Assembly: GCA_944323685.1 (NCBI GenBank)
Contig: CALUTJ010000006.1
Coordinates: 1 to 64,000 of the forward strand
Direction of reading: 5' to 3'
Length of the DNA stretch: 64,000 bases
DNA from: Candidatus Gastranaerophilales bacterium
Lineage (GTDB): Bacteria > Cyanobacteriota > Vampirovibrionia > Gastranaerophilales > Gastranaerophilaceae
Notes under the pieces: model-generated
The model's database searches: none
What the model saw: only the letters and a program-made list of their open reading frames with translations
What the model was told of the DNA's origin: nothing
Made by a program: the position numbers and the translations under genes
Shown here: in pieces, positions 1 through 64,000 of the stretch
Numbering within the stretch: position 1 is the stretch's first letter
Layout: each line of letters starts with the position of its first letter

Positions 1-24
1 AAAGCTCTCAAAAATGAGAGCTTT
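1..24. terminator. terminator-like hairpin (copy A)
   Basis: Perfect 9-bp stem AAAGCTCTC / GAGAGCTTT with a 6-nt loop, followed by a T-rich stretch. It probably ends a gene lying left of the window. A nearly identical hairpin recurs at 126-152. Confidence 0.6.
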
Positions 25-67
25 CTTATTGAGAATCTTTTTTGTGTCCTTGGTTCTCCCCTCTCGT

Positions 68-92
68 AAAACAAGACATTTAGTCTTGTTTT
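68..92. other. 10-bp perfect hairpin inside a structured intergenic block
   Basis: AAAACAAGAC / GTCTTGTTTT with loop ATTTA. It sits inside a CCTC...GAGG pairing (about 58-108) and between two look-alike terminators. No open frame explains the block at 25-125. It could be a short non-coding RNA or a small palindromic repeat. Confidence 0.45.
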
Positions 93-125
93 CCTCGGCA
101 GAGTGAGGCGTGGCACCACTTTAAA

Positions 126-152
126 GAAAGCTCTCAAAAATTGAGAGCTTTC
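126..152. terminator. terminator-like hairpin (copy B)
   Basis: Perfect 12-bp stem GAAAGCTCTCAA / TTGAGAGCTTTC with a 3-nt A loop, followed by TTATATAAA. Nearly the same sequence as the hairpin at 1-24. If 25-125 is transcribed rightward, this would be its terminator. Confidence 0.5.
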
Positions 153-250
153 TTATATAAATTTTTTCTTTAAAGAACCTGAAAACTGGAGTATTTTTCC
201 GGATTAAATTCTTGTATATAACAAGACATTTATTTTATCTGGTCTATTAA

Positions 251-278
251 TTGACTTTTTGTTAGAATTGCATTATAC
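251..278 (+). promoter_or_regulatory. sigma70-type promoter of trxA
   Basis: TTGACT (251-256), 16-bp spacer, TTATAC (273-278), about 30 nt before the trxA start. The best -35/-10 pair noticed in the window. Bases 153-250 upstream hold no gene that I can see. Confidence 0.55.
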
Positions 279-308
279 CTTAATAATATGGTTTAAGGAG
301 GAGATGTT

Positions 309-632
309 ATGTCAAACGCATTGGATATTAATGATACAACATTTGAATCAGAAGTCTTAAACTCTTCTGAATTAACTGTTGTAGACTTTTGGGCACCATG
401 GTGCGGCCCTTGCAGAAAATTAGGCCCTGTTCTCGATGAGGTCGCTCAGGACTACGAAGGCAAGCTTAAAATTGTAAAACTAAACACTGATGAGAACTTA
501 AAAACAGCTAAAGAATATTCTGTAAGCGGATTGCCAACACTATTGATTTTCAAAGACGGCAAAGCTGTTGAACGTCTTGTAGGGCTTGTTCCAAAATCAA
601 CTATCACATCTAATATCGAAAAACATTTATAA
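309..632 (+). CDS. trxA: thioredoxin
   Basis: Cytosolic dithiol-disulfide oxidoreductase that reduces protein disulfides and is itself recycled by thioredoxin reductase. The 107-aa protein has the canonical active site W-C-G-P-C at residues 31-35, preceded by the VVDFWAP strand, and the cis-proline segment SGLPTLLIF with Pro76. Length and motif spacing are typical of full-length TrxA. The start is fixed by a strong Shine-Dalgarno (AAGGAGGAG) just upstream and a consensus-like promoter. It is a single-gene unit. Its stop codon directly abuts the stop of the convergent gene at 633-1481, with no visible terminator between them. Confidence 0.97.
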   Translation: MSNALDINDTTFESEVLNSSELTVVDFWAPWCGPCRKLGPVLDEVAQDYEGKLKIVKLNTDENLKTAKEYSVSGLPTLLIFKDGKAVERLVGLVPKSTITSNIEKHL

Positions 633-1481
633 TTAAATTTTGTTTTTAAAAAATTCACCAATGAGATTGTAATGTTGTGCCAGTTCAATAACTTCTGCGT
701 TTTGCGGCATCATCATTGCAATCTTTTTTGTTTGAACGAGTCTTGTTTTGTAATTATTTGTTTGACTCAGTATATCATCTTCATTACAGCCTAAAAGCTG
801 CATTTTTGCACGCATATAATATGGTATTGGCGAATGGCTTCCTTCGGGCGGAAATGCTCCGAAGAAAATGTTTTCTATGCCGAATTCTTTAAACAATTGG
901 ATTGCCGCAAGTGCTGTTTTTTTGCCTGCATTAAAATATCTTTTCGGCTCACTGTTTGCGTAACCGCCGATAATTGTCACATAATCACGGTCTCTTTGTG
1001 TCGATTCAACAATACTTTTGACCGTCTGCGGCTCAAGAACACCGTTATAAAAAACAGGAAGCTTATTTTTGTCTATTACTTTAAACTTTATAAAAGCGAT
1101 ATAATCTTCTTTGTTAAGGTTATCAATTGCATTATCTGCATTAACGCACACTACCCTGTATTCTCTGCCGTGTTTAGTCAGGGCTAAAATAGCGTTTATA
1201 TCCTTTTTTATGTTTTTGTCGTAAACCTTTAACGTTGCGAGAATTGCTGTATTGTCATTAACAAGGTCTTTGGGTTTTAGTTGTTGAATAAAAGAAGTAA
1301 CTGGGGAATATGTGATTTTGTTGGCTTGAAGAATGTTTTTTATCGATTCTTTATCTACCCACATTTTCTGTAAGGAGAAATCACCTTTAAAGCTTATATC
1401 TTTATTTGTTTTGTTTGCAGAAGATGCTTTGTAATCAAAACTATGCATAAGCATGCCTGCGTTAAGTTTAGATATGTGCAT
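633..1481 (-). CDS. FKG-motif protein with GNAT-like C-terminal half
   Basis: 282-aa protein I do not recognise as a whole. Residues about 27-33 carry the ISFKG motif shared with several other hypothetical proteins in this window, after a polar N-terminus that does not look like a signal peptide. The C-terminal half has a pattern resembling an acetyltransferase fold: an A-G-K-K-T-A-L-A helix start, a following strand (IENIFFGAF) and P-Y-Y-M-R-A-K-M-Q-L-L-G where GNATs have Y-Y-x-x-x-G-F. The GNAT reading is weak because the acetyl-CoA loop is not canonical. RBS AAAGGAA precedes the ATG. Convergent with trxA and divergent from the RiPP-like locus. Confidence 0.7.
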   Translation of the reverse strand: MHISKLNAGMLMHSFDYKASSANKTNKDISFKGDFSLQKMWVDKESIKNILQANKITYSPVTSFIQQLKPKDLVNDNTAILATLKVYDKNIKKDINAILALTKHGREYRVVCVNADNAIDNLNKEDYIAFIKFKVIDKNKLPVFYNGVLEPQTVKSIVESTQRDRDYVTIIGGYANSEPKRYFNAGKKTALAAIQLFKEFGIENIFFGAFPPEGSHSPIPYYMRAKMQLLGCNEDDILSQTNNYKTRLVQTKKIAMMMPQNAEVIELAQHYNLIGEFFKNKI

Positions 1482-1645
1482 ATTTTTTCCTTTGTTTATA
1501 TAAGTTTAAAAATATTAAATTTTGCTACTATTTGCATAACAAAAAATTGTATTTTAACTGCTGTTGAATTATACTTGTCTCGGACTTGGTGAGAACCTAA
1601 AGTTGCGTATTTATAAAGATTAAAACCGAAAAAGAAAGGACAATT

Positions 1646-1855
1646 ATGCAAGTTCCCAGAATCAGATATCAATCTGTAAATCCTTTTATTAAAAATGCAT
1701 CTAAATATGCTGAAAAATTTGAATCAAAAGCACAAAAGGCTTTGCCAAAAGAATTTAATGCTAACACTGTTAAGACTGAAAACAAGCAAATGAGAAGACT
1801 TGATTTTGAATGCGGTGAAGGCAATAACTACGAATACTTTATACATCTTGCATAA
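1646..1855 (+). CDS. candidate RiPP precursor peptide
   Basis: 69-aa protein with no recognised domain, encoded directly in front of a radical SAM/SPASM gene. Its stop codon overlaps that gene's ATG (TAATG), so translation is probably coupled. The basic, Lys-rich first 50 residues could serve as a leader. The C-terminus is compositionally different, with E55-C56-G57-E58-G59-N60-N61-Y62-E63-Y64 followed by FIHLA. E58-x-x-x-Y62 has the same spacing as the Glu-Tyr pair cross-linked in PqqA, and there is only one Cys, which argues against a multi-thioether sactipeptide. RBS GAAAGGA precedes the ATG. The precursor role is inferred from position. It could instead be an unrelated small protein of the FKG type. 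Confidence 0.6.
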   Translation: MQVPRIRYQSVNPFIKNASKYAEKFESKAQKALPKEFNANTVKTENKQMRRLDFECGEGNNYEYFIHLA

Positions 1856-3033
1856 TGCAAAACAGTTATATAAAAACCTGCTTTGATTTTGTTTTTCTTA
1901 AAAAGAAAGATATTGCCGCAACAGGTTTTGAAGCAAAATTCAAACAATTTATTCCGGAAGGCTACGAGTTTAGCCTTCCTTATCAACTTTTTTTTAAAGT
2001 TACATCTGCGTGTAACCTTCGTTGTAAACACTGTTTTTATAACGGTGACGAAAATGCATATTCTCCGGCCGGTGACCTGAACCCTCAAGAACTGGTTGAC
2101 CTTGCACGGTATTTTGTTGATGAAATCAACATCACAAATGTCACAATAACAGGCGGAGAACCTTTTTTGCAAAAAGGAATTTATGATATCTTAGCGGTTT
2201 TTGCACAAAACAACCTTTATATAAACATCATAACCAATGCAACTCTCATAGATTCTATAGCTGCAAAAAAGTTGGCGGAGCTGCTTAACCCTAAAATCTC
2301 TGTTTTTAGCGTGAGTCTTGACGGTGTGACAAAAGAAACACACGAAAAAATACGAGGTAAAAACTCTTATGACAGAGCTGTGAACGGAATAAAAGAACTT
2401 ATAGCGGCAGGGTTTAGCGTTATACTGAATTATACTGTTACGACAGAAAACGTGTCAGAACTGCCATTGCTTTATGATTTTTGTAAAAATTCCGGCATAA
2501 ATAAATTAGGTTTAAACCGGCTCGAAGCTGATAAAAACTCGCCTTTGATTCCTGACTTAAATGACGTTTTTAAATACACAGCAATGTTAATAGAAAAAGC
2601 ACGCAAAGACACGGCATTTACGCTCCAAAACACCGGTCTTAAAACAATAGATTTTCTTAAAAATGATGAGGGGGCGAAACTTTTAAAAAACTTACATATA
2701 GATGAGCTTCCGGCCGGGGCTTCTCTCAGATGTCATTGCGGCCAAAGGGTTGAAATTTGTGCGGATGGCAAAGTATATCTCTGTTCTGCGGCAGAAACAG
2801 ATGCATTGTGTCTTGGCTCGCTTAAAAATGAAGATTTTGAAACTCTCTGGGGTAAAAGAAAAAATAACCCTCTTTTTAAAGAAAGAGAACTTAAAAATTC
2901 AGTTTGCAAGAACTGTAAATATGTGCCTTTATGCAAAGCAGGCTGTATGGCCAAGGCCTACAAAAAATATGGCTCAATAGATTGCTCCGGCGATGACTGC
3001 TTAATATCAGGATACGGGGGCTGCAATGGATAA
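1855..3033 (+). CDS. radical SAM/SPASM peptide maturase
   Basis: 392-aa enzyme. The radical SAM [4Fe-4S] triad C-N-L-R-C-K-H-C is at Cys53, Cys57 and Cys60, followed by the TITGGEP motif near residue 100. The C-terminus (about residues 285-390) is a SPASM domain with many Cys (CGQRVEIC, KVYLC, SVCKNCKYVPLCKAGC, CSGDDC), expected to bind auxiliary Fe-S clusters. Such enzymes modify ribosomally made peptides (PqqE, mycofactocin, sactipeptide and ranthipeptide maturases). The start overlaps the stop of the 69-aa gene, and the end overlaps the PqqD-like gene by 8 nt. The domain call is firm; the substrate is inferred. Confidence 0.9.
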   Translation: MQNSYIKTCFDFVFLKKKDIAATGFEAKFKQFIPEGYEFSLPYQLFFKVTSACNLRCKHCFYNGDENAYSPAGDLNPQELVDLARYFVDEINITNVTITGGEPFLQKGIYDILAVFAQNNLYINIITNATLIDSIAAKKLAELLNPKISVFSVSLDGVTKETHEKIRGKNSYDRAVNGIKELIAAGFSVILNYTVTTENVSELPLLYDFCKNSGINKLGLNRLEADKNSPLIPDLNDVFKYTAMLIEKARKDTAFTLQNTGLKTIDFLKNDEGAKLLKNLHIDELPAGASLRCHCGQRVEICADGKVYLCSAAETDALCLGSLKNEDFETLWGKRKNNPLFKERELKNSVCKNCKYVPLCKAGCMAKAYKKYGSIDCSGDDCLISGYGGCNG

Positions 3034-3310
3034 AAACACCGTCTTGATTTTTTCTGATACTGTTTTAAAACGTTATGAAGAGCCATTGAACACGATATTT
3101 TTATATAATGTCGAAAATGACACTATCTGGGCAGGCAACAGTGAATCATTTGCAGTCCTTGCGCTTGTTGACGGACAACATTCCATTGAACAAATATCTT
3201 TTGAGTTGCACAAAAACTATCCTGAAACAGATTTTGAAACAGTGTACAACAGCGTATATGAGATTTGTAATTCTCTTTATATCAAAGGTATCGTCAAACT
3301 AAAACGTTAA
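3026..3310 (+). CDS. PqqD-like protein (RiPP recognition element)
   Basis: 94-aa protein with PqqD-family layout: an N-terminal beta segment, a central N-S-E-S-F-A-V-L-A-L-V-D-G segment matching the 'lN..a..iw.llDG' pattern of PqqD, then I-E-Q-I-S-F-E-L-H and a helical C-terminus. PqqD-like domains bind leader peptides and hand them to the partner radical SAM enzyme. Overlap of 8 nt with the upstream SPASM gene points to a single operon. Only 7 nt separate it from the convergent 949-aa gene. No transporter or protease gene follows, so export would have to be encoded elsewhere. Confidence 0.75.
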   Translation: MDKNTVLIFSDTVLKRYEEPLNTIFLYNVENDTIWAGNSESFAVLALVDGQHSIEQISFELHKNYPETDFETVYNSVYEICNSLYIKGIVKLKR

Positions 3311-3317
3311 TACGGTT

Positions 3318-6167
3318 TTATTTTTTTATTGCCTGTTCTTTGTTTGGAACCTGTGTCTGTGCAATAGTCTGTATTTGCGTTTGAGCTTGAGGTGTACGCT
3401 GTGACAGAACTTTTTTGCCGGTTAATCTGGACATAAACCTGAAGAAATCACCAAGCAGACCTTTTCTTGTTACGTTGTTATACTCATTTTCAAGTATTTC
3501 GTCTCTGGTTTGAGGCGTTACAGACATACCTATAGCTTTTCTGTTTACATATTCACCTACGAGAGTCGATGCTGTGTTAACGGCCTGAGCACCGAACAAG
3601 CTTGAGTTATAAAGGTTTCTGAAGGTGTTGTTAAACAGTGATATAAACATTACATTGTAGAACTGTCTTGAAGTTTCCTGAACTGCTCTTTCTTTAGCTT
3701 TTAATACAGCACCTTTCTTGTTTTCACCGTTTGATTTTTGCATAACCATGTTGTGGTTGTCAGTCATCAAGAACCATGCCGTAGCCGCAGTAGAAGTGTT
3801 TTTGGCAAGAGCCGAAAGATCCGAGTTGGAAAGGCTCGACATTGTTGCGGTGTTAAAGCCTTTGTTAAACTGCAGGTTCATATATTTTGCAAAATCTTCT
3901 TTGTTGTAATCAATTTTTGCAATACCCTGATGCGGTCCAAACATCGGCGGCAGTTTTATTATAGGATCTTTAGTCATTCTCTTAACAGCCTGGGCAACCA
4001 TTTCGGTTTCTTTAGGCCATTGCGGAAGTTTTACGTCCGGTTTTATTAATTTTGAAATCGGTTTTGCAATATGTTTGTATGGAAGTGTAATTGTGCCCCA
4101 TATAAACTTGAAGGGTTCTGCAATAAAGTCGGCAAATTCTTTCACAATTGGTATGCGTTTTCTGCCTAACGAAAGCATATCCGCATTAACTGAATTTTCT
4201 ACAGTATCAGCAAATCTTTGTGCTTCCTGAGGATTAATTTTTCTTAGTGCACTTATTGCTTTTTCAAAGAGTTTTAGATTTTCTGCGCCGGAATCTACTT
4301 TGAATCTGTTTTCAAAAGTAAACGCATAATCTTTTGCAATATCGTTGATAAGTTTTTTGGCTTTAGTGTAGTTTTTGCCGATAATATTGCCGTTATTATC
4401 AAGAATAAGTGATTTTATTTGATTTGCTTGTTCTTCAAGATTATTAGCCTTCATTGTTTCGAAGAGTTCATTGAGGTTGTCAGCTATAACCTTTTTATCT
4501 CTGGAAGAAATAAAAGCAGCTGCATCGTTGTAAACACCGATGTTTCTGAAGGAGTTATTCTGTTTTAAGTTTGAAATGTGTTCAAAACTTTTTGCGTAAT
4601 CTTCCAATCCTGCGTCTTTTAGTACAGTAGAAAATTCTTTGGAAATGGAATTAACTTTATTAGTTTTTTGCTGGTTTTGAATAACCCTTTCAAAATAGCT
4701 GCCTACAACTTCATCGTATTCTTTCAGCTTGTTTATAACTTTATTGTAATCGTGTTTAGAAATCTTATAATCAACTGTGGTCAAAGAGTTAAAGGCTTTG
4801 TCGTATTTGCTTGAAAGAACTTTGAAGTAATCATTTATTTTGATATTTTTAGCAACTTTCAAACCTTTTGCGGATTTAAGCGCAAATCCCAAAGCAATTG
4901 TGCCGACAAACCATTTAGCCAGTGAAGAGAAGGTAAGCAGTGGTTTTGACTCGTTAACCGCTTTTAATTTTTCATCAATAGATTTACCTGACATGTTAAC
5001 ACTGCTCATCTGTGCTAAAGGCATATCTGCCATTGCAAAGCTGCGAAATACTTTAGAACCTTTAAAGGTCGGGATATAAGCTGCTGTTTTATCATCGGTC
5101 TTATTGTCTGCCGGCGGCTGATAATCTGCTGGGAGAAGGCCTTCTTTTTTGTTCATTTCAATGGCTTCTTCCTTGCTTATCATGTGTATTTTTTTACCGT
5201 TTGATAATCTTGAGAACGCTTCGGTAATAAGTACGCTCAACGCCGTTACACCGACAAAAGTAGCCTTGCTCTTGTTAATCCATTTAGAAAGAGCTCCAAG
5301 GGTAATCAACTGTAAGTACGCGTTTGAAAGAACACGTTTGGTTTCCTGATTAAAACGGAGTTTTCTTTCTTTATCAGCCTTTTGCGGATCATCATCACAT
5401 AATCTGGAAAGGTTGTAGGCATCATTAGCAAGGAAATATGCAGGGATAAAGCCTGTGACAATTCTTGTTAAGGCTCTTTCATGCACTGCGTTGTAATTGC
5501 CTGATTTAGGGTCGAACATTTTTAAAGCGTTCGACATCAAACCGGCAGAACGAACTTTGTCGGAATCGTGTTTGTATTTTTGAGCAGATTCCATATAACC
5601 GATAAAAGAATTGACAATATCAGCGTTATCAAGCGAGTTTAACTTTTTCTTTAAAAAGTTCCGGTTAGCACTGTCAACTGTTTGTTGCGCTGTTTTTGCG
5701 GCATTTTTACCGGAAAAAGAAGTTTTTAACGATTTAAAAATACGAAAAGGAATTTCCGTAATCGGGGCGGCCATTGCATCAAGCAATTGTTTAGTCCAGT
5801 TTTTCTCTTTTATAACAACTGTACTGTCGTTTTGAGCTTTAACAATGTGTTGTGCAATTTCTCTCCATTCGCTTGTGTTTGCTTCAAGCTCAACAGGCGC
5901 CTTGCCGATATATTTTTCAAGCATCTTTAAACTGTCAACAAGGTTATATTTGTGCTCGTTGTACAAAGCAAAAGATTTTTTTAGCTTATCAGCCGATATC
6001 CCTTTAAAAGAAACGCCTTTAAAGGAAGAATTAGCTGACTCTCTCATTAAAGGCGTTTGTTTATTATAATAATTATTCTTAGAAAGTTTATCTTTTGCCA
6101 CAAAAGATTTTGGCTTGTGGCTAAGGTGATCTCGTTTTATAATGTTCGGTTTTTGATTTACTATCAT
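3318..6167 (-). CDS. very large FKG-motif protein, lineage-specific hypothetical
   Basis: 949-aa protein from the start chosen here, the ATG preceded by AGGGCAGG; an upstream in-frame ATG at 6218 would add 17 residues. Around residue 50 it has a doubled motif, SSFKGVSFKGI. It lacks a signal peptide but has several hydrophobic stretches: near IVTGFIPAYFLAN, ATFVGVTALSVLI, KWFVGTIALGFAL, and a C-terminal ATAAWFLM. Between them are long Lys/Asn-rich, probably helical segments. The C-terminus is Gln/Thr-rich (QTQIQTIAQTQ). No catalytic motif is visible. It may be a membrane-associated or secreted protein; I cannot assign a function. Confidence 0.75.
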   Translation of the reverse strand: MIVNQKPNIIKRDHLSHKPKSFVAKDKLSKNNYYNKQTPLMRESANSSFKGVSFKGISADKLKKSFALYNEHKYNLVDSLKMLEKYIGKAPVELEANTSEWREIAQHIVKAQNDSTVVIKEKNWTKQLLDAMAAPITEIPFRIFKSLKTSFSGKNAAKTAQQTVDSANRNFLKKKLNSLDNADIVNSFIGYMESAQKYKHDSDKVRSAGLMSNALKMFDPKSGNYNAVHERALTRIVTGFIPAYFLANDAYNLSRLCDDDPQKADKERKLRFNQETKRVLSNAYLQLITLGALSKWINKSKATFVGVTALSVLITEAFSRLSNGKKIHMISKEEAIEMNKKEGLLPADYQPPADNKTDDKTAAYIPTFKGSKVFRSFAMADMPLAQMSSVNMSGKSIDEKLKAVNESKPLLTFSSLAKWFVGTIALGFALKSAKGLKVAKNIKINDYFKVLSSKYDKAFNSLTTVDYKISKHDYNKVINKLKEYDEVVGSYFERVIQNQQKTNKVNSISKEFSTVLKDAGLEDYAKSFEHISNLKQNNSFRNIGVYNDAAAFISSRDKKVIADNLNELFETMKANNLEEQANQIKSLILDNNGNIIGKNYTKAKKLINDIAKDYAFTFENRFKVDSGAENLKLFEKAISALRKINPQEAQRFADTVENSVNADMLSLGRKRIPIVKEFADFIAEPFKFIWGTITLPYKHIAKPISKLIKPDVKLPQWPKETEMVAQAVKRMTKDPIIKLPPMFGPHQGIAKIDYNKEDFAKYMNLQFNKGFNTATMSSLSNSDLSALAKNTSTAATAWFLMTDNHNMVMQKSNGENKKGAVLKAKERAVQETSRQFYNVMFISLFNNTFRNLYNSSLFGAQAVNTASTLVGEYVNRKAIGMSVTPQTRDEILENEYNNVTRKGLLGDFFRFMSRLTGKKVLSQRTPQAQTQIQTIAQTQVPNKEQAIKK

Positions 6168-6218
6168 TTTTCCTGCCCTTATGTACTTTCGCATAAGAAT
6201 GAAGGTTTTGCAATCCAT

Positions 6219-6636
6219 TATAAAAAATTTTTAACTTATTTTAATAATGTCGTCGAAACCCGACAACAGCTTTAAGTTTGTGCAGAATTTTTTTTGCTAT
6301 ATTAACTTCACAATGCAACATATTGTAACAAAAATTGCCGTTTAAAAACGAATAAAAGGCTGTTGGGATAATTTATATCTAATCTAGTATCACTGTTGCC
6401 GCCTCAAGCCTTCGAGCCGTCACTGCTCACCTTTGCCTTCTTTTTCGGCTGAACTGTGGTAAAGCCTGAAAAATGGCTTCACTATGTGAACAATGTGACA
6501 CTCCAAAAATTCGTTCACGTCGCTTTGCTCCTTATCACAAATTATTCTCGGAGAATATAAATATTATCAACAAAAAATTTTTTGTAATGGCAAAAAATTT
6601 TTATTTTATGTTTTATTCCTGCAAAAGGATTTTTAT
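6219..6636. other. intergenic region holding repeat copy 1
   Basis: 418 nt between divergent genes. It contains one copy of the 177-nt interspersed repeat (6377-6553) flanked by AT-rich DNA with probable promoters for both neighbours. No coding sequence is supported. Confidence 0.6.
6377..6553 (+). repeat. 177-nt interspersed repeat, copy 1 (most diverged)
   Basis: Starts ATCTAATCTAG and ends TTCTCGGAG. Same length as copies at 36703-36879 and 45897-46073, with 11 mismatches to the former by hand count. Some changes disrupt its hairpin arms (GTAAAGCC against GGCTTCAC, and the AAAAATTCGT/ACGAATTTTT stem), so this copy looks older or decaying. Confidence 0.9.
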
Positions 6637-7044
6637 ATGAATATTTCCGGTATCAATTACAACAATAATCAACAGGTTAATTTTAAGGCCTCAATTTCTC
6701 CACAGGTTAGGTACCAGCTGGATAAACAGCTTGAAAATTACAAAGGTCTAAACCGTGAGAAAATTGCAAAAGCATTGGAAGAGCAAATAAAAAAGGTCAG
6801 CGGCTGGGGGACAAATGATTCCGAGATAGTTTTTGCCAGAGATTATCGCGGACAATACCGTCTGGGGCTTCAATACACAGTTTCAGCAGACAAACAATAT
6901 GCTATTGCAATAAAAGGCCCTCAGGGGAAATCGGAACTCACACAATTTATGGCGCTGACACAAAGGCATATATCAAACGCAGAAGATACAATTAAATATT
7001 TTTACAATAAATTCGGCGGAGGCTTCTTTAACAGGTTTAAATAA
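6637..7044 (+). CDS. small FKG-type hypothetical protein
   Basis: 135-aa protein beginning M-N-I-S-G-I-N-Y, with the motif VNFKA at residues 14-18. The rest is a soluble mixed alpha/beta sequence with a central G-W-G-T-N-D-S-E segment, then strands and a C-terminal helix ending GGGFFNRFK. No known domain is recognised. AAAAGGA lies ahead of the ATG. It shares the N-terminal motif, but no wider similarity, with the genes at 633, 3318, 18895 and 48776. Confidence 0.75.
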   Translation: MNISGINYNNNQQVNFKASISPQVRYQLDKQLENYKGLNREKIAKALEEQIKKVSGWGTNDSEIVFARDYRGQYRLGLQYTVSADKQYAIAIKGPQGKSELTQFMALTQRHISNAEDTIKYFYNKFGGGFFNRFK

Positions 7045-7114
7045 TGTCCTGTTATTGTACTAAATGTACAAAAACTGCTTTTTCTGTGACATATGTCTGT
7101 ATTCATATGAGGTA

Positions 7115-8734
7115 TTAAACTGATTTCAGCTTATCTTTTGCATAATCAATGGCATCATATTCTTTGTAAAAAAGATTGTGTTCTCCGATTTGGGAAGTTA
7201 TTTTGTGATCTTGCAACTGTTTTAGGACATTTTCATTTTTTATAACGAGTATTATTTCAACCTCCTGCGACTGGAGTCTTAAAATGATATCTTCCAGAGC
7301 AAATATTGCAGAGATATCGAGCAAATCATCGGATTCATAGTTTAGTATAAGATATTTTGTACCGAGAATATCCTCAAACTTTGATACCAGTTGTGTTGCG
7401 GAGCCAAAAAAGAACTGCCCGCTTATGTGTACTACCCTGATTTTGTGTTTGTAATCATCTTCAAGCACCCGTTCAAGTTCCATAATTTCTTTGTCATAAA
7501 CAGACTTGTGTACAAGTTTTGCTTTGTCTGCAACCCTTTTTGCGTATAACAGAGCAGCCAGTGTAATACCTGCCCCGACAGCAAATATAAGGTTGTAAAA
7601 GACAGTTAAAAACAGTACAAGGAACAACACGTATAAATCATCTTTGGGTGCGTATTTTAATACTTTTAAAAGTTTTACGTCAATAATGTCATAACCAATT
7701 TTTATCAAAATCGCTGCAAGCACTGCCAGCGGAATTTGAGCAACAAAACCGGAAAATTTAAACAACAGTATAATCAACAAAATCGGGTTAACAACAGCAC
7801 AAAATTTTGTTGTTGCACCCGAGTTTATGGCTGCAACTGTCCTCATTGTCGCAGCAGAACCGCCCAATGAGCCGGTAATAGAACAAAATATGTTTCCGAT
7901 ACCCTGTGCCGCAAGCAGATGTTTGGGATTATGTCTTGTTTTTGTCAATGAATCCGTCACCAGACCGGTCAGCATGCTTTCGGCTGAAAATACTATCGCA
8001 ATTGTAAATGCATATGGCAAAAATTTGATAAGATGATTTATATCAAAATATGGAGCAACAACTGCGGGAAAGCCAACAGCAACATCGTTTATTCTGTCTA
8101 TATGCAAACCTGTTTTAACCGAAATCCATGTGCAAAAAATAAGCGCAACGATTTGTGACGGGAGTATTTTATTTATTGATTTAGGAGTTAAAAATACAAT
8201 AGCAAGCGTGATTATACCTATAAACAAAGCCTGATGATTGAGGGTGAGGATACTGTTATGCAGATTCAGCATAGTTGTAACCGTTGACGACATGGCTTTG
8301 TGTCCCATAAGAGGGTTTAGCTGTAATATTATAATTATTATGCCGACACCGTTCATAAACCCTGAGATTACGGGATAAGGCATATATTTGACCAGATTCG
8401 GCAGGTTTGTAAATGATGCAATAAGCTGTAGTAAAGCTGCACACAAAAGTATTGTTACTGCCGAACGGATATCATTGTTTATTGCCAGCATCATAGATGC
8501 CACCACAATTGCAACAGGGCCTGTTGTCCCCGATACAACCGGAGTTTTTGGGCCGAGCATGCCTGCGATAAAACATAAAATAACTGCACCCCAAATACCG
8601 GCAGCAGCGCCGAAACCCGTAGCGACCCCGAAGGCAAGCGCCTGAGGTAATGTAATAATTGCAGAATTTATTCCGCCAAAAACATCTCCAGAAAAGATTT
8701 TTAATTTTATCTTAAAATTTTCCGCAAAACTCAT
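7115..8734 (-). CDS. SulP-family anion transporter with STAS domain
   Basis: 539-aa inner-membrane transporter of the SulP/SLC26 family (sulfate, bicarbonate or another anion). The N-terminus has the family signature around GGINSAIITLPQALAFGVA, followed by about 10-12 hydrophobic segments up to residue ~400. A soluble STAS domain (about 430-530) includes IRVVHISGQFFFGSA and D-I-S-A-I where STAS domains carry the conserved Asp-x-Ser. Length is typical. Substrate cannot be read from sequence; bicarbonate uptake is possible given the cyanobacterial relationship. Single-gene unit, with a small membrane protein gene immediately upstream. Confidence 0.92.
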   Translation of the reverse strand: MSFAENFKIKLKIFSGDVFGGINSAIITLPQALAFGVATGFGAAAGIWGAVILCFIAGMLGPKTPVVSGTTGPVAIVVASMMLAINNDIRSAVTILLCAALLQLIASFTNLPNLVKYMPYPVISGFMNGVGIIIIILQLNPLMGHKAMSSTVTTMLNLHNSILTLNHQALFIGIITLAIVFLTPKSINKILPSQIVALIFCTWISVKTGLHIDRINDVAVGFPAVVAPYFDINHLIKFLPYAFTIAIVFSAESMLTGLVTDSLTKTRHNPKHLLAAQGIGNIFCSITGSLGGSAATMRTVAAINSGATTKFCAVVNPILLIILLFKFSGFVAQIPLAVLAAILIKIGYDIIDVKLLKVLKYAPKDDLYVLFLVLFLTVFYNLIFAVGAGITLAALLYAKRVADKAKLVHKSVYDKEIMELERVLEDDYKHKIRVVHISGQFFFGSATQLVSKFEDILGTKYLILNYESDDLLDISAIFALEDIILRLQSQEVEIILVIKNENVLKQLQDHKITSQIGEHNLFYKEYDAIDYAKDKLKSV

Positions 8735-8772
8735 ACGAGTTATTTTAACATGTCCTTATAAAATTCAGACAT

Positions 8773-8949
8773 TTATTCTTTGTTGTCGGCAAGAATTTTT
8801 ACAATAGAAGCAAGCGAAACTATCACACACAATCCGCAGAGCATAATCAAAAAGCTGTCTAATATTCTTAAGTGGATATGAAAAACTTGTGTAAACGAAT
8901 ACACTAACACAGCAATAACATAAAGACCAATTAAGTGTTCGGATTTCAT
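8773..8949 (-). CDS. 58-aa small membrane protein
   Basis: A short frame between recN and the SulP gene. It encodes MKSEHLIGLYVIAVLVYSF at the N-terminus, a short polar HIHLRILDS turn and a second hydrophobic helix (FLIMLCGLCVIVSLASIV), ending KILADNKE. Two predicted transmembrane helices. A GGGG stretch lies ahead of the ATG as a weak ribosome-binding site. Same direction as both neighbours and fills the gap neatly, which supports it as real. Function unknown. Confidence 0.5.
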   Translation of the reverse strand: MKSEHLIGLYVIAVLVYSFTQVFHIHLRILDSFLIMLCGLCVIVSLASIVKILADNKE

Positions 8950-8987
8950 ATTAATAACCCCATATTTTGACGCAGTATTACTATATA

Positions 8988-10640
8988 TTAACCGTTTATC
9001 AATTGTTTTGCAAATTTTACGGAATCTTCAGTAATTTCGCCGGCAGCAAGCATTGCTATGGCTTTAATTTTGTTTTCTTCATTTAGATTATACACTTTTA
9101 CCGCAGTTTGTCCATCCTGTGTTTTGGCGACATAAAAATGTCTGTCGGATTTTGCGGCTATAATAGGCTGATGTGTTATTGAAATAATCTGATGAGATTG
9201 TGCAAGCTCAGAAATAGTCTGGGCAACTGCCTGACACGCGTTACCCGATATGCCGGTATCAATTTCGTCAAAAATAATGGTGTCTATATTATCTGCTTTT
9301 GCAAATATTGTCTTAATTGCAAGCATCACGCGAGAAATTTCCCCTCCTGACGCAATTCTGGCAAGTGGTTTCGGGGCTTCCGATATGTTTGTCGAGATTA
9401 AGAACTCAACGCTGTCAAATCCGTCAGAACAATATTCACACTCGTTTATGCTGATTTCAAAACGGACTTTAGGCATGTCTAGTTTTTCAAGCTGGTTTGT
9501 CATTACCTTGCTTAAGTGGCCTGCGAGTTGTTTTCTTGATTCACTCAAAACCTTTGCTCTGCTGCTCATCCGGATCAGCAATTCATCCTTTTGCTTTTCA
9601 AGCTCAATTATCTCGTCCTGAGAAAATTCAATGGAATTATATTCTTTTGTGAAATTGTCATAAGATTCCATGACCTGTTCCAGTGTAGAACCGTATTTGC
9701 GTTTGAGCTTTTCAAGCACATCAATTCTTTGAGACACCTCATCCATACGCTGCTCGTCAAGCTCCATTGCTTCTGCATAATTTCTCAGGTTAGACGAAAT
9801 TTCCCTTAATGTCTCCTGCGCATTGATTAAATCACTTTCGTAATCGCAAAGGGAATTGTCAGTTTCTGCCGCTTTGGATATACTGGTTTTTACCTTGCCG
9901 AGAGCATCCAGAATACAGCCGTCTTCGCCGTATAACGTCCAGTATGCCGAATAAGTAAGTTCTTTTAATTTTTCTGCGTTAGAAAGCACGTTTAACTCAT
10001 CTTCGAGCTTTTTGTCTTCTTCAAGATCCTCTATTTGAGCAGACTCAATTTCATTTATCTGGAATTTTAAAAACTCAATCTGCTGTTCATCAATCTGCGA
10101 TTTATTGCTTAGCTCATTCAGCTTTTTGGTAACCTGTTGGTAGTTTGTGAATAATTCTTTGTATTCCTCGAGAAGCTTTTTATGCTCCAGATCCCCGTAG
10201 CTGTCTAAAAGTTTTATATGGTACTTCGGCTGAATATAAGTATATGTCATGTGCTGGCTGTGAATGTCAATAAACATTTCACGCAGATTTTTTATCAAAT
10301 CCTGTGTAACCAGTGCCCCGTTGACACGCGAGCGTGAACCTGATTCTGTTATTTCTCTTGATAAAATCAATTCATTGCCGTAATCTTCTATGCCGTAATC
10401 TTCAATAATCTTTTGCGGCAAAGGCTCTTTCAGCTCAAGAGTAAGCTCTATAACCGCTCTGTTTTTGCCTGTTTGGATAAGCTCTTTATTTGCACGTGCG
10501 CCGAACGCAAGGTCAATTGCGTTGATAATAATACTCTTACCCGCACCTGTTTCACCAGTTATTACGTTGAAACCTCTGCCAAAATCTATTTCAAGTTCAT
10601 CTATTATTATAAAATCTTTTATTCGTAGTGTTTTAATCAT
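8988..10640 (-). CDS. recN: DNA repair protein RecN
   Basis: 550-aa SMC-like ATPase of double-strand break repair. Walker A G-E-T-G-A-G-K-S lies at residues 29-36, a central coiled coil spans roughly 150-350 (rich in Glu/Lys/Gln), and the C-terminal head has the ABC signature (LARIASGGEISRVMLAIK) and Walker B (TIIFDEIDTGISG). The start was set at the ATG overlapping the nadK stop (ATGA), giving the family-typical N-terminus MIKTLRIKDFIIID. The longer frame upstream would run into nadK. Coupled with nadK as a two-gene unit, as in many bacteria. Confidence 0.95.
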   Translation of the reverse strand: MIKTLRIKDFIIIDELEIDFGRGFNVITGETGAGKSIIINAIDLAFGARANKELIQTGKNRAVIELTLELKEPLPQKIIEDYGIEDYGNELILSREITESGSRSRVNGALVTQDLIKNLREMFIDIHSQHMTYTYIQPKYHIKLLDSYGDLEHKKLLEEYKELFTNYQQVTKKLNELSNKSQIDEQQIEFLKFQINEIESAQIEDLEEDKKLEDELNVLSNAEKLKELTYSAYWTLYGEDGCILDALGKVKTSISKAAETDNSLCDYESDLINAQETLREISSNLRNYAEAMELDEQRMDEVSQRIDVLEKLKRKYGSTLEQVMESYDNFTKEYNSIEFSQDEIIELEKQKDELLIRMSSRAKVLSESRKQLAGHLSKVMTNQLEKLDMPKVRFEISINECEYCSDGFDSVEFLISTNISEAPKPLARIASGGEISRVMLAIKTIFAKADNIDTIIFDEIDTGISGNACQAVAQTISELAQSHQIISITHQPIIAAKSDRHFYVAKTQDGQTAVKVYNLNEENKIKAIAMLAAGEITEDSVKFAKQLING

Positions 10641-11467
10641 AATCGCCGTTCCGGTGCAACTCCCCATTGCAGCTTTTCTCTTAATATAGAATAAAAACCG
10701 TTATTTTCTTTTTGAAGAATAACAAGTTTTGCCTCAACACTGCTTTTCTTAATAATTACACAATCATCTGCCGAAATATCTATTGTATCCTGTCCGTCTG
10801 TAGACATTTTTAGTCTGCCGCAGGTATTGCAGCTGGTTATTTTAATTTCCTCATCTGCCGGAATAACAAGAGGTCTTGCGGTGAGAGTATGTGCACAAAT
10901 CGGCACAATAACCATTGCATCGAGTCCCGGAACAAGCACAGGCCCGCCGGCAGACAGTGTGTATGCCGTAGAACCGGTAGGGGTGGAGATAATGATGCCG
11001 TCAGCAAGATAGTCACACACTACTTTCCCGTTTATGTACAAAAATAATTTTGATGTTCGGGAAAAAGTATCTCCCTTAATGACTATGTCGTTTAGTGCCA
11101 GTACATTATCATTATAGGCAGAAAGCATCATCCTGCTTTCAATACGGTATTCTTTGTTAATTAGTTTTTTTATGGATGCTTCAATTTCATCAGTATTAGC
11201 TTGAGCCAAAAAACCCAAACGTCCAAGGTTTATACCGAGAATAGGTACATTTTTGGGCGCATAAAATCTGGCGGCTTTAAGCAAAGTACCGTCTCCGCCT
11301 ATTGTAATAACAAGCGATGCGTTTGAATCGTATTTTGACGAGGGTGTCACAACACTCTTTAGTCCGTAAGATGTTAGCACCTCTTTTGTTTGTATTGCAA
11401 TTGTGTAGGATTCTTTGACATCCTCATTGTACACAATTGATATATTGTTAAATGACAGCATTTCCAT
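10637..11467 (-). CDS. nadK: NAD kinase
   Basis: 276-aa enzyme that phosphorylates NAD+ to NADP+. The diagnostic G-G-D-G-T-L-L motif is at residues 57-63, and the second family motif, DGIIISTPTGSTAYTLSAGGP, follows in the C-terminal half. The ATG at 11467 or the one two codons later could be used. The end overlaps the recN start by 4 nt. Divergently transcribed from the OmpH-like gene across a 200-nt AT-rich gap. Confidence 0.95.
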   Translation of the reverse strand: MEMLSFNNISIVYNEDVKESYTIAIQTKEVLTSYGLKSVVTPSSKYDSNASLVITIGGDGTLLKAARFYAPKNVPILGINLGRLGFLAQANTDEIEASIKKLINKEYRIESRMMLSAYNDNVLALNDIVIKGDTFSRTSKLFLYINGKVVCDYLADGIIISTPTGSTAYTLSAGGPVLVPGLDAMVIVPICAHTLTARPLVIPADEEIKITSCNTCGRLKMSTDGQDTIDISADDCVIIKKSSVEAKLVILQKENNGFYSILREKLQWGVAPERRL

Positions 11468-11668
11468 AAAAGGATTATACTATAACAGACAAAACTAACC
11501 AATAATTTTTTAGCTTTTACTTTTATATTTTGTACTTTTAACACAGAAATATCTACAAGAGGGTTTCTTGCAAGAAATTTATCATATAAAAAATATATTT
11601 ACTAAATCAGCAGAATATGCTAATCTTAATTAAAATATTTAGTGTACAAATAGAAAAGAGAGAGTTTA

Positions 11669-12112
11669 ATGAAAAAATTACTTACTTTAATTGCTTTGCT
11701 TGCTATGTGCTCACCTGTATTAGCTGCTGATAAGTATGCATCTGTCGATATTGACAAAGTTTTAAAAGGCTACAAAAAAACTGATGCAATAAATAAAACA
11801 TTCCAGCAGCGTGATGCAGATATAAGAGTCTTTATCGTAGAAGCTCAGAAAAAAGTAGTTGGTGCAACTACTGATGCTGAAAGAAAAAAACTTGAAGACA
11901 AATACGCTAAAGAATTAAAATCAAAAATGGATAAACTCCAGAAAGATAAAATTACAGCATTGCAGTCAATTGAAAATGACGTAAGAAAAGCAATCGAAGC
12001 TGAAGGAAAAAAGGGTGTTTATGCTCTGATTTTGACAAGCAACACAACTCTTTACGGTACTGTTGATATTTCAGACAGCATAATCAAAACTTTGAACGCT
12101 ACAGCCAAGTAA
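11669..12112 (+). CDS. OmpH/Skp-like periplasmic chaperone
   Basis: 147-aa exported protein. The signal peptide is MKKLLTLIALLAMCSPVLA (cleavage near residue 19-20), followed by Y-A-S-V-D-I-D-K-V-L, which resembles the 'iavVdvqkvl' start of OmpH/Skp proteins, then a Lys/Glu-rich helical hairpin (about 40-115) and a short C-terminal strand region. Skp-type proteins hold unfolded outer-membrane proteins in the periplasm. Its place just ahead of the lipid A operon fits the common skp-lpxD-lpxA neighbourhood, although a minus-strand gene sits between. Followed by a strong terminator. Confidence 0.8.
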   Translation: MKKLLTLIALLAMCSPVLAADKYASVDIDKVLKGYKKTDAINKTFQQRDADIRVFIVEAQKKVVGATTDAERKKLEDKYAKELKSKMDKLQKDKITALQSIENDVRKAIEAEGKKGVYALILTSNTTLYGTVDISDSIIKTLNATAK

Positions 12113-12132
12113 GATATGTTTGTATAAATACT

Positions 12133-12164
12133 AAAAAGGTAAACTCAAAAGAGTTTACCTTTTT
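12133..12164. terminator. bidirectional terminator after the OmpH-like gene
   Basis: AAAAAGGTAAACTC / GAGTTTACCTTTTT with a 4-A loop: a 14-bp perfect stem with T-runs on both strands. Serves the convergent pair at 11669-12112 and 12183-12461. Confidence 0.85.
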
Positions 12165-12182
12165 GTTTGTTATTAATGTTAA

Positions 12183-12461
12183 TTACGCTAATGTTCCGCC
12201 TGATACGAAGTTCATTACGTCAAAAAGTGTGTCTTTAACAAAAGCAACCGCGAGTTCTTGAACGGGTCTTTTGTCAATATAATCAAATGCGATATATAAC
12301 GGATCTCTTGAATTTTTAAATCTCATTCTGAGATCTTTTTTATCAAGTATAGCAAGGCTTGCTTGAAGTTTATTTTCCTGTTGAGCTTTTCTTAAAAGGG
12401 GTCTGAACTGTCCGTTACCGCCTCTGTTATTATTTGTATTTCCTGCCGGGTTGATTGACAT
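12183..12461 (-). CDS. 92-aa hypothetical protein
   Basis: Small soluble protein: a Gly/Asn-rich start (M-S-I-N-P-A-G-N-T-N-N-N), a basic middle (RPLLRKAQQENK, DLRMRFKNSRDP) and a more hydrophobic C-terminus ending FVSGGTLA. AAAGGAG ribosome-binding site directly upstream. The upstream region carries two GTATATAC palindromes 22 bp apart, a pattern repeated before the 62-aa gene at 33248-33436. Both proteins start M-[S/I]-[I/N]-[N/A] and are Ala/Arg-rich, but they are not clearly homologous. Function unknown. Confidence 0.7.
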   Translation of the reverse strand: MSINPAGNTNNNRGGNGQFRPLLRKAQQENKLQASLAILDKKDLRMRFKNSRDPLYIAFDYIDKRPVQELAVAFVKDTLFDVMNFVSGGTLA

Positions 12462-12497
12462 TTTAGAATCTCCTTTATATCTCTTATATATATAAAG

Positions 12498-12527
12498 GTA
12501 TATACTTTTTTAAAATTGCGTATATAC
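12498..12527 (-). promoter_or_regulatory. paired GTATATAC boxes, 22-bp spacing
   Basis: Perfect 8-bp palindromes GTATATAC at 12498-12505 and 12520-12527, upstream of the 92-aa gene and next to a TATATATA stretch that could be its -10. Same pair geometry as at 33486-33515. Confidence 0.4.
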
Positions 12528-12584
12528 TCATTATTTGTTACAAAAAGTTTACATAACGAAAATATTAAATATATATAAATATTT

Positions 12585-12613
12585 TTGTATTTTTGGCTTG
12601 ATGGTATTAAAAT
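12585..12613 (+). promoter_or_regulatory. candidate promoter of the lipid A operon
   Basis: TTGTAT, 17-bp spacer, TAAAAT, about 50 nt before lpxD. The surrounding DNA is very AT-rich, so chance is possible. Confidence 0.35.
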
Positions 12614-12663
12614 AAATAAATACCAACAAACTAATAGAGGGAAAGAGGAAAAGAGGATAATAT

Positions 12664-13752
12664 ATGAAAAGTTACAGAATAGAGGAATTATCTGAAATCG
12701 TAGGCGGTATACTTACTAAGATAAATGAAGCAAGTATAAACAAATTATTGCCGCCCCTGCTCGCCGATGAAGAATCTCTTGCGCTTGCGCTGTCTGAAGA
12801 AGAAATCGAAAACCTTATGAAAACAAAAGCAAAGGTTGCACTTGTTCCTCTGGGAGTAAACTTTGAACATATATCAACAATAGAAGTAGAGCGCCCCAGA
12901 CTCGCAATGATGAAACTTCTCCACCTGTTTTATGATGCACCTGATGCTCCTGTAGGTATTCATCCGTCAGCTGTTATTCATCCTGAAGCGAAAATCGGTG
13001 AAAATGTTTCTATAGGGCCTAACGTTGTTATTTCAAGAAATGCAGTTGTAGGTAACAATACAAAACTGCTTGCTAATATATACATCGGCAAAAACTGCAC
13101 AGTTGGTGAAAATTGTCTTTTCCACGCGGGGGTAAATATTGGTGACAACTCGCATATCGGCAACAGAGTTATCCTCCAGCACGGTGTAAGTATCGGTGCT
13201 GACGGTTTCAGCTTTGTAACAGAAAATCCCGACGTTATTGAACAGGCACGTAAAGAAGGTTCTGTAAAAGAATCCAATACAAAACAAAAAGTTTATAAAA
13301 TCCCATCTATAGGCGGAGTTGTAATAGCTGATGACGTGGAAATCGGTGCTAACACATGCATAGACAGAGGCACAATCGAAAATACAATGATAGGGCCTCA
13401 AACAAAAATCGACAACCTTGTGCAAATAGGTCACAACTGCAAAATCGGCGGCGCTTGTATGATTGTTTCTCAGGTAGGGCTTGCTGGAAGCTGCAAAATC
13501 GGCGACCGTGTAGTAATTGCCGGTCAGGCCGGTCTGGCTGACCACTTGAGCATCGGTTCTGATTCAATCATTATGGCTCAGGCCGGTGTTACAAAATCAT
13601 TCCCTGACAAATCAATTATCATCGGTGCTCCGGCTGTTCCGAGAAAAGACTTTATAAAACAGCTCAAGATGCTTAAATCAGCAGAAGAAGCCGTTTCTAA
13701 ATTTAAAAAATACGAACATTTACTCGATACACTTGAACAAGGGGAAGAATAA
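12664..13752 (+). CDS. lpxD: UDP-3-O-(3-hydroxyacyl)glucosamine N-acyltransferase
   Basis: 362-aa acyltransferase of lipid A synthesis that adds the second 3-hydroxyacyl chain to UDP-acyl-glucosamine. The N-terminal uridine-binding domain (about 1-100) is followed by a long left-handed beta helix of hexapeptide repeats ([18 protein letters not shown] onward) with the LpxD-type [11 protein letters not shown] segment and catalytic-type His (QIGHNCKIG). The C-terminal helix region ([13 protein letters not shown]) is present, so the protein is full length. A purine-rich leader (GGGAAAGAGGAAAAGAGGA) serves as ribosome-binding site. The stop overlaps the lpxC ATG. Confidence 0.96.
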
Positions 13753-14567
13753 TGACTATGACCGCAACAGTTAATACAATATTAAAAGAAGTATCTGTAT
13801 CGTCAAAAGGCTTGATGACCGGTGTTGATTCAACTGCAAGGCTTGTGCCGTCAGATAAAAAAGGCATCAGATTCCACCTCGGGGATAATGTTATCGAGGC
13901 AAGTGTTGATAATGTTGTTTCTACGGAACACTGCACGGTAATCGGCAATCAAAATATGAAAGTTATGCTGATTGAACATTTTATGGCTGCTTGTGCAATC
14001 TGTCATATAGAAGCAACAGATGTTTATCTTACCCATTTTGAAATGCCGATATTAGGCGGCGGTTCAAAAGAGTGGGTTGATATATTTAAAGAAGCAGGCA
14101 ATACGGCAAAAGAAAGCTATATCTTAACAGAGCCGGTTTCTTACTTTAACGGAAAAACTCATTTGATAGTTATGCCATCTGACGAGTTTAAAGTTACTTA
14201 TTCCGTAAACTTTAACCACCCTGAACTTAATCACAGATGGGTGTCTATGGAAAAAGACAAATTAAATGAAATTATCGAGGCAAGAACATTCGGTTATTTG
14301 AAAGAGCTTGAAATGTTACAGGCAGCCGGTTACGCAAGAGGCGTAAGTATTGAAAATACCGTAGGTATGACAGATGACGGTTACACAACAGAGCTAAAAA
14401 GCGATTTTGAACCTGTAAAACATAAAATTCTTGATTTAATCGGTGATTTTTATTTAACAGGCTTTAACCCGCTTGATTTAAAAGCAGAGGTAATTGTTAA
14501 AGAAGCAGGCCATGCCGTACATGTAAAAGTGGCAAAGCTGCTTAAAGATAAAATACAAAAAGTTTAA
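13752..14567 (+). CDS. lpxC: UDP-3-O-acyl-N-acetylglucosamine deacetylase
   Basis: 271-aa zinc amidase catalysing the committed step of lipid A synthesis. Zinc ligands are visible as the His of LIEHFMAA (His76) and the H-x-x-x-D pair of KHKILDLIGD; the catalytic-type His of AGHAVHVK is near the C-terminus. The segment FEMPILGGGSKEW matches the family's 'D/E-x-P-..D.S' region. At 271 aa it is a single-domain LpxC of cyanobacterial-type length, shorter than the ~305 aa E. coli enzyme. Start overlaps lpxD (TAATG); fabZ follows after 13 nt. Confidence 0.95.
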   Translation: MTMTATVNTILKEVSVSSKGLMTGVDSTARLVPSDKKGIRFHLGDNVIEASVDNVVSTEHCTVIGNQNMKVMLIEHFMAACAICHIEATDVYLTHFEMPILGGGSKEWVDIFKEAGNTAKESYILTEPVSYFNGKTHLIVMPSDEFKVTYSVNFNHPELNHRWVSMEKDKLNEIIEARTFGYLKELEMLQAAGYARGVSIENTVGMTDDGYTTELKSDFEPVKHKILDLIGDFYLTGFNPLDLKAEVIVKEAGHAVHVKVAKLLKDKIQKV

Positions 14568-14580
14568 TAAGGAGTTATAG

Positions 14581-15036
14581 ATGACAGAACAAACTACTAA
14601 TGAAGAAAAGTTACAGTTTGATGTAATGCAAATTATGGATATGATTCCTCACAGATATCCGTTTTTGCTGGTAGATCGCATTACTGAATGCGTACCGGGA
14701 AAATATTCAAAAGGTTATAAAAACCTGACATTTAATGAACCTTTCTTTCAGGGGCATTTTCCGGGCAATCCGATTATGCCGGGGGTTTTGCAGACAGAAG
14801 CTCTTGCTCAATTAGGTGCAGGAATTTTAATGACTATGCCTGAATACAAGGGTAAACTCGTTGTTTACGCAGGTATTGATAATTGCAGATTCAAAAGAAT
14901 TGTCCGCCCCGGTGACAGACTCGATATGGAAGTTGAACTCGTAAAAGTCAAAGGGCCGATTATCAAAGCTCAGGGTAAAGCTAGTGTAGACGGTCAGCTT
15001 GCTATGTCTGCGGATATGATTTTTTCAGTAATGTAA
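14581..15036 (+). CDS. fabZ: 3-hydroxyacyl-[ACP] dehydratase
   Basis: 151-aa hot-dog-fold dehydratase of fatty acid elongation. The signature H-R-Y-P-F-L-L-V-D-R contains the catalytic His, and FQGHFPGNPIMPGVLQTEALAQ carries the conserved Glu. AAGGAG precedes the ATG. Its position between lpxC and lpxA is the classic arrangement: FabZ and the Lpx acyltransferases draw on the same 3-hydroxyacyl-ACP pool. Confidence 0.97.
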   Translation: MTEQTTNEEKLQFDVMQIMDMIPHRYPFLLVDRITECVPGKYSKGYKNLTFNEPFFQGHFPGNPIMPGVLQTEALAQLGAGILMTMPEYKGKLVVYAGIDNCRFKRIVRPGDRLDMEVELVKVKGPIIKAQGKASVDGQLAMSADMIFSVM

Positions 15037-15086
15037 TTTAGTTTTAATAATCCGGTATAATCCGGAAATTTAAGAATGGAGCCAAA

Positions 15087-15875
15087 ATGATTGATAACAG
15101 AGCAATAATATCTGATGACGCTCAAATAGGCAGCAATGTAACTATTGGTGCTAATGCTGTTATAGGCAAGAACGTAAAAATAGGCGACAATGTAATAATA
15201 ATGCCTAACGCATATCTTGAACACTGCGAAATAGGAGACGGCACGGTTATTTCTCCGTTTGCCAGCATTGGTACCGCGCCGCAGGATTTAGGATACAAAA
15301 ACGAACCGACAAAATCAATAATCGGCAAAAACTGTATTATAAAAGAATATGCGACGGTTAACCGTGCATCCGGTGAAGGGAAAGCAACGATTGTCGGAAA
15401 CAAATGCATGCTTATGACATCATCTCACGTTGCTCATAACTGTGTGTTAGAGGATGAAGTTATCATGGCAAACCTTGCAACCATTGGCGGTCACTGTCAC
15501 GTTGGCTTCGGTGCTTTTTTGGGAGGTATGAGCGTATTTCACCAGAATTTAAGAATCGGTGAAATGTGTATAATAAGCGGCTTTTCCGCTGCAAGAATGG
15601 ACTGTCTGCCTTATGTTAAAGGAGAAGGACGTCCGCCTATTCCTCACGGAATTAACGCTATCGGCTTAAAAAGAAGAGGAATCCCATCAGAAGTGCGTGA
15701 CCATTTGAAAGAAGCTCTAAAAATTTTAAAATCAGAAAAATATCTTATTTCAAAAGCCTGTGATGTAATCGAACAGGAAGTTCCGCAGGATGAATATGTT
15801 AAAAAATTCGTTCAATTCATCCGTGAATCCAAAAGGGGAATCACCTTAAGAAAAGCTGAAAATACGATGTTTTAA
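15087..15875 (+). CDS. lpxA: UDP-N-acetylglucosamine O-acyltransferase
   Basis: 262-aa first enzyme of lipid A synthesis. The N-terminal two thirds is a hexapeptide-repeat beta helix (IGSNVTIGANAVIGKNV and onward), with the LpxA-specific stretch VNRASGEGKATIVGNKC and catalytic-type His in MTSSHVAHNC. The C-terminal helical domain begins near GINAIGLKRRGIP, a strong family signature. RBS is GGAG before the ATG. Last gene of the operon, closed by a terminator. Confidence 0.97.
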   Translation: MIDNRAIISDDAQIGSNVTIGANAVIGKNVKIGDNVIIMPNAYLEHCEIGDGTVISPFASIGTAPQDLGYKNEPTKSIIGKNCIIKEYATVNRASGEGKATIVGNKCMLMTSSHVAHNCVLEDEVIMANLATIGGHCHVGFGAFLGGMSVFHQNLRIGEMCIISGFSAARMDCLPYVKGEGRPPIPHGINAIGLKRRGIPSEVRDHLKEALKILKSEKYLISKACDVIEQEVPQDEYVKKFVQFIRESKRGITLRKAENTMF

Positions 15876-15880
15876 ATATA

Positions 15881-15910
15881 AAAGCGGGACAATTTATTTT
15901 CCCGCTTTTT
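15881..15910 (+). terminator. lipid A operon terminator
   Basis: AAAGCGGGA / TCCCGCTTT, 9-bp stem, followed by TTTTT. Confidence 0.85.
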
Positions 15911-15932
15911 AATTGACAATATCTAAATAAAG

Positions 15933-15957
15933 AAGCCCTCAATTTTTTGAGGGCTTT
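15933..15957 (-). terminator. terminator downstream of rplA
   Basis: AAGCCCTCAA / TTGAGGGCTT stem. On the minus strand it is followed by CTTTATTTA. Lies 40 nt past the rplA stop and suggests the L11-L1 unit ends here, without rplJ-rplL. Confidence 0.65.
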
Positions 15958-15996
15958 AAGATATTAGAATTAATATTAAACTTTAATGTATTAATA

Positions 15997-16719
15997 TTAA
16001 ACGTATTCTTTAACTTCTGCAGCGAGGTTTTTAGTATCCAATTTGATACCAGGCCCCATTGTAGTTGTTAAATATGCAGATTTTACATATACACCTTTAG
16101 CTACGGACGGTTTTGCTCTTAAAACAGCGTCAGCCAGAGTTGCATAGTTTTTCATCAAATCATCGAATGAAAATTTGATTTTGCCGATAGGACAGTGAAT
16201 CATACCCTGTTTGTCAGCTCTGAATTCAACTTTACCTGCTTTAGCGTCTTTAACAGCTTTTGCTACATCAAGTGTAACTGTACCTGTTTTAGGGTTAGGC
16301 ATCAATCCTTTAGGACCTAAAACTCTACCGAGTTTACCTAACATACCCATACAATCAGGTGTTGCAATCAATGTATCAAATTCAAACCAGCCGCCTGCGA
16401 TTTTATCGATAACTTCTTCAGCGCCTGCTTCTTCAGCACCTGCTGCTTTAGCTTCGTCTGCTTTAGTACCTTTAGCAATAACGCAAACTCTTACTTCTTT
16501 ACCCAAACCGGCCGGTAAAACGACTGTTGAGCGGATTTGCTGGTCTGCTCTTTTTACATCGATACCAAGACGCATATGGCATTCAACAGTTTCATCAAAT
16601 TTAACTGTTGCTTCTGATATTTCCTGTAATTTTTTCAATGCATCAGCAGCACTTGAGGGTTGCACAAAACCTTCAAGCATTTCGGCTGCCTTTTTTTGTC
16701 TTTTAGTTAATTTACTCAT
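15997..16719 (-). CDS. rplA: 50S ribosomal protein L1
   Basis: 240-aa L1-stalk protein that also acts as a translational repressor in many bacteria. Typical motifs are present: the [20 protein letters not shown] segment (E. coli 'avEslk..ak FdEsVdv'), [31 protein letters not shown], and the C-terminal [10 protein letters not shown]. Full length. AAAGGAAAAG ribosome-binding site. It follows rplK with a 91-nt spacer carrying a probable L1-type leader, and it is the last gene of the unit. Confidence 0.98.
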
Positions 16720-16733
16720 TTCTTTTCCTTTCT

Positions 16734-16804
16734 GTGGTGATATCGGGTTCTAATCCGTTTCGGGCATTTTATAAAGGTGCGCCCCGTACGGCATCCCCTT
16801 CCAC
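16734..16804 (-). promoter_or_regulatory. candidate L1-type leader before rplA
   Basis: On the minus strand GTGGAAGGGG (16795-16804) is matched 50-odd nt later by ATCACCAC just before the AAAGGA ribosome-binding site, so an outer GTGG/CCAC stem can form. The same two blocks occur before rplK. Confidence 0.45.
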
Positions 16805-16810
16805 TTGTAA

Positions 16811-17236
16811 TTATTCTTCTACTGTAACACCCATTGCTCTGGCTGAACCCTTGAGCATTTTAACAGCTGCCTCAACGGTTGTAGCGTTTAAATCGTTCAT
16901 TTTGATTTTAGCGATTTCTTCTAACTGAGCAACAGTGATTTTGCCGACTTTAGTTTTGTTCGGTGCAGCAGAACCTTTAGGTAAGTTAATAGCTTTTTTA
17001 ATCAAAACAGCAGCCGGAGGGCTTTTGATGATGAATGAAAAGCTTCTGTCTTCGTATACATCAATAACAACAGGAATAATATAACCTGCTTGATCTTGTG
17101 TTTTTGCGTTGAACTGTTTGCAAAAATCCATGATGTTAACACCGTGCTGACCTAATGCAGGGCCGACCGGCGGTGATGGATTTGCTTTGCCTGCTTCAAT
17201 TTGAAGCTTAATTTTTCCAACGATTTTCTTTGCCAT
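16811..17236 (-). CDS. rplK: 50S ribosomal protein L11
   Basis: 141-aa protein of the GTPase-associated centre. Family landmarks: [34 protein letters not shown] in the N-terminal domain and [16 protein letters not shown], then GSARAMGV near the C-terminus. Full length. GAAAGGAGAAC ribosome-binding site. It lies downstream of nusG in the conserved secE-nusG-rplK-rplA order. Confidence 0.98.
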
Positions 17237-17253
17237 TTTATTGTTCTCCTTTC

Positions 17254-17283
17254 GTGGTATAGCGGGGTTTTGCCCCTTCCACC
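17254..17283 (-). promoter_or_regulatory. candidate L1-type leader before rplK
   Basis: Minus strand reads GGTGGAAGGGG, an inner GGGG-AAAA-CCCC-type hairpin, then ATACCAC followed by GAAAGGAG. The GTGGAAGGGG and ACCAC[G/A]AAAGGA blocks are shared with the rplA leader. This is consistent with feedback by ribosomal protein L1 or another r-protein. Confidence 0.5.
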
Positions 17284-17422
17284 TTATTTATCTTTTATTT
17301 GTTTTCGCCTGTCAAATTAAAGATTTTGTCATTTTTTAACTTTATTAATTTTACAACGGCGATATTAAACGGTTACAGCTTAAAATCTTTCGGTTCTGAA
17401 AGCCTCTTAAGCTTTCCGCCAT

Positions 17423-18088
17423 CTATACTTTTTGAATCTGTTTATATTCAAGCTCAACTGGAGTTTCACGTCCGAAGATTGAAACTGTAGCTCTGAGTTT
17501 TGATTTGTCAGGATATACTTCAGTAATATCACCGATAAAGTCAGCAAACGGTCCTGAAATGATTCTGACCTTGTCACCGACTTTAACGTCAAGCTCAATT
17601 TTGGTTGTTTGAGTTTGTACTCTGTGGATGATTTTTTTGATTTCGGAATCTTTAGCCGGAATCGGTTTTTTAGAGGTACCAACAAATTTTGTAACACCGG
17701 CTGTGTGTCTTACAACGTACCAGCTGTCATCATCCATAATCATTTCAACAAGAACATAACCGGGGAAGATTTTTTCCTCTCTGTCCTGTTTTTTACCGTC
17801 TTTGACTTTTGTTATGGTTTTTTGAGGAACTTCAACACGGAAGATTTTGTCACCCATATTCATATATTCAATACGTTTTTCAAGGTTGACTTTAACCTTG
17901 TTTTCATAACCTGAATAAGTATGAACAATATACCACTTTTTCTGCGGTTCTTTGCTGTGAGAAGCTTGCAGGTCAGATTTCAATTTTTCTTCTTTTTCCT
18001 CAATGATTTGATGTTTTTCGTTTTCAAAAACTTCAATATCATTTTGCTGCTCATTAACTTCCAATTGTTCGTCGTCTTTTTTTGCCAT
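17423..18088 (-). CDS. nusG: transcription termination/antitermination factor NusG
   Basis: 221-aa elongation factor linking RNA polymerase to Rho and the ribosome. The NGN domain starts near residue 51 (KKWYIVHTYSGYENKVK), with FPGYVLVEM and the VRHTAGVTKFVG segment; the KOW domain near the C-terminus reads VGDKVRIISGPFADFIGDI. The first ~50 residues form an acidic, Gln/Glu/Lys-rich extension absent from E. coli NusG. Follows secE by 50 nt; a 186-nt gap with a leader separates it from rplK. Confidence 0.97.
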   Translation of the reverse strand: MAKKDDEQLEVNEQQNDIEVFENEKHQIIEEKEEKLKSDLQASHSKEPQKKWYIVHTYSGYENKVKVNLEKRIEYMNMGDKIFRVEVPQKTITKVKDGKKQDREEKIFPGYVLVEMIMDDDSWYVVRHTAGVTKFVGTSKKPIPAKDSEIKKIIHRVQTQTTKIELDVKVGDKVRIISGPFADFIGDITEVYPDKSKLRATVSIFGRETPVELEYKQIQKV

Positions 18089-18138
18089 TATATTAATTCC
18101 TGTAATTATTATAATTAAACTGATTGTTTGTAGGTAAT

Positions 18139-18360
18139 TTAAGGTATCAAGCCCAAACCTTTAAAAAGTGCATTGAAAATAGTATCAACAGCAAGTACAC
18201 CTACTGTAAATACAGCCGTAATGATTATTACGAGTATTGTTTCGCGGATGATATCCTGCTTGCCGGGCCAGGTGATTTTGCCCCACTCAAGTTTTACACT
18301 TTTAAAGTAAGCCACCATAGCTTCTTTAAAATCAATATTTTCTTTAGTTTGGTTAGCCAT
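18139..18360 (-). CDS. secE: preprotein translocase subunit SecE
   Basis: 73-aa inner-membrane protein of the SecYEG channel. It has the minimal SecE form: an N-terminal amphipathic region (YFKSVKLEWGKITWPGKQD, matching the conserved 'E..KV.WP....' motif) and one transmembrane helix (TILVIIITAVFTVGVLAVD). Located between tRNA-Trp and nusG, the conserved arrangement. Confidence 0.95.
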   Translation of the reverse strand: MANQTKENIDFKEAMVAYFKSVKLEWGKITWPGKQDIIRETILVIIITAVFTVGVLAVDTIFNALFKGLGLIP

Positions 18361-18385
18361 TAAATTTCCTCTTTTTAATTTAAAT

Positions 18386-18458
18386 CGCGCCCTGAAGGAC
18401 TCGAACCCTCGACATCCGGTTTTGGAGACCGACGTTCTACCAACTGAACTAAGGACGC
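18386..18458 (-). tRNA. tRNA-Trp (CCA anticodon)
   Basis: 73 nt. Minus strand: acceptor GCGTCCT pairs with AGGGCGC (one G-U), D arm TTAGTTCAGTTGGTAGAAC, anticodon loop CTCCAAA with anticodon CCA, T arm with GGTTCGAGTCC, discriminator G as expected for tRNA-Trp. The 3' CCA is not encoded. Lies between rpmG and secE, a conserved position. Confidence 0.97.
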
Positions 18459-18486
18459 TCTTTAAATTTAAACAGTCTTAGTAAAG

Positions 18487-18654
18487 TTATTTTGTTTCTT
18501 TATGAACGGTGTGTTTATTGCATCTCGGGCAATGTTTTTTGAGTTCCATTCTTTCTTTGTTAGTTTTTTTGTTTTTGGTAGTTGTGTAGTTTCTTTCTTT
18601 ACATTCTTCACAAGCGAGAACTACCATTTTATCGTTTTTACCTTTAATTCCCAT
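18487..18654 (-). CDS. rpmG: 50S ribosomal protein L33
   Basis: 55-aa zinc-type L33. The sequence begins [18 protein letters not shown] and has C-E-E-C and C-P-R-C zinc knuckles separated by the [10 protein letters not shown] basic stretch. It is the first gene of the rpmG-tRNA-Trp-secE-nusG-rplK-rplA run, a well-conserved order. GAAGGT lies upstream of the ATG. Confidence 0.95.
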
Positions 18655-18894
18655 TGTGTGTACCTTCTTTTATTCCTATCTTGTTAAATTCTTTTCAAGC
18701 AAGATTTATAGAATGCGTCTTTTTCCTCATTCTATTAAATCCCGTGTATTTAGCTGTAATAATATCTTACTATAAACAAAAAATATGCAAAGCATTTATT
18801 TAATAAAACTTATTATATATGCAATAAATGCGACAGTGCAGCCGGTCGTTTCAATTTAATACATCCGGCAAAGCATAATAACAGACGGTTTTAA

Positions 18895-19164
18895 CTACGC
18901 TAGTTTATCAAATTTTAAACCTGACATATTTAAAACTGATTCAAATTCTTCATCATTTTTGTCTTTTACATCGAATACATAATTACTTCTGTTTAAGCCT
19001 TCATTATGATAAAGGTTGTCAAACATTTCTTCCATGTTTTTGCAAGAAGCTGTAGCATAACCGAGAGCAACCATGTGGTCAGGGTTTTGCATATCAATAT
19101 CTTTGCCTTTTATCATATATCTGCTTTTAAAAGAAACAGAAGGTTGATTAAAATTAACTGTCAT
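18895..19164 (-). CDS. small FKG-type hypothetical protein
   Basis: 89-aa protein with the motif VSFKS at residues 10-14, right after a short M-T-V-N-F-N-Q-P start. The remainder is acidic and probably helical (CKNMEEMFDNLYHNEG, DKNDEEFESVLNMSG). AAAGGAG ribosome-binding site. No domain recognised. Lone gene between the ribosomal block and ald. Confidence 0.7.
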   Translation of the reverse strand: MTVNFNQPSVSFKSRYMIKGKDIDMQNPDHMVALGYATASCKNMEEMFDNLYHNEGLNRSNYVFDVKDKNDEEFESVLNMSGLKFDKLA

Positions 19165-19256
19165 TTCATATACTCCTTTAGAATTTTGTATACAGAGTTA
19201 ATGTCAGTGACAATTTATTTTTGCCGTTTAAAATTTGTTTATTTTACAAAAGTTAA

Positions 19257-20378
19257 TTAAAAACCTATTAACATTGATAATTCCGAGTGCGGTTTACCGA
19301 GAGTTTTTGCTACGTCAGCATTTGTAAGTTTTCCCTGGAAGGTATTTACACCTTTATACAGCTCGGGGGTTGATTTTACAGCGGCAATAAATCCTTTATT
19401 AACAAGCTTTTGTATGTATGGCATTGTATAGTTATTCAATGAGATTGTAGCGGTTCTTGCAACGCAGCTGGGAATGTTCGGTACAGCATAATGAATAACT
19501 CCGTATTTTTCAAAAACCGGATTATCCAGAGATGTAGGTTCGTCAATAGTTTCAAAAATTCCGCCCTCATCAATTGAAACATCAACAATAACAGAGCCTT
19601 TTTTCATTGATTGAACCATATAATCTTTTACAATAACAGGTGTCTTTTTAGAAGGTGTAAGCACTGCGCCTATTACAATATCAGCATGTTTTATGAATTT
19701 TTCTACGTTGTAATCATTACATATAACAGTACAGATTTTTCCGTTAAATTCTCTGTCAATTTCTCTTAACTTGTTAGGGCATATATCGGCAACAACAACG
19801 TTAGCCCCGAGACCGGAAGCGACTCTTGCCGCACTTGTCCCGACAACGCCTGCGCCTATTATAAATACACTCGCAGGATACACCCCTGGCACTCCGCCCA
19901 ACAGTTTTCCGACGCCGCCAAAATCACAACCCAAATACCTTCCGCCTATGTGAACAGACATTTTTCCTGCCAATTCACTCATCGGAGAAAGCACGGGAAG
20001 AGAGCCGTCTTCTTTTTCTATTGTTTCATAAGCTATTGCTGTAATTTTCTTTTTTAAAAGGACATCAACAAGCTCCGGTTCAACAGCAAGGTGGAAATAG
20101 GTAATAACAGTCTGACCGTTTTTGAGCATGTCATATTCATTTTTTTGCAGTTCTTTTACCTTAACGACAATTTCTGCTTTATCGTATACCTCCTGTGCCG
20201 AGTCAACGACTTTTGCACCGTTTTGCTCATACATTTCATCGCTGAAACCTATTTTTTCACCAGCACCTTTTTCAACGTACACCGTATTGCCGTCTTCGCA
20301 AAGCGTTTTTACGGACGATGGTATCAATGACACGCGGTTTTCACAGTTTTTTACTTCTTTTGGCACACCTATAATCAT
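19257..20378 (-). CDS. ald: alanine dehydrogenase
   Basis: 373-aa NAD-dependent enzyme interconverting L-alanine and pyruvate plus ammonia. The N-terminus MIIGVPKEVKNCENRVSL is diagnostic, Y-F-H-L-A and MSELAGKMSVHIGGRYL follow, and the Rossmann motif is VFIIGAGVVGTSAARVA with the catalytic-type Asp later in VIVDVSIDEGG. Full length. A good GGAGGT ribosome-binding site sits before the ATG. Downstream of pyrF by 21 nt, so probably co-transcribed. It may supply pyruvate and ammonium from alanine. Confidence 0.96.
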   Translation of the reverse strand: MIIGVPKEVKNCENRVSLIPSSVKTLCEDGNTVYVEKGAGEKIGFSDEMYEQNGAKVVDSAQEVYDKAEIVVKVKELQKNEYDMLKNGQTVITYFHLAVEPELVDVLLKKKITAIAYETIEKEDGSLPVLSPMSELAGKMSVHIGGRYLGCDFGGVGKLLGGVPGVYPASVFIIGAGVVGTSAARVASGLGANVVVADICPNKLREIDREFNGKICTVICNDYNVEKFIKHADIVIGAVLTPSKKTPVIVKDYMVQSMKKGSVIVDVSIDEGGIFETIDEPTSLDNPVFEKYGVIHYAVPNIPSCVARTATISLNNYTMPYIQKLVNKGFIAAVKSTPELYKGVNTFQGKLTNADVAKTLGKPHSELSMLIGF

Positions 20379-20399
20379 TAATACCTCCAGTCAAAATTG

Positions 20400-21158
20400 T
20401 TATACTTCTATTATTTTAGATGCTTCTTCTATTTCGTCAATAATTAAATTAGCGGCAGCAATCGGGTCATCCGCGGCGGTAATTGGACGGCCGACAACCA
20501 TATAATCTACCCCCGAGCGTATTGCGTCAGCAGGTGTGACAACACGTATCTGGTCATTAACAACAGACCAGGTCGGGCGTATTGCCGGACAAAGGATTAT
20601 AAATTCATCAGAAAACTCTTTTCTTATTTTTTTTGCTTCGGATGCACTTGCAATTACGCCGTCGATTTTTGATTCCTGAGCCAGATATGTAAGATGAGAT
20701 ACATACTCATCAATATTCATTTTTACGTTTAATTCTTCAGTCAGAGTTCTTTGTCCGAAACTTGATAACAAAGTAACCCCCAGTATTGTAGGAGTAGGCT
20801 GGTTGAATTTTTTTGCGGTTTCTCTGGCAACTTTTGCTGTAGTCTTAAGCATTTTTGAACCGCCGGCAAGATGTGCACTGAAAGTTGTTATCCCTCTTTT
20901 TACAAGAGTTGACGCTGCTTTAGCCACAGTAGAAGGGATATCATGAAATTTTGCGTCAAAGTACACGTTAGCGCCGTTGTTTTTAATCAAATCAATTGCA
21001 TCATATCCGCAGGCCAAAAATAACTGCGGCCCGACTTTAAAACAGCCGACATAATCCTTTAAAAGTTTTACAAGTCTTTCAACCTCTTCAAGAGAATCAG
21101 TATCCAAAGCAAGAACTATTCTGTCTTTAGCCGATAAATTTTTGTTATTAAAACCCAT
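20400..21158 (-). CDS. pyrF: orotidine 5'-phosphate decarboxylase
   Basis: Last step of UMP synthesis. 252 aa from the start chosen here (MGFNNKNLSAKDRIVLALD), preceded by GGATCGGGT; a longer frame to 21200 adds 14 hydrophobic residues that are not family-like. The catalytic D-x-K-x-x-D motif is Y-F-D-A-K-F-H-D-I-P. The phosphate-binding end reads VVTPADAIRSGVDYMVVGRPI. Located between apt and ald in a nucleotide/amino acid run. Confidence 0.95.
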   Translation of the reverse strand: MGFNNKNLSAKDRIVLALDTDSLEEVERLVKLLKDYVGCFKVGPQLFLACGYDAIDLIKNNGANVYFDAKFHDIPSTVAKAASTLVKRGITTFSAHLAGGSKMLKTTAKVARETAKKFNQPTPTILGVTLLSSFGQRTLTEELNVKMNIDEYVSHLTYLAQESKIDGVIASASEAKKIRKEFSDEFIILCPAIRPTWSVVNDQIRVVTPADAIRSGVDYMVVGRPITAADDPIAAANLIIDEIEEASKIIEV

Positions 21159-21285
21159 ACCCGATCCAATAAAAATACTATAGCTCTTCAAATATATCAC
21201 TATAATTAGCCGAGTGCAAGTATATAACCCTACAGGCTAAAATTATTCAGCGAAAATATTGTTTTAGAGGATAAAAGCTGTCTTT

Positions 21286-21813
21286 TTACTCACCCTCATA
21301 CTGAACCATAGAAAATACATCAATATCTTTTAATTTTTCTCTGCCTTTTAAATCGGTCAATTCAATGATAAAAGCAGCGCCAACAACATTTGCGCCCACT
21401 TTTTTAAGCAGTTTTGCCGCCGCATCGACTGTACCGCCGGTAGCAAGAAGATCATCAACGATAAGAACTTTTTTGCCGGCTTCGACAGCATCAGCGTGCA
21501 TTTCTATTTTATCCGTGCCGTATTCAAGTTCATATTCTTGAGAAATCGTTTCTGCCGGAAGTTTTCCGGGTTTTCTTATTACAACAAATCCTGCCCCCAG
21601 TTTGTAAGCAAGAGCAGCACCGAAGATGAAGCCGCGTGATTCAATGCCTGCAACATAGTCAATTCTTTCATCTTTATATCTATCCGTCAGGTAATCTATC
21701 ATATATCTCATGGCCTGAGGGTCTTTTACTGCCGTTGTTATATCACGAAAAATTATCCCCTTTTTAGGAAAATCATTGATAGCTCTAATCTTTGATTGAA
21801 CGTACTCTTGCAT
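21286..21813 (-). CDS. apt: adenine phosphoribosyltransferase
   Basis: 175-aa purine salvage enzyme that makes AMP from adenine and PRPP. The PRPP-binding motif is VLIVDDLLATGGT, the N-terminal FPKKGIIFRDIT and the ESRGFIFGAALAYKLG segment are typical. Full length. It may recycle adenine released by the MTA phosphorylase encoded near 61 kb. Gap of 44 nt to metY upstream. Confidence 0.96.
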   Translation of the reverse strand: MQEYVQSKIRAINDFPKKGIIFRDITTAVKDPQAMRYMIDYLTDRYKDERIDYVAGIESRGFIFGAALAYKLGAGFVVIRKPGKLPAETISQEYELEYGTDKIEMHADAVEAGKKVLIVDDLLATGGTVDAAAKLLKKVGANVVGAAFIIELTDLKGREKLKDIDVFSMVQYEGE

Positions 21814-21857
21814 TTTTCAAACTTCCTTTTCTATGATTATAAAATATTTTACGAATA

Positions 21858-23132
21858 TCAGGGCAAAGCCTGTTCGATATCTTCAATTATATCAGCAACA
21901 TCCTCAAGACCAACAGACAATCTCATAAAATCATCCGAAATGCCGCAGGCCTTTAACTGCTCATCATTAAGCTGTCTGTGTGTGGTGAGGCACGGGTATG
22001 TGATTATAGAACGTGAATCGCCTATGTTTGTTGCATGTATAAGCAGTTTAACGTGTTCGATAAAGTATCTGCCTGCTTCTCTGCCTGACATGTTTTCACC
22101 TTTTATACCAAAGCTTATTATCGAGGACGCGCCTTTTGGCATGTATTTTTTTACAAGCGGATAATATTCATTGTCCTCAAGACCGGGGTAATTAACCCAA
22201 GAGATTTTTTTGTGGTTTTTGAGATATCTTGCAACACAAAGCGCTGTATCGCTGACTCTTTGCATTCTTAACGGCAGTGTTTCCAGTCCCAAAAGCGTAA
22301 GATAAGAGTTAAACGGACTTATGCAGCAGCCGTAATCTCTTAATAGTTGTCCTCTTGCTTTTACTATATAAGCACTTGAACCAAAAGCTTTTGTGTAGCT
22401 TAACCCGTGGTAGCTTTCGTCAGGCTCAACAAGTTCACTGAATTTATCTGATTGAGTCCAGTCAAATTTGCCGGAATCCACAATAACCCCGCCCATAGAG
22501 TTGCCATGCCCTGAAATATATTTTGTCAGCGAATGAACAACAATATCAGCGCCCCATTTTATCGGGTTGCAAAGGTAAGGTGATGCTACAGTGTTGTCAA
22601 TGATTAGGGGGATTTTATGGTTGTGTGCCACACGTGCAATCGGTTCTATATCTGCAACATTAAGTTTCGGGTTGCCTATCATTTCTATAAACACACATTT
22701 TGTTCTGTCGGTTATAAGCTGTTCATAGTCCTGAGCTGATTCTCCCCGTACAAAGCGCGTGTTTATACCTAGCTTGCGAAGTGTTGTGTTCAAGAGGTTA
22801 AAAGTACCTCCGTACAAGGTTGAAGAAGCAACAACTTCATCACCTGCTTTTGCTATATTGAGCACGGCTATTGCTGATGCGGACTGTCCGGAAGAAAAAG
22901 CAAGAGCACCGACTCCGCCTTCCAAAGCAGCAATTCTTTCTTCCAGAACCTGTGTCGTCGGGTTAGATATTCTCGTGTAAATATCGCCTTGAGTTTTTAA
23001 ATCGAACAAATCAGCCGCATATTGCACATTGTCAAAATCAAAAGCAGTTGTCTGGTATATAGGCACAGGTATACAGTGTCTGTTATTGCCTGCATTGTGT
23101 GCATATTGGACGGCTATTGTATCAAATTTCAT
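21858..23132 (-). CDS. metY: O-acetylhomoserine sulfhydrylase / Cys-Met metabolism PLP enzyme
   Basis: 424-aa PLP enzyme of the cystathionine gamma-synthase fold. The PLP-binding Lys lies in VHSLTKYISGHGNSMGG, and the N-terminal Y-Q-T-T-A-F-D-F and R-I-S-N-P-T-T-Q motifs are present. The length and internal sequence (LLGLETLPLRMQRVSDTA, VNYPGLEDNEYYPL) fit the MetY group, which makes homocysteine directly from O-acetylhomoserine and sulfide, better than the ~380-aa MetB/MetC groups. No SAM riboswitch is visible in the 32-nt upstream gap. Confidence 0.9.
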   Translation of the reverse strand: MKFDTIAVQYAHNAGNNRHCIPVPIYQTTAFDFDNVQYAADLFDLKTQGDIYTRISNPTTQVLEERIAALEGGVGALAFSSGQSASAIAVLNIAKAGDEVVASSTLYGGTFNLLNTTLRKLGINTRFVRGESAQDYEQLITDRTKCVFIEMIGNPKLNVADIEPIARVAHNHKIPLIIDNTVASPYLCNPIKWGADIVVHSLTKYISGHGNSMGGVIVDSGKFDWTQSDKFSELVEPDESYHGLSYTKAFGSSAYIVKARGQLLRDYGCCISPFNSYLTLLGLETLPLRMQRVSDTALCVARYLKNHKKISWVNYPGLEDNEYYPLVKKYMPKGASSIISFGIKGENMSGREAGRYFIEHVKLLIHATNIGDSRSIITYPCLTTHRQLNDEQLKACGISDDFMRLSVGLEDVADIIEDIEQALP

Positions 23133-23164
23133 ATTTTATCTCCGCTCAAAGTGTATAAAATGCG

Positions 23165-23584
23165 TTAAATCTGGCCTCTGAGATTTTCTTTTATAATATC
23201 CGACACCCACGGTACGTAACTGTCTTTGCCGCAAATCGCACTGATTGCAAGGTAAAGTATAAAGACAGTGTAAAACAGTGTCACAATTGAAAATCCTAAA
23301 ATTAAAGGCGTATTAAGCAAAAATGTTATCATACCCAGTATATTTTTCAGTATCGGAATATAACTTAAAATATTCATTGCATAACCAAGCCCTGACAGAA
23401 TAAGCCAGAGTGCAAAGGCGATGAAAAAAGACTGGAATATATGATACTTAAAAAAAGGTCTTAAATCTTTTTTCATTAAATAAGCTATGATAAAAAACGC
23501 CAGTCCGATAAGCGGCATTACATACGACGCCGCAGAAATTATCCGTTCAATAACAGAAGGTGATGTATGTCTTGCGTATGACAT
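23165..23584 (-). CDS. small polytopic membrane protein, Tic20/DUF4870-like
   Basis: 139-aa protein with about four hydrophobic segments: VMPLIGLAFFIIAYLM, FFIAFALWLILSGLGYAM, the region around ILGMITFLLNTPLILGFS, and LFYTVFILYLAISAICG. The opening E-R-I-I-S-A-A-S-Y-V-M-P-L and the PFFKYHIFQSFFIAF stretch resemble the 'F.r.n..Qa' region of Tic20 and DUF4870 proteins. Function in bacteria is poorly defined. It sits in a tight run between the TPR gene (27 nt) and metY (32 nt). Confidence 0.6.
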   Translation of the reverse strand: MSYARHTSPSVIERIISAASYVMPLIGLAFFIIAYLMKKDLRPFFKYHIFQSFFIAFALWLILSGLGYAMNILSYIPILKNILGMITFLLNTPLILGFSIVTLFYTVFILYLAISAICGKDSYVPWVSDIIKENLRGQI

Positions 23585-23611
23585 TGATTTCTCCCCGAAA
23601 GAGGCTGATGC

Positions 23612-24703
23612 TTAAGCGATTACGCTATTATCCTGCTCTTTTCTTTTTATGTATTCCTGTAATATTTCTATATAGACGAGTTTATTTTCTATTGATTTGT
23701 CGTCATATTGTAAGGCTTTTCTGTACGTATAAACTGCATTGGGCAAATCTTGTGCCATAAAATACGTGTTGCCGATAAAAGAGTATATCTTTGCATCATT
23801 AGGACATATTGCAGATGCCTTTTGATAACAGTCTATAGCCTCTTGATACATTTTTCTGTCTACGTAAATATTACCCAAAAGTATGTAAGCGTTGGGCATT
23901 TGCGGGGCTACAGCTATTGCTTCTTTGTATTTGCTGATTGCCATATCAATTCTGTTTGCATCTGAATAAGAAATAGCATGGCAAACGTACACCTGATATG
24001 CTTTAGCATCTATTGCGTAGCATTTGTCAAAGTATTTATCCGCGTTTGAAAAATCTTTTAATGAGGCATAGCAATTAGCAATACAAATAGTGGCCTTAAG
24101 GTTTGCCGGCTCAATATCAACGGCATGCTTTAATGATTTTATTGCCTCTTTGTACATATGCATCGACATTTGTGCACTTGCTTTATTTATGTAAGTTTCC
24201 GGATCATTCGGGTCGGATTTGATTGCCTTGTCATAATACACAATTGCTGTCAGGTAATCTTTTTTATCCTGAAACAACAAACCGATTGCATTGAACAGAG
24301 GCGCATTATTAGGCTCTAACTCAAGAGCTTTTTCATAATTTTTCATGGCCGGTTCAAATTGTCCGAGCTCTGCATATGCGTTGCCGAGATTCATATAGAT
24401 AGAAAAGCTTTTAGATTCTATCTCAGCAGCTCTTGAATAGTAGTTGATGGATTTATTTATATCCCTGAAATAAAAATGCAAGCTGCCAGCATTTATAAGC
24501 GCCTGCGAATTAAGAGGATTCACGTTGAGCAAGGACTCATAAACGCCTAGCGCGTTTTGATAATCGTTTTCTGCAATATAAATTTTGCCCAGTTCTATAT
24601 AGTTATTTTCGTCAGACGGATTTTGGGTTATTTTTTCCGTTAATTCATCTTTAATATCTTTGTTATTGTTGTTTTTAATATCCATAATACTACCAATATT
24701 CAT
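23612..24703 (-). CDS. TPR-repeat protein
   Basis: 363-aa protein made of about nine consecutive 34-residue tetratricopeptide repeats from residue ~28 on (for example YIELGKIYIAENDYQNALG, INAGSLHFYFRDINKSIN, and AYAELGQFEPAMKNYEKAL). The first ~25 residues are polar and Asn/Lys-rich, with no signal peptide or membrane segment, so it is probably cytosolic. TPR arrays are protein-interaction scaffolds and the partner is unknown. First gene of the run towards ald. Confidence 0.85.
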   Translation of the reverse strand: MNIGSIMDIKNNNNKDIKDELTEKITQNPSDENNYIELGKIYIAENDYQNALGVYESLLNVNPLNSQALINAGSLHFYFRDINKSINYYSRAAEIESKSFSIYMNLGNAYAELGQFEPAMKNYEKALELEPNNAPLFNAIGLLFQDKKDYLTAIVYYDKAIKSDPNDPETYINKASAQMSMHMYKEAIKSLKHAVDIEPANLKATICIANCYASLKDFSNADKYFDKCYAIDAKAYQVYVCHAISYSDANRIDMAISKYKEAIAVAPQMPNAYILLGNIYVDRKMYQEAIDCYQKASAICPNDAKIYSFIGNTYFMAQDLPNAVYTYRKALQYDDKSIENKLVYIEILQEYIKRKEQDNSVIA

Positions 24704-25191
24704 TTTATTTTTAATACTGAAATATTTTACTACAATATTTAAAAAAGTGGAATTATCTTTACTTTTATAGACTGTATCATTTGATTTAATACATAAGTCA
24801 AGCTTTACCTTTGATTTTGCATCATAAAAGCGTCAGCGTGTAAAAAAAGCACATTTTTATTGTTTATTTAATCGTGAATAAATTCACGGTTTTATTGTTA
24901 TTCGTGATTTATTGTTCAAAATACACTTATTAGATATCAAATGATATATTTTGTATAAGTTTTTTGCTATATGTTTGTCAAATAAAAAAAAGCCACTCGA
25001 TTGAGTGGTTTGTTTTCTGCATCCTAATGGTCTCTTTTGTGTTTATTATTTAGGAGTTTATATGTGTTCGGGGTTATTAATTAAATTAAGATGTTATTTA
25101 GTGTTTCGACTACACTTAAACCTTACATATTTATTTTTACATAACAAGATTTAATGTCAAGTGTTTTGATTAAAAATTTTTTAAAATGTTT
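24704..25191. other. 488-nt intergenic region
   Basis: AT-rich. It holds a 16-bp perfect palindrome CGTGAATAAATTCACG near 24892 with a nearby half-site (TTCGTGATTTA), a terminator (24988-25012), and a weak 30-codon frame at 25062-25154 on the plus strand with a TAGGAG upstream. No gene is firmly supported. Confidence 0.5.
24988..25012 (-). terminator. terminator downstream of the B12-type radical SAM gene
   Basis: Minus strand reads CCACTC-AATC-GAGTGG followed by CTTTTTTTT. Lies about 180 nt past the stop at 25192. Confidence 0.7.
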
Positions 25192-26793
25192 TTACATTTT
25201 TTTACAATTGTTCAAAAGCCTGTTATATTCGTTTATTAAGCCTTCTTTAAACGGAACTGTCTTTATAAAATCCCACGGCAAATTGTCTTTAGTATCTCTT
25301 TTTTGCAATGCATAAAAATCTGAGGACGGCAAACCCGATGCTTTTTTCAGCTCCTTATAAGTTTGTTTAAAAGCTCCAAGATTTCCGCCGTTTTTATATA
25401 CTTCAATCAAATAATCCGCAAGGTTTCTGTCACCGCGGGAAAGCAAAGCCTGCCAGTAATCCCATTTAACACTCGAAGTTCTTATTTTTACTCCGATTTT
25501 ATGGAACTCTTTTTTCAAATATTCATATTTTGATTCAAGCGACTTTATGCTTCCTCGTTCACAAAACTGAAACGGGGTATGGGCTTTAGGTACAAATGTT
25601 GAAAAAGAGAACGTAAACTCAAAAGTTTTGAATTCTTGTTTCAATTTTTTAGCCAGTGTGACAAATGCCTCTATATCTTCCTGCGTTTCTGTCGGATGAC
25701 CTATCATTGCGTAGATTTTAAGCCCTTTAAGTCCGTATTTTTGTGCTGTATTTACGGTATCAAATATCTGAGGTTCAGTAAGATTTTTATTAACAAGTTT
25801 TCTCAGTCTTTCAGAGCCTGCTTCTATTGCAATAGTTGAGTGTTTTTGACCGCATTCAACTAGAGTTTGTATTATTATCGGCGATATAGAATCCGCTCTC
25901 AGCGAGGATACTGAAAGCTCTAAATCGGGAATATTTTCACGTTTTCTTTTTAAAATATGTTCGCAAATTTCGTCAAATTGAGGGTGCGCCGTAATCAATG
26001 CACCGAGCAGCGCAATTTTATTTGTATATTTTAGCCCCTCGTCAATTTTTTCTATAATTTTATCAAAATCACAAAAACGAGAAGGAAGGTTCAAATATGA
26101 GGCTATACAAAAACCGCATCTTTGCGGGCAACCTCGCACAATTTCGATAACATAAGTATTTGAAAAAAAGCTTTTTTCGCTCAGAACCGGTGTTGTTATA
26201 CATTCGCAAAGCGGTGAAGATATTTTTTCTACGCTGTACGGTTCGTTATTTAAGTTAAGTACACCCTGCTTTGTGTCAAACTTTGTCAAAGAGGGAACAT
26301 ATATGCCTTTTACCTTTGAAAGTTCTACAAGTTTTTGGTTGCGATTTAATGATTTATTGTTTTTGATTACGTCTATAATTGATATATCGATATCCTCGGC
26401 ATCGCCTATTATAATGAAATCAAAAAATTCGCAGTAAGGTTCTGGGTTTGCCGTCAAGACAGGGCCGCCGCCGAAAATTATCGGATGTTTTTCATCTCTT
26501 TGCGATGATTTAAACGGAATACTAAAGTTTTCAAGAATTTTAAAAATTCCTAAAAAGTCTATTTCAAACGAAACAGAAAAGCCCATGACATCGACATCAC
26601 ACGGTTTAAGTTTTGTGTTTTTAGTATCCGTAAATATCTTTTCCACATAATAATCGCTTCTCATATCGAGGCGTTTTACAATTGACATATATCCTAATGA
26701 TGACATACCAAAAGACGCCATTGCAGGAAAAGCCATCCAGATATTAATTTCTGTTTGTTTTTGCGGTGGGTTGTATAAAATAATATCGGACAA
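25192..26793 (-). CDS. B12-binding-type radical SAM protein
   Basis: 533-aa enzyme. An N-terminal cobalamin-binding-like region (about 1-150) contains VMGFSVSFEIDF, PIIFGGGPVLTANPEP and FFDFIIIGDAED, but lacks the D-x-H-x-x-G motif needed for base-off B12 ligation. The radical SAM core has VRGCPQRCGFC (C-x-x-x-C-x-x-C) near residue 220, followed by typical TIM-barrel segments (LEL..SSLRAD, IAIEAGSERLR, KIYAMIGHPTE). The C-terminal ~130 residues are unassigned. Substrate unknown; may act on tRNA, lipid or hopanoid-like targets as do other members. It starts 2 nt before the AI-2E-family gene ends, so the two are probably co-transcribed. Confidence 0.8.
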   Translation of the reverse strand: MSDIILYNPPQKQTEINIWMAFPAMASFGMSSLGYMSIVKRLDMRSDYYVEKIFTDTKNTKLKPCDVDVMGFSVSFEIDFLGIFKILENFSIPFKSSQRDEKHPIIFGGGPVLTANPEPYCEFFDFIIIGDAEDIDISIIDVIKNNKSLNRNQKLVELSKVKGIYVPSLTKFDTKQGVLNLNNEPYSVEKISSPLCECITTPVLSEKSFFSNTYVIEIVRGCPQRCGFCIASYLNLPSRFCDFDKIIEKIDEGLKYTNKIALLGALITAHPQFDEICEHILKRKRENIPDLELSVSSLRADSISPIIIQTLVECGQKHSTIAIEAGSERLRKLVNKNLTEPQIFDTVNTAQKYGLKGLKIYAMIGHPTETQEDIEAFVTLAKKLKQEFKTFEFTFSFSTFVPKAHTPFQFCERGSIKSLESKYEYLKKEFHKIGVKIRTSSVKWDYWQALLSRGDRNLADYLIEVYKNGGNLGAFKQTYKELKKASGLPSSDFYALQKRDTKDNLPWDFIKTVPFKEGLINEYNRLLNNCKKM

Positions 26794-26795
26794 TC

Positions 26796-27827
26796 TTATT
26801 CCTCATTTCCGTCATTCATTGTTTTAACATAAATTTCTTCAAACAGCGTAACAATAACAGCTGCAATTGCAGGAGCGATAAGAACACCGATTACGCCTAA
26901 AAATTTTGCAGCAACAACAAATGAAAATATAACTACAAGCGGGTGCAAATCCATGTATTTTGAAAAGAAATAAGGTTTTGCCCAGTTGTTTTCCACAAAC
27001 TGACCCAATAGCAGAGAAAATATCGCAACCAAACAAACAATCCAGCCTTTCGGAAACGCAACAAGTACGATTAAAATACCTGAAATAACAGGTCCTACAA
27101 CAGGCACAAGGTCAAGGATAGCGGAGATAAAGCCTAAAAATATTGCGTAATCAACCTTCATTACCAGCAAAAATGCAGCAACTATGATACCAACAATTGA
27201 TATTGACAATAGCTGTGCTGTTACGTAACCGCCTACTTTTGTTTCAAGTTCGTCAATAAGTTCGGAAGCTCTCGGGCGCATATTATAAGGAAACAGTTTT
27301 AAGCTGAATTTTTTAATAGTATCTCTGTCATTTGACAAAAAGTAAACAATAATACCTAATGTCACAAGCACTGTTAAAATTCCTACAAATCCAACCGTTA
27401 CGTTGATTGATTTGTTTATAACTTCTTTAGCGATTGTTGTTGAGTTGTTTAACACAGTGTCGATATTAAGATACTGAGATATACCCTGTCCGGCTATTTT
27501 AAAATTGGCAATAAAGTTTTGCAATTTTTCAATATTTGCAGGCATGTTATTGATAAGATCCGTTATTTCGTTAACAGACATTATTACAATAGGAATTAAT
27601 ACCCCGAGCGTCACAAGCAGTATCAGAACAATCATCAGGGTTGTCGCAAGACTTCTCGGTATTTTTTCAGAGAGTTTGTCGACAAACGGGTTTATTGCCG
27701 CTGAAATTACATAGCTGCAAAATAAAAGCAGTGCAATATCAGTCATTTTGACAAGCAAAAATATTATAAACAGTACAAGCAAAGTAAAGCATATATTTTT
27801 AGGAGTAAAAGAACTTTTTATATCCAT
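26796..27827 (-). CDS. AI-2E family transporter (PerM/UPF0118)
   Basis: 343-aa inner-membrane protein with about eight hydrophobic segments. Family features include the N-terminal pair of helices, S-Y-V-I-S-A-A-I-N-P-F-V-D-K-L, the central soluble region, and the C-terminal GFISAILDLVPVVGPVISG motif (the 'l.liPyiGp' signature). The start was set at the ATG with GAGG ribosome-binding site; a longer frame to 28031 would overrun the hisS start on the other strand. The substrate is uncertain; homologues include AI-2 exporter TqsA and sodium/proton antiporters. Confidence 0.9.
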   Translation of the reverse strand: MDIKSSFTPKNICFTLLVLFIIFLLVKMTDIALLLFCSYVISAAINPFVDKLSEKIPRSLATTLMIVLILLVTLGVLIPIVIMSVNEITDLINNMPANIEKLQNFIANFKIAGQGISQYLNIDTVLNNSTTIAKEVINKSINVTVGFVGILTVLVTLGIIVYFLSNDRDTIKKFSLKLFPYNMRPRASELIDELETKVGGYVTAQLLSISIVGIIVAAFLLVMKVDYAIFLGFISAILDLVPVVGPVISGILIVLVAFPKGWIVCLVAIFSLLLGQFVENNWAKPYFFSKYMDLHPLVVIFSFVVAAKFLGVIGVLIAPAIAAVIVTLFEEIYVKTMNDGNEE

Positions 27828-27937
27828 ATAAACCTCGAACATTAATAATACATCTGTGATTTTACTATAAATTTTAATATATTGAAATAGGCTATTTTTA
27901 TATATAATTAAACTATAAAAGGATATGGAGAATAAAA
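27828..27937. promoter_or_regulatory. divergent promoter region of perM-like gene and hisS
   Basis: 110 nt of AT-rich DNA between divergent starts. No T-box or other leader structure is apparent for hisS. Confidence 0.4.
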
Positions 27938-29167
27938 TTGATACAGGCACAAAAGGGAACAAAAGATATACTTCCGCAAGAATCTGCCAACTGGCAAAAA
28001 ATGGAAGCAGCAGGTTTAGAGGTTTTTTCAAAAGCAGGTTTTAAAGAAATAAGAACACCGATATTTGAAGCTACGGAACTTTTTGCCAGAGGAGTAGGTG
28101 ACTCAACCGACATTGTTAACAAAGAAATGTACACTTTTGAAAAAAGCGAGCGTTCTTTGACATTGCGTCCAGAAAACACAGCAGGAGTCGTGCGTGCTTA
28201 TATTGAACACGGTTTTCACCGCCTTCCGCAGCCTGTAAAACTCTGGTACAAAGGGCCGATGTTTCGTTATGAAAGGCCGCAAGCAGGCCGACAAAGACAG
28301 TTCCATCAAATCGGTGTGGAAATGTTCGGCTGTGCAGAGCCATCTGCTGACGCTGAGGTAATAAATCTGGCGGTAAAATATTTGAATAACCTCGGGCTAA
28401 ATGACCTTGAAATAGAAATTAATTCTCTCGGTTGCAGTGAATGCAGAAAAAAATACAGAGAAGCAATAAAAGAAGTTTTAAAACCTTATCTTGCAGAGCT
28501 TTGTGAGGATTGTAATTTCAGGTACGAAAAAAACCCTTTAAGAATTCTTGATTGTAAAGTTGATTCCTGCAAAAAAATCTTTGAAAAAGAAGAAATTCAA
28601 AAAGTAATACTTGGTGATTTTATCTGTGATGATTGCAAAGCCCACTTTGATACGGTTCAAGAATATTTAGCTGCGTTGAATATTCCTTATAAAAGAAACA
28701 AACAGCTTGTAAGAGGTTTGGATTATTACAACAGAACAGTTTTTGAAATAAAGTCAAACAACCTTGGTTCACAAAACGCCGTATGCGGCGGCGGAAGATA
28801 TGATTCTCTTGTCGAAACCTTAGGCGGTGCTACAACCCCTGCTGTCGGCTGGGCAATGGGAATGGAAAGATTAAACTCTTTAATTCCTCAGGCTGTAGAT
28901 TCAAGGTTAGATGCCTTTGTCATTTCTCAGGATACAACACAGGCGATAAAGTTTGCTAACGAATTAAGAAACAACGGTTTTAGCGCGGAATTTGATTATT
29001 CAAACAAAAAGTTCAAAAAGCAGCTTGATAAAGCGGCAAAAGCTGCAAAATATGCGGTTATTTTGATGGACGATGAAATTAAATCAAACACAGTGACAAT
29101 AAAAAATCTTGATACCTCCGAGCAGGTTAATGTATCCCAAAATGAATACATAAAATATTTAAAATAA
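27938..29167 (+). CDS. hisS: histidyl-tRNA synthetase
   Basis: 409-aa class II aminoacyl-tRNA synthetase. Motif 1 lies around FKEIRTPIFEATELF; motif 2 is MFRYERPQAGRQRQFHQIGVE; the histidine-specific LVRGLDYYNRTVFEI and the GGGRYDSLVETLGG loop follow; motif 3 is AVGWAMGMERL. A C-terminal anticodon-binding domain is present. The start codon is TTG, preceded by GGATATGGAG; no in-frame ATG is closer to the family N-terminus (IQAQKGTKDILP). First gene of a four-gene plus-strand run. Confidence 0.96.
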   Translation: MIQAQKGTKDILPQESANWQKMEAAGLEVFSKAGFKEIRTPIFEATELFARGVGDSTDIVNKEMYTFEKSERSLTLRPENTAGVVRAYIEHGFHRLPQPVKLWYKGPMFRYERPQAGRQRQFHQIGVEMFGCAEPSADAEVINLAVKYLNNLGLNDLEIEINSLGCSECRKKYREAIKEVLKPYLAELCEDCNFRYEKNPLRILDCKVDSCKKIFEKEEIQKVILGDFICDDCKAHFDTVQEYLAALNIPYKRNKQLVRGLDYYNRTVFEIKSNNLGSQNAVCGGGRYDSLVETLGGATTPAVGWAMGMERLNSLIPQAVDSRLDAFVISQDTTQAIKFANELRNNGFSAEFDYSNKKFKKQLDKAAKAAKYAVILMDDEIKSNTVTIKNLDTSEQVNVSQNEYIKYLK

Positions 29168-29206
29168 TTTTAAGCTGATAAAAACTTTTTTAGAAGGATT
29201 TATATT

Positions 29207-30082
29207 ATGAAAAAGATATTAATTTTGCTGACAATCATTTTAATGAGTGCAGGCAGTGTTTATGCACAAAACTTTAACTGTGTTGAAAAATCAATGTGTC
29301 CGGCTGTGCCAAAGGTTAACGGAGCAATATCTTCAACTTTAAGTAAAATAACAGGCATGAATTTTCTTTTGTCCACAACACTGGAATCTCAGGTAAGAAA
29401 ACAGATGAATGAGGCATTAGCTGCCCGTTTTAAAGTTGATATAGAGCCTTTCGGCGCCAAAAGCATGCTTGAAGGTAAATTCAAAAGTATAACCGCCGAT
29501 GCCGATTCCGCAATAATAGAAGGGATTTACCTTTCTAAGGTACATGCCCAATCTCTTTGCGGATACAACCACTTTGTATACAGCAAAGGAGAAGTTTTAA
29601 CCGCAGAAAACTTTTTGCTCGGTTTCAGTGCGCAGATAACCGACTCTGACCTTCAAAAAATGGTTACGACCCCTGAATACGTAAAACTTGTTAACTCACT
29701 TAATGTTTCAGTAGGAAATATGACACTGTTTAAAGTATTCAACCCTAAAGCAGAGATAAAAGGCGACAAGTTTGTTGTTTCGGCTATGTATATTGCACCG
29801 CTAGCGATGAAAGGGCCAAAACAAATGGAAATGAAAATGGGCCTGACAGCAATAGACGGAAATCTTGAGTTTACTGATATTGAGGTGACCTCAAGCCACA
29901 CGTCATCGGTTAACCTTCAAAAATTACTGCCGGTGCTCAACAAATTAAATCCGCTCGCGTTCAAGACAAATGTTTTAAACAATTCCAAAAGTATAATCAA
30001 ACTTAAAGATGTTTTCATAATTGACAATAAAATTATGATAAAAGGTCTGGTTATTGTTCCAAAAAACTATTATAATAATTAA
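29207..30082 (+). CDS. exported DUF2993/LmeA-like protein
   Basis: 291-aa protein with signal peptide MKKILILLTIILMSAGSVYA. The mature part has alternating strands typical of the DUF2993 (LmeA-like, lipid-binding) fold: SMLEGKFKSITADADSAIIEGIYLSKVHA, GEVLTAENFLLGFSAQITDSDLQKM, then a repeated 'F.i...' region ending KLKDVFIIDNKIMIKGLVIVP. Such proteins occur in Actinobacteria and Cyanobacteria. Assignment rests on overall pattern, so moderate. It follows hisS by 39 nt and precedes the GerMN gene by 29 nt. Confidence 0.6.
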   Translation: MKKILILLTIILMSAGSVYAQNFNCVEKSMCPAVPKVNGAISSTLSKITGMNFLLSTTLESQVRKQMNEALAARFKVDIEPFGAKSMLEGKFKSITADADSAIIEGIYLSKVHAQSLCGYNHFVYSKGEVLTAENFLLGFSAQITDSDLQKMVTTPEYVKLVNSLNVSVGNMTLFKVFNPKAEIKGDKFVVSAMYIAPLAMKGPKQMEMKMGLTAIDGNLEFTDIEVTSSHTSSVNLQKLLPVLNKLNPLAFKTNVLNNSKSIIKLKDVFIIDNKIMIKGLVIVPKNYYNN

Positions 30083-30111
30083 AGTTTATGAGTGAAATGA
30101 TTCGGAGCTGA

Positions 30112-30759
30112 ATGATGGGATTCTGGTCAAAATTAGTTATATTAACGTTAGCAGTGCTTGCATTTTTCTATGTAAAGGTCAATTTCTTTGATTCACCGCA
30201 TGTAAAGGTGGAAAAAAAGCTGGTCGCCGAAGAAGCTGTGGTAGAACCGCCGCAAAATACTCCGGTACAAAAGGCGCAAACTACCGCAACAAGTGCAAAA
30301 AAAGAAAACACTGCAAAAGAAGAGTCAAAACCGAAAAAATATGTTACCGTTTATTTTCTCGGCATGGACAAAAATAACAACAGTATTTTTAAAACTGTAA
30401 AAAGAGAAGTTCCTTCGGGTAAAAATGAACTGCGCTACGCTTTGACACAGCTTGTTGCAGGGCCGACACAGTATGAAAAAAATGTCGGTGTTTATTCTGA
30501 AATTCCTAAAAACGTACAAATTATGGGTATAGTTGAAAGCGACAAAAAAATAATTATTGATATTTCAGGCAATATACAAAACGGCGGCGGTGCTGACAGC
30601 CTTTACAGCAGATTTAAGCAGGTAATAAAAACAGCACTTGCCAACGGCAGCCCCAAAAAACCGATTTATCTTTACATAGACGGAAAACAGGCTGAAGTAA
30701 TCGGCGGTGAAGGTATCATGATTACACAACCCTTAAGCGAGAATTCTTTAGATGGATAA
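30112..30759 (+). CDS. GerMN-domain envelope protein
   Basis: 215-aa protein with one N-terminal membrane anchor (LVILTLAVLAFFYVKVNFF), a Pro/Thr/Lys-rich linker (about 35-75) and a GerMN domain (about 80-210): VTVYFLGMD, VKREVPSGKNELRYALTQLVAGPT, and IPKNVQIMGI. The domain is known from GerM of Bacillus spores but is widespread in non-spore-formers, including Cyanobacteria. The role is probably in the envelope. The stop overlaps the next gene by 8 nt. Confidence 0.85.
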   Translation: MMGFWSKLVILTLAVLAFFYVKVNFFDSPHVKVEKKLVAEEAVVEPPQNTPVQKAQTTATSAKKENTAKEESKPKKYVTVYFLGMDKNNNSIFKTVKREVPSGKNELRYALTQLVAGPTQYEKNVGVYSEIPKNVQIMGIVESDKKIIIDISGNIQNGGGADSLYSRFKQVIKTALANGSPKKPIYLYIDGKQAEVIGGEGIMITQPLSENSLDG

Positions 30760-31021
30760 AGACCTTGATTATTATTTAAATTTGGATTGGACGCTGGTTG
30801 AAGGTACAGACCTGGACTTCAACGGAAATCCATATCATTATATTGAAATAAAAGAGTTTCCCAGTTTTGCATTTTGTGCAAAGACACGAGAAATCGCTCT
30901 TGCTAATTACAAAAACCAGCTTAAGCTAATGCTGCAAATAATGCTGGAGGACGGAGAAAGAATCCCAGAACCAGGCGAAGACGATGATGACGGCATTGAC
31001 TGGGAAAGTATTTGCCCGTAA
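30752..31021 (+). CDS. HicB-like domain protein
   Basis: 89-aa acidic protein. YHYIEIKEFPSFAFCAKTREIALANYKNQL matches the HicB/antitoxin pattern (strand, loop, 'T..EA..n....l'), and the end of the fold G-E-R-I-P-E-P is characteristic. The tail is Asp-rich (GEDDDDGIDWE). No HicA-type toxin gene is adjacent and there is no DNA-binding extension, so a toxin-antitoxin role is doubtful. Overlaps the GerMN gene and ends the hisS run. Confidence 0.6.
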   Translation: MDKDLDYYLNLDWTLVEGTDLDFNGNPYHYIEIKEFPSFAFCAKTREIALANYKNQLKLMLQIMLEDGERIPEPGEDDDDGIDWESICP

Positions 31022-31068
31022 TTATGTAATAATCTCACATATTGCTTTTTGGCAAACAAAATTTGTTA

Positions 31069-31110
31069 AAATACAGCATCTTCCTGTAAGTCGAAAGATG
31101 CTGTATTTTT
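31069..31110. terminator. bidirectional terminator
   Basis: AATACAGCATCTT / AAGATGCTGTATT, 13-bp stem with T-run on the plus side and A-rich flank on the left. Sits between the convergent HicB-like and PfkB genes. Confidence 0.8.
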
Positions 31111-31118
31111 ATAAAGAG

Positions 31119-32162
31119 TTATACTTCTTCGACTCTAAAAGCAGGGGTCTGTTTTAACCTTTCTTCCATTTGTTCAAAGGTTAAAAAGCCTTCCTGCGCA
31201 CCGAAGTGAGATACAACCGATGCTGCATTTACGGAAGCAAGCATCAGCGATTTTTCGATATTCCAGTTTGTGTATTCCAAAGCTGCGGTGAATGTTGATG
31301 ATAAAGCATCCCCCGCACCGAGGGTGCTGACAACTTTTGCCGGAAACTCAGGGCAACGATAATATTTTTTGCCGTCAAAAGCATATACGCCGTGCTTTCC
31401 GTCTGTAATAATCACGACTTTGGCGTCGGTGGATTTTAACTTGTCAAGCATTGCTTTTATATCGGGGTGAATGGTTTCTGAAGAAAAACACTCTGTTTTT
31501 GTGTCTGGCCGTACCTGAATTTTTGTGACAAGTGATGCCTCTTCTTTGTTCATAACTACAACTTCGGCTGTTGCAAGAATTTTTTCAAAATATTTCAACC
31601 CTCTTTTAAGGCTTGAGCTGCCGGGGTTTATTGCTACGTTTGTATTGTGTTCTTCAGCAAAGTGAGCGAGTTTATCCAGTACGGCGCCGGATTCTCCGTT
31701 CAGCGGTGCAATATATAACCATTTTGCTTTTTTTACTGCATCAAAATTTATATCCTCTTCTTTTATTTTTCCGTTAGCACCTCTGTAAGCAAGTACTGTT
31801 CTGTTTCCTTCAAAGCTCAGCAATATAACAGAGGAACCCGAGTTGTCGGTTTTGCTTTTTACGACAAGAGAAGTATCTACTCCGGCTTCTTCTACTTTTT
31901 CAAGAATATTTTTTCCTTGAAAATCATCACCTATTTTAAAAATAGCCGAAGTTTTTGCGCCCAGATGAGCAAAGTTTGCAGCAGCATTTAGTCCGCCGCC
32001 GCCTACTGCGGTTTTAAAACTTTCGACCTCTACTTTTGCTCCGTAGGGGTATGACATAAAATCTATGCTGTTTTCTTTTGTGCTTACCGATACTACATTT
32101 GCAGCGTCAGATTCCACAAAAGAGTCTATTGTTGCGCTTCCTATTGTTATTACATCAAACAT
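31119..32162 (-). CDS. PfkB/ribokinase-family sugar kinase
   Basis: 347-aa kinase. The N-terminal PfkB pattern reads DVITIGSATIDSFV and VGGGGLNAAANFAHLGA (sugar-binding GG); the C-terminal signature is STLGAGDALSSTFTAAL, where the GAGD Asp is the catalytic base. Slightly longer than ribokinase (~305 aa), with an extra loop near VRPDTKTECFSSETIHP. The substrate could be ribose, adenosine, fructose or another sugar and cannot be read from sequence. Followed downstream by the convergent terminator; xerC-like gene lies 51 nt upstream. Confidence 0.9.
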   Translation of the reverse strand: MFDVITIGSATIDSFVESDAANVVSVSTKENSIDFMSYPYGAKVEVESFKTAVGGGGLNAAANFAHLGAKTSAIFKIGDDFQGKNILEKVEEAGVDTSLVVKSKTDNSGSSVILLSFEGNRTVLAYRGANGKIKEEDINFDAVKKAKWLYIAPLNGESGAVLDKLAHFAEEHNTNVAINPGSSSLKRGLKYFEKILATAEVVVMNKEEASLVTKIQVRPDTKTECFSSETIHPDIKAMLDKLKSTDAKVVIITDGKHGVYAFDGKKYYRCPEFPAKVVSTLGAGDALSSTFTAALEYTNWNIEKSLMLASVNAASVVSHFGAQEGFLTFEQMEERLKQTPAFRVEEV

Positions 32163-32213
32163 ATTCTGATTCCTCTGTTAAATAATAAATCTTTTCAAAA
32201 TTTCGGCTGTACT

Positions 32214-33128
32214 TTATGCCCTCGGATGTGTACTATCATACACCGCTTTTAGTCGTTCTGTCGATACATGAGTGTAAATTTGAGTGTTTGAGATAGATGC
32301 GTGCCCGAGCAGCTCTTGCACCACCCTTAAATCAGCACCGTTTTCTAAAAGTTTTGTCGCAAAACTATGCCTGAAAACGTGCGGTGTAACTTTTTTAGGC
32401 AATTCTATTTTTTTTACGATATCGTTTAAAACTGTGCGTATGCTTTGCGGCTGAAGTCTGTAGCCTGTTTTGTTTATAAACACCGGACTGTCTTCATTTT
32501 CTTCGGGCGGCTCTCCCTCTTCTTTAACCATATAACGCACTGTTTTTAAATATTTTTCCAAAAAATCTTTAGCCCTTGTTGAAACAAGCACTATTCGTTC
32601 TTTTGATCCCTTGCCCATAACGGTTATTTCGTTTTCTTCGAGATTAAGGTTGCCGAAATTCAAGTTGCTCAGCTCTGAAATACGCATGCCGGTGGCGTAC
32701 AAAAGTTCAAGTATTGTCCTGTTACGGTATCCCGCAGGTGTTTCTATCTTTATGTTGTTTAAAATTTGTTCTATCTCTTTGCCGGTTAAAAATTTTGGCA
32801 AAGTTTTGTTTTTCTTAGGAGCGTGTACGCTGTTTGCCGGATTTGTTTCTATAATTTTTTCGCGGTACAAAAACCGGTAAAACGTTCTTATTGCAGCAAT
32901 TTTGCGAGACAGAGTGGTCTTTGAGTAGTTGAAACGTTGTATAAAAACAAGATAATCTTTAAGCTTTGTATGGTCGGTTTGTTCTACCGGCGTTGAGTCA
33001 AGCCACAGCAAAAAGCTTAATATATCCGAGTGGTAAGCACGTATTGTGTGTTTTGAAAAGTTTTTTTCCACCTCAAGATAGATTAAAAAATCTTTTAAAT
33101 ATCTTTTTGTTATCTCACTTATCCCCAT
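32214..33128 (-). CDS. tyrosine recombinase XerC/XerD family
   Basis: 304-aa site-specific recombinase, probably for chromosome dimer resolution at dif. The N-terminal SAM-like domain (about 5-90) is followed by the catalytic domain with all expected residues: Arg149 (ATGMRISEL), Lys173 (GKGSKER), His250 and Arg253 (HVFRHSF), His276 (LGHASISNTQIYTH) and nucleophile Tyr285. Length is typical of Xer proteins rather than phage integrases, and no phage genes or tRNA attachment site are nearby. XerC versus XerD cannot be decided. A short insertion, EEGEPPEENEDSP, precedes the second half. Confidence 0.92.
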   Translation of the reverse strand: MGISEITKRYLKDFLIYLEVEKNFSKHTIRAYHSDILSFLLWLDSTPVEQTDHTKLKDYLVFIQRFNYSKTTLSRKIAAIRTFYRFLYREKIIETNPANSVHAPKKNKTLPKFLTGKEIEQILNNIKIETPAGYRNRTILELLYATGMRISELSNLNFGNLNLEENEITVMGKGSKERIVLVSTRAKDFLEKYLKTVRYMVKEEGEPPEENEDSPVFINKTGYRLQPQSIRTVLNDIVKKIELPKKVTPHVFRHSFATKLLENGADLRVVQELLGHASISNTQIYTHVSTERLKAVYDSTHPRA

Positions 33129-33170
33129 AACATAATTATAAGCTTACAGGCTCGTATGTGCAATAAAATA

Positions 33171-33198
33171 AAAAGCCCTGAACTAAGGTTCAGGGTTT
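33171..33198 (-). terminator. terminator of the 62-aa gene
   Basis: AAACCCTGAAC / GTTCAGGGCTTT on the minus strand followed by TTTATTTTATTG. Lies 50 nt downstream of the stop at 33248. Confidence 0.75.
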
Positions 33199-33247
33199 AT
33201 TAAAATTGTCTAGTTTTGCCGTTTCAGTTTTTTATAAAATCTTTTTA

Positions 33248-33436
33248 TTATGCGATGAAGTTAGTACCGAATCTTGTTGCACCTAAGAAAACACATTCTT
33301 CGAGCATAGAATCCAAAGATCTGTAGATTTTTCTTGCGGGAGCTTTTTCAGCTTCTTCGATACCGTGTTTAGATTCGTTATATTGTGCTGCGATTGCTAA
33401 TGTATAGTTTGCGAATGGGTTAGTTGCGTTAATCAT
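33248..33436 (-). CDS. 62-aa hypothetical protein
   Basis: Short helical protein, MINATNPFANYTLAIAAQY at the start, then E-E-A-E-K-A-P-A-R-K and LDSMLEECVFLGATRFG. No signal peptide or domain is recognised. CGAGG upstream of the ATG is a plausible ribosome-binding site. It is preceded by the paired palindromic boxes also seen before the 92-aa gene at 12183-12461, and has its own terminator, so it is expressed as a single-gene unit. Function unknown. Confidence 0.65.
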   Translation of the reverse strand: MINATNPFANYTLAIAAQYNESKHGIEEAEKAPARKIYRSLDSMLEECVFLGATRFGTNFIA

Positions 33437-33485
33437 TTTCTCTCTGACCTCGTTTATTTAACTTACATATATATAAAAACAAAAA

Positions 33486-33515
33486 GTATATATTAATTGC
33501 CAAATTAGTATATAC
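33486..33515 (-). promoter_or_regulatory. paired GTATATAC-type boxes, 22-bp spacing
   Basis: On the minus strand GTATATAC (33508-33515) and ATATATAC (33486-33493), start-to-start 22 bp, followed by TTTTATATATATG. Same layout as 12498-12527. Confidence 0.4.
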
Positions 33516-33565
33516 TTTGCTTAACAATTCTTAATATTTTGCTTTTTTAAATTTTTGAAATCAGG

Positions 33566-34543
33566 CTAAAACGTAATTATATTGCCGTTATAGTTCATTG
33601 CGCTGATGTTAAAATCATTATCCCAGTAAATCTGACAATCAACTCCGGTTGAATAATTTATATTAGCGGAAGCCATTGCAACTGCCGTTTGTAAATCAAG
33701 CAATCCTTCTTTAACAAGCCCTTTTATTATATCGCACACAAAAGATGTTGAACCCGCCATAGTTCCGCTTTCATCAACTGCTTTGCCGTCTTTTAAAAAT
33801 ATCTGTTTGGAGCAAAATTCCATAGTTTCAAGATTGCTGTGTGTGATTGGCAGGGCATCACTTATTAAAATCACCCTGCTAAGCGGTTTTACCCGAAACG
33901 TTATTTTCAAAACTTCTTTTTGTACATGCTTAAAATCAGCAATGATTTCCGTATAAAGGTTATCGCTGCTTAATGCGCTGACAGCCGTTGACGGTTCTTT
34001 GTGTGAAAATGTACCCATTGCGTTATAAAGGTGTGTAACCTGATTTACTACAGAAAGATCTGTTGCCAGACAGTGTCCGGCAGATACTCTTATACCGTTT
34101 CTTTTTAAGTATTTGCAAAGCTCATAGTCCTTATCCAGCTCAGGTGCAAGCGTTACTATTTTTATTGCATCATCTTCAAGCAATTTGTAATTGTCAATAT
34201 TCGGTATAAGAAGCTGTGACGGATTGTGTATTCCTTTTTTCAGCGGATTTAAAAAACAAGCTTCAAGATGTACTCCGAGAATTTTTGCCATTGGCTCCAG
34301 CGCAGATTCCTGAATTTTCATTGCCTTTTTAATTTCCGATATCTGTTCTTTTAAATTTTCAACAGTATCTGTTGCAAGGGTCGGAAAAAAACCGCAAACG
34401 CCGCAGCGCAGGATTTTTTTTGAAAATTCCAGAAAATCCATACAAGAACACTTTGCAAAATCTATACCGAAGCCCCCATGAAGGTGTTGTTCTATGAGGG
34501 CATCGGTTATAACTAAATTGTCTGCTGATTGATTGTTATACAT
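33566..34543 (-). CDS. nagA: N-acetylglucosamine-6-phosphate deacetylase
   Basis: 325-aa amidohydrolase that converts GlcNAc-6-phosphate to glucosamine-6-phosphate. Motifs in order: EQHLHGGFGIDF (H-x-H-G-G type metal site), TLATD, GVHLEACFLNPLKKGIHNP (the NagA 'GPf.n..kGAh' motif with the catalytic-site Glu), VSAGHC and VTHLYNAM (metal His), ILISDA (catalytic Asp) and MAGS. It lacks the ~50-residue N-terminal beta sandwich strand of longer NagA proteins, so it is short for the family (~380 aa), yet the catalytic core is complete. It probably feeds amino sugars into peptidoglycan or glycolysis. Confidence 0.88.
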   Translation of the reverse strand: MYNNQSADNLVITDALIEQHLHGGFGIDFAKCSCMDFLEFSKKILRCGVCGFFPTLATDTVENLKEQISEIKKAMKIQESALEPMAKILGVHLEACFLNPLKKGIHNPSQLLIPNIDNYKLLEDDAIKIVTLAPELDKDYELCKYLKRNGIRVSAGHCLATDLSVVNQVTHLYNAMGTFSHKEPSTAVSALSSDNLYTEIIADFKHVQKEVLKITFRVKPLSRVILISDALPITHSNLETMEFCSKQIFLKDGKAVDESGTMAGSTSFVCDIIKGLVKEGLLDLQTAVAMASANINYSTGVDCQIYWDNDFNISAMNYNGNIITF

Positions 34544-34583
34544 AATATATGAAATTTACAGAAAACATACTATCCAAGTACTA

Positions 34584-36500
34584 TTATATAAATTTTTCCA
34601 AATCTTTCAACAGTCTTTCGTGTTTTTTAGCATATTGGGAACCTCTTGCTTCAATAGCCATTTTTAAAATCAAAGGCATATTTAAAGCAAGCCCGTCCGC
34701 ACCTGTATTTTGTGCATAAAGTTCCTCAAAATTGTCAGGCAGTCTTAATGACCAGTTTTGATCACCTGATGTTCCCGGTGTATTGTATGTACTTTTTATT
34801 CCGAAGAAATCAGTAAAGAATACCTGAATATTTTCAGCTTTTGAAGCAAATATCTCTGCAAGCTTAACATTCATCAAAGCTTTGGCATCAGTAGTAAGCT
34901 TAACAATTAAGTCATCTCTTTCTTTGCCCTGAAGCTCAGAGTACATATCGTCAACAAGATTCAGTACATTGAGATAACCCTCATGAGTGTTAATCATCTT
35001 GTCTGCCCACATAGAAACCGGTTCATTGTCGTGAGTACCGACCATTGCCCAGCTTCTCGGAACAATATTGCAGCATCTGTAGGGATGTTCGGGTTTGTCA
35101 TGTTTAACAAACTGTGTCAATCTCATCCCCTGAAGGTCGTATTCCTTCATAACCGATTCTACAGGGAAAGTAAGAGTGCCTAAATCTTCGCAAACAATTG
35201 AATCTTTATTCAAGCCCTCTTCTTTTGCGGCTGCAATAACAATTTTTTCAATCATCGCGCCGTATTTTTTAATTTGTTCTTTTGTTAATTTTTTAACTCT
35301 TTTTTCTTTGTCGGAACCGAGTTCAAAATTCAAATCGTCCATTGTAGCAATAGCGTATTGAGAAAGCTCGGGATGTTCAGGTGAAGAGTACAATCTGCCT
35401 GCTCCTTGCTCAGGCATCGGTTTTTGACCTGCTTTATAAACCCACGGGTCAATAAGGCCGACGATGTGGTCAATTCTAACCCCGCCAGGGTTTTCTTTAA
35501 ACATCTTTTTATAAAGCTGTTTTAAAAGTTTTCCTGCTTCGCCTAAAGAGCCGTCTTCGTTGAACATTTTTTTAGGGTCAACAACAGGGAAGCCCCATGC
35601 CTGTCCGTCTTTTGAAAAATAATCAGGCGGGCAGCCGAGCATCCAGCCTTCAAGGAACAAGGATTGATAAGCCCAGCAATCTCTGTCGGAGAAAGCGACC
35701 TGTCTGTCTGCTATGAGTTTTAAATCATGCTTCAGGGCATATTTTTTTGTCTGTTCGTTTTGTTTTGCAGCTACATACTGGCAGAAAGCGTAATAATTGA
35801 TTTCATCAGCATATTTAAGTCTGATTTCTTTTTCTCTTAAAAATACAGCTTTCTTTTCGTCTTCTGTTTTGGGGTTGAAAAGATTTCTGTCTGTAGAACT
35901 GTTCCAAAGCGGCCAGTAATCATTGTTGTTTTCAATTGCAAGAGCTTCATATAAAGCATCTTTTGAAAGCCAGAAATCATTTTCTTGTTTAAATTTTTCG
36001 AATTCTTTGTTTAATTTATGGTTGTCCCATTTTTTGAAATTGTCATAGGCTTCTCTCAAAGCATCGTCTTGAGCTTTAGTTATGTATGAGTATGCCGTTT
36101 TGTTAATATCTTTGTTGGGGTTGTTGTCACAGATACGTTTGTAGGTTTCTAAAGACAGGATGTTTCCCCATTCTTTAGTTGTTAACTGTTCTAAATCAAT
36201 AAACAGCGGGTTTATTGAAAAAATTGTACCTGTATAAGGAGAAGAATCACATGCTTTTGTTTTCCCCTGAGGCCCTAACTGGATAGCATTAAACAGTCCT
36301 GATGCATAATCCATAAGATTTTTGCCGGCCTGAGAATTAGGCGTGCCAAAACCCGTGTTTTTTCCGGCAATAGCAGGGAAGCTGTTTCCGTGAATAATCA
36401 AAGCAAAATTCTTTTTGCCGAGTTCTTTTAAAGCTTTACGGCAAACTTTTTTTATCTTTTTTGTGTCTTTGTCTGTTTTGCATTCACAACAACAAATCAT
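34584..36500 (-). CDS. malQ: 4-alpha-glucanotransferase (amylomaltase)
   Basis: 638-aa GH77 enzyme that transfers alpha-1,4-glucan segments in maltodextrin or glycogen metabolism. Catalytic regions: VRIDHIVGL (nucleophile Asp), VCEDLGTL (acid/base Glu) and VGTHDNEP (transition-state Asp). The N-terminal 35 residues contain a Cys-rich MICCCEC start and Lys-rich stretch not typical of the family. The central segment LFLEGWMLGCPPDYFSKDGQAWG matches GH77. The AAGGGGT upstream serves as ribosome-binding site. Gap of 40 nt to nagA, possibly co-transcribed. Confidence 0.93.
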   Translation of the reverse strand: MICCCECKTDKDTKKIKKVCRKALKELGKKNFALIIHGNSFPAIAGKNTGFGTPNSQAGKNLMDYASGLFNAIQLGPQGKTKACDSSPYTGTIFSINPLFIDLEQLTTKEWGNILSLETYKRICDNNPNKDINKTAYSYITKAQDDALREAYDNFKKWDNHKLNKEFEKFKQENDFWLSKDALYEALAIENNNDYWPLWNSSTDRNLFNPKTEDEKKAVFLREKEIRLKYADEINYYAFCQYVAAKQNEQTKKYALKHDLKLIADRQVAFSDRDCWAYQSLFLEGWMLGCPPDYFSKDGQAWGFPVVDPKKMFNEDGSLGEAGKLLKQLYKKMFKENPGGVRIDHIVGLIDPWVYKAGQKPMPEQGAGRLYSSPEHPELSQYAIATMDDLNFELGSDKEKRVKKLTKEQIKKYGAMIEKIVIAAAKEEGLNKDSIVCEDLGTLTFPVESVMKEYDLQGMRLTQFVKHDKPEHPYRCCNIVPRSWAMVGTHDNEPVSMWADKMINTHEGYLNVLNLVDDMYSELQGKERDDLIVKLTTDAKALMNVKLAEIFASKAENIQVFFTDFFGIKSTYNTPGTSGDQNWSLRLPDNFEELYAQNTGADGLALNMPLILKMAIEARGSQYAKKHERLLKDLEKFI

Positions 36501-36650
36501 AAATTCTTACCCCTTCTTTGACTACCATAATAAATATTTTTAAAATTATCCTAACACTTAGTATATTTTTTTTATATAGACAAGGTGCATAATTTATAAC
36601 TGTTTTTACATTTCTTTACTTAATTTTCTAAAAATTGTAAAAAATAACAT

Positions 36651-36696
36651 AAAAAAAGCACTGTCCGAAGATTCCTCGAACAGTGCCATATCTTTT
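36651..36696 (-). terminator. terminator beyond repeat copy 2 (serA transcript)
   Basis: GCACTGT / ACAGTGC stem with inner TCGA/TCTTCGG pairing, followed on the minus strand by TTTTTTT. The repeat therefore lies within the predicted serA 3' untranslated region. Confidence 0.7.
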
Positions 36697-36702
36697 TTAT
36701 AC

Positions 36703-36879
36703 ATCTAATCTAGTGTCGCAGTTGCCGCCTCGAGCCTTCGAGCCGTCACTGCTCACCTTTGCCTTCTTTTTCGGCTGAACTGTGGTGAAGCCTGAAAAAT
36801 GGCTTCACTATGTGAACAATGTGTCACTCCAAAAATTCGTTCACGTCGTTTTGCTACTTATCACGAATTTTTCTCGGAC
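36703..36879 (+). repeat. 177-nt interspersed repeat, copy 2
   Basis: Begins ATCTAATCTAGTGTCGCAG and ends TTTCTCGGAC. Contains three stems: CTCGA-GCCT-TCGAG; GTGAAGCC / GGCTTCAC (8 bp, 8-nt loop); and AAAAATTCGT / ACGAATTTTT (10 bp, 22-nt loop). Six mismatches to copy 3 by hand count. The ends are not inverted repeats. Confidence 0.95.
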
Positions 36880-36882
36880 TAT

Positions 36883-38475
36883 TTACGCACTAAGATTTAT
36901 GTATTTGGCAGAACCGATTCCGTCTATGCCAGAAATCTCGTTCAGCGTTTTTTCAGAAACTTCACTGCCCGTGTTTATAATCATCATGGAAATGTTGTCC
37001 GATTGAGAACGATTTTGCGCAACATTCATTCTTGTGATGTTTATGTTTTTGTCCCCGAGCACGGTTGCTACTTTTGCGACCATCGCAGGTTTGTTTTCGT
37101 GAGGAACAAGAATCATATGTTTTTCCGGCTCAATACTTGTGTTATATCCGTTGATTTTAACGATTCTCGGCATGTCCTGTGCAATAAGCGCACCGGAAAC
37201 AGTGTTTGTTTCTTTATCCGTTACCAGTTTCAGGGTTATGGAGCCGATATAATCCGTTGATGTGTTAGATTTTGTCGTAGCAACATCTATGCCTTTGGCT
37301 TTTGCGATGATTGGTGCATTTACAAAGTTAACTGAATTCATAAAAGAAGAAAATACCCCTTTTAAAACTGCTGTTTCAAGCGGTGCAGCGTCTAAGTCTG
37401 CAAGATTGCCTTTAACTGTAACATAAATTCCCTTTAAACTGCCTTTAGACATTTGCATAGCCAGTTCACCTATGTTTTGAGCAAGCTGCATATAGTCTTT
37501 TACAGGTTCAAGTTTGTCTGGTTTTAATGACGGAATATTGACAGCCGAACGAGCAGAGCCGCCCTGTAAAACATCTCTGATTTGCTGTGCAACATCTTCT
37601 GCTACTTTTAACTGTGCCTCTTCCGTGCTTGCACCTAGATGAGGTGTCAGCAAAATATCTCCTGTTGTTTTAACAAGCGGTGAATCTGCAATGTTAGGTT
37701 CCGTTTCATAAACATCAACGGCTGCCTGTGCTACCTGACCTGATTCCAGAGCCTGGGCAAGGTCAGCTTCATCAATAATACCGCCTCTGGCGCAGTTGAT
37801 TAATCTTACACCTTTTTTCATCTTTGCAATTGTCTCTTTATTAATCATATGCAAAGTTTCTTTTGTTTTCGGTACATGCACGGTTATATAATCGCACTGA
37901 CCCCAGAGTTCATCTAAATTTTCTACATATTTTGCACCGAATTTTTCCACAACTTCTTTTGTTGTGTAAGGGTCTGACACAATAATATTCATCCCAAGAG
38001 CTTTTGCCGTTGTTGCAACATGGTGGCCTATTTTACCAAAACCTATAATACCTAGAGTTTTTCCAAAAACTTCGTGACCCGTAAATTTAGAACGTTCCCA
38101 CAGGCCCTGTTTTGTTGACGTTGCGGCTTTTGCAATGTTTCTTGACATAGCAAGCATTAATGCTACAGTGTGTTCCGCAGCAGCGTTAGTGTTACCGTCA
38201 GGGGAGTTTACAACAATGATGCCGTGAGATGTAGCAGCTTCCAAATCAATATTATCAACACCTACGCCGGCTCTGCCGATTATTTTAAGATTTTTTCCGG
38301 CTTCGATTACTTTTGCTGTTACTTTTGTTTGACTTCTGACCATAAGTGCATCGTATTCACCGATTACCTTGCAGAGTTCCTCTTCACTCATTGTAGGAAG
38401 AATAACTCCTTCTGCCGCCTCGTCTACTATTTGTTTTGCCGTTTCATTAATTTTGTCTGTAATTAAAACTTTCAT
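36883..38475 (-). CDS. serA: D-3-phosphoglycerate dehydrogenase
   Basis: 530-aa NAD-dependent enzyme that opens serine biosynthesis. N-terminal substrate and NAD domains contain GRAGVGVDNID, GIIGFGKIGHHVA (Rossmann), INCARGGIIDEADL and the His of LTPHLGASTEEAQ. An intermediate domain and a C-terminal ACT domain (MILVPHENKPAMVAKVATVLG) make it the long, ~530-aa type. The start was set at the ATG preceded by GGGGAGC, giving MKVLITDKI; an upstream in-frame ATG adds 15 non-family residues. A repeat element lies directly beyond its stop codon. Confidence 0.96.
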   Translation of the reverse strand: MKVLITDKINETAKQIVDEAAEGVILPTMSEEELCKVIGEYDALMVRSQTKVTAKVIEAGKNLKIIGRAGVGVDNIDLEAATSHGIIVVNSPDGNTNAAAEHTVALMLAMSRNIAKAATSTKQGLWERSKFTGHEVFGKTLGIIGFGKIGHHVATTAKALGMNIIVSDPYTTKEVVEKFGAKYVENLDELWGQCDYITVHVPKTKETLHMINKETIAKMKKGVRLINCARGGIIDEADLAQALESGQVAQAAVDVYETEPNIADSPLVKTTGDILLTPHLGASTEEAQLKVAEDVAQQIRDVLQGGSARSAVNIPSLKPDKLEPVKDYMQLAQNIGELAMQMSKGSLKGIYVTVKGNLADLDAAPLETAVLKGVFSSFMNSVNFVNAPIIAKAKGIDVATTKSNTSTDYIGSITLKLVTDKETNTVSGALIAQDMPRIVKINGYNTSIEPEKHMILVPHENKPAMVAKVATVLGDKNINITRMNVAQNRSQSDNISMMIINTGSEVSEKTLNEISGIDGIGSAKYINLSA

Positions 38476-38634
38476 TTTTGCTCCCCATTCTTTACGGTTG
38501 TTTTGATATTCACCACACAAATTATACAGTTTTTTAGCATTATTAACAAATTTTTACATTAAAAAAGTCAATTTTTTTATACAGAATGTTTTTATATATA
38601 CAATATATACTTACTAATTTTAGAGAGAGAAAAT

Positions 38635-39510
38635 ATGGGCGAATATACAGTAAAAGCCGGTGAAAACCTTTGGAATATCTGTAAAAGAGAGTTTAAACTC
38701 ACAAATAATACTGATATTGCAAATAAAGTTAATGAAGTAATCAAAGCCAACGGCATTACAACACCGAATTATTTAAAAATCGGTCAAAAGATTAATATTG
38801 ATTTTTCCAAAAGTACAAACGAGCAAAAAACATACTCGCAAGAGGTAAATCAGGCTGTTACTGATAAAATAAATTTTAATAATATAAAAACTTATGACGA
38901 TTTAGAAAGATTGCAAAATTCTTCAGTATCAATTTTTGGAGCTAATACAGTTTCTGAGGGCAAACAATCTGAAGCCTACAACGATTACAGTGCAAAACTT
39001 CTGCTGGATTACTATGACATAAACAAAGACGGCACTGTAACAGAGGAAGAATTTGCACAGGTTGAACAAAGCGACAACGAAAAACAATTTGAAATAGATA
39101 ACGAACATTTTAATAATGTTTCAAAAGCGCAGGGGCATGAGTCAGTTGAATTCAGAGAAAAAGAAATGAATGCAATCAAAGCACCTGCTCAAAGAAGTGC
39201 CAATCTGTTTGCACAAAACCTTGATTTTAACGACAACGGCAAAATAGATGCAGAGGAGCTCGCCTTCTTTAACCAAATGGCAGATAAAATAGACGGAAAA
39301 GCAGACGGGGTTATTCTCCAAAAAAGTGAAACAGCGATGTTTAAATCCGTAACCGGAGCTAATGCAGACAATGAAGAGTATAACAGAGTTGTAAACAAAT
39401 ACCTGAGAGGAGAAACTCTCACGGCCGAAGAACAAAAAACACTTGAAGAATCCCAAAAAGCTATAAAAGCAGCTTTAAGAAAATCTTCAGGCTTGAATTT
39501 TGAAGGTTGA
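38635..39510 (+). CDS. LysM and EF-hand protein
   Basis: 291-aa protein. The N-terminal LysM domain (about 3-58) reads EYTVKAGENLWNICKREF and NYLKIGQKINIDF. Two EF-hand-type calcium loops follow: D-I-N-K-D-G-T-V-T-E-E-E near residue 127 and D-F-N-D-N-G-K-I-D-A-E-E near residue 199. A third loop at KIDGKADGV is imperfect. There is no classical signal peptide despite the peptidoglycan-binding domain, so export would need another route, or the protein acts in the cytosol. The upstream DNA has two ATATATAC boxes 9 bp apart. Confidence 0.8.
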   Translation: MGEYTVKAGENLWNICKREFKLTNNTDIANKVNEVIKANGITTPNYLKIGQKINIDFSKSTNEQKTYSQEVNQAVTDKINFNNIKTYDDLERLQNSSVSIFGANTVSEGKQSEAYNDYSAKLLLDYYDINKDGTVTEEEFAQVEQSDNEKQFEIDNEHFNNVSKAQGHESVEFREKEMNAIKAPAQRSANLFAQNLDFNDNGKIDAEELAFFNQMADKIDGKADGVILQKSETAMFKSVTGANADNEEYNRVVNKYLRGETLTAEEQKTLEESQKAIKAALRKSSGLNFEG

Positions 39511-39556
39511 TAATATTCTATTTGATTTTCAAACTATATCTTTATATCATGTCAGA

Positions 39557-40912
39557 ATGGTGGAAATAAAATCTTCTGATATTGAAAAAGCAGTGTATGA
39601 ACTTTGCGTTAATGCAAATACAATGTATGACGCAAAATTGTATGCCAATCTTATACAGAAATTTAATAACGCTTGCGGCGATGACAAAATTAAATATTCA
39701 AATATTTTGAAGAACATAAAACTCTCTTTTGAAACCAAACGACCGCTTTGTCAGGATACTGGGCAGGTAATTATTTTTGCAAAAATCGGAAACAAAGTTA
39801 CGATAACAGGCAAAACTTTTAACGAGGCTGTTAATAATGCTGTAGAAAAGGCTTATACAGAAAATTTCTACAGAAAATCCGTTGTCACAAATACTCTTTT
39901 TAACAGAGCAAACACAAGAACAAACACTCCTGCAATAATTTATACTGATATAGTTGACGGTGACAATATTCATATTGATTTAACTGCAAAAGGTGCCGGT
40001 TCCGAAAATTGCAGCGTAATTAAAATGTTTAATCCTTCAGCGGCAAAGACTGATATTTTCAAATTCATAAAAGATTCTGTAATTCTGGCAGGAGAAAAAA
40101 GCTGTCCGCCTCTGGTTTTGGGGATAGGAGCCGGAGGGACTTTGGAGTATGCAGCTCTTTTATCCAAAAAAGCTTTTTTCCATACACCGGATGAAGCTGA
40201 ACAGCAGTTTATTGACGAACTGAGAGAGTATTTAAAGGATATTGAAGAAAGTATTCTTGACATAAGATTGTGCACAGCATCAACACATATAGCTTCACTT
40301 CCTGTTGCATTAACAATAAGCTGCCACAGTACCCGCCACGCAGGATGCACAATTAAAGGAAATGATATTTTTTATCAAAAGAATACTTGTGACTATTTGC
40401 AAACAGATGATGATTCATCTTTTAGAGAGGTTAGCAGCTGTGATACAGAAACAATACGCTCTTTGCTTCCGGGGGAAAATATTCTTCTGAGCGGAGAAAT
40501 TTACACCGCACGAGATGCTGCTCACAAAAAATTTGAGGAATATTTTAAACAGCACTCTTGTCTGCCGGTTGATTTAAAAGATAAGATAATTTTTTATGCA
40601 GGCCCGTGTCCTGCGGCTAAAGATGAAATTATCGGCCCTATAGGCCCTACAACTGCCGCACGAATGGATTCTTTTTGTGAGTTGACATATTCAAACGGTT
40701 TGCTTGCGTCAATCGGCAAAGGTGAACGCAGTGCGCAAGCCTGTGAAAAAATAAAAAAATACAACGGAAAATACTTAATCGCACAGGGGGGAATTGCTTG
40801 TTTACTTTCACAATGCGTCAAAAGTTGTGAAACCGCAGCCTTTGAAGAGCTTGGCACAGAAGCCGTGCGCAAATTGTATGTAGAAAAACTTCCGCTTAAA
40901 GTTGTGGTTTAA
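39557..40912 (+). CDS. class I (Fe-S) fumarate hydratase, alpha and beta parts fused
   Basis: 451-aa [4Fe-4S] hydratase converting fumarate and malate. The alpha part has RPLCQDTGQVIIFAKIG, SENCSVIKMFNPS, VLGIGAGGTLEYAALLSKKA, and the Cys-rich TISCHSTRHAGC. The beta part (about 290-451) has LSGEIYTARDAAHKKF, FYAGPC, and IGPTTAARMDSF. Fused FumA/FumB-type order, though somewhat shorter than E. coli FumA (548 aa). The start at 39557 gives the family-like N-terminus MVEIKSSDIEKAV; a TTG at 39500 is also in frame but overlaps the upstream gene. No good ribosome-binding site is seen, so translation may be coupled. Confidence 0.87.
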   Translation: MVEIKSSDIEKAVYELCVNANTMYDAKLYANLIQKFNNACGDDKIKYSNILKNIKLSFETKRPLCQDTGQVIIFAKIGNKVTITGKTFNEAVNNAVEKAYTENFYRKSVVTNTLFNRANTRTNTPAIIYTDIVDGDNIHIDLTAKGAGSENCSVIKMFNPSAAKTDIFKFIKDSVILAGEKSCPPLVLGIGAGGTLEYAALLSKKAFFHTPDEAEQQFIDELREYLKDIEESILDIRLCTASTHIASLPVALTISCHSTRHAGCTIKGNDIFYQKNTCDYLQTDDDSSFREVSSCDTETIRSLLPGENILLSGEIYTARDAAHKKFEEYFKQHSCLPVDLKDKIIFYAGPCPAAKDEIIGPIGPTTAARMDSFCELTYSNGLLASIGKGERSAQACEKIKKYNGKYLIAQGGIACLLSQCVKSCETAAFEELGTEAVRKLYVEKLPLKVVV

Positions 40913-41036
40913 TTATTTCCATATAGTCAACTGCCACAACATAATAACCATACGACACATAAAATTTTATTTTATCTTTGCACATCTCACAAAGTGAAAA
41001 AAAAATATTTTTTGTCATACTGAACATCAGCAATGC

Positions 41037-41260
41037 AGGTCGGATTTACTAATCCGGCAGAAATTAAAAAAAGGTCTTCGCGACACACATCTCCGATACT
41101 TGTGTAATTCTGAGGCATTTTCTATGCGTCATTCTGAAGCGAAGCGAAGAATCTATGTACATATTAGTAAGTAGGTCAGGCTTCAGTCCCCCAAAAAATA
41201 AAGACTTAACCGCGTAGCGGTGTTGCGGCTCTGCCGCAGAAACACTAGAAAATCCGACCT
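41037..41260. repeat. 224-bp MITE-like element with 11-bp inverted ends
   Basis: AGGTCGGATTT at 41037-41047 and its exact complement AAATCCGACCT at 41250-41260 bracket 202 bp of noncoding, hairpin-rich DNA. No clear target-site duplication is visible. Confidence 0.5.
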
Positions 41261-41273
41261 TTGTGAAGTGAGT

Positions 41274-41409
41274 TACAGAAAGTTTCACAAACAACTACTA
41301 GCGAGGTTTGTTTGAGGGCTATGTAATTATAACAAACACTTTTGTTTAATGAGGGAGAGCAACTTATATAGCCCGAGTTGCCGAGCACTGGTTTGTGTTA
41401 CTTTCTGTA
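41274..41409. repeat. inverted repeat pair bracketing about 100 bp
   Basis: TACAGAAAGTTTCACAAAC (41274-41292) and GTTTGTGTTACTTTCTGTA (41391-41409) are inverted copies matching at 17 of 19 positions. Inside is a second GGGCTAT / ATAGCCC pair. Confidence 0.5.
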
Positions 41410-42051
41410 TGAACGTAACAGCAGGTCGGGAGTTTCTTGGGCTCCACCCGTTCTTTGCGCCAAAGAATGGGTGGAACATAAAACAACAATTTGGGTTATT
41501 TTTCTTTTTATACGTTCATTTCTTTTATTTTAATACGGCACGCAAAAGCTGCGCTTTTGACTTAGCCTGCCTCTATTCAAAACGATACTCAATCGTTTTG
41601 AACAGAGTTCTTGAACAAAAGAGAAAGAAACGAACCAAAGAAAGAGAAAAACCCGTTTTTACAAAAGAGATTTTAAAATTCAGAAACGAAAATTTCCGTC
41701 CAGCGAAACCAGACAGGCACGCCGTGGGCTTAAGCCCCCGGTGCCTATGTGGAGGGCTACGTTCAGGAGCCCGTAACGTCTGTGTTTCAAGATAGGCTTA
41801 TTTTAAATTTTCATTCCTTCATTTAAAAATCTCTAATCGTATTTCATCAGGGCTCCGCCCCGAACCCCCTACGGCTTACAAGGTAGGGCGTTACTTTTTT
41901 CCTCTCCGGCGGGAGCAGCGTAGGTCGGGCTTTCAGCCAAACAAAAAACTCAAATGTAAACAATTGTTAAATTAACACCAAAATCCCTAAAGTTAATCAC
42001 CAAAACTGCCGATTAATTAAACTGAATAACACAATAGGGAGTTTGCGTATA

Positions 42052-45000
42052 ATGGAACACAAAAATAAATTCATAAAATCTTTATGTATCGCAGCTTTTT
42101 TAAGTATCTTATGCTTACCGCAAATAAATTCAAAAGCAATGGCACAAGCACCTGTACCTACTTTAGATAGACTTAATCAGGAAGGTGCAACTATGCCTGA
42201 CTCTAGTGAAGTCTACCCCGAGTCTGCATATACCTTAACTGAAATCGAAAACGCAGACCCTGAAAACCTGCCTCAAAACGCAATAACCATTTATGACAAA
42301 ACAGAGGTGATAAAATACTATGACCCTCAAACAGGTCAGGAAGTCGCAGTGGATGACAGACTTCCCGATGTTCAGTATAAAGAAGTCACAACAATACAAA
42401 CAACACCAAAGTACTATACGGTAAACCTCAAAGACTCTATAACAAACATAGGTGAAGGTGACTCAACAAAATACTTTGAATGGTCACAAAACGCAGACGG
42501 CAGACTTGAATTAAAAGAAGTATCAGCACCCACAGAAGGTAAAAATACTATTACCGTAAAATACGACACATCTAGTCTGCTACAAAGAATCCCAAACGAC
42601 GCTGACAAATCATCAACAAATATTTCAGGCACATTTGTAAACCAGACCACAGGCAGCACATCTGGTAATCAATACGGCGGCGCTATATATAATAACGGAA
42701 CAAACGCAAAACTCGGTGATATCAATGCTGACTTCATCGGCAACTATGCGTCAAGTAATACTTATGTCTATGGCGGGGGGATTTATAACTATTATGGAAC
42801 AATTGGAGATGTAACAGGTGATTTTATTGGCAACTATGTATCTTCAAGTAATTCTTATGCCCAAGGCGGGGCGATTTATAACTATAGGGGATCAATCGGA
42901 GATATAACAGGTGACTTTATCGGCAACTATGCGTCTTCAACTGGTTCTAATGCCTATGGCGGGGCGATTTATAACTATTATGGAACAATTGGAGATGTAA
43001 CAGGTGATTTTATTGGCAACTATGTGTCAGGCAGTTATCGTGCCTATGGCGGGGCAGTTTATAATGAAAAAGGCTCAATCGGAAATATAACCGGTAATTT
43101 TATCGGCAACTATGTTAATTCACAAACTGAATCTGCCGGTGCTGCTATATACAATGCTCAAGGAACAATTGGTGATATAACAGGTGACTTTATAAACAAC
43201 ACTGCATTGTCTAATACAGTTGGAATAGGGGCAATAACTTCTACAGGTGATATCGGTAATATTACCGGCGATTTTATCGGCAACTCTATCATTCTTAAAA
43301 ATTCTGAGAACCCTTCTGCTCAAGGGGCTGCTATATCACAAATGGGACTTCCGGATTCTTTTATAAAAAGTGTGTCAGGCAGCTTTATAAACAACCACAT
43401 TGCAATTAGCGGCGAAAATATTGACGCTCAAATTATAGCACGCGGTGGTGCTATTGCCTCGACAGGCGGGGCGATAAATCAAATCAACGCTGATTTTATA
43501 AACAACTATATTGACGTCAATGTAGGTGACTCTTCTGAGGTAATTGCACAATGGATAGGCGGTGGTGCTATATTTAATGCCAATAGTAATATCGACTTTA
43601 TAAGCGGAGATTTTATAGGAAACCACGTATCAACAAACACTCAATTTAATATGGGAGCTTATGCAGGAGCCAGTTCTATGGTTAACGGCGGTGCTATTTT
43701 TAACGTGAGTAATATAGGCAGTTATGAAACTGAAAATACCTTCGAATTTCAGTATATTGGCGCTACAATAGTAAATTCTGAAACAAAAGAAACTCTTACC
43801 TACTTTGGTTTGCCCGTACCTATCGATGAACTTCAACAGGCAATAGATGAAGGTAAAAAGCTTTTGCCTACGGTTACATTTCTGACACAAGATGTAGATG
43901 CGTCTAACTGGGATACTTATGTCGAAACAATAAAACAAACCATAGAAAATGATACAACAGGTATGTATTCATATACATCTATATATGATCTTTTGGATGA
44001 GGATGCTTTTGCGCAGCTAAAAGGAGGCATAGTTAATTCAAGCTTTATAAACAACTATGTCTATGCTCCAAAAGAAACAGCTCACGGCGGGGCTATATAT
44101 ACAACTACAGATTTGCTGTTAACGGCAAAAGACGGCTATACTTCTGTTATCAAAGGCAATTATGTTGAAGATAAAGACGGCAAACGTCCGGAAGCTATAT
44201 ATGTAGATAGTCCGGTAGCCAAAATAACCTTACAGGCTTCAAATAAAGGCTCGTTTGTGGTTGATGATCAGATTAGCGGGTTTGCCGGCTATAAACTTAA
44301 GCTCGGTGGTGATGATACAGGGGTAATTAACATCAATAACGATGTAATTAATGCAAACATCAGCCTAGACAACACAAATCTTTACTTAGGTCGTGAAGAT
44401 GTCTTTAACCAATCACAATCTTTATCATTGAATTCAGGTTCAATTTATCTTAATAACCAATCAGTCGGCACAATGCACATCCCGACATTGAACCTCAACG
44501 GCAACACAAACATCTCTGTTGACGCTGACTTAGCCAATAAGTCCATGGACAGAATTACAGCGGATAACTACAATGTAACAGAAGGTGCAATGCTCAACGT
44601 TAACAACGTTGTACTCTTATCAGATGCAAAAGAAGATGTTACTAACATTCAATTTGCTGATGATGAGTTAGCTTCTAATGTCGCTTTCACAGGCGCTTCT
44701 CCAATCGCATATTCTCCTATCTGGAAATATGATGTTTCATATAATCCGGATGACGGCTTCTTCACATTTAGCAGAGGTGCATCAGCTTCAGGCGGCAATG
44801 CAAGCGATGCATTTAACCCCTCAGTTTTGGCTTCCCCCGTAGCTACTCAGGCAGGCGCTTATACAACCCAGCTTCAAACATTTAACTACGCATTCCAGCA
44901 CGCAGATACATTTATGAACATTCCGTATCTTGAACGTGTTGCTATCATTAATCAAGGCAAATACGCTTTATCTCCAACCGGTGATGCAACTGATGTAGGA

Positions 45001-45807
45001 ACATACTCTCCTCTCATGATAAAACAACACGACCCCGGCTTCTGGGTTAAACCTTATGCTTCATTTGAAAACGTACCTCTTAAAAACGGCCCTAAAGTTT
45101 CTAACATCAACTACGGTACTTTAGTAGGTTATGACTCACCATTGCAGTCTATATCTAACGGCTTTGAAAGAGTATTGACAGGCTATATAGGATACAACGG
45201 TGCATCTCAAAGATATTCGGGCGTTGATGCTTATCAAAACGGCGGTTTATTAGGCGGAACTGCAACCTTCTACAAAGGTAACTTCTTTAACGCAACAACT
45301 TTAAGTGTAGGAGCTTCCGCAGGCGATGCTTCAACAATGTACGGTTCTGAAAACTATACAATGCTTTTAGCAGGCTTAGGTAACAAAACAGGATATAACT
45401 TTGAGTTCTTCAACGGCGGTATGATATTGCAGCCCAGTATGCTTATATCTTATACCTTTGTTAATACATTCGACTATAACAATGCAGCAGGTGTAAGAAT
45501 AGAATCTGACCCTATGCACGCAATACAGCTTGCTCCGGGAATAAAACTCATAGGAAACACCAAAAACGGCTGGCAGCCATACATCGGTGTAAGCATGGTT
45601 TGGAATTTGCTTGATGAATCCAAGGTAACGGCCGACAGTGTAAGATTACCCGAAATGAGTATAAAGCCATACGTACAGTACGGTGTTGGTATCCAGAAGA
45701 GATTCAAAGACAAGTTCCTTGCCTTTGGACAGGCAATGATACACAACGGAGGACGAAACGGTGTGTCACTTTCCGCAGGTTTACGCTGGAAAATCGGCAG
45801 GGAATAA
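42052..45807 (+). CDS. Pmp-like autotransporter (GGAI/FxxN repeats)
   Basis: 1251-aa exported protein. It has a signal peptide (MEHKNKFIKSLCIAAFL..., cleavage near A-M-A/Q-A, residue ~31). Residues about 195-700 contain at least eight repeats combining G-G-A-I-Y-N with F-I-G-N or F-I-N-N, the two motifs that define chlamydial polymorphic membrane proteins; these fold as a beta helix. A less repetitive passenger part follows, then a C-terminal region (about 990-1251) rich in amphipathic strands (GFWVKPYASF, NYGTLVGYDSPL, LSAGLRWKIG), fitting an autotransporter barrel. Start chosen at the ATG with AGGGAG upstream. Near-identical 90-nt units in the DNA suggest repeat-number variation. Flanked by palindromic repeats. 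Confidence 0.85.
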   Translation: MEHKNKFIKSLCIAAFLSILCLPQINSKAMAQAPVPTLDRLNQEGATMPDSSEVYPESAYTLTEIENADPENLPQNAITIYDKTEVIKYYDPQTGQEVAVDDRLPDVQYKEVTTIQTTPKYYTVNLKDSITNIGEGDSTKYFEWSQNADGRLELKEVSAPTEGKNTITVKYDTSSLLQRIPNDADKSSTNISGTFVNQTTGSTSGNQYGGAIYNNGTNAKLGDINADFIGNYASSNTYVYGGGIYNYYGTIGDVTGDFIGNYVSSSNSYAQGGAIYNYRGSIGDITGDFIGNYASSTGSNAYGGAIYNYYGTIGDVTGDFIGNYVSGSYRAYGGAVYNEKGSIGNITGNFIGNYVNSQTESAGAAIYNAQGTIGDITGDFINNTALSNTVGIGAITSTGDIGNITGDFIGNSIILKNSENPSAQGAAISQMGLPDSFIKSVSGSFINNHIAISGENIDAQIIARGGAIASTGGAINQINADFINNYIDVNVGDSSEVIAQWIGGGAIFNANSNIDFISGDFIGNHVSTNTQFNMGAYAGASSMVNGGAIFNVSNIGSYETENTFEFQYIGATIVNSETKETLTYFGLPVPIDELQQAIDEGKKLLPTVTFLTQDVDASNWDTYVETIKQTIENDTTGMYSYTSIYDLLDEDAFAQLKGGIVNSSFINNYVYAPKETAHGGAIYTTTDLLLTAKDGYTSVIKGNYVEDKDGKRPEAIYVDSPVAKITLQASNKGSFVVDDQISGFAGYKLKLGGDDTGVININNDVINANISLDNTNLYLGREDVFNQSQSLSLNSGSIYLNNQSVGTMHIPTLNLNGNTNISVDADLANKSMDRITADNYNVTEGAMLNVNNVVLLSDAKEDVTNIQFADDELASNVAFTGASPIAYSPIWKYDVSYNPDDGFFTFSRGASASGGNASDAFNPSVLASPVATQAGAYTTQLQTFNYAFQHADTFMNIPYLERVAIINQGKYALSPTGDATDVGTYSPLMIKQHDPGFWVKPYASFENVPLKNGPKVSNINYGTLVGYDSPLQSISNGFERVLTGYIGYNGASQRYSGVDAYQNGGLLGGTATFYKGNFFNATTLSVGASAGDASTMYGSENYTMLLAGLGNKTGYNFEFFNGGMILQPSMLISYTFVNTFDYNNAAGVRIESDPMHAIQLAPGIKLIGNTKNGWQPYIGVSMVWNLLDESKVTADSVRLPEMSIKPYVQYGVGIQKRFKDKFLAFGQAMIHNGGRNGVSLSAGLRWKIGRE
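42660..43200 (+). repeat. tandem coding repeats of about 90 nt in the autotransporter
   Basis: Successive units encode GGAIYNYYGTIGDVTGDFIG-type blocks. The stretch reading TATGGAACAATTGGAGATGT occurs twice (around 42794 and 42972) in long near-identical surroundings, so recombination between units is plausible. Confidence 0.75.
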
Positions 45808-45814
45808 AGAATTA

Positions 45815-45856
45815 TGTAGTGTTGGGCTGAAAGCAAGCCCAACCTACATGCTACAA
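45815..45856. repeat. palindromic element after the autotransporter
   Basis: TGTAG-T-GTTGGGCT, a short GAAAGC loop, AGCCCAAC-C-TACA. Resembles in inverted form the GTAGGTCGGGCTTTCAGCC element at about 41929 left of the autotransporter gene. Confidence 0.6.
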
Positions 45857-45866
45857 AATCTGCACT

Positions 45867-45896
45867 AAAAAGCCCTTAATTTAATAAGGGCTTTTT
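45867..45896 (+). terminator. autotransporter terminator
   Basis: AAAAAGCCCTTAT / ATAAGGGCTTTTT-type stem with a T-run that directly abuts repeat copy 3. Confidence 0.8.
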
Positions 45897-46073
45897 ATCT
45901 AATCTAGTGTCGCAGTTGCCGCCTCGAGCCTTCGAGCCGTCACTACTCACCTTTGCCTTCTTTTTCGGCTGAACTGTGGTGAAGCCTGAAAAATGGCTTC
46001 ACTATGTGAACAAGGTGACACTCCAAAAATTCGTTCACGCCGCTTTGCTTCTTATCACGAATTTTTCTCGGAC
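45897..46073 (+). repeat. 177-nt interspersed repeat, copy 3
   Basis: Same ends, length and stem-loops as copy 2. Its left end follows the terminator T-run with no gap. Confidence 0.95.
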
Positions 46074-46178
46074 AAAATTTTATTGTTTACAATCAGTTCT
46101 TAACAAACTGGTTGATTCCTCTTGTTTGTTGTACAATATAGTAAAAGATAGAATTTAAGACTAATTGGGGAAAAATAA

Positions 46179-48623
<2,445 letters not shown>

Positions 48624-48652
48624 TATTTTTATTTCAATATAATTATGAAAAG

Positions 48653-48674
48653 AGGCACATAATGTGCCTTTTTT
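48653..48674 (+). terminator. gyrB terminator
   Basis: AGGCACAT / ATGTGCCT stem followed by TTTTTTG. Confidence 0.8.
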
Positions 48675-48775
48675 GTTCCTAATATTAATTTTTCTTAACA
48701 GTTGCACAATAAAAAGGCAAAAAATTTTATTTATTGACTTATACAAATGGCAACAATAAAACGAGGTTTACACTA

Positions 48776-50218
48776 ATGAGCGTTAATAAAATAACAACAT
48801 ACACACCTGTTTATACAAACAGAGATTGTCCGAGAAAAATTCGTGATAAGGAGCAAAGCGACGTGAACGAATTTTTGGAGTGTCACAATGAAAAGGTGAG
48901 CAGTGACGGCTCGAAGGCTCGAGGCGGCAACTGCGACACTAGATTAGATAAAAATGCGCTTTCTTTCAAAGGCGGCAGGGCAAATATTTTAAAATATGCA
49001 CTTAGCACGAATCCGTTATATGATTCAGCGGTTTTTACCGGGAAGATTGCACGTTTCTTAAACTTAAGAAGAGGAGAGGTTGCACAATATTCGTCTAAAC
49101 TGAAAAAACACAAGATGCCTCTTTTATACAGTCTTGCTGAAAAATTCAACACAGATTCTTTTTACAATAAATTAACAGATGCGCATCAGGATAAAAAGCT
49201 TGTTTTTGATATTTACAATAAAATAAAATATCCGCAGAAAGCACATTTAAGGCTTATCAACGATACGAATTATTCTTTTGAGCAATTAAACAATATCATA
49301 GACTTAACAAATAACGCACCTGAAAAGCTTTCTCTTGCAGATAATTTGCTTTCAACTTATCCGTCTAAAAATAAATCAACGCTCGGGTATGAAGTTCTTG
49401 AAAAGTTTTTGAAAACGGATTCGTCTAAAGAAATTGCACAACATTATAACGATTACAGGCCATATATAGAGCTTAATACAAAAAATAGCTTTGTGGTTGA
49501 AGATCTTGAACAAGAAATCAAAAAAGGCTATGACAAGGCTTTTTATGCAAAAAAACTTGATATAACAAACCTTATGAGTTATGAAGGTGTTGCTTCTGCA
49601 TTGTCACCACAGTTTTTGCAAGAAAATTATAATAAATTCGGTATTGCGCTTTTAAAAAAGGCAAATATTGCATATGCAGGTAATTATAATATGCAATCAC
49701 AAAACATATCAGACTTGCAAAAAGAGCTTGCTTTTATGTATAAAAGCACAACTGCCGGCAACATGAATATCAGAAGCCTTATTCTAAACTTTGTTGAAAC
49801 AAAATTTGGTCTGAATGACAAATTTCAAAAAGCGCCTTTAAAATCAATTAACAAGGTATTTGAGGTAATTGACAAAGATAAAGAGGCACAAAAGTTTGTA
49901 TATAACTCATTAAAAGCACAAATGCCGTTTGAATCTGTTGAACAGATTGTCCGAACTCTTGAAAGCGCTGATTTGAAAAAGCTTAACAGCAGAATGGATC
50001 TGGTTGAATATGCACTATTAAATAAAATGAATCTTGATGAACTTTCAAAATGCGAATTTTCCGAACTTGACAAACATTTAAAACGTAAAAATCGCAGAAT
50101 GAAAAGGGAACTTGAAAAATCGTATTGCCCGCCCAATCCTTTTGCAGCTGATATTCACAATCTGAAAGTAAAATTTAACGGATTTATAGACAGACTTCGT
50201 GATAAATTTAATAAATAA
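48776..50218 (+). CDS. FKG-motif protein with repeat-encoded N-terminal segment
   Basis: 480-aa hypothetical protein. The ATG chosen has CGAGG upstream; a TTG at 48734 is in frame but lacks one. Residues ~18-58 are encoded by an inverted, internally deleted copy of the 177-nt repeat. The FKG motif (A-L-S-F-K-G-G) follows directly at about residues 61-67. The remainder is Lys/Asn/Leu-rich and apparently all-helical, with no signal peptide or transmembrane helix, ending in a basic segment (KHLKRKNRRMKRELEK). The repeat-derived segment is Cys-, Arg- and Gly-rich, unlike the rest. Function unknown. Confidence 0.75.
   Translation: MSVNKITTYTPVYTNRDCPRKIRDKEQSDVNEFLECHNEKVSSDGSKARGGNCDTRLDKNALSFKGGRANILKYALSTNPLYDSAVFTGKIARFLNLRRGEVAQYSSKLKKHKMPLLYSLAEKFNTDSFYNKLTDAHQDKKLVFDIYNKIKYPQKAHLRLINDTNYSFEQLNNIIDLTNNAPEKLSLADNLLSTYPSKNKSTLGYEVLEKFLKTDSSKEIAQHYNDYRPYIELNTKNSFVVEDLEQEIKKGYDKAFYAKKLDITNLMSYEGVASALSPQFLQENYNKFGIALLKKANIAYAGNYNMQSQNISDLQKELAFMYKSTTAGNMNIRSLILNFVETKFGLNDKFQKAPLKSINKVFEVIDKDKEAQKFVYNSLKAQMPFESVEQIVRTLESADLKKLNSRMDLVEYALLNKMNLDELSKCEFSELDKHLKRKNRRMKRELEKSYCPPNPFAADIHNLKVKFNGFIDRLRDKFNK
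48828..48949 (-). repeat. interspersed repeat, copy 4: 122 nt, inside a coding sequence
   Basis: Inverted relative to copies 1-3. Both ends are intact (GTCCGAG... to ...AGATTAGAT), but 55 nt are missing in the middle, including the GTGAAGCC/GGCTTCAC hairpin. The surrounding reading frame passes through it without a stop. Confidence 0.93.
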
Positions 50219-50237
50219 AAAATATAGTCAAACAAAT

Positions 50238-51491
50238 CTAAACCGCAAAATATGCGTAATTGTCTATTTCCTCGTCTGTGTTCATCTCAGTAACACAGAC
50301 AAGAACACGATTGTCGTCCAGTTTAATTCCGCCAAGAATTTTATTTTCTTTTAAATTTTCGAGAAATTCTTCAGCGTTGTTGACTTTTAGTACAAATTCG
50401 TTAAAAAAGTTTTTTGATTGAAGTTCAAACCCCTTATCCAAAAGCTTTTCTGCGAGTTTGTGCGCTTTTTGAGAGCTTATAAGCGCTACATCCCTCAAAC
50501 CTTTTAAACCCAAAACCGTCAAATACACAGTTGTTTGCAAAGCGACCAGTGCTTGATTTGAGCAGATGTTACTTGTTGCTTTTTCCCTTCTGATGTGCTG
50601 TTCTCTTGTTTGAAGAGTCAGACAAAAGGCTTGATTTCCGTCAGCATCAACCGTTCTGCCGACAACACGACCCGGCATCTGCCTTTTGTATTTATCAAGA
50701 CATGCAAAATAAGCCCCGTAAGGCCCGCCAAAAGAAAGAGAATTTCCAACCGGCTGCAAATTCCCGACAATGACATCACACTTAGGCGGCTCTAATACGG
50801 CAAGAGAAATTAAATCGCAGCAGCAAACAAGCAGTGTCTTTGCGTCTGTAATCTTTTCTTTCAGCTGTGCAACATCATGAATTGCACCGTAATAATCAGG
50901 AGTTTGAAGCAGCACGCAGGCTATATCATTGCCAATAACAGTTAAATCATCAGAAACCTCAATATCTGCGGCCTGAGCGTAAGTATCAATGACCTGTCTG
51001 TACTGAGGGTTAACACGTTTGCAAACTAAAACTTTGCGTCTGCCTGTTACTCTTGCAGCCATGAGCATTGCCTCTGCACAGGCTGTAGCGGTATCATACA
51101 TTGACGCATTCGAAACATCCATTTTTGTTAAATTACAAATCATAGATTGGTATTCGTAAATAGATTGCAAAGTCCCCTGTGAAATTTCAGCCTGATAAGG
51201 TGTGTAAGCGGTGTTAAACTCAAATCTCGAAGATATTTGCGATACACATGCCGGAATAAATCTTCTGGAAGCGCCGCCGCCCAAAAAACATGCGTAGTCG
51301 GTTTTATTCAGAGATGCAAGCTTTTTAATCTCCCTTGTAACATCAAGCTCGCTCAACCCTTTGCCAAGGTTTAACCCTTTAATTTTGATTTCTTCAGGCA
51401 AATCATTGTATAACTCATCGCAGGATTTTAACCCGATTGATTCCAGCATTGCCAATCGTTCGTCATCTGTGTGCGCTTCAAAATTAATCAT
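50238..51491 (-). CDS. gcvPA: glycine decarboxylase (P protein), subunit 1
   Basis: 417-aa N-terminal half of the two-subunit P protein of the glycine cleavage system. Family landmarks: CFLGGGASRRFIPACVSQI, FNTAYTPYQAEISQGTLQSIYEYQSMICNLTKMDVSNASMYD, and GPYGAYFACLDKYKRQMPGRVVG. The PLP lysine lies in subunit 2 (gcvPB), which is not encoded in this window. A little shorter than usual (~445 aa), chiefly near the C-terminus. Starts 8 nt after gcvH ends. Convergent with the repeat-containing gene. Confidence 0.93.
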   Translation of the reverse strand: MINFEAHTDDERLAMLESIGLKSCDELYNDLPEEIKIKGLNLGKGLSELDVTREIKKLASLNKTDYACFLGGGASRRFIPACVSQISSRFEFNTAYTPYQAEISQGTLQSIYEYQSMICNLTKMDVSNASMYDTATACAEAMLMAARVTGRRKVLVCKRVNPQYRQVIDTYAQAADIEVSDDLTVIGNDIACVLLQTPDYYGAIHDVAQLKEKITDAKTLLVCCCDLISLAVLEPPKCDVIVGNLQPVGNSLSFGGPYGAYFACLDKYKRQMPGRVVGRTVDADGNQAFCLTLQTREQHIRREKATSNICSNQALVALQTTVYLTVLGLKGLRDVALISSQKAHKLAEKLLDKGFELQSKNFFNEFVLKVNNAEEFLENLKENKILGGIKLDDNRVLVCVTEMNTDEEIDNYAYFAV

Positions 51492-51499
51492 TTTTATCC

Positions 51500-51883
51500 T
51501 TATTCAAGTTCTTCTTTATAATCGGAATATTCAAGCAAATCTCCCGACTCAGCGTGAGCATCGGGATTTTCAATCTTAACAAGCCAGCCTTCTTCATAGG
51601 GGCTTTCGTTCAATATTTCGGGTGATTCTACAATTTTTTCGTTAACTTCAACGATTTTTCCGCCCGCAGGCATATAAATTTCAGAAGCAGCTTTAACAGA
51701 TTCTACAGTAGCAAAGACTTCACCTTTTTCGAATACAGAACCAACTTCGGGTAATTCTACAAAAACAATATCACCCAGCTGCTCAACTGCATAATCTGTC
51801 AACCCCACAGTATAAACAGATTCACTGTCTTCCAGCAAATATTCATGACTTTTGGAACATAAAATACCTTCCGGCACAATCAT
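51500..51883 (-). CDS. gcvH: glycine cleavage system H protein
   Basis: 127-aa lipoyl carrier that shuttles the aminomethyl group between P, T and L proteins. Lipoylation Lys64 lies in TVESVKAASEIYMP. The N-terminal HEYLLEDSESVYTVGLTDYAVEQLGDIVFVELP and the C-terminal NESPYEEGWLVKIE are typical. GAGAAA precedes the ATG. Middle gene of gcvT-gcvH-gcvPA. Confidence 0.97.
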   Translation of the reverse strand: MIVPEGILCSKSHEYLLEDSESVYTVGLTDYAVEQLGDIVFVELPEVGSVFEKGEVFATVESVKAASEIYMPAGGKIVEVNEKIVESPEILNESPYEEGWLVKIENPDAHAESGDLLEYSDYKEELE

Positions 51884-51904
51884 AGTTTTTCTCCTATATA
51901 TGTC

Positions 51905-53011
51905 TTAACTTATTTTATATTTCTTAGTTACAAAGGGTCTTTTGACAACTTTTGCTTTGTATAATTTATTTCTTACCATAATTTCTATGGTTGCGTCCAG
52001 TGTTATATTATCCTTTGTATCAACATACCCCATCCCGATATTTTTATCAAGAGTCGGAGAGTAACCGCCGCTTGAAACAAAACCTGTTTTGTGACCGTCA
52101 AAATAAATTTCGTATTCATGACGGGGGATAGCCCTTTCTGTCATGACAAAACCGATAAGTTTTTTATCAGCCCCGTTTTTTATCTGATTAACTATGACCT
52201 CTTTACCGTGATAATTTTGTGTTTTGTCAACAGAAAGCGACCATTTTAAACCCGCTTCAACGGGTGTTGTTTTGTCTGTTAAATCGTTGCCGTAAAGCAT
52301 AAGAGCCGCTTCAAGACGTAAAGTGTCGCGTGCACCAAGCCCGATAGGTTTCAGCCCGTACTCTTTTCCTGCTTCAATAAGCTTTTCCCACAACATTAGA
52401 GCATATTCGTTTTTTATAATAAATTCAAATCCGTCTTCACCGGTATAGCCAGTTCTTGCAATATAACCGTTTATAGAATCCATACCGAATTTTTTAATTG
52501 TAAAGAAATGCGGCTGCAATGCTTCCGCAATTCCGATTTTACGAACAATGGCGGAAGAACACGGGCCTTGCAACGCAAGCATTGAATATTCTTCCGATTT
52601 GTTGTCTAAAGTGACATCAAATCCGTCTGTGTTTGATTTTAACCAGTCAAAATCTTTATCTATGTTTGCAGCATTTGCTATTACAAGATATAGATTCTCT
52701 TCAAGACAATAAATGATTAAATCATCAATAAGCCCGCCGTTATCATTAGGAAGCTGGCAATACTCTGCTTTTGAAATCTTTAATTTAGAAATGTCTTGAG
52801 GAACAAGGCTCTGTAAAAAGTCTAAGGACTGTTTACCCCCGATAAAAAACTGCCCCATATGAGAAACATCAAACAAACCGGCAGAATTTCTAACTGTTTT
52901 ATGCTCTTCTATTATGCTGGTGTACTGTACCGGCATATCCCAGCCGCCAAACTCTACCATTTTTGCACCAAGCTCAATATGTTTGTTATAAAAAACGGTT
53001 CTTTTCCCCAT
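51905..53011 (-). CDS. gcvT: aminomethyltransferase (glycine cleavage T protein)
   Basis: 368-aa folate-dependent enzyme releasing ammonia and forming methylene-tetrahydrofolate. Motifs: FGGWDMPVQYTSIIEEHKTVRNSAGLFDVSHMGQ, NDNGGLIDDLIIYCLEEN (folate site), ARTGYTGEDGFE, GLGARDTLRLEA, and the C-terminal FVSSGGYSPTLDKNIGMGYV. Full length. The first gene of the gcv unit. No glycine riboswitch is visible in the 140-nt gap upstream. Confidence 0.97.
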   Translation of the reverse strand: MGKRTVFYNKHIELGAKMVEFGGWDMPVQYTSIIEEHKTVRNSAGLFDVSHMGQFFIGGKQSLDFLQSLVPQDISKLKISKAEYCQLPNDNGGLIDDLIIYCLEENLYLVIANAANIDKDFDWLKSNTDGFDVTLDNKSEEYSMLALQGPCSSAIVRKIGIAEALQPHFFTIKKFGMDSINGYIARTGYTGEDGFEFIIKNEYALMLWEKLIEAGKEYGLKPIGLGARDTLRLEAALMLYGNDLTDKTTPVEAGLKWSLSVDKTQNYHGKEVIVNQIKNGADKKLIGFVMTERAIPRHEYEIYFDGHKTGFVSSGGYSPTLDKNIGMGYVDTKDNITLDATIEIMVRNKLYKAKVVKRPFVTKKYKIS

Positions 53012-53175
53012 AAAACTGCCTCAAAATATTTCTCGTTATTATTATGTTTTAGGCTATTTTTTATACATTGTCAACAAATTTATAATTTTAAGATTTCATA
53101 AAATATTTTCTATATTGATTGATTTTATATTATAATCTTAAACAGTAAGGGAGAATGAAACGGAGAATTTTTAAT

Positions 53176-54561
53176 ATGGAAAAAGTCGAAAGACAACACC
53201 CTGTAGAACAGGATCCACAAATAAGAAGAACAAACTTTGATGCGGTTGAAAGCAATTTTACAGACGAACAGGCAGCACTTGAGGCGTCAAGATGTCTGCA
53301 CTGCAAAAACGCAAAATGCGTGCAGGGCTGTCCTGTAAATATTCATATTCCGGACTTTATCGCAGCAGTAAAAGAAGGCGACATAGATAAAGCCGGAGAT
53401 ATAATCAGACAAACAAGTATGCTTCCGTCTGTTTGCGGCCGTGTTTGTCCGCAGGAACGCCAGTGCGAAGGCAACTGTATTCTCGGTATAAAAGGCAAAC
53501 CCGTTGCAATCGGCGCGCTGGAAAGATATGTCGGCGACAAAACAAATGCCAAAGTCGGAGAAATCAAAGATAACGGCAAAAAAGTCGCTATTGTTGGTTC
53601 CGGCTGCGCAGGTATAACAGCAGCTGCCGACTTGCGCAAAGAGGGCTATGACGTAACAGTGTTTGAAGCACTACATGAGTTCGGCGGTGTATTAAGATAC
53701 GGAATACCGCCTTTCAGACTTCCGCGTACGGTTCTTGACAGAGAACTTGAAGGGCTGAAAAATATCGGCGTTAAATTTGAAAAGAACGTAATTGTAGGTA
53801 AATCAATAACTATAAATCAGCTTAAAGATGAAGGTTATGATGCAATATTTTTGTGCTCAGGTGCCGGTTTGCCTAAAATGATGCATATACCGGGTGAAAA
53901 CCTCAACGGAGTTTACAGTGCAAATGAATTTTTAACCCGTGTTAATTTGATGCATGCTAACGAAGACGCAACCCCGACCCCGCTAAAAGTCGGAGAAAAA
54001 GTTGCAGTAATCGGAGGCGGAAACGTTGCAATGGACGCAGCAAGAACCGCGGTAAGAGTCGGTTATAAAGAGGTTTATATCGCATACAGAAGAACGGAAG
54101 CTGAACTTCCAGCACGTCTTGAAGAAATTAGACACGCTAAAGAAGAAGGCGTTGTGTTCAAATTCTTGCATGCACCTGCCGAAATCATCGGAGAAGACGG
54201 ATATGTAAAAGCAATGAAATTTGATATTATGCAGCTCGGTGAACCCGATGCATCAGGCAGAAGAAGACCTGTTCCTACGGGTGAATCAATTACAATGGAA
54301 CTTGATGCGGTAATTGTTGCACTCGGAACAGGGCCAAACCCGATTATCCAAAAATCTGCACAAAAGGAAGGCCTTGAGCTTGAAACAAATAACAAAGGCT
54401 ATATCATTGTAAATGCAGAGACAGGTGAAACATCAATTCCTGGCGTTTATGCCGGCGGTGACGTTGCTCCGACAGGTGAGTCAAACGCAATTAATGCAAT
54501 GGGTGCAGGCAAACGTGCTGCCAGAGCTATTGATGAATATCTGAAATCAACTGTAAAATAG
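53176..54561 (+). CDS. NADPH-dependent glutamate synthase small-subunit-like oxidoreductase
   Basis: 461-aa FAD/NAD(P) oxidoreductase of the GltD family. N-terminal Fe-S region: CLHCKNAKCVQGCPVNIHIPDFI and CGRVCPQERQCEGNC. The FAD motif is VAIVGSGCAGITAAADL; the NADPH motif is VAVIGGGNVAMDAARTAVRVG; the C-terminal GVYAGGDVAPTGESNAINAMGAGKRAA is FAD-contacting. It stands alone, with no gltB large subunit or NfnA partner next to it, which fits the ~460-aa stand-alone GltA type. Start at the ATG with GGAG 10 nt upstream; an ATG seven codons earlier has poorer spacing. Confidence 0.9.
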   Translation: MEKVERQHPVEQDPQIRRTNFDAVESNFTDEQAALEASRCLHCKNAKCVQGCPVNIHIPDFIAAVKEGDIDKAGDIIRQTSMLPSVCGRVCPQERQCEGNCILGIKGKPVAIGALERYVGDKTNAKVGEIKDNGKKVAIVGSGCAGITAAADLRKEGYDVTVFEALHEFGGVLRYGIPPFRLPRTVLDRELEGLKNIGVKFEKNVIVGKSITINQLKDEGYDAIFLCSGAGLPKMMHIPGENLNGVYSANEFLTRVNLMHANEDATPTPLKVGEKVAVIGGGNVAMDAARTAVRVGYKEVYIAYRRTEAELPARLEEIRHAKEEGVVFKFLHAPAEIIGEDGYVKAMKFDIMQLGEPDASGRRRPVPTGESITMELDAVIVALGTGPNPIIQKSAQKEGLELETNNKGYIIVNAETGETSIPGVYAGGDVAPTGESNAINAMGAGKRAARAIDEYLKSTVK

Positions 54562-54578
54562 TAAATATATTTACATAC

Positions 54579-54610
54579 AAAAAGGTCAGGAGTTATTCCC
54601 TGACCTTTTT
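54579..54610. terminator. bidirectional terminator
   Basis: AAAAAGGTCAGG / CCTGACCTTTTT stem between the convergent GltD-like and gph genes. Confidence 0.85.
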
Positions 54611-54618
54611 ATTTTAAC

Positions 54619-55272
54619 TTATTGTAAAATTGCTTTAGTCAGCTCTTCAACACTGCCAACTATCAATTGTGCCCCGTTTTGAATAAGAAAATCTTTGTCC
54701 TTGTAACCCCAGCTGACGCTTATACATTTTAAACCTGCATTTTTAGCTGTTTGTATGTCGACTTCTGAATCTCCGACATAAACACAATCTCCGCCGCAGC
54801 CGAGTTGATTTATAATTTTTAGCACTCCGTCCGGACATGGCTTTTTGCGAACATCTTCACATTCTCCTGCCGCAAATGCTATTAAATCCCCGAAATAACG
54901 TTTACAAAGTTCTTTTACGGCCGAGTCAAATTTGTTTGACACAACTGCACAAACTATTCCGCTACGGTTCAATGTTCTCAGCATTTCGATTATTCCGTCA
55001 TAGGGGCGTGTTTTTTCATACATTGTTTGTGAGTAGTGCTTTTTAAAAAGCTCAAGACACTGATTAAAATCAGGATTGTCGATACCGTCAGGGAGAGCTC
55101 TTTCTATAAGCTTTTGTACTCCGTTACCGACAAAATTTCTGATTTCTTCCAGCGAACGCTTGGGGTATCCGAAATGTTCGAGTGCAAAATTTGTGCTTTC
55201 GTGCAAATTTTCAAGGGTATAAAGCAGAGTCCCGTCTAAATCAAAGATTACCGCTTTTAGTGAGCAAGTCAT
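54619..55272 (-). CDS. gph: HAD-family phosphatase, phosphoglycolate phosphatase-like
   Basis: 217-aa haloacid dehalogenase-type phosphatase. The nucleophile motif F-D-L-D-G-T-L-L has Asp11 and Asp13; motif 2 is V-V-S-N-K-F; motif 3 is K-P-C-P-D-G; motif 4 is YVGDSEVDIQTAKNAG. A helical C1 cap lies between motifs 1 and 2 (about 18-85). Gph is the nearest well-known group, but pyrophosphatase PpaX-like activity is possible. Its start overlaps the YihY gene stop (ATGA). Confidence 0.85.
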   Translation of the reverse strand: MTCSLKAVIFDLDGTLLYTLENLHESTNFALEHFGYPKRSLEEIRNFVGNGVQKLIERALPDGIDNPDFNQCLELFKKHYSQTMYEKTRPYDGIIEMLRTLNRSGIVCAVVSNKFDSAVKELCKRYFGDLIAFAAGECEDVRKKPCPDGVLKIINQLGCGGDCVYVGDSEVDIQTAKNAGLKCISVSWGYKDKDFLIQNGAQLIVGSVEELTKAILQ

Positions 55273-56132
55273 TTTTTTATTTCCTTTTGTTCAAGCTTTT
55301 TATAAGCCTGAGAATTTATTTCTCCGCCTACAAGAAGCATTAATGAGGAATAGTATAACCATACCATTAGCATTACAAATGCACCGATAGAACCGTAAAC
55401 CCTGTTATATGTGTGCAGGTTGTTAATGTATACAGAAAAACACCAGGAACCGAATAACCAGCAAAAACAGAAGAACAGCGTACCCGGTAAAGCCGCTTTA
55501 CTTTTAAGTTTTTCAGAGCCTTCCCAGGCCGGCAATAAAAAGTAATTGAGATAAGCTGTTAAATAGAGAGCTATAAAAGCAAAAAACCATCTGCCAATCA
55601 TAAATACCGTAATAAAGAGCGATGACAGGTTAATAAAGTTAAGCGCAAACTGTAATAACACTTTGCCAAAGATAATCATATTGACAATCAGGAACATAAA
55701 AAATATGTTAACAAATACCATCAAAATTGATATTGTACGTGTCACAAGCAAATTTCTGTGCTCTTCTATACCAAGTGCCCTGTTCATACCTTTTATGATA
55801 CAAAATATTGCGTTTGATGATAAAAATACTGTTATAATAAAACCAAAGACAGCCACCAGTCCGCCGTGCTGGAATATTAAAACCTCGTTTAAAACTTCTT
55901 TGATGAGATTAACGGAGTCTGTCGGAGCAACTGAATCTAAAAAACGAATAATCGGCATAAACAATGCTTTTTTGCCAAGCAATGTAAAAAATGACATCAT
56001 AAACAGCATAAAAGGAAATATGCCGATAGCAAACCAGAAGCCCATCTCTGCTGCCATACCCATAAAATCATCAATAATGATACGATTTATCAAATTTTTT
56101 AAATAGTTAAACGCTTTTTGACACAAGCACAT
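55269..56132 (-). CDS. YihY/BrkB-family membrane protein
   Basis: 287-aa polytopic inner-membrane protein with about six transmembrane helices. Family features: AAEMGFWFAIGIFPFMLFMMSFF near the N-terminus, the central G-G-L-V-A-V-F-G-F-I segment, LFCFCWLFGSWCFSVYI and the C-terminal signature YNRVYGSIGAFVMLMVWLYYSSLMLLVGGEIN. Formerly annotated as RNase BN, which was an error; the actual role is unknown, possibly transport. Overlaps gph and lies 4 nt after the NrnA-like gene, so the three probably form an operon. Confidence 0.92.
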   Translation of the reverse strand: MCLCQKAFNYLKNLINRIIIDDFMGMAAEMGFWFAIGIFPFMLFMMSFFTLLGKKALFMPIIRFLDSVAPTDSVNLIKEVLNEVLIFQHGGLVAVFGFIITVFLSSNAIFCIIKGMNRALGIEEHRNLLVTRTISILMVFVNIFFMFLIVNMIIFGKVLLQFALNFINLSSLFITVFMIGRWFFAFIALYLTAYLNYFLLPAWEGSEKLKSKAALPGTLFFCFCWLFGSWCFSVYINNLHTYNRVYGSIGAFVMLMVWLYYSSLMLLVGGEINSQAYKKLEQKEIKK

Positions 56133-56136
56133 TATT

Positions 56137-57108
56137 CTATCCCAAAACTTTTCTTATTTCTTCCACAAGCTTGTCTTTTGCAATGTTGACCGGTTTGCGT
56201 ATTGTACAACCTGCGGCAAACGTATGTCCCCCGCCGTTAAAGACCTGTGCAACAACGCTTACATCTGCTGTTTTGCTTCTTAAGCTGACTTTTGATGTAT
56301 TTTCGTCAACCTCTTTAACAACAAAAGAAACCTCTGTTGTTTTTATGCGGCGTAATTCTTCGACAAGACCTTCCGTATAGTCGTTAGAAGCGTGGAATTT
56401 TTCCATGTCTTTGTTTGTTATGCAGATTCCTGCAATTTTGTTGTTATCAAAAAATTCCGCATTAATCATGCAATTTGCATGCAGCAAAACCATATTGCGC
56501 GGTTTTGATTCATAACAATAACGGGAAATTTGTGAAGGATTTGCTCCGAGTTTAATAAGCTCTGACGCTCTTAAAAGTGTTTGAGCAGTTGTATTTTCGT
56601 ATCTAAAGCCGCCTGTATCAGTGAGAATTGCCGCATAAAGTGCACATGCCGTATTTTTGTCAATTTTTAAATCTAGCGCATTAAAAATATCAAGCATGAC
56701 TTCGCCGCAGCTGCATGCATCACCGCGAACAAAATTTATTGTACCGAAATTTGTGTTTGTTTTATGGTGATCTATGTTCATTTTAGTTTCAATACTCTCA
56801 AAAAGAGGTAAAGCATCGCCCATCCTGTCTTTTGCCGCAATATCAACGGCAATTGCGAGGTCATATTTGTTATTTTCTACCTGTTTAGGGGTTTTAGCTT
56901 CATCAAGATACGGAATAAATTTGTAAATTTCAGGGATAATTCCGTTATACACCATATTTATACTATCTTTAGATTTATCAAAGTTATTTAAAATAACCTG
57001 ATACAGAGCACTCATAGAACCGAGTGTATCTCCGTCAGGGTTAACATGTGAGATAATCAGTATGTTTTTTGCATTTTGTATAGCTGATTTAAATAATTCA
57101 AAATTCAT
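56137..57108 (-). CDS. nrnA: DHH-family phosphoesterase, NrnA-like
   Basis: 323-aa protein with the DHH phosphodiesterase domain: ILIISHVNPDGDTLGSM, D-I-A-A-K-D-R-M-G, and the M-N-I-D-H-H-K-T-N motif with metal-binding His. The C-terminal DHHA1 domain contains G-G-G-H-T-F-A-A-G-C. NrnA proteins degrade short oligoribonucleotides and dephosphorylate pAp. First gene of the nrnA-yihY-gph set and divergent from minC. Confidence 0.92.
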   Translation of the reverse strand: MNFELFKSAIQNAKNILIISHVNPDGDTLGSMSALYQVILNNFDKSKDSINMVYNGIIPEIYKFIPYLDEAKTPKQVENNKYDLAIAVDIAAKDRMGDALPLFESIETKMNIDHHKTNTNFGTINFVRGDACSCGEVMLDIFNALDLKIDKNTACALYAAILTDTGGFRYENTTAQTLLRASELIKLGANPSQISRYCYESKPRNMVLLHANCMINAEFFDNNKIAGICITNKDMEKFHASNDYTEGLVEELRRIKTTEVSFVVKEVDENTSKVSLRSKTADVSVVAQVFNGGGHTFAAGCTIRKPVNIAKDKLVEEIRKVLG

Positions 57109-57231
57109 ACTGAATATTATAATATAAAATTTAAATTATAAGAAATTGCAACAAAGCTTATAATTCAATTGTATTTAGATAAATTTTAATATATTCTTGA
57201 ATAAAAATATTTTATATACGGGTGTTAAAAT

Positions 57232-58392
57232 ATGGAACTTAATAAAAGATTTATCGTTGATTTGTCGCAGGCAAAAACACCTGCCGACATTGTTTTTGAG
57301 ATTAGCAATGTATTGGAGAACCCAGATGCGGCAAACCGCAAAATATGGCTAAAGCTCGGGGATGTTGCGCTTAACCAATCTCAGATATTAAGTATAAAAT
57401 CACTTATAAGCAGCATAAATTCCACGCTTTCACTCATCGAAAGTGAATGTTCACAGACAGAACTTGCTGCTGCAACTCTTGGTATAAACACAAAAGATGT
57501 GGAAGAGGAGCTTCAGGCAGAGTTGAGTGCTCTTGAGCCTGAAACCCCGAAAGATTCGCCGTCACAACAGTATATTCCGCTTGAAGATTACAAGGATGAA
57601 AACGAAACTGAACAAAAATCAGAGGAAACAAGTTCTGCTCAAGCTTCTGACGCTTTGCAGGAAGAAACAGAACAGGAAAATTCACAACAATCTTCACAAA
57701 CACCTAATTCAGACCGGCTAACTGATAATGTAACAACAAACAGTGATGAAAATGCTGATTTGCAAGAAGAAAATCAATCAGAAGCGCAAGATAAACATCA
57801 GTCTTATCCTGAATCAGAAATCCCTGCTTCAGCTATTGAAGAACACTCGGAAGAAGAAAAACAGGAAATTCAAACGCAGCTTGACAGTATATTTGATTCT
57901 GAAGTAAAGCTTGAAAATATACTTTCAGAGGACAAAGATATTACAGCAATGCAAAACTGGCCTCTGACAAAAGAATCAGGGGTAGATGACATTGAAATCC
58001 CTGAAGAAGTTATGACTGACGAGGACTACGAGATATTACAGATGAATACTCAATATCATAAACAGACAGTTCGTTCAGGTCAGGTTATACAATCAAACGG
58101 CAATGTTGTCATTATCGGTGACTGCCACCCCGGATGCGAAATTCACGCAGCAGGCGACATAACCGTATGGGGTGTACTCGGCGGCATCGCTCATGCCGGC
58201 TGCAAAGGCAATACAAAAGCCAGAATCAGAGCATTAACTTTAAATGCAATTCAATTAAGAATTGCCGAGTCTTATGCAAGAAGACCGGATCATATTAAAA
58301 ATATCTATGTGGAAAAATCAAACACATTCACGCCTGAGGAAGCCAGATACGTGAACGGCTGCATAGTTATTTTAAAAACAAACGATAAATAA
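57232..58392 (+). CDS. minC: septum site-determining protein MinC with a long acidic linker
   Basis: 386-aa division inhibitor that blocks FtsZ assembly away from midcell. The N-terminal domain spans about 1-100 (KRFIVDLSQAKTPADIVFEI). The C-terminal MinD-binding beta helix (about 275-386) includes VRSGQVIQSNGNVVIIGD, ITVWGVLGGIAHAGCKGN and ALTLNAIQLRIAESYARRP. Between them is an unusually long (~160 residues) Glu/Gln/Ser/Asn-rich disordered linker. Typical MinC is ~230-270 aa. Followed by minD after 27 nt. Confidence 0.92.
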   Translation: MELNKRFIVDLSQAKTPADIVFEISNVLENPDAANRKIWLKLGDVALNQSQILSIKSLISSINSTLSLIESECSQTELAAATLGINTKDVEEELQAELSALEPETPKDSPSQQYIPLEDYKDENETEQKSEETSSAQASDALQEETEQENSQQSSQTPNSDRLTDNVTTNSDENADLQEENQSEAQDKHQSYPESEIPASAIEEHSEEEKQEIQTQLDSIFDSEVKLENILSEDKDITAMQNWPLTKESGVDDIEIPEEVMTDEDYEILQMNTQYHKQTVRSGQVIQSNGNVVIIGDCHPGCEIHAAGDITVWGVLGGIAHAGCKGNTKARIRALTLNAIQLRIAESYARRPDHIKNIYVEKSNTFTPEEARYVNGCIVILKTNDK

Positions 58393-58419
58393 CACATAAC
58401 AAGATAAGGAGCAGGCTAT

Positions 58420-59232
58420 ATGACAGGGAGAGTAATTGTAATTACTTCCGGAAAAGGCGGTGTAGGCAAAACTACCACATCGGCTAATATCGGTACTGCG
58501 CTTGCCAAAAGCGGTTCAAGCGTTGTTTTAATTGATACCGATATAGGATTAAGAAATTTGGATTTGTTACTTGGGTTGGAAAACCGCATAGTTTATACCC
58601 TCGTTGACGTTGTTGAAGAAAGATGTAAACTTAAACAGGCACTGGTTAAAGACAAGAAGAACCCCAACCTCTGTCTGCTTGCTGCTGCACAGACCCGCGA
58701 TAAATCAGCGGTTGATGCTGACCAGCTTAAATCAATTTGCGAACAGTTACAGGAAGATTTTGACTTTGTTCTTGTGGATTGTCCGGCAGGTATTGAAGAA
58801 GGTTTTAAAACAGCAATATCCGGTGCTTCTGAAGCCATTGTTGTTACAACCCCGGAGATGTCTGCTGTGCGTGATGCCGACAGGATTATCGGTCTTTTAG
58901 AAGCAAAAGAAGAAATTAAATCTTACAAACTGCTGGTTAACCGTGTAAGACCAAACCTTGTTCAGTCTAATGATATGATGAGCGTTGATGATGTTGTGGA
59001 AATTCTTTCGTGCGAACTTATCGGCATAATTCCTGAGGATACAGGAATTATCACCTCAACTAACAGAGGAGAACCGATTGTTAACGATGAAAATTCTCCG
59101 GCAGGTAAAGCCTATATTAACGTTGCAAAACGTATCAAAGGTGAGGACGTTCCTTTTCTCGATATTAATGAGCCTAAAGGGTTTGATGCTTTTATCGTAA
59201 AAGTGAAAAGTTTCTTTGGAATTAAAGCGTAG
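58420..59232 (+). CDS. minD: septum site-determining ATPase MinD
   Basis: 270-aa deviant Walker-type ATPase that recruits MinC to the membrane. The P-loop G-K-G-G-V-G-K-T-T is at residues 11-19; IDTDIGLRNLDLLLGLENRIVY and DFVLVDCPAGIEEGFKTAI are diagnostic. The C-terminal amphipathic membrane-targeting helix is the segment F-D-A-F-I-V-K-V-K-S-F-F-G. AAGGAGC ribosome-binding site. minE follows after 14 nt. Confidence 0.97.
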   Translation: MTGRVIVITSGKGGVGKTTTSANIGTALAKSGSSVVLIDTDIGLRNLDLLLGLENRIVYTLVDVVEERCKLKQALVKDKKNPNLCLLAAAQTRDKSAVDADQLKSICEQLQEDFDFVLVDCPAGIEEGFKTAISGASEAIVVTTPEMSAVRDADRIIGLLEAKEEIKSYKLLVNRVRPNLVQSNDMMSVDDVVEILSCELIGIIPEDTGIITSTNRGEPIVNDENSPAGKAYINVAKRIKGEDVPFLDINEPKGFDAFIVKVKSFFGIKA

Positions 59233-59246
59233 AAAGGAGCAGAGAA

Positions 59247-59855
59247 ATGAGCGAAAATATTTTCAGCAATTTTTACAACAAAGTTCTGAGCTTCTTTCAA
59301 GGAGAAAAAGTAGAGGGTGACTCTTCCAAAACAACAGCAACTAACAGGTTAAAACTTGTTCTTATGCAAGACCGTTCTAATCTTGACGGTGCTACAATGC
59401 AAAAAATGAGAGAACAGCTTATTGCAGTTATTTCCAAATACATTGAAATCGACAAGGATGCACTTAACTTAAACCTTGAGTCAGAAGGGGATGAAATTGC
59501 TCTTATGCTCAATATTCCGGTTATAAGAGCGAGAACACCCGAGGAAATCGATGAGCTTGAAAAAGCAGAAGAGGAAGCAAAAAAAGAAAACATAAAAGCT
59601 GCGATTGAAGCGGAAATTGCACAGCTTTCTCAAGATTCCGATGATACAGAAGAAGACGAAAGTGATGCAGCTGAAGACTCAAACTCAACAGAAACAAATG
59701 AAGAAGAATCTAAGGAAAATGATTCTGCTGAAACCAAGCCGGATGCTGACAACACTGATGAAGAGGAAAAGTCAGAAGATGAAAACGAAGAAAACTCTGA
59801 CAAAGAATCTAATTCGGACAACAAAACAGAAAAAACTGCAAAAAACAAAAAATAA
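59247..59855 (+). CDS. minE: cell division topological factor MinE with acidic C-terminal extension
   Basis: 202-aa protein. Residues 1-~95 are a normal MinE: a membrane-targeting start (FSNFYNKVLSFF), the anti-MinCD region (TATNRLKLVLMQDRSNLDGA) and the dimerisation strands (KYIEIDKDALNLNLESEGDEIALMLNIPVIRAR). From about residue 100 to the end is a ~100-residue tail made almost wholly of Glu, Asp, Ser, Asn, Thr and Lys, ending in a Lys-rich patch. Typical MinE is ~85-100 aa. GAAAGGAG ribosome-binding site. Confidence 0.93.
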   Translation: MSENIFSNFYNKVLSFFQGEKVEGDSSKTTATNRLKLVLMQDRSNLDGATMQKMREQLIAVISKYIEIDKDALNLNLESEGDEIALMLNIPVIRARTPEEIDELEKAEEEAKKENIKAAIEAEIAQLSQDSDDTEEDESDAAEDSNSTETNEEESKENDSAETKPDADNTDEEEKSEDENEENSDKESNSDNKTEKTAKNKK

Positions 59856-59890
59856 ATATTGAAATAAAAATTATTTAAATACAAAAAACT

Positions 59891-59920
59891 AAAAGCGGTG
59901 CTCTTTCAGCATCGCTTTTT
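59891..59920. terminator. terminator after minE
   Basis: AAAAGCGGTGC / GCATCGCTTTT stem followed by TTG. Its right arm overlaps the last codons of the convergent gene at 59906-60160. Confidence 0.7.
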
Positions 59921-60160
59921 GTATCTTAAATAAAGCCCCATATCAATCAAGACAAACATCATATTAAATAAATACAGCCATATAACCCAGTCGTGGTAGA
60001 AAAATATTTTATGGATAAGTCCGAAAACATATCCTGTTAAAATAAGAAATGAAAATGTGAGGCTTTTGCCTTTAACACTTTTTGCACGGTAAGTCTTGTA
60101 AGCAGCAATAGGCCAGCTCACTCCGAAACATACCATCATACCCGCTTCAAATACGCTCAT
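59906..60160 (-). CDS. PQ-loop/SemiSWEET-like small membrane protein
   Basis: 84-aa protein with three predicted transmembrane helices: FEAGMMVCFGVSWPIAAYKTY, LTFSFLILTGYVFGLIHKIFF and WVIWLYLFNMMFVLIDMGLYL. The W-P-I-A-A-Y-K-T-Y-R-A-K-S-V-K-G-K-S-L segment follows the PQ-loop pattern (Pro in helix 1 followed by basic residues and 'S..G.S'). A sugar transport role as in SemiSWEETs is only a possibility. Ends inside the minE terminator. Confidence 0.6.
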   Translation of the reverse strand: MSVFEAGMMVCFGVSWPIAAYKTYRAKSVKGKSLTFSFLILTGYVFGLIHKIFFYHDWVIWLYLFNMMFVLIDMGLYLRYKKRC

Positions 60161-60252
60161 GATTTTGTCCTCCGCAACAATTATAATATAAAATTTCGAG
60201 GCAAATTGCTTTTTATGAGATACATTAAAAATAAAAATACAGACAGTCGAAC

Positions 60253-60675
60253 TTAATCAACGTACAAAAAATCTTCATTTTCGTCCTGATAATCTTCCCA
60301 TAGGGGGATTTTTGCATCAAGCCCGAGCTTTTGTTCTTCCCTGTCTTTATCTTTTTTATTATCTTCTAATTTAGATTTTTCTTCTTTATTTTTTTTAATA
60401 AGGTTTGCAACATTCATCATAGCAAGAGAGTTTAGCGTTGCATTAAGCTGCGCGCTTCTGTCCACAAACTGAGATTCCGAAAAATTATTACCCTCTTCCT
60501 GAGCCTCTCCCTGCTGGAAATACTCCATACCAGGGCTCTGGCGATCGTCAGCAGTTTTGGCCGCAGTACCGGATATGTCGCCGCTTTTAAAATTAAAGCT
60601 GCCACCGATTCCAAAAAATCCTGCTGAACGATTGTCAACCACTTTTGGCTCTCCTGTGTTTACTCTCTTACACAA
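60253..60675 (-). CDS. charged hypothetical protein with FNFKSG motif
   Basis: 140-aa soluble protein, mostly polar and probably disordered. Near residue 27 it has G-G-S-F-N-F-K-S-G, a possible variant of the FKG motif. A short more ordered stretch (SAQLNATLNSLAMMNVANLIKK) is followed by a Lys/Glu/Asp tract (NKEEKSKLEDNKKDKDREEQK) and an acidic C-terminus (WEDYQDENEDFLYVD). The start is uncertain: no good ribosome-binding site is seen for the ATG at 60675. Function unknown. Confidence 0.55.
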   Translation of the reverse strand: MCKRVNTGEPKVVDNRSAGFFGIGGSFNFKSGDISGTAAKTADDRQSPGMEYFQQGEAQEEGNNFSESQFVDRSAQLNATLNSLAMMNVANLIKKNKEEKSKLEDNKKDKDREEQKLGLDAKIPLWEDYQDENEDFLYVD

Positions 60676-60768
60676 AAAGACATATTAAAATGCCTCATAT
60701 TATTTTAAATCCGAGCAAAATTATTTTTGCTAGTTACTTTTTATTATTTTAATGTATATTAACATTTA

Positions 60769-60792
60769 TTTACATCAATCTTTTGATGTAAA
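60769..60792 (-). terminator. hairpin just beyond the yggT stop
   Basis: TTTACATCAA / TTGATGTAAA, 10-bp perfect stem with 4-nt loop, 4 nt after the stop. No strong T-run, so terminator function is moderate. Confidence 0.5.
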
Positions 60793-60796
60793 TCTG

Positions 60797-61063
60797 TTAC
60801 AATCCTAGTATAAAAAGTACTCTGACTATACAATATTGCACAAACTGCAAAAACAGCAGTGCAATAATCGGGGAAAAATCAAGCCCGCCCATAGGCGGAA
60901 TGATTTTTCTAAACGGATTGAGCACTATATCTGCACCTATAGCAATAGCTTTAAAGGGCTGATTATACCAGTTTATGCTAGGAATCCATGTTAAAAAGAT
61001 TCTGACAAGCACAAACCAGAAATATAAACTAAAAATGCTGTTAACAAGGTCAGCAAGTCTCAT
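60797..61063 (-). CDS. YggT-family membrane protein
   Basis: 88-aa protein with two hydrophobic segments and the family motif VRIFLTWIPSINWYNQPF followed by ADIVLNPFRKIIPPMGGLDFSPIIALLFLQF. In Cyanobacteria and plastids relatives (Ycf19/CCB3) are involved in membrane-protein or cytochrome assembly and nucleoid distribution; in other bacteria the role is undefined. Starts 14 nt after mtnP ends. Confidence 0.9.
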   Translation of the reverse strand: MRLADLVNSIFSLYFWFVLVRIFLTWIPSINWYNQPFKAIAIGADIVLNPFRKIIPPMGGLDFSPIIALLFLQFVQYCIVRVLFILGL

Positions 61064-61077
61064 TATTTGTTATCTCC

Positions 61078-61881
61078 TTAGGCTCTCGAAGAAGCAACGG
61101 TTTTAGCACAATCACAATGTTCTCTTTCAAGAGGAAGTTTTTCTATCAACTTAAATAATAAAGCTTTTAGCTTTTCATTGTTGTCATTAAATACTTTAAT
61201 AACTTCCGCGTGCTGAACAGGCGGCACTTCACCGACAAGCCCTGCATCGTAATCTGTTATCAAAGAAATATTTAAAGGACACATATCCATTTCTTTAACC
61301 AGATATGCTTCCGGAAACTGGGTCATATTAATAACTTCCCAGCCTTGAGAGGTAAAGAATTTAGATTCTGCCTTTGTTGAAAATCTCGGGCCGTTTATTA
61401 CAACAACGGTACCTGTTTCATGTACAGTAATACCCAGTTCTTTAGCAGTTGCAACAGCCAGTTGTCGCATTTCTTCGCAATAAGGGTTAGCTGCGCTTAC
61501 GTGTGTGACGATAGGCCCGTCATAAAAAGTTGATTTTCTTCCGTCTGTCCAATCAACATACTGATCGCAAATAACAAAATGTCCCGGCGCAACATGTTTT
61601 TGCAAGCTGCCGGCTGCGCACGGAGAAATTACTCTTGTGCAGCCGATTGATTTCATTGCCCATACATTTGCTCTGTAGTTAATAAGGTGCGGCGGCAATG
61701 TGTGTGTTCTGCCGTGTCTTGGCATAAATGCCACTTTGTGTTTGCCTATTTCACCTATAAAAACGCTGTCTGACGGCGAGCCGTAAGGAGTTTCTACTTT
61801 TACTTCTTCAATTTTATCAAGAAACTTGTAAAAGCCTGAACCGCCAAAAACGCCTATATCTGCCAATTTTTTATGTTCCAT
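61078..61881 (-). CDS. mtnP: S-methyl-5'-thioadenosine phosphorylase
   Basis: 267-aa phosphorylase that splits methylthioadenosine to adenine and methylthioribose-1-phosphate. Motifs: GVFGGSGFY, FMPRHGRTHTLPPHLINYRANVWAMKSIGC, VVINGPRFSTKAESKFF, and NMTQFPEAYLVKEMDMC (MTAP type rather than purine nucleoside phosphorylase), then the Asp of ITDYDAGLVGE that contacts the adenine amino group. The released adenine can be salvaged by apt. Downstream of two pseudopilin genes. Confidence 0.94.
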   Translation of the reverse strand: MEHKKLADIGVFGGSGFYKFLDKIEEVKVETPYGSPSDSVFIGEIGKHKVAFMPRHGRTHTLPPHLINYRANVWAMKSIGCTRVISPCAAGSLQKHVAPGHFVICDQYVDWTDGRKSTFYDGPIVTHVSAANPYCEEMRQLAVATAKELGITVHETGTVVVINGPRFSTKAESKFFTSQGWEVINMTQFPEAYLVKEMDMCPLNISLITDYDAGLVGEVPPVQHAEVIKVFNDNNEKLKALLFKLIEKLPLEREHCDCAKTVASSRA

Positions 61882-61917
61882 TTATATAATTCTCCCCAAA
61901 TCTGTTGTTAATTGATA

Positions 61918-62580
61918 TTAGTTTTTAATCTGTGTTTGATCCTGTATCCATCTATACGCATCAGCCTGTAATGAACCTTCTGCACCTGACGGAACAGTCA
62001 TCTTTCCTTCTTTATAAACTTTAACCTGGTATCCCTCGTTTTGGGGAGTACGGCCCTGACATTGAGTAACAATACGACCGGTATGGGAATCGCCGGAGTA
62101 TCCACCCCAACCTACAAAACATACCCCATTTGTAGTAACAAAATTTACTACATCACTACCGGACTGACAATCAAAATTCCCAATAAAGTTAATTTGTTCA
62201 GCAAGGAAATAGCAAAGAGAATTGCCCTGATCCATTACAGAACTGTCGCAAACAGTACCACTTTCTCCTGATGCTGGATTCACATAATACTCGGTACAAT
62301 AGTTTGTTCCATTAATTCTAGCTAATGCCGTTGATAATGGTAATTGAGAAAAATCTGCGTTTTGATCTGTATTTTGGTCGTATTTCGTCCCATCATTGAT
62401 AACGTTTGAAACAGCAGACTCTAAAGTGTGGTAAGATTTTACAAATAAAATTTTATCTTTATCAGGGTTAACACGGCTAATCGATCTGAGCATTAAAGCC
62501 ATGATAATACCTATAATTGTTATTGTTATAAGAGTTTCAGCCAGAGTAAAAGCAGCTTTTCTAATTGAATTTTTATTCAT
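61918..62580 (-). CDS. type IV pilin-like / pseudopilin protein (2)
   Basis: 220-aa protein with an N-terminal prepilin signal: a short basic leader (MNKNSIRKA), then A/F-T-L-A-E-T-L-I-T-I-T-I-I-G-I-I with Glu5 of the mature form. Ala rather than Gly precedes the cleavage point. The helix continues into ALMLRSISRVNPDKDKILFVKSYH, shared with the neighbouring paralogue. The C-terminal domain has six Cys, likely disulfide-bonded, and the closing motif GYQVKVYKEGKMTVPSG. Role could be a pilus, pseudopilus or DNA uptake. Confidence 0.85.
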   Translation of the reverse strand: MNKNSIRKAAFTLAETLITITIIGIIMALMLRSISRVNPDKDKILFVKSYHTLESAVSNVINDGTKYDQNTDQNADFSQLPLSTALARINGTNYCTEYYVNPASGESGTVCDSSVMDQGNSLCYFLAEQINFIGNFDCQSGSDVVNFVTTNGVCFVGWGGYSGDSHTGRIVTQCQGRTPQNEGYQVKVYKEGKMTVPSGAEGSLQADAYRWIQDQTQIKN

Positions 62581-62660
62581 TTTAATCTCCTGTTGATTTT
62601 TTCTAATTATAGTTCATATTAGGCTAATTGAAAAGAATGTAAAAGTTTATCTCCTTATTC

Positions 62661-63353
62661 TTATTCAAAATCATAATCACGTTTTTTTACGTCTGTTTGT
62701 TGTTGCATCCAGATATAGGCTTTTTCCTGAGCATGTGAATCATTAAATGTATAGGTAGAAGAACTCTCAGGAACAGTCATACTTCCCGATGAAAATATTT
62801 TTGCAGCATAACCATATTTAATACCTTTGCAAGAGGGGTCAATAACAAATTCAAAAGGGACACTTTGTCCGGCGAGCCCATAAATACAAGCCCCGTTACC
62901 TAATCTGAAATTGAGAACATTGGCACCAGAGCTGCAATTAGTTATACCGTTTAAATTCATTTTTGAAGCAATCAAATAACAGACTGCATTTGTGGAAGAA
63001 ATTATTTTATTACAATCTGTTGTCTTATACGTTGATTTTTTTGAACAAATCGGCTTATTGGGATAAGTCAGATTTGATGCATACAATTCAACTTTTGCAG
63101 TTGGCAGCGGATCTGTAGAAAAATCAGAAACCTCATGCATATCCGAATCATAAAAGCTTGTATCAGAAACTACTTCTCCAGCCGCAGTCTCAATTGCATG
63201 AAATGTTCTTATAAAAAGCTGTTTGTCTTTATCAGGATTAATACGGTTAACTGTCCTCAGCATTAAAGCGGCAATAACCCCTAAAATAGTCATTGCCAAA
63301 AGAGCTTCTGCCAGAGTGAAAGCAAATTTTGCATATTTATTTTTCATTTTCAT
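62661..63353 (-). CDS. type IV pilin-like / pseudopilin protein (1)
   Basis: 230-aa paralogue of the adjacent gene. The leader MKMKNKYAKFA precedes F-T-L-A-E-A-L-L-A-M-T-I-L-G-V-I, again with Ala at -1. It shares ALMLRTVNRINPDKDKQLF and the GYAAKIFSSGSMTVPES end. The globular part has five Cys and G-A-C-I-Y-G. Tandem arrangement with 80 nt between the two genes suggests a duplication. No pilus assembly genes (pilB, pilC, pilD) are in the window. Confidence 0.85.
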   Translation of the reverse strand: MKMKNKYAKFAFTLAEALLAMTILGVIAALMLRTVNRINPDKDKQLFIRTFHAIETAAGEVVSDTSFYDSDMHEVSDFSTDPLPTAKVELYASNLTYPNKPICSKKSTYKTTDCNKIISSTNAVCYLIASKMNLNGITNCSSGANVLNFRLGNGACIYGLAGQSVPFEFVIDPSCKGIKYGYAAKIFSSGSMTVPESSSTYTFNDSHAQEKAYIWMQQQTDVKKRDYDFE

Positions 63354-63508
63354 ATCAAATAACTCCTATAAACCTTTGACCTCATTATATTAATAATTCT
63401 CAAAAATTGCAAAAAGTAACACAAAATTCCCATATGTAAAAAATTCAGGCAATTTTTTATTGCAATTTGTTTTTATATAAATAGGTAGTAAAGTAAGGTT
63501 TAATTATT

Positions 63509-63742
63509 ATGGTTCACGGTGTTTACGCTTCACAAATTCCTTATCAAGGGTATCCGTCAAACGCAGTCGGTGCTACAAAGGTTACAAAAGATATCGCAAG
63601 TTATTGTTTCGATACTCAACGAAATGAAATATCAAAAACTTACGGATATTTAACTTCTGATGAAAAGCCAAGCTACAAATGGCCGGTCGTTGGCGTTGTT
63701 GTTTCGGCATTATCTCTTCTTGCAATGAAATTTATTAAATAG
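63509..63742 (+). CDS. 77-aa tail-anchored hypothetical protein
   Basis: A polar N-terminal ~55 residues (MVHGVYASQIPYQGYPSNAV, Tyr/Pro-rich) followed by one C-terminal hydrophobic helix (WPVVGVVVSALSLLAMKFIK), i.e. a possible tail anchor. AAGG lies upstream of the ATG. Its end overlaps the convergent CCG-domain gene by 8 nt. No family recognised. Confidence 0.6.
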   Translation: MVHGVYASQIPYQGYPSNAVGATKVTKDIASYCFDTQRNEISKTYGYLTSDEKPSYKWPVVGVVVSALSLLAMKFIK

Positions 63743-64000
63743 TCTTGCAAAATTCAGCAAGAAATACATACAGATTGATAGCTACAGGCTTGTTTTGAGT
63801 ATTTGTTTCGGCAAGTCCTTGATTTAATCCGAGCAGACATGCCGGACAGGTTGTTATTATAAAATCAACATTGGCGTTTATGTATTGCTGTGCCTTTTGT
63901 TTTGAAATTTTACGGGAAATTTCCTGATGCTGCAATGCAAATTTTCCTGAAAAACCGCAGCATTTATCGTAATCTTGAACCTCAACAAAATTTATGCCTT
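63735..64000 (-). CDS. CCG-domain Fe-S oxidoreductase, C-terminal part (truncated by window end)
   Basis: The frame is open to the window edge; 87 residues of the C-terminus are visible. The segment D-K-C-C-G-F-S-G-K-F is the CCG motif, and CPACLLGLNQG is the second part of the domain. This is the pattern of GlcF, LutA and HdrB-type proteins, which bind Fe-S clusters and pass electrons in lactate/glycolate oxidation or related reactions. The N-terminal portion, where ferredoxin-type clusters would lie, is off the window, so the exact family cannot be settled. Confidence 0.8.
   Translation of the reverse strand, partial: GINFVEVQDYDKCCGFSGKFALQHQEISRKISKQKAQQYINANVDFIITTCPACLLGLNQGLAETNTQNKPVAINLYVFLAEFCKTI

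What the first reader, a model, noticed from the sequence alone, without database searches (positions are those of the whole stretch)
1646..3310. Compact RiPP-like locus: 69-aa peptide, radical SAM/SPASM enzyme, PqqD-like protein
Seen: three overlapping genes (TAATG junction, then an 8-nt overlap). The second has C-x-x-x-C-x-x-C plus a Cys-rich SPASM tail and the third has a PqqD-like pattern. Known: this trio is the minimal core of several RiPP pathways (PqqA-E-D, mycofactocin). Inferred: the 69-aa protein is the substrate. Its C-terminus has E58-x-x-x-Y62, the same spacing as the PqqA Glu-Tyr cross-link, and just one Cys, so it does not match classical sactipeptides. No transporter or protease is adjacent, so the product may stay inside the cell.
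Basis: partly seen in the sequence, partly recalled or inferred. Interest (0 to 1): 0.78.

Follow-up and report, generated by a model that had tools for sequence, protein, structure and literature searches.

The report
Gut-bacterial modified-peptide cassette, cysteine cores

Summary
The three genes are real and the substrate inference holds. The 69-aa gene is very probably a RiPP precursor (a ribosomal peptide modified after translation). Its partners are an unnamed radical SAM/SPASM enzyme and a PqqD-type leader-binding protein (RRE), whose predicted fold matches leader-bound lasso-peptide RREs and PqqD. The host is a Gastranaerophilales bacterium; 18 of 383 sampled family genomes carry such cassettes. 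Fourteen precursor types mostly share a leader 'LP' motif but differ greatly in their C-terminal cores. What persists is cysteine: all 14 have one in the last 25 residues. The PqqA-like E-x-x-x-Y is not a family feature, so a cysteine-based cross-link (thioether) is likelier than a PQQ-type Glu-Tyr bond.

New: the divergent neighbour (633-1481, minus strand) has a predicted GNAT (N-acyltransferase) fold. Its family is single-copy and beside the cassette in 13 of 20 cassette genomes; elsewhere only a decayed remnant and one weak unlinked relative appeared. Its divergence tracks that of the SPASM enzyme (r = 0.97). Hypervariable cores and patchiness suggest a competition or signalling peptide rather than a cofactor. 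Chemistry, leader removal, export and bioactivity are untested.

The parts
633..1481 (-). Divergent 282-aa GNAT-fold protein, cassette-specific partner
1482..1645 (.). Intergenic region between divergent GNAT-fold gene and precursor; presumed to hold both promoters (no promoter signal above chance)
1646..1855 (+). 69-aa RiPP precursor
1742..1750 (+). Leader motif LPK (residues 33-35), shared with most precursor types
1811..1852 (+). Probable core region CGEGNNYEYFIHLA (residues 56-69) with the single Cys56; invariant in three species
1855..3033 (+). 392-aa radical SAM/SPASM enzyme
2011..2034 (+). CNLRCKHC radical SAM cluster motif (residues 53-60)
   Evidence: invariant cysteines in 22 homologues
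2731..3000 (+). SPASM region from C293 to C382, seven invariant cysteines
3026..3310 (+). 94-aa PqqD-type RRE (leader-binding protein)

Best explanation
This is a RiPP cassette of Gastranaerophilales: precursor, SPASM enzyme, RRE and, in most subtypes, a GNAT-fold partner. The 69-aa precursor is brought by its N-terminal leader, through the stand-alone PqqD-type RRE, to the radical SAM/SPASM enzyme, which modifies the short C-terminal core. The likeliest chemistry is oxidative (-2 Da) coupling of the core cysteine (C56) to a nearby residue, for example Glu58, giving a thioether ring of ranthipeptide or sactipeptide type. The GNAT-fold protein most likely acylates the peptide (at the N-terminus after leader removal, since the core has no Lys) or protects the producer. 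The product is more probably an antagonistic or signalling peptide than a cofactor. Shown: genes, homology, co-occurrence, RRE fold, conserved Cys, co-divergence. Inferred: the bond, the role of the GNAT-fold protein, leader removal by a protease encoded elsewhere, and bioactivity.
For: Precursor, SPASM enzyme and RRE go together in about 20 genomes of the order, in two gene orders and, in G246/G299, as natural PqqD-SPASM fusions. PqqD-type genes at E<=1e-6 occur in 8 of 191 family genomes, all of them cassette genomes. The RRE model (pLDDT 96) matches leader-bound lasso RREs (Z about 12) and PqqD 5sxy (Z 10.5). All 14 precursor types have Cys in the last 25 residues (4 of 10,000 shuffles reach this) and 28 of 33 Cys lie there. 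The SPASM profile's best solved relatives include the thioether synthases SkfB and CteB, besides anSME, SuiB and PqqE. PapB, a SPASM enzyme, joins Cys to Asp/Glu over 0-6 residues (PMC9413430); the window core has C-x-E. GNAT-fold gene: single copy beside the cassette in 13 of 20 cassette genomes; distance correlation with SPASM 0.97, 0.92 dereplicated. GNATs acylate other RiPPs (PMC9505594, PMC10373908).
Against: No bond can be seen from sequence. The SPASM enzyme scores about equally with ScmE, MftC, AhbD and StsB and reaches no curated cut-off. The window core keeps E-x-x-x-Y. Seven cassette genomes have no detectable GNAT-fold gene (at least two are on short contigs). The GNAT-fold protein lacks a clear Q/R-x-x-G-x-G/A CoA-binding signature (by eye), so it may not be an active acyltransferase. 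No exporter or protease family is linked.
Confidence: 0.62

Rival explanations
1. PQQ-like chemistry: the SPASM enzyme links Glu58 to Tyr62 by a carbon-carbon bond and Cys56 is incidental.
For: E58-x-x-x-Y62 has the PqqA spacing and is invariant in three species; PqqE also uses a stand-alone PqqD (PMC8326336).
Against: The spacing occurs in only 2 of 14 precursor types while Cys is in all; PqqE score 73.8 against a cut-off of 381; cores are hypervariable, unlike a cofactor precursor.
Confidence: 0.13
2. Another radical modification of the core (epimerisation, C-terminal decarboxylation, Cys- or aromatic-based C-C or C-O coupling, hydroxylation), with Cys kept for a different reason such as binding the SPASM cluster or forming a disulfide after export.
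For: The SPASM enzyme scores with maturases of many chemistries; cores are rich in Tyr, Trp, Phe and several precursors end exactly in Cys.
Against: No single other residue is shared by all cores.
Confidence: 0.2
3. The GNAT-fold gene is not part of the peptide system; it is a neighbour kept by chance or by shared ancestry.
For: Absent from 7 of 20 cassette genomes; the profile was built from cassette neighbours; genome ancestry also makes distances correlate.
Against: Single-sequence search finds it only with cassettes or as a remnant; adjacency in 13 genomes from 5 genera, several loci unrelated in flanks; G353/G019 cassettes of different genera keep their matching GNAT-fold genes.
Confidence: 0.12
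4. Not a secreted peptide: the modified 69-aa protein stays in the cell as a modified protein or cofactor carrier.
For: No exporter or protease family recurs nearby.
Against: Hypervariable cores and patchy presence are unlike a conserved intracellular cofactor; housekeeping proteases and exporters serve other RiPPs.
Confidence: 0.2

Closest known systems
Ranthipeptides / sactipeptides (freyrasin PapA/PapB, thermocellin CteA/CteB, SkfA/SkfB)
   Same: SPASM or twitch radical SAM enzyme acting on Cys-bearing C-terminal cores of a leader-bearing precursor; SkfB and CteB are among the best solved relatives
   Different: RRE is a separate protein (or N-terminal in two fusions), one core Cys in the window, no six-Cys pattern, chemistry unknown
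PQQ (PqqA-PqqE-PqqD)
   Same: Precursor, SPASM enzyme and stand-alone PqqD; E-x-x-x-Y in the window peptide
   Different: Not PqqA or PqqE by curated models; E-x-x-x-Y not conserved in the family; hypervariable cores; GNAT-fold partner
Mycofactocin (MftA-MftB-MftC) and SynChlorMet (ScmD/ScmE/ScmF)
   Same: Compact precursor/PqqD-like/SPASM sets; these SPASM models score highest (109-113 bits)
   Different: Scores far below the cut-offs of 265 and 400; no matching precursor end
GNAT-tailored RiPPs (selidamide phaeornamide PhaN; goadsporin GodH)
   Same: A GNAT-fold protein encoded with a RiPP precursor (PMC9505594, PMC10373908)
   Different: Those go with other modifying enzymes; here the partner is SPASM plus PqqD, the GNAT-fold sequence is highly divergent and its catalysis untested

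Membership tests
RiPP biosynthetic system | Small precursor gene strictly linked to the modifying enzyme | tested here: met
RiPP biosynthetic system | Leader-recognition element (RRE) | tested here: met
   Z 12.3 (2.1 A over 85 residues) to 6jx3 and 12.1 to 5v1u; PqqD 5sxy Z 10.5
RiPP biosynthetic system | Peptide is modified and its leader removed | not testable with these tools
   Needs expression and mass spectrometry
Radical SAM/SPASM peptide maturases | CxxxCxxC and SPASM cysteines | tested here: met
Ranthipeptide / sactipeptide | Cys in the core of every precursor | tested here: met
   14 of 14 types
Ranthipeptide / sactipeptide | Sulfur-to-carbon thioether made by the radical SAM enzyme | not testable with these tools
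   Only mass spectrometry or NMR can show it
Ranthipeptide / sactipeptide | Maturase belongs to a named sacti/ranthi family | tested here: inconclusive
   StsB 104 bits against a cut-off of 625; PapB and AlbA models match homologues but are not among the window protein's best 25
PQQ biosynthesis | PqqE equivalog score | tested here: not met
   73.8 bits, cut-off 381.35
PQQ biosynthesis | PqqA-type precursor with conserved E-x-x-x-Y | tested here: not met
   no model match; spacing in 2 of 14 types only
Mycofactocin | MftC score and C-terminal Val-Tyr precursor | tested here: not met
   109 bits, cut-off 265; peptide ends HLA
SynChlorMet cassette | ScmE/ScmF score | tested here: not met
   113 and 109 bits, cut-off 400
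GNAT superfamily (gene 633-1481) | GNAT fold | tested here: met
   best matches are nearly all GNATs or the related acyl-homoserine lactone synthases (Z 8-9, about 3-4 A over 130-170 residues); scores moderate, model pLDDT 74
GNAT superfamily (gene 633-1481) | CoA-binding Q/R-x-x-G-x-G/A signature and acyltransferase activity | tested here: inconclusive
   no clear signature by eye; activity not testable here

The most novel reading that the evidence does not exclude
A new RiPP class, so far seen only in Gastranaerophilales, in which an unnamed SPASM clade with a separate PqqD-type RRE cyclises hypervariable Cys cores and a dedicated GNAT-fold enzyme acylates the cyclised peptide; cassettes move between genera like bacteriocin loci.
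Probability: 0.33. Interest if true: 0.75.

Novelty: new variant of a known kind. Interest (0 to 1): 0.57.

Why it matters
Gastranaerophilales are mostly uncultured gut relatives of cyanobacteria, and no RiPP from them was found in the open-access papers searched. A conserved enzyme set that goes with at least 14 very different core sequences is a natural test of how tolerant a SPASM/PqqD pair is. The linked GNAT-fold protein would be an unusual partner for a radical SAM RiPP system. The precursor table gives direct, cheap predictions (C56 modified, E58/Y62 spacing not the rule) that separate thioether from PQQ-type chemistry.

Tried and rejected
PqqA-like cross-link as the family rule: rejected, spacing not conserved. 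A named family: no NCBIfam cut-off is reached by the window SPASM protein. Spread on phages: a single-sequence scan of viral contigs found no relative. Promoters and terminators: nothing above chance. GNAT-fold gene in every cassette: not so, 13 of 20 genomes; contig ends may explain some (G411's contig is 3 kb, G348's ends shortly beyond the precursor). Sequence search of the GNAT-fold family against solved structures: no match, hence the fold search. A spliceotide-type reaction (PlpX/PlpY) was considered because of the stand-alone RRE, but the window core has no Tyr-Gly.

Full report
Observation. The three ORFs exist at the stated coordinates with the stated overlaps. The middle one is a radical SAM/SPASM protein with the CNLRCKHC motif and seven SPASM cysteines invariant across 22 homologues. 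The third matches PqqD only weakly by sequence (10 of 18 homologues hit PF05402, best 3.6e-7), but its AlphaFold2 model (pLDDT 96) is a clear RRE: Foldseek's best matches are TbiB1 bound to lasso leader peptides, and VIA-align gives Z 12.3 (2.1 A, 85 residues) to lasso B1 6jx3 and Z 10.5 to PqqD 5sxy. The first ORF is under strong purifying selection: dN/dS is about 0.1 in three congeneric species and the last 14 codons show synonymous changes only.

Host and spread. The named records with the closest homologues are Candidatus Gastranaerophilales. In the whole-genome collection the window-type precursor was found only in the window's genus (G194 added). SPASM homologues at E<=1e-40 occur in 19 of 383 genomes of the order, and a profile finds 18 of 383 family genomes from 7 of 41 genera: a patchy accessory trait. 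The 20 cassette genomes used below are the union of these two searches. G353, of the window's genus, carries a cassette closest to that of G019 from another genus, so types have crossed genera or have been kept differentially. In G072 the thioredoxin gene is followed by only the 3' end of the neighbour gene, so a cassette was probably lost there.

Precursors. Reading the small ORFs next to each SPASM gene gives 24 precursors of about 14 types. These ORFs were picked by position and by eye, not by a blind rule; a C-terminal Cys was not a formal criterion but could have influenced the choice. Most share a leader motif LP[KAS] near residues 20-42 (LTP or RP in some). The cores share almost nothing but cysteine: CGEGNNYEYFIHLA (window), CGAPFANRNCGIWL, CGSDFACSLLY, CSDYEPIDYCSPLFP, CGCEDWCTALLNF, CSDFCMEVVG, CSESYSIEAPDLYSC, CDGVWGITC, CGIDQCAI, and three tandem repeats of ADSCGGMMSWSTHTAPVQAKK in G252. 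All 14 types have Cys in the last 25 residues (4 of 10,000 within-peptide shuffles reach this); 28 of 33 Cys lie there (no shuffle reaches it). E-x-x-x-Y occurs in two types only. Gene order varies (precursor-SPASM-PqqD or precursor-PqqD-SPASM), two loci have PqqD fused to SPASM, and G322/G329 have two SPASM genes.

Fourth component. Clustering of neighbouring proteins shows one clear recurrent family besides the cassette itself: 13 of 23 loci carry a homologue of the window's divergent 282-aa gene. A profile finds exactly one copy in 13 of 20 cassette genomes, always beside the cassette (a gene of about 590 aa lies between in G019 and G353). In control samples (117 family genomes; 194 class genomes) it hits, outside cassette genomes, only the G072 remnant and one weak unlinked gene in G141. 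The profile was built from cassette neighbours, which favours this pattern, but a single-sequence search with the window gene alone also found only cassette genomes and the G072 remnant, including a 24%-identical gene beside the G059 cassette. Pairwise distances of this family and of the SPASM enzyme correlate at r 0.97 (0.92 after dropping near-duplicates; none of 5000 permutations reached it), as strongly as SPASM and PqqD; shared ancestry of the genomes contributes to both. The model (pLDDT 74, best part above 90) matches GNAT N-acyltransferases and the related acyl-homoserine lactone synthases. Z of 8-9 alone would be modest; the support is that the lists consist almost wholly of GNAT-fold proteins.

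Mechanism. Known for the families: PqqD-type RREs bring the leader to SPASM enzymes (PMC8326336), and SPASM enzymes such as PapB join Cys to Asp/Glu with a spacing of 0-6 (PMC9413430). Inferred here: the RRE presents the leader, the SPASM enzyme oxidises the core and couples C56, plausibly to E58 (C-x-E), with loss of 2 Da. The GNAT-fold protein may acylate the peptide; GNATs do so in goadsporin and selidamides, and as the window core has no Lys, the free N-terminus after leader removal would be the likelier site. Its CoA-binding loop is not canonical, so a non-catalytic or immunity role remains open. Variable cores and patchy distribution argue against a cofactor and for a competition or signalling peptide; this is inference. 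No exporter or protease family recurs around the cassettes, so leader removal and export, if any, rely on genes elsewhere. The window's left flank ends 308 bases before the thioredoxin gene because the contig starts there.

Comparison. The SPASM enzyme reaches no NCBIfam cut-off (ScmE 113 of 400, MftC 109 of 265, PqqE 73.8 of 381, StsB 104 of 625), and the precursor and GNAT-fold proteins match no relevant Pfam model; the precursor matches no NCBIfam model either. The locus works like a SPASM/RRE RiPP system; by the tests made it is not PQQ, mycofactocin or SynChlorMet; ranthipeptide or sactipeptide status needs chemistry. No open-access paper found describes RiPPs in this lineage; subscription papers could not be searched.

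Noticed in passing
L154:8652-8990 (G252): A precursor with three tandem copies of ADSCGGMMSWSTHTAPVQAKK, as if one peptide carried three core units.
   Followed up: partly
L136:1942-5128 and L137:6798-10013 (G246, G299): Two adjacent natural fusions of PqqD-type RRE and SPASM enzyme (524-529 aa) behind one precursor that ends exactly in Cys (WEARYRQC / WDSAYRQC).
   Followed up: partly
L019:2978-3464 (G377): Two tandem near-identical precursors differing mainly in the core (CSESYSIEAPDLYSC and CSDNYFHEAPDLYSC).
   Followed up: no
L155:7042-8829 and L157:10536-12308 (G019, G353): A gene of about 590 aa lies between the cassette and the GNAT-fold gene in both genomes; possible extra component of that subtype.
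   Followed up: no
window 633-1481, 3318-6218, 48734-50218 and neighbouring loci: Several proteins of these genomes carry an N-terminal stretch ending in an F-K-G-like motif after a start such as M-x-I-x-x-I; possible sorting signal, resembling some precursor N-termini (MEVSKVSFG).
   Followed up: partly
L173:3887-4171 (G246:C49): An orphan PqqD-like gene with no SPASM gene beside it on a 5.7-kb contig.
   Followed up: partly
window 41-141: Short repeated stretches ('aaagctctcaaaa...tgagagctttctta') upstream of the thioredoxin gene match several places near the same gene in G072 and G194 (blast pieces).
   Followed up: no

Follow-up and report, generated by a model that had tools for sequence, protein, structure and literature searches.

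How does an interspersed repeat that is closed by stop codons elsewhere in the same DNA come to be read through as protein, and is the resulting peptide of use to the protein that carries it? This question is raised by an open reading frame in the window, a 64,000-nt stretch of a 2.3-Mb draft genome of Candidatus Gastranaerophilales, which encodes a 480-residue protein with an FKG motif near its N-terminus. A first-pass annotation had described a full-length repeat copy that entered this gene and then lost 55 nt, restoring the frame, with exaptation or tolerated disruption as the outcome. Our analysis favors a different history. We consider it very probable that the segment is a copy of a structured repeat of Gastranaerophilales that is small, mobile and non-autonomous, and that the gene preserves the surviving landing of a compact copy that was already open rather than one repaired afterwards.

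A repeat search of the window returned three direct copies and one inverted copy, the two halves of the latter meeting near positions 48887-48890. The inverted copy lies within the N-terminal coding region of the FKG gene, as had been noted, and measures 123 nt rather than the 122 nt first given. The host frame is open from end to end, without an internal stop, and the element contributes exactly 41 residues ahead of the FKG motif, where about 41 had been estimated. The direct copies, each 178 nt long, are closed in the corresponding frame by the TGA of GAGCAGTGACGG. The copy at 45897 also has a TAG immediately preceding that TGA, while the copy at 36703 additionally has the earlier TAG already reported and one more TGA. 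The inverted copy does lack 55 nt and does read on through AAG-GTG-AGC-AGT-GAC; this absence is not, however, particular to the FKG copy. The gene downstream of the 45897 copy is one that we take, from its translation, to be gyrB-like. The window also holds a seven-copy tandem array (42706-43289, spacing 84-93 nt) that reads as protein repeats of the GDITGDFIGNY type.

Features of the FKG locus and of the repeat copies in the 64,000-nt window
Feature	Position	Strand	Basis
FKG-motif protein gene with element; helical throughout past residue 80 (predicted)	48776..50218	+	ORF, 9 full-length orthologues without insert, AlphaFold2 model
Compact (123-nt) element, translation CPRKIRDKEQSDVNEFLECHNEKVSSDGSKARGGNCDTRLD (residues 18-58)	48827..48949	+	repeat borders, copy census
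Hairpin 1, outer stem 48835-48844 with 48867-48876	48835..48876	+	RNAalifold, pair counts
Hairpin 2, outer stem 48895-48904 with 48930-48940	48895..48940	+	RNAalifold, pair counts
Point where long copies hold 55 extra nt, a hairpin among them	48890..48891	+	copy comparison
Long (178-nt) copy, closed in peptide frame, upstream of presumed gyrB-like gene	45897..46074	-	sequence
Long (178-nt) copy, closed in peptide frame	36703..36880	-	sequence
Long (178-nt) copy, closed in peptide frame	6377..6554	-	sequence

The 41-residue segment is missing from all nine full-length FKG orthologues, which come from the same genus and are 27-46% identical to the window protein. These orthologues have a short N-terminus, typically MNINKI or similar, followed directly by the FKG motif, and the part of the window protein upstream of the repeat resembles it (MSVNKI against, for example, MNINKI in an orthologue). 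The FKG gene therefore starts upstream of the repeat, which rules out the alternative of a start downstream of it. Judged by this alignment, the segment is an addition to the FKG gene and new there. AlphaFold2 assigned a pLDDT below 50 to residues 1-80, the insert included, and an all-helical structure to the remainder. The peptide is close to the consensus of the repeat and lies in a region predicted to be disordered. A Pfam search with the protein yielded no family, and a Foldseek search of the PDB with its model gave no match at an E value of 0.001 or better. An [ST]FKG motif near the N-terminus is common to three otherwise different ORFs of the window, at 636-1481 (-), at 3321-6218 (-) and the FKG gene itself (+), and similar N-termini recur in several proteins of related genomes.

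Across the genome, the repeat family is far above chance expectation, with 136 matches to a 26-nt core pattern and none to the reversed pattern; searches with a compact copy and with a long copy yielded dozens of places apiece. A census of 100 distinct complete copies, which covers part of the whole set and omits 7 of 100 listed core matches, mostly at contig ends, comprises 65 long copies (172-182 nt), 29 compact copies (113-128 nt) and 6 of other lengths. Most compact copies in the window genome lie outside genes, and compact copies are also present in other species and genera. Since the compact form is thus widely shared, the copy that entered the FKG gene most likely lacked the 55 nt on arrival and would already have been open on landing. 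On the simplest reading, whose polarity is inferred, the compact form came first and the long form is a compact element with an added module. Other genomes carry different hairpin modules between the same ends, with lengths of 109-411 nt. Large versions with the same conserved ends (L207:2501-2911, L215:2501-2816, L216:2501-2757 and L195:2501-2811) contain nested, partly tandem hairpin modules; these modules recur across copies and genomes and may be mobile themselves.

The element folds as two hairpins maintained by compensatory changes. The consensus of 20 copies aligned with MAFFT contains 25 pairs, 8 of which show compensatory changes, and the compact consensus RNA has a folding z-score of -3.4. 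When 35 matches that include other genera were placed in an alignment fitted to the model, 15 of the 25 pairs had changed on both sides and 97.8% of cells paired. Sliding the partners by 1-3 columns in this model-fitted alignment reduced pairing to 27-58% and covariation from 0.461 to at most 0.059. The hairpin positions in the table were converted by hand from alignment columns. An Rfam search identified one tRNA as the only hit in the window, and nothing above the gathering threshold in three element-rich loci.

By eye, the element ends, TGTCCGAG and CTAGATTAGAT, are non-complementary and form no terminal inverted repeats. Insertion sites are AT-rich, and 92% of 196 copies have an A at position -4. 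Among 49 informative copies, the left and right dinucleotides agree in 14, where 6.3 would be expected, so that a 2-nt target duplication is weakly supported. The encoded peptide is hydrophilic, starts with Cys and ends in R-L-[DEKN], and its versions in genes match non-genic copies. At four intergenic loci (L032, L039, L052 and L062), the element appears by eye to sit between inverted-repeat arms, as if within the loop of a terminator hairpin.

The two forms differ in the frames that they offer. The compact consensus, 41 codons long, is open in one of its six frames, and the long consensus in none. Sense read-through, scored where an ORF has at least 60 flanking codons, was found for 8 of 29 compact copies, 0 of 65 long copies and 0 of 6 others (one-sided Fisher test, 3.9e-5), a difference that is partly built in because the criterion demands an open frame. 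All eight use the same single open frame. With internal sites only, the counts are 4/29 and 0/65 (P 0.008), and an empty-site criterion for which an open frame is not required placed four compact copies inside open sense ORFs: those of FKG, Lgt, a glycosyltransferase and a kinase-like gene (L037, G000:C5). The last shows what looks like a frameshift some 30 codons ahead of the element and may be a pseudogene or an assembly error. The empty-site criterion also returned L036, in an antisense frame only, the compact L060 and the long L081. We rejected L060 as a gene interior, as it has no start upstream; we also rejected L081, where the joined flanks give an ORF, but the element follows 499 codons and the next 37 codons look unlike a gene end. 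In the other four of the eight sense cases the element lies at a gene end, and the gene may in truth start or stop outside the element. Of these, L020 precedes a DUF3326 domain and L036 follows an ORF that we take to be GIY-YIG-like; the other two are L091 and L129. Among the 21 compact copies outside sense ORFs, 5 are open in the peptide frame and 16 are closed; the compact L043 and L055 are open in an antisense frame only. Of 4000 random window positions, 3207 lie in ORFs of the size used. Insertions of the element are therefore strongly depleted from genes as a whole, which would follow if most insertions are harmful or if the element favors spacers.

In-frame copies are present in further host genes: prolipoprotein diacylglyceryl transferase (Lgt) in the window genome, dihydrolipoyl dehydrogenase (Lpd) in genomes G006 and G016, a UbiA-family, MenA-like prenyltransferase in G007, and membrane glycosyltransferase-like proteins in the window genome (no family model match) and in G007 (PMT_2 below cut-off). 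The site is empty in 20/20 other Lgt orthologues, in 21/21 others for UbiA, and in 15/15 others examined for the glycosyltransferase, whose alignment used 16 of 24 retrieved loci. A DUF2142 membrane protein of G006 (L121:672-2327) holds two in-frame copies, of 55 and 41 residues, both absent from the single orthologue compared (G016). The Lpd site is empty in 19 of 21 orthologues, and the two carriers, G016 and G006 (L222 and L221), have inserts at the same place, the 55-residue variant in one species and the 41-residue variant in the other. These carriers are 97% identical to each other, and G005, whose lpd site is empty, is 95% identical to G006. At the DNA level, the net insert is 123 nt both in lpd (G006 compared with G005) and in the prenyltransferase gene (G007 compared with G015).

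The frames of FKG, Lgt, Lpd, UbiA and the glycosyltransferase are intact, with homology on both sides of the insert. With the insert in place, Lgt and Lpd still score above their NCBIfam cut-offs (192.6 vs 118.9 and 456.8 vs 408.8, respectively), each matching in two stretches. AlphaFold2 modeled Lpd residues 247-282 with very low confidence between two strands, which suggests that this region forms a loop. These sequence comparisons demonstrate that copies that are open, sense-oriented and in the right phase sit in frame in intact genes whose orthologues have empty sites. The segment is presumably translated in its host proteins.

These properties suggest the following course of events. A trans-acting enzyme would copy or move the element, which would land where the DNA is AT-rich and has an A four positions before the site. 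The compact form adds a net 123 nt, or 41 codons, and one of its six frames is open provided that a few positions are intact. Most landings in genes would be lost, since stops or frame shifts come with the long form and with many compact copies. For an open compact copy, the chance of leaving the frame intact would be roughly one in six, given orientation and phase, and its hydrophilic peptide would be tolerated where the landing is a tail or a surface loop. The FKG gene would be one survivor of such landings.

How does the landing of an open compact copy compare with other accounts of the locus? The insertion and read-through proposed initially agree with the nine orthologues, but the subsequent deletion does not fare as well. 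A long copy that lost 55 nt inside the FKG gene would fit the window alone, where the three other copies are all long and closed; beyond it, 29 of 100 complete copies are compact and mostly outside genes, other species have compact copies, and all 40 copies examined in other genomes measure 113-127 nt, although these copies, 38 of which come from outside the genus, are best model matches and hence biased to the compact form. We therefore give the deletion account a very slim chance. That the carrier genes are pseudogenes or artefacts of assembly is also very unlikely. Every genome is a draft, in most cases metagenome-assembled, and the kinase-like gene is frameshifted, but the five intact, two-sided homologous frames and the Lpd site common to two genomes argue against this explanation. 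The strong fold of the compact consensus RNA (z -3.4) could instead point to removal of the element after transcription or translation, through splicing of the RNA, through ribosomes that bypass the folded stretch or, given the initial Cys, through a mini-intein. Genic copies are, however, open and a multiple of three in length, neither of which would be needed if the element were removed, and none of the 65 long copies was found to read through a gene. An intein requires a C-terminal His-Asn and a larger domain, whereas this peptide has 41 residues and ends in R-L-[DEKN]. Removal is thus extremely improbable.

Tolerance and use of the peptide remain to be weighed, and the first-pass annotation had left both open. 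Retention of the 41 residues for a benefit to the protein is very unlikely. The insert at one Lpd site common to two species, still open in both, speaks for such retention; given the close identity of the two carriers, it may be merely recent descent. Furthermore, other orthologues do without the peptide, its sequence matches non-genic copies, and AlphaFold2 confidence is lowest at the insert in both Lpd (247-282) and FKG (1-80). With its near-consensus peptide, its predicted disorder and its absence from orthologues, the FKG segment is most likely a tolerated insertion. A broader proposal is that a family-wide element of gut Cyanobacteriota is constrained by both its fold and its one open frame, such that translatability opened gene interiors to it, 41- and 55-residue segments keep entering core enzymes, and hairpin modules are swapped or lost in place in steps of three. 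The Lpd pair with 41 and 55 residues suggests such module exchange or loss. We nevertheless regard the proposal as doubtful, since one open 41-codon frame among six is not improbable (about 0.6 by a rough hand estimate that takes codons as equally frequent) and need not be selected.

Of 192 genomes of the order searched with the model, 33 contain the element, and these represent 7 of the 45 genera. One family accounts for 32 of the 33, and the remaining match is weak (E 6.8e-5). The records of repeat-carrying genomes are mostly Candidatus Gastranaerophilales metagenome-assembled genomes, with some labeled 'uncultured bacterium' and one 'Clostridia'. No match to the element was found by blastn among phages and plasmids, nor was its exact 20-nt core found in viral contigs. 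A role for Y1 transposase as the mover was not supported: it occurs in 8 of 23 genomes of the genus and is absent from the element-rich G006, G016, G018 and G019, which have 22-24 peptide matches each. In a search for an autonomous full-length copy that covered 157 complete copies and, as orphans inspected by eye, 18 5' ends and 33 3' ends, no gene was recognised between the ends; among the orphan 3' ends, many belong to copies of other genera in which the pattern missed the 5' end. Of the features of a MITE derived from a DDE transposase, inverted ends are absent, the duplication is weak, and inspection by eye revealed no longer gene-bearing copy among the orphan ends. The genomes and loci searched thus yielded no autonomous partner or transposase for the element.

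The element resembles several known small repeats. Rickettsia palindromic elements (RPEs) are described in the relevant passages of PMC10969869 and PMC2229807 as structured repeats of ~105-150 bp that lie between genes and also in frame in conserved enzymes, to which they add a peptide segment; this fusion in frame is their hallmark. Our element likewise occurs between genes and in frame within conserved protein genes, but it consists of two separate hairpins with non-complementary ends, whereas an RPE is a palindrome with 12-bp terminal inverted repeats. It also belongs to another phylum and has interchangeable hairpin modules; it is set apart from RPEs by their description. Correia elements (NEMIS) of Neisseria, as outlined in part of PMC2229807, exist in two forms: one of 107 bp that has open frames and becomes fused to ORFs, and a closed one of 155 bp that is almost only intergenic. 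The same split between compact and long forms is seen here (8/29 vs 0/65 in sense ORFs). Correia elements differ in their 24-bp terminal inverted repeats and target duplication, which is weak at best in our element, and the extra 55 nt of the latter include a hairpin.

For ERIC/YPAL and other enterobacterial small repeats, sections of PMC2229807 report open frames fused to genes (see also PMC2759123). The element likewise joins genes, but in another lineage and at sites inside conserved enzymes, a comparison made by description rather than by sequence. It shares with REP elements, which are associated with the Y1 (RAYT) transposase and portrayed in the corresponding part of PMC3733652 as hairpin-rich, high in copy number and mainly intergenic, all three of these traits. 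It is, however, longer and enters reading frames, and its copy number does not track the presence of Y1. Lacking terminal inverted repeats and found in another phylum, the element works like an RPE or the 107-bp Correia element but is a member of neither. A search of open-licence PubMed Central for the element or for Gastranaerophilales repeats retrieved nothing relevant.

Small repeats that enter conserved genes in frame have so far been known chiefly from Rickettsia, and the pertinent passage of a 2024 review treats a comparable process elsewhere only as conceivable (PMC10969869). The present element adds a second, apparently unrelated lineage. Repeats in Gastranaerophilales genomes should accordingly not be masked blindly as non-coding. 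The family also offers clean before-and-after pairs, Lgt and Lpd among them; closely related species have an Lpd that is empty at the site or extended by 41 or 55 residues. The absorption of a new segment by a protein thus becomes directly measurable.
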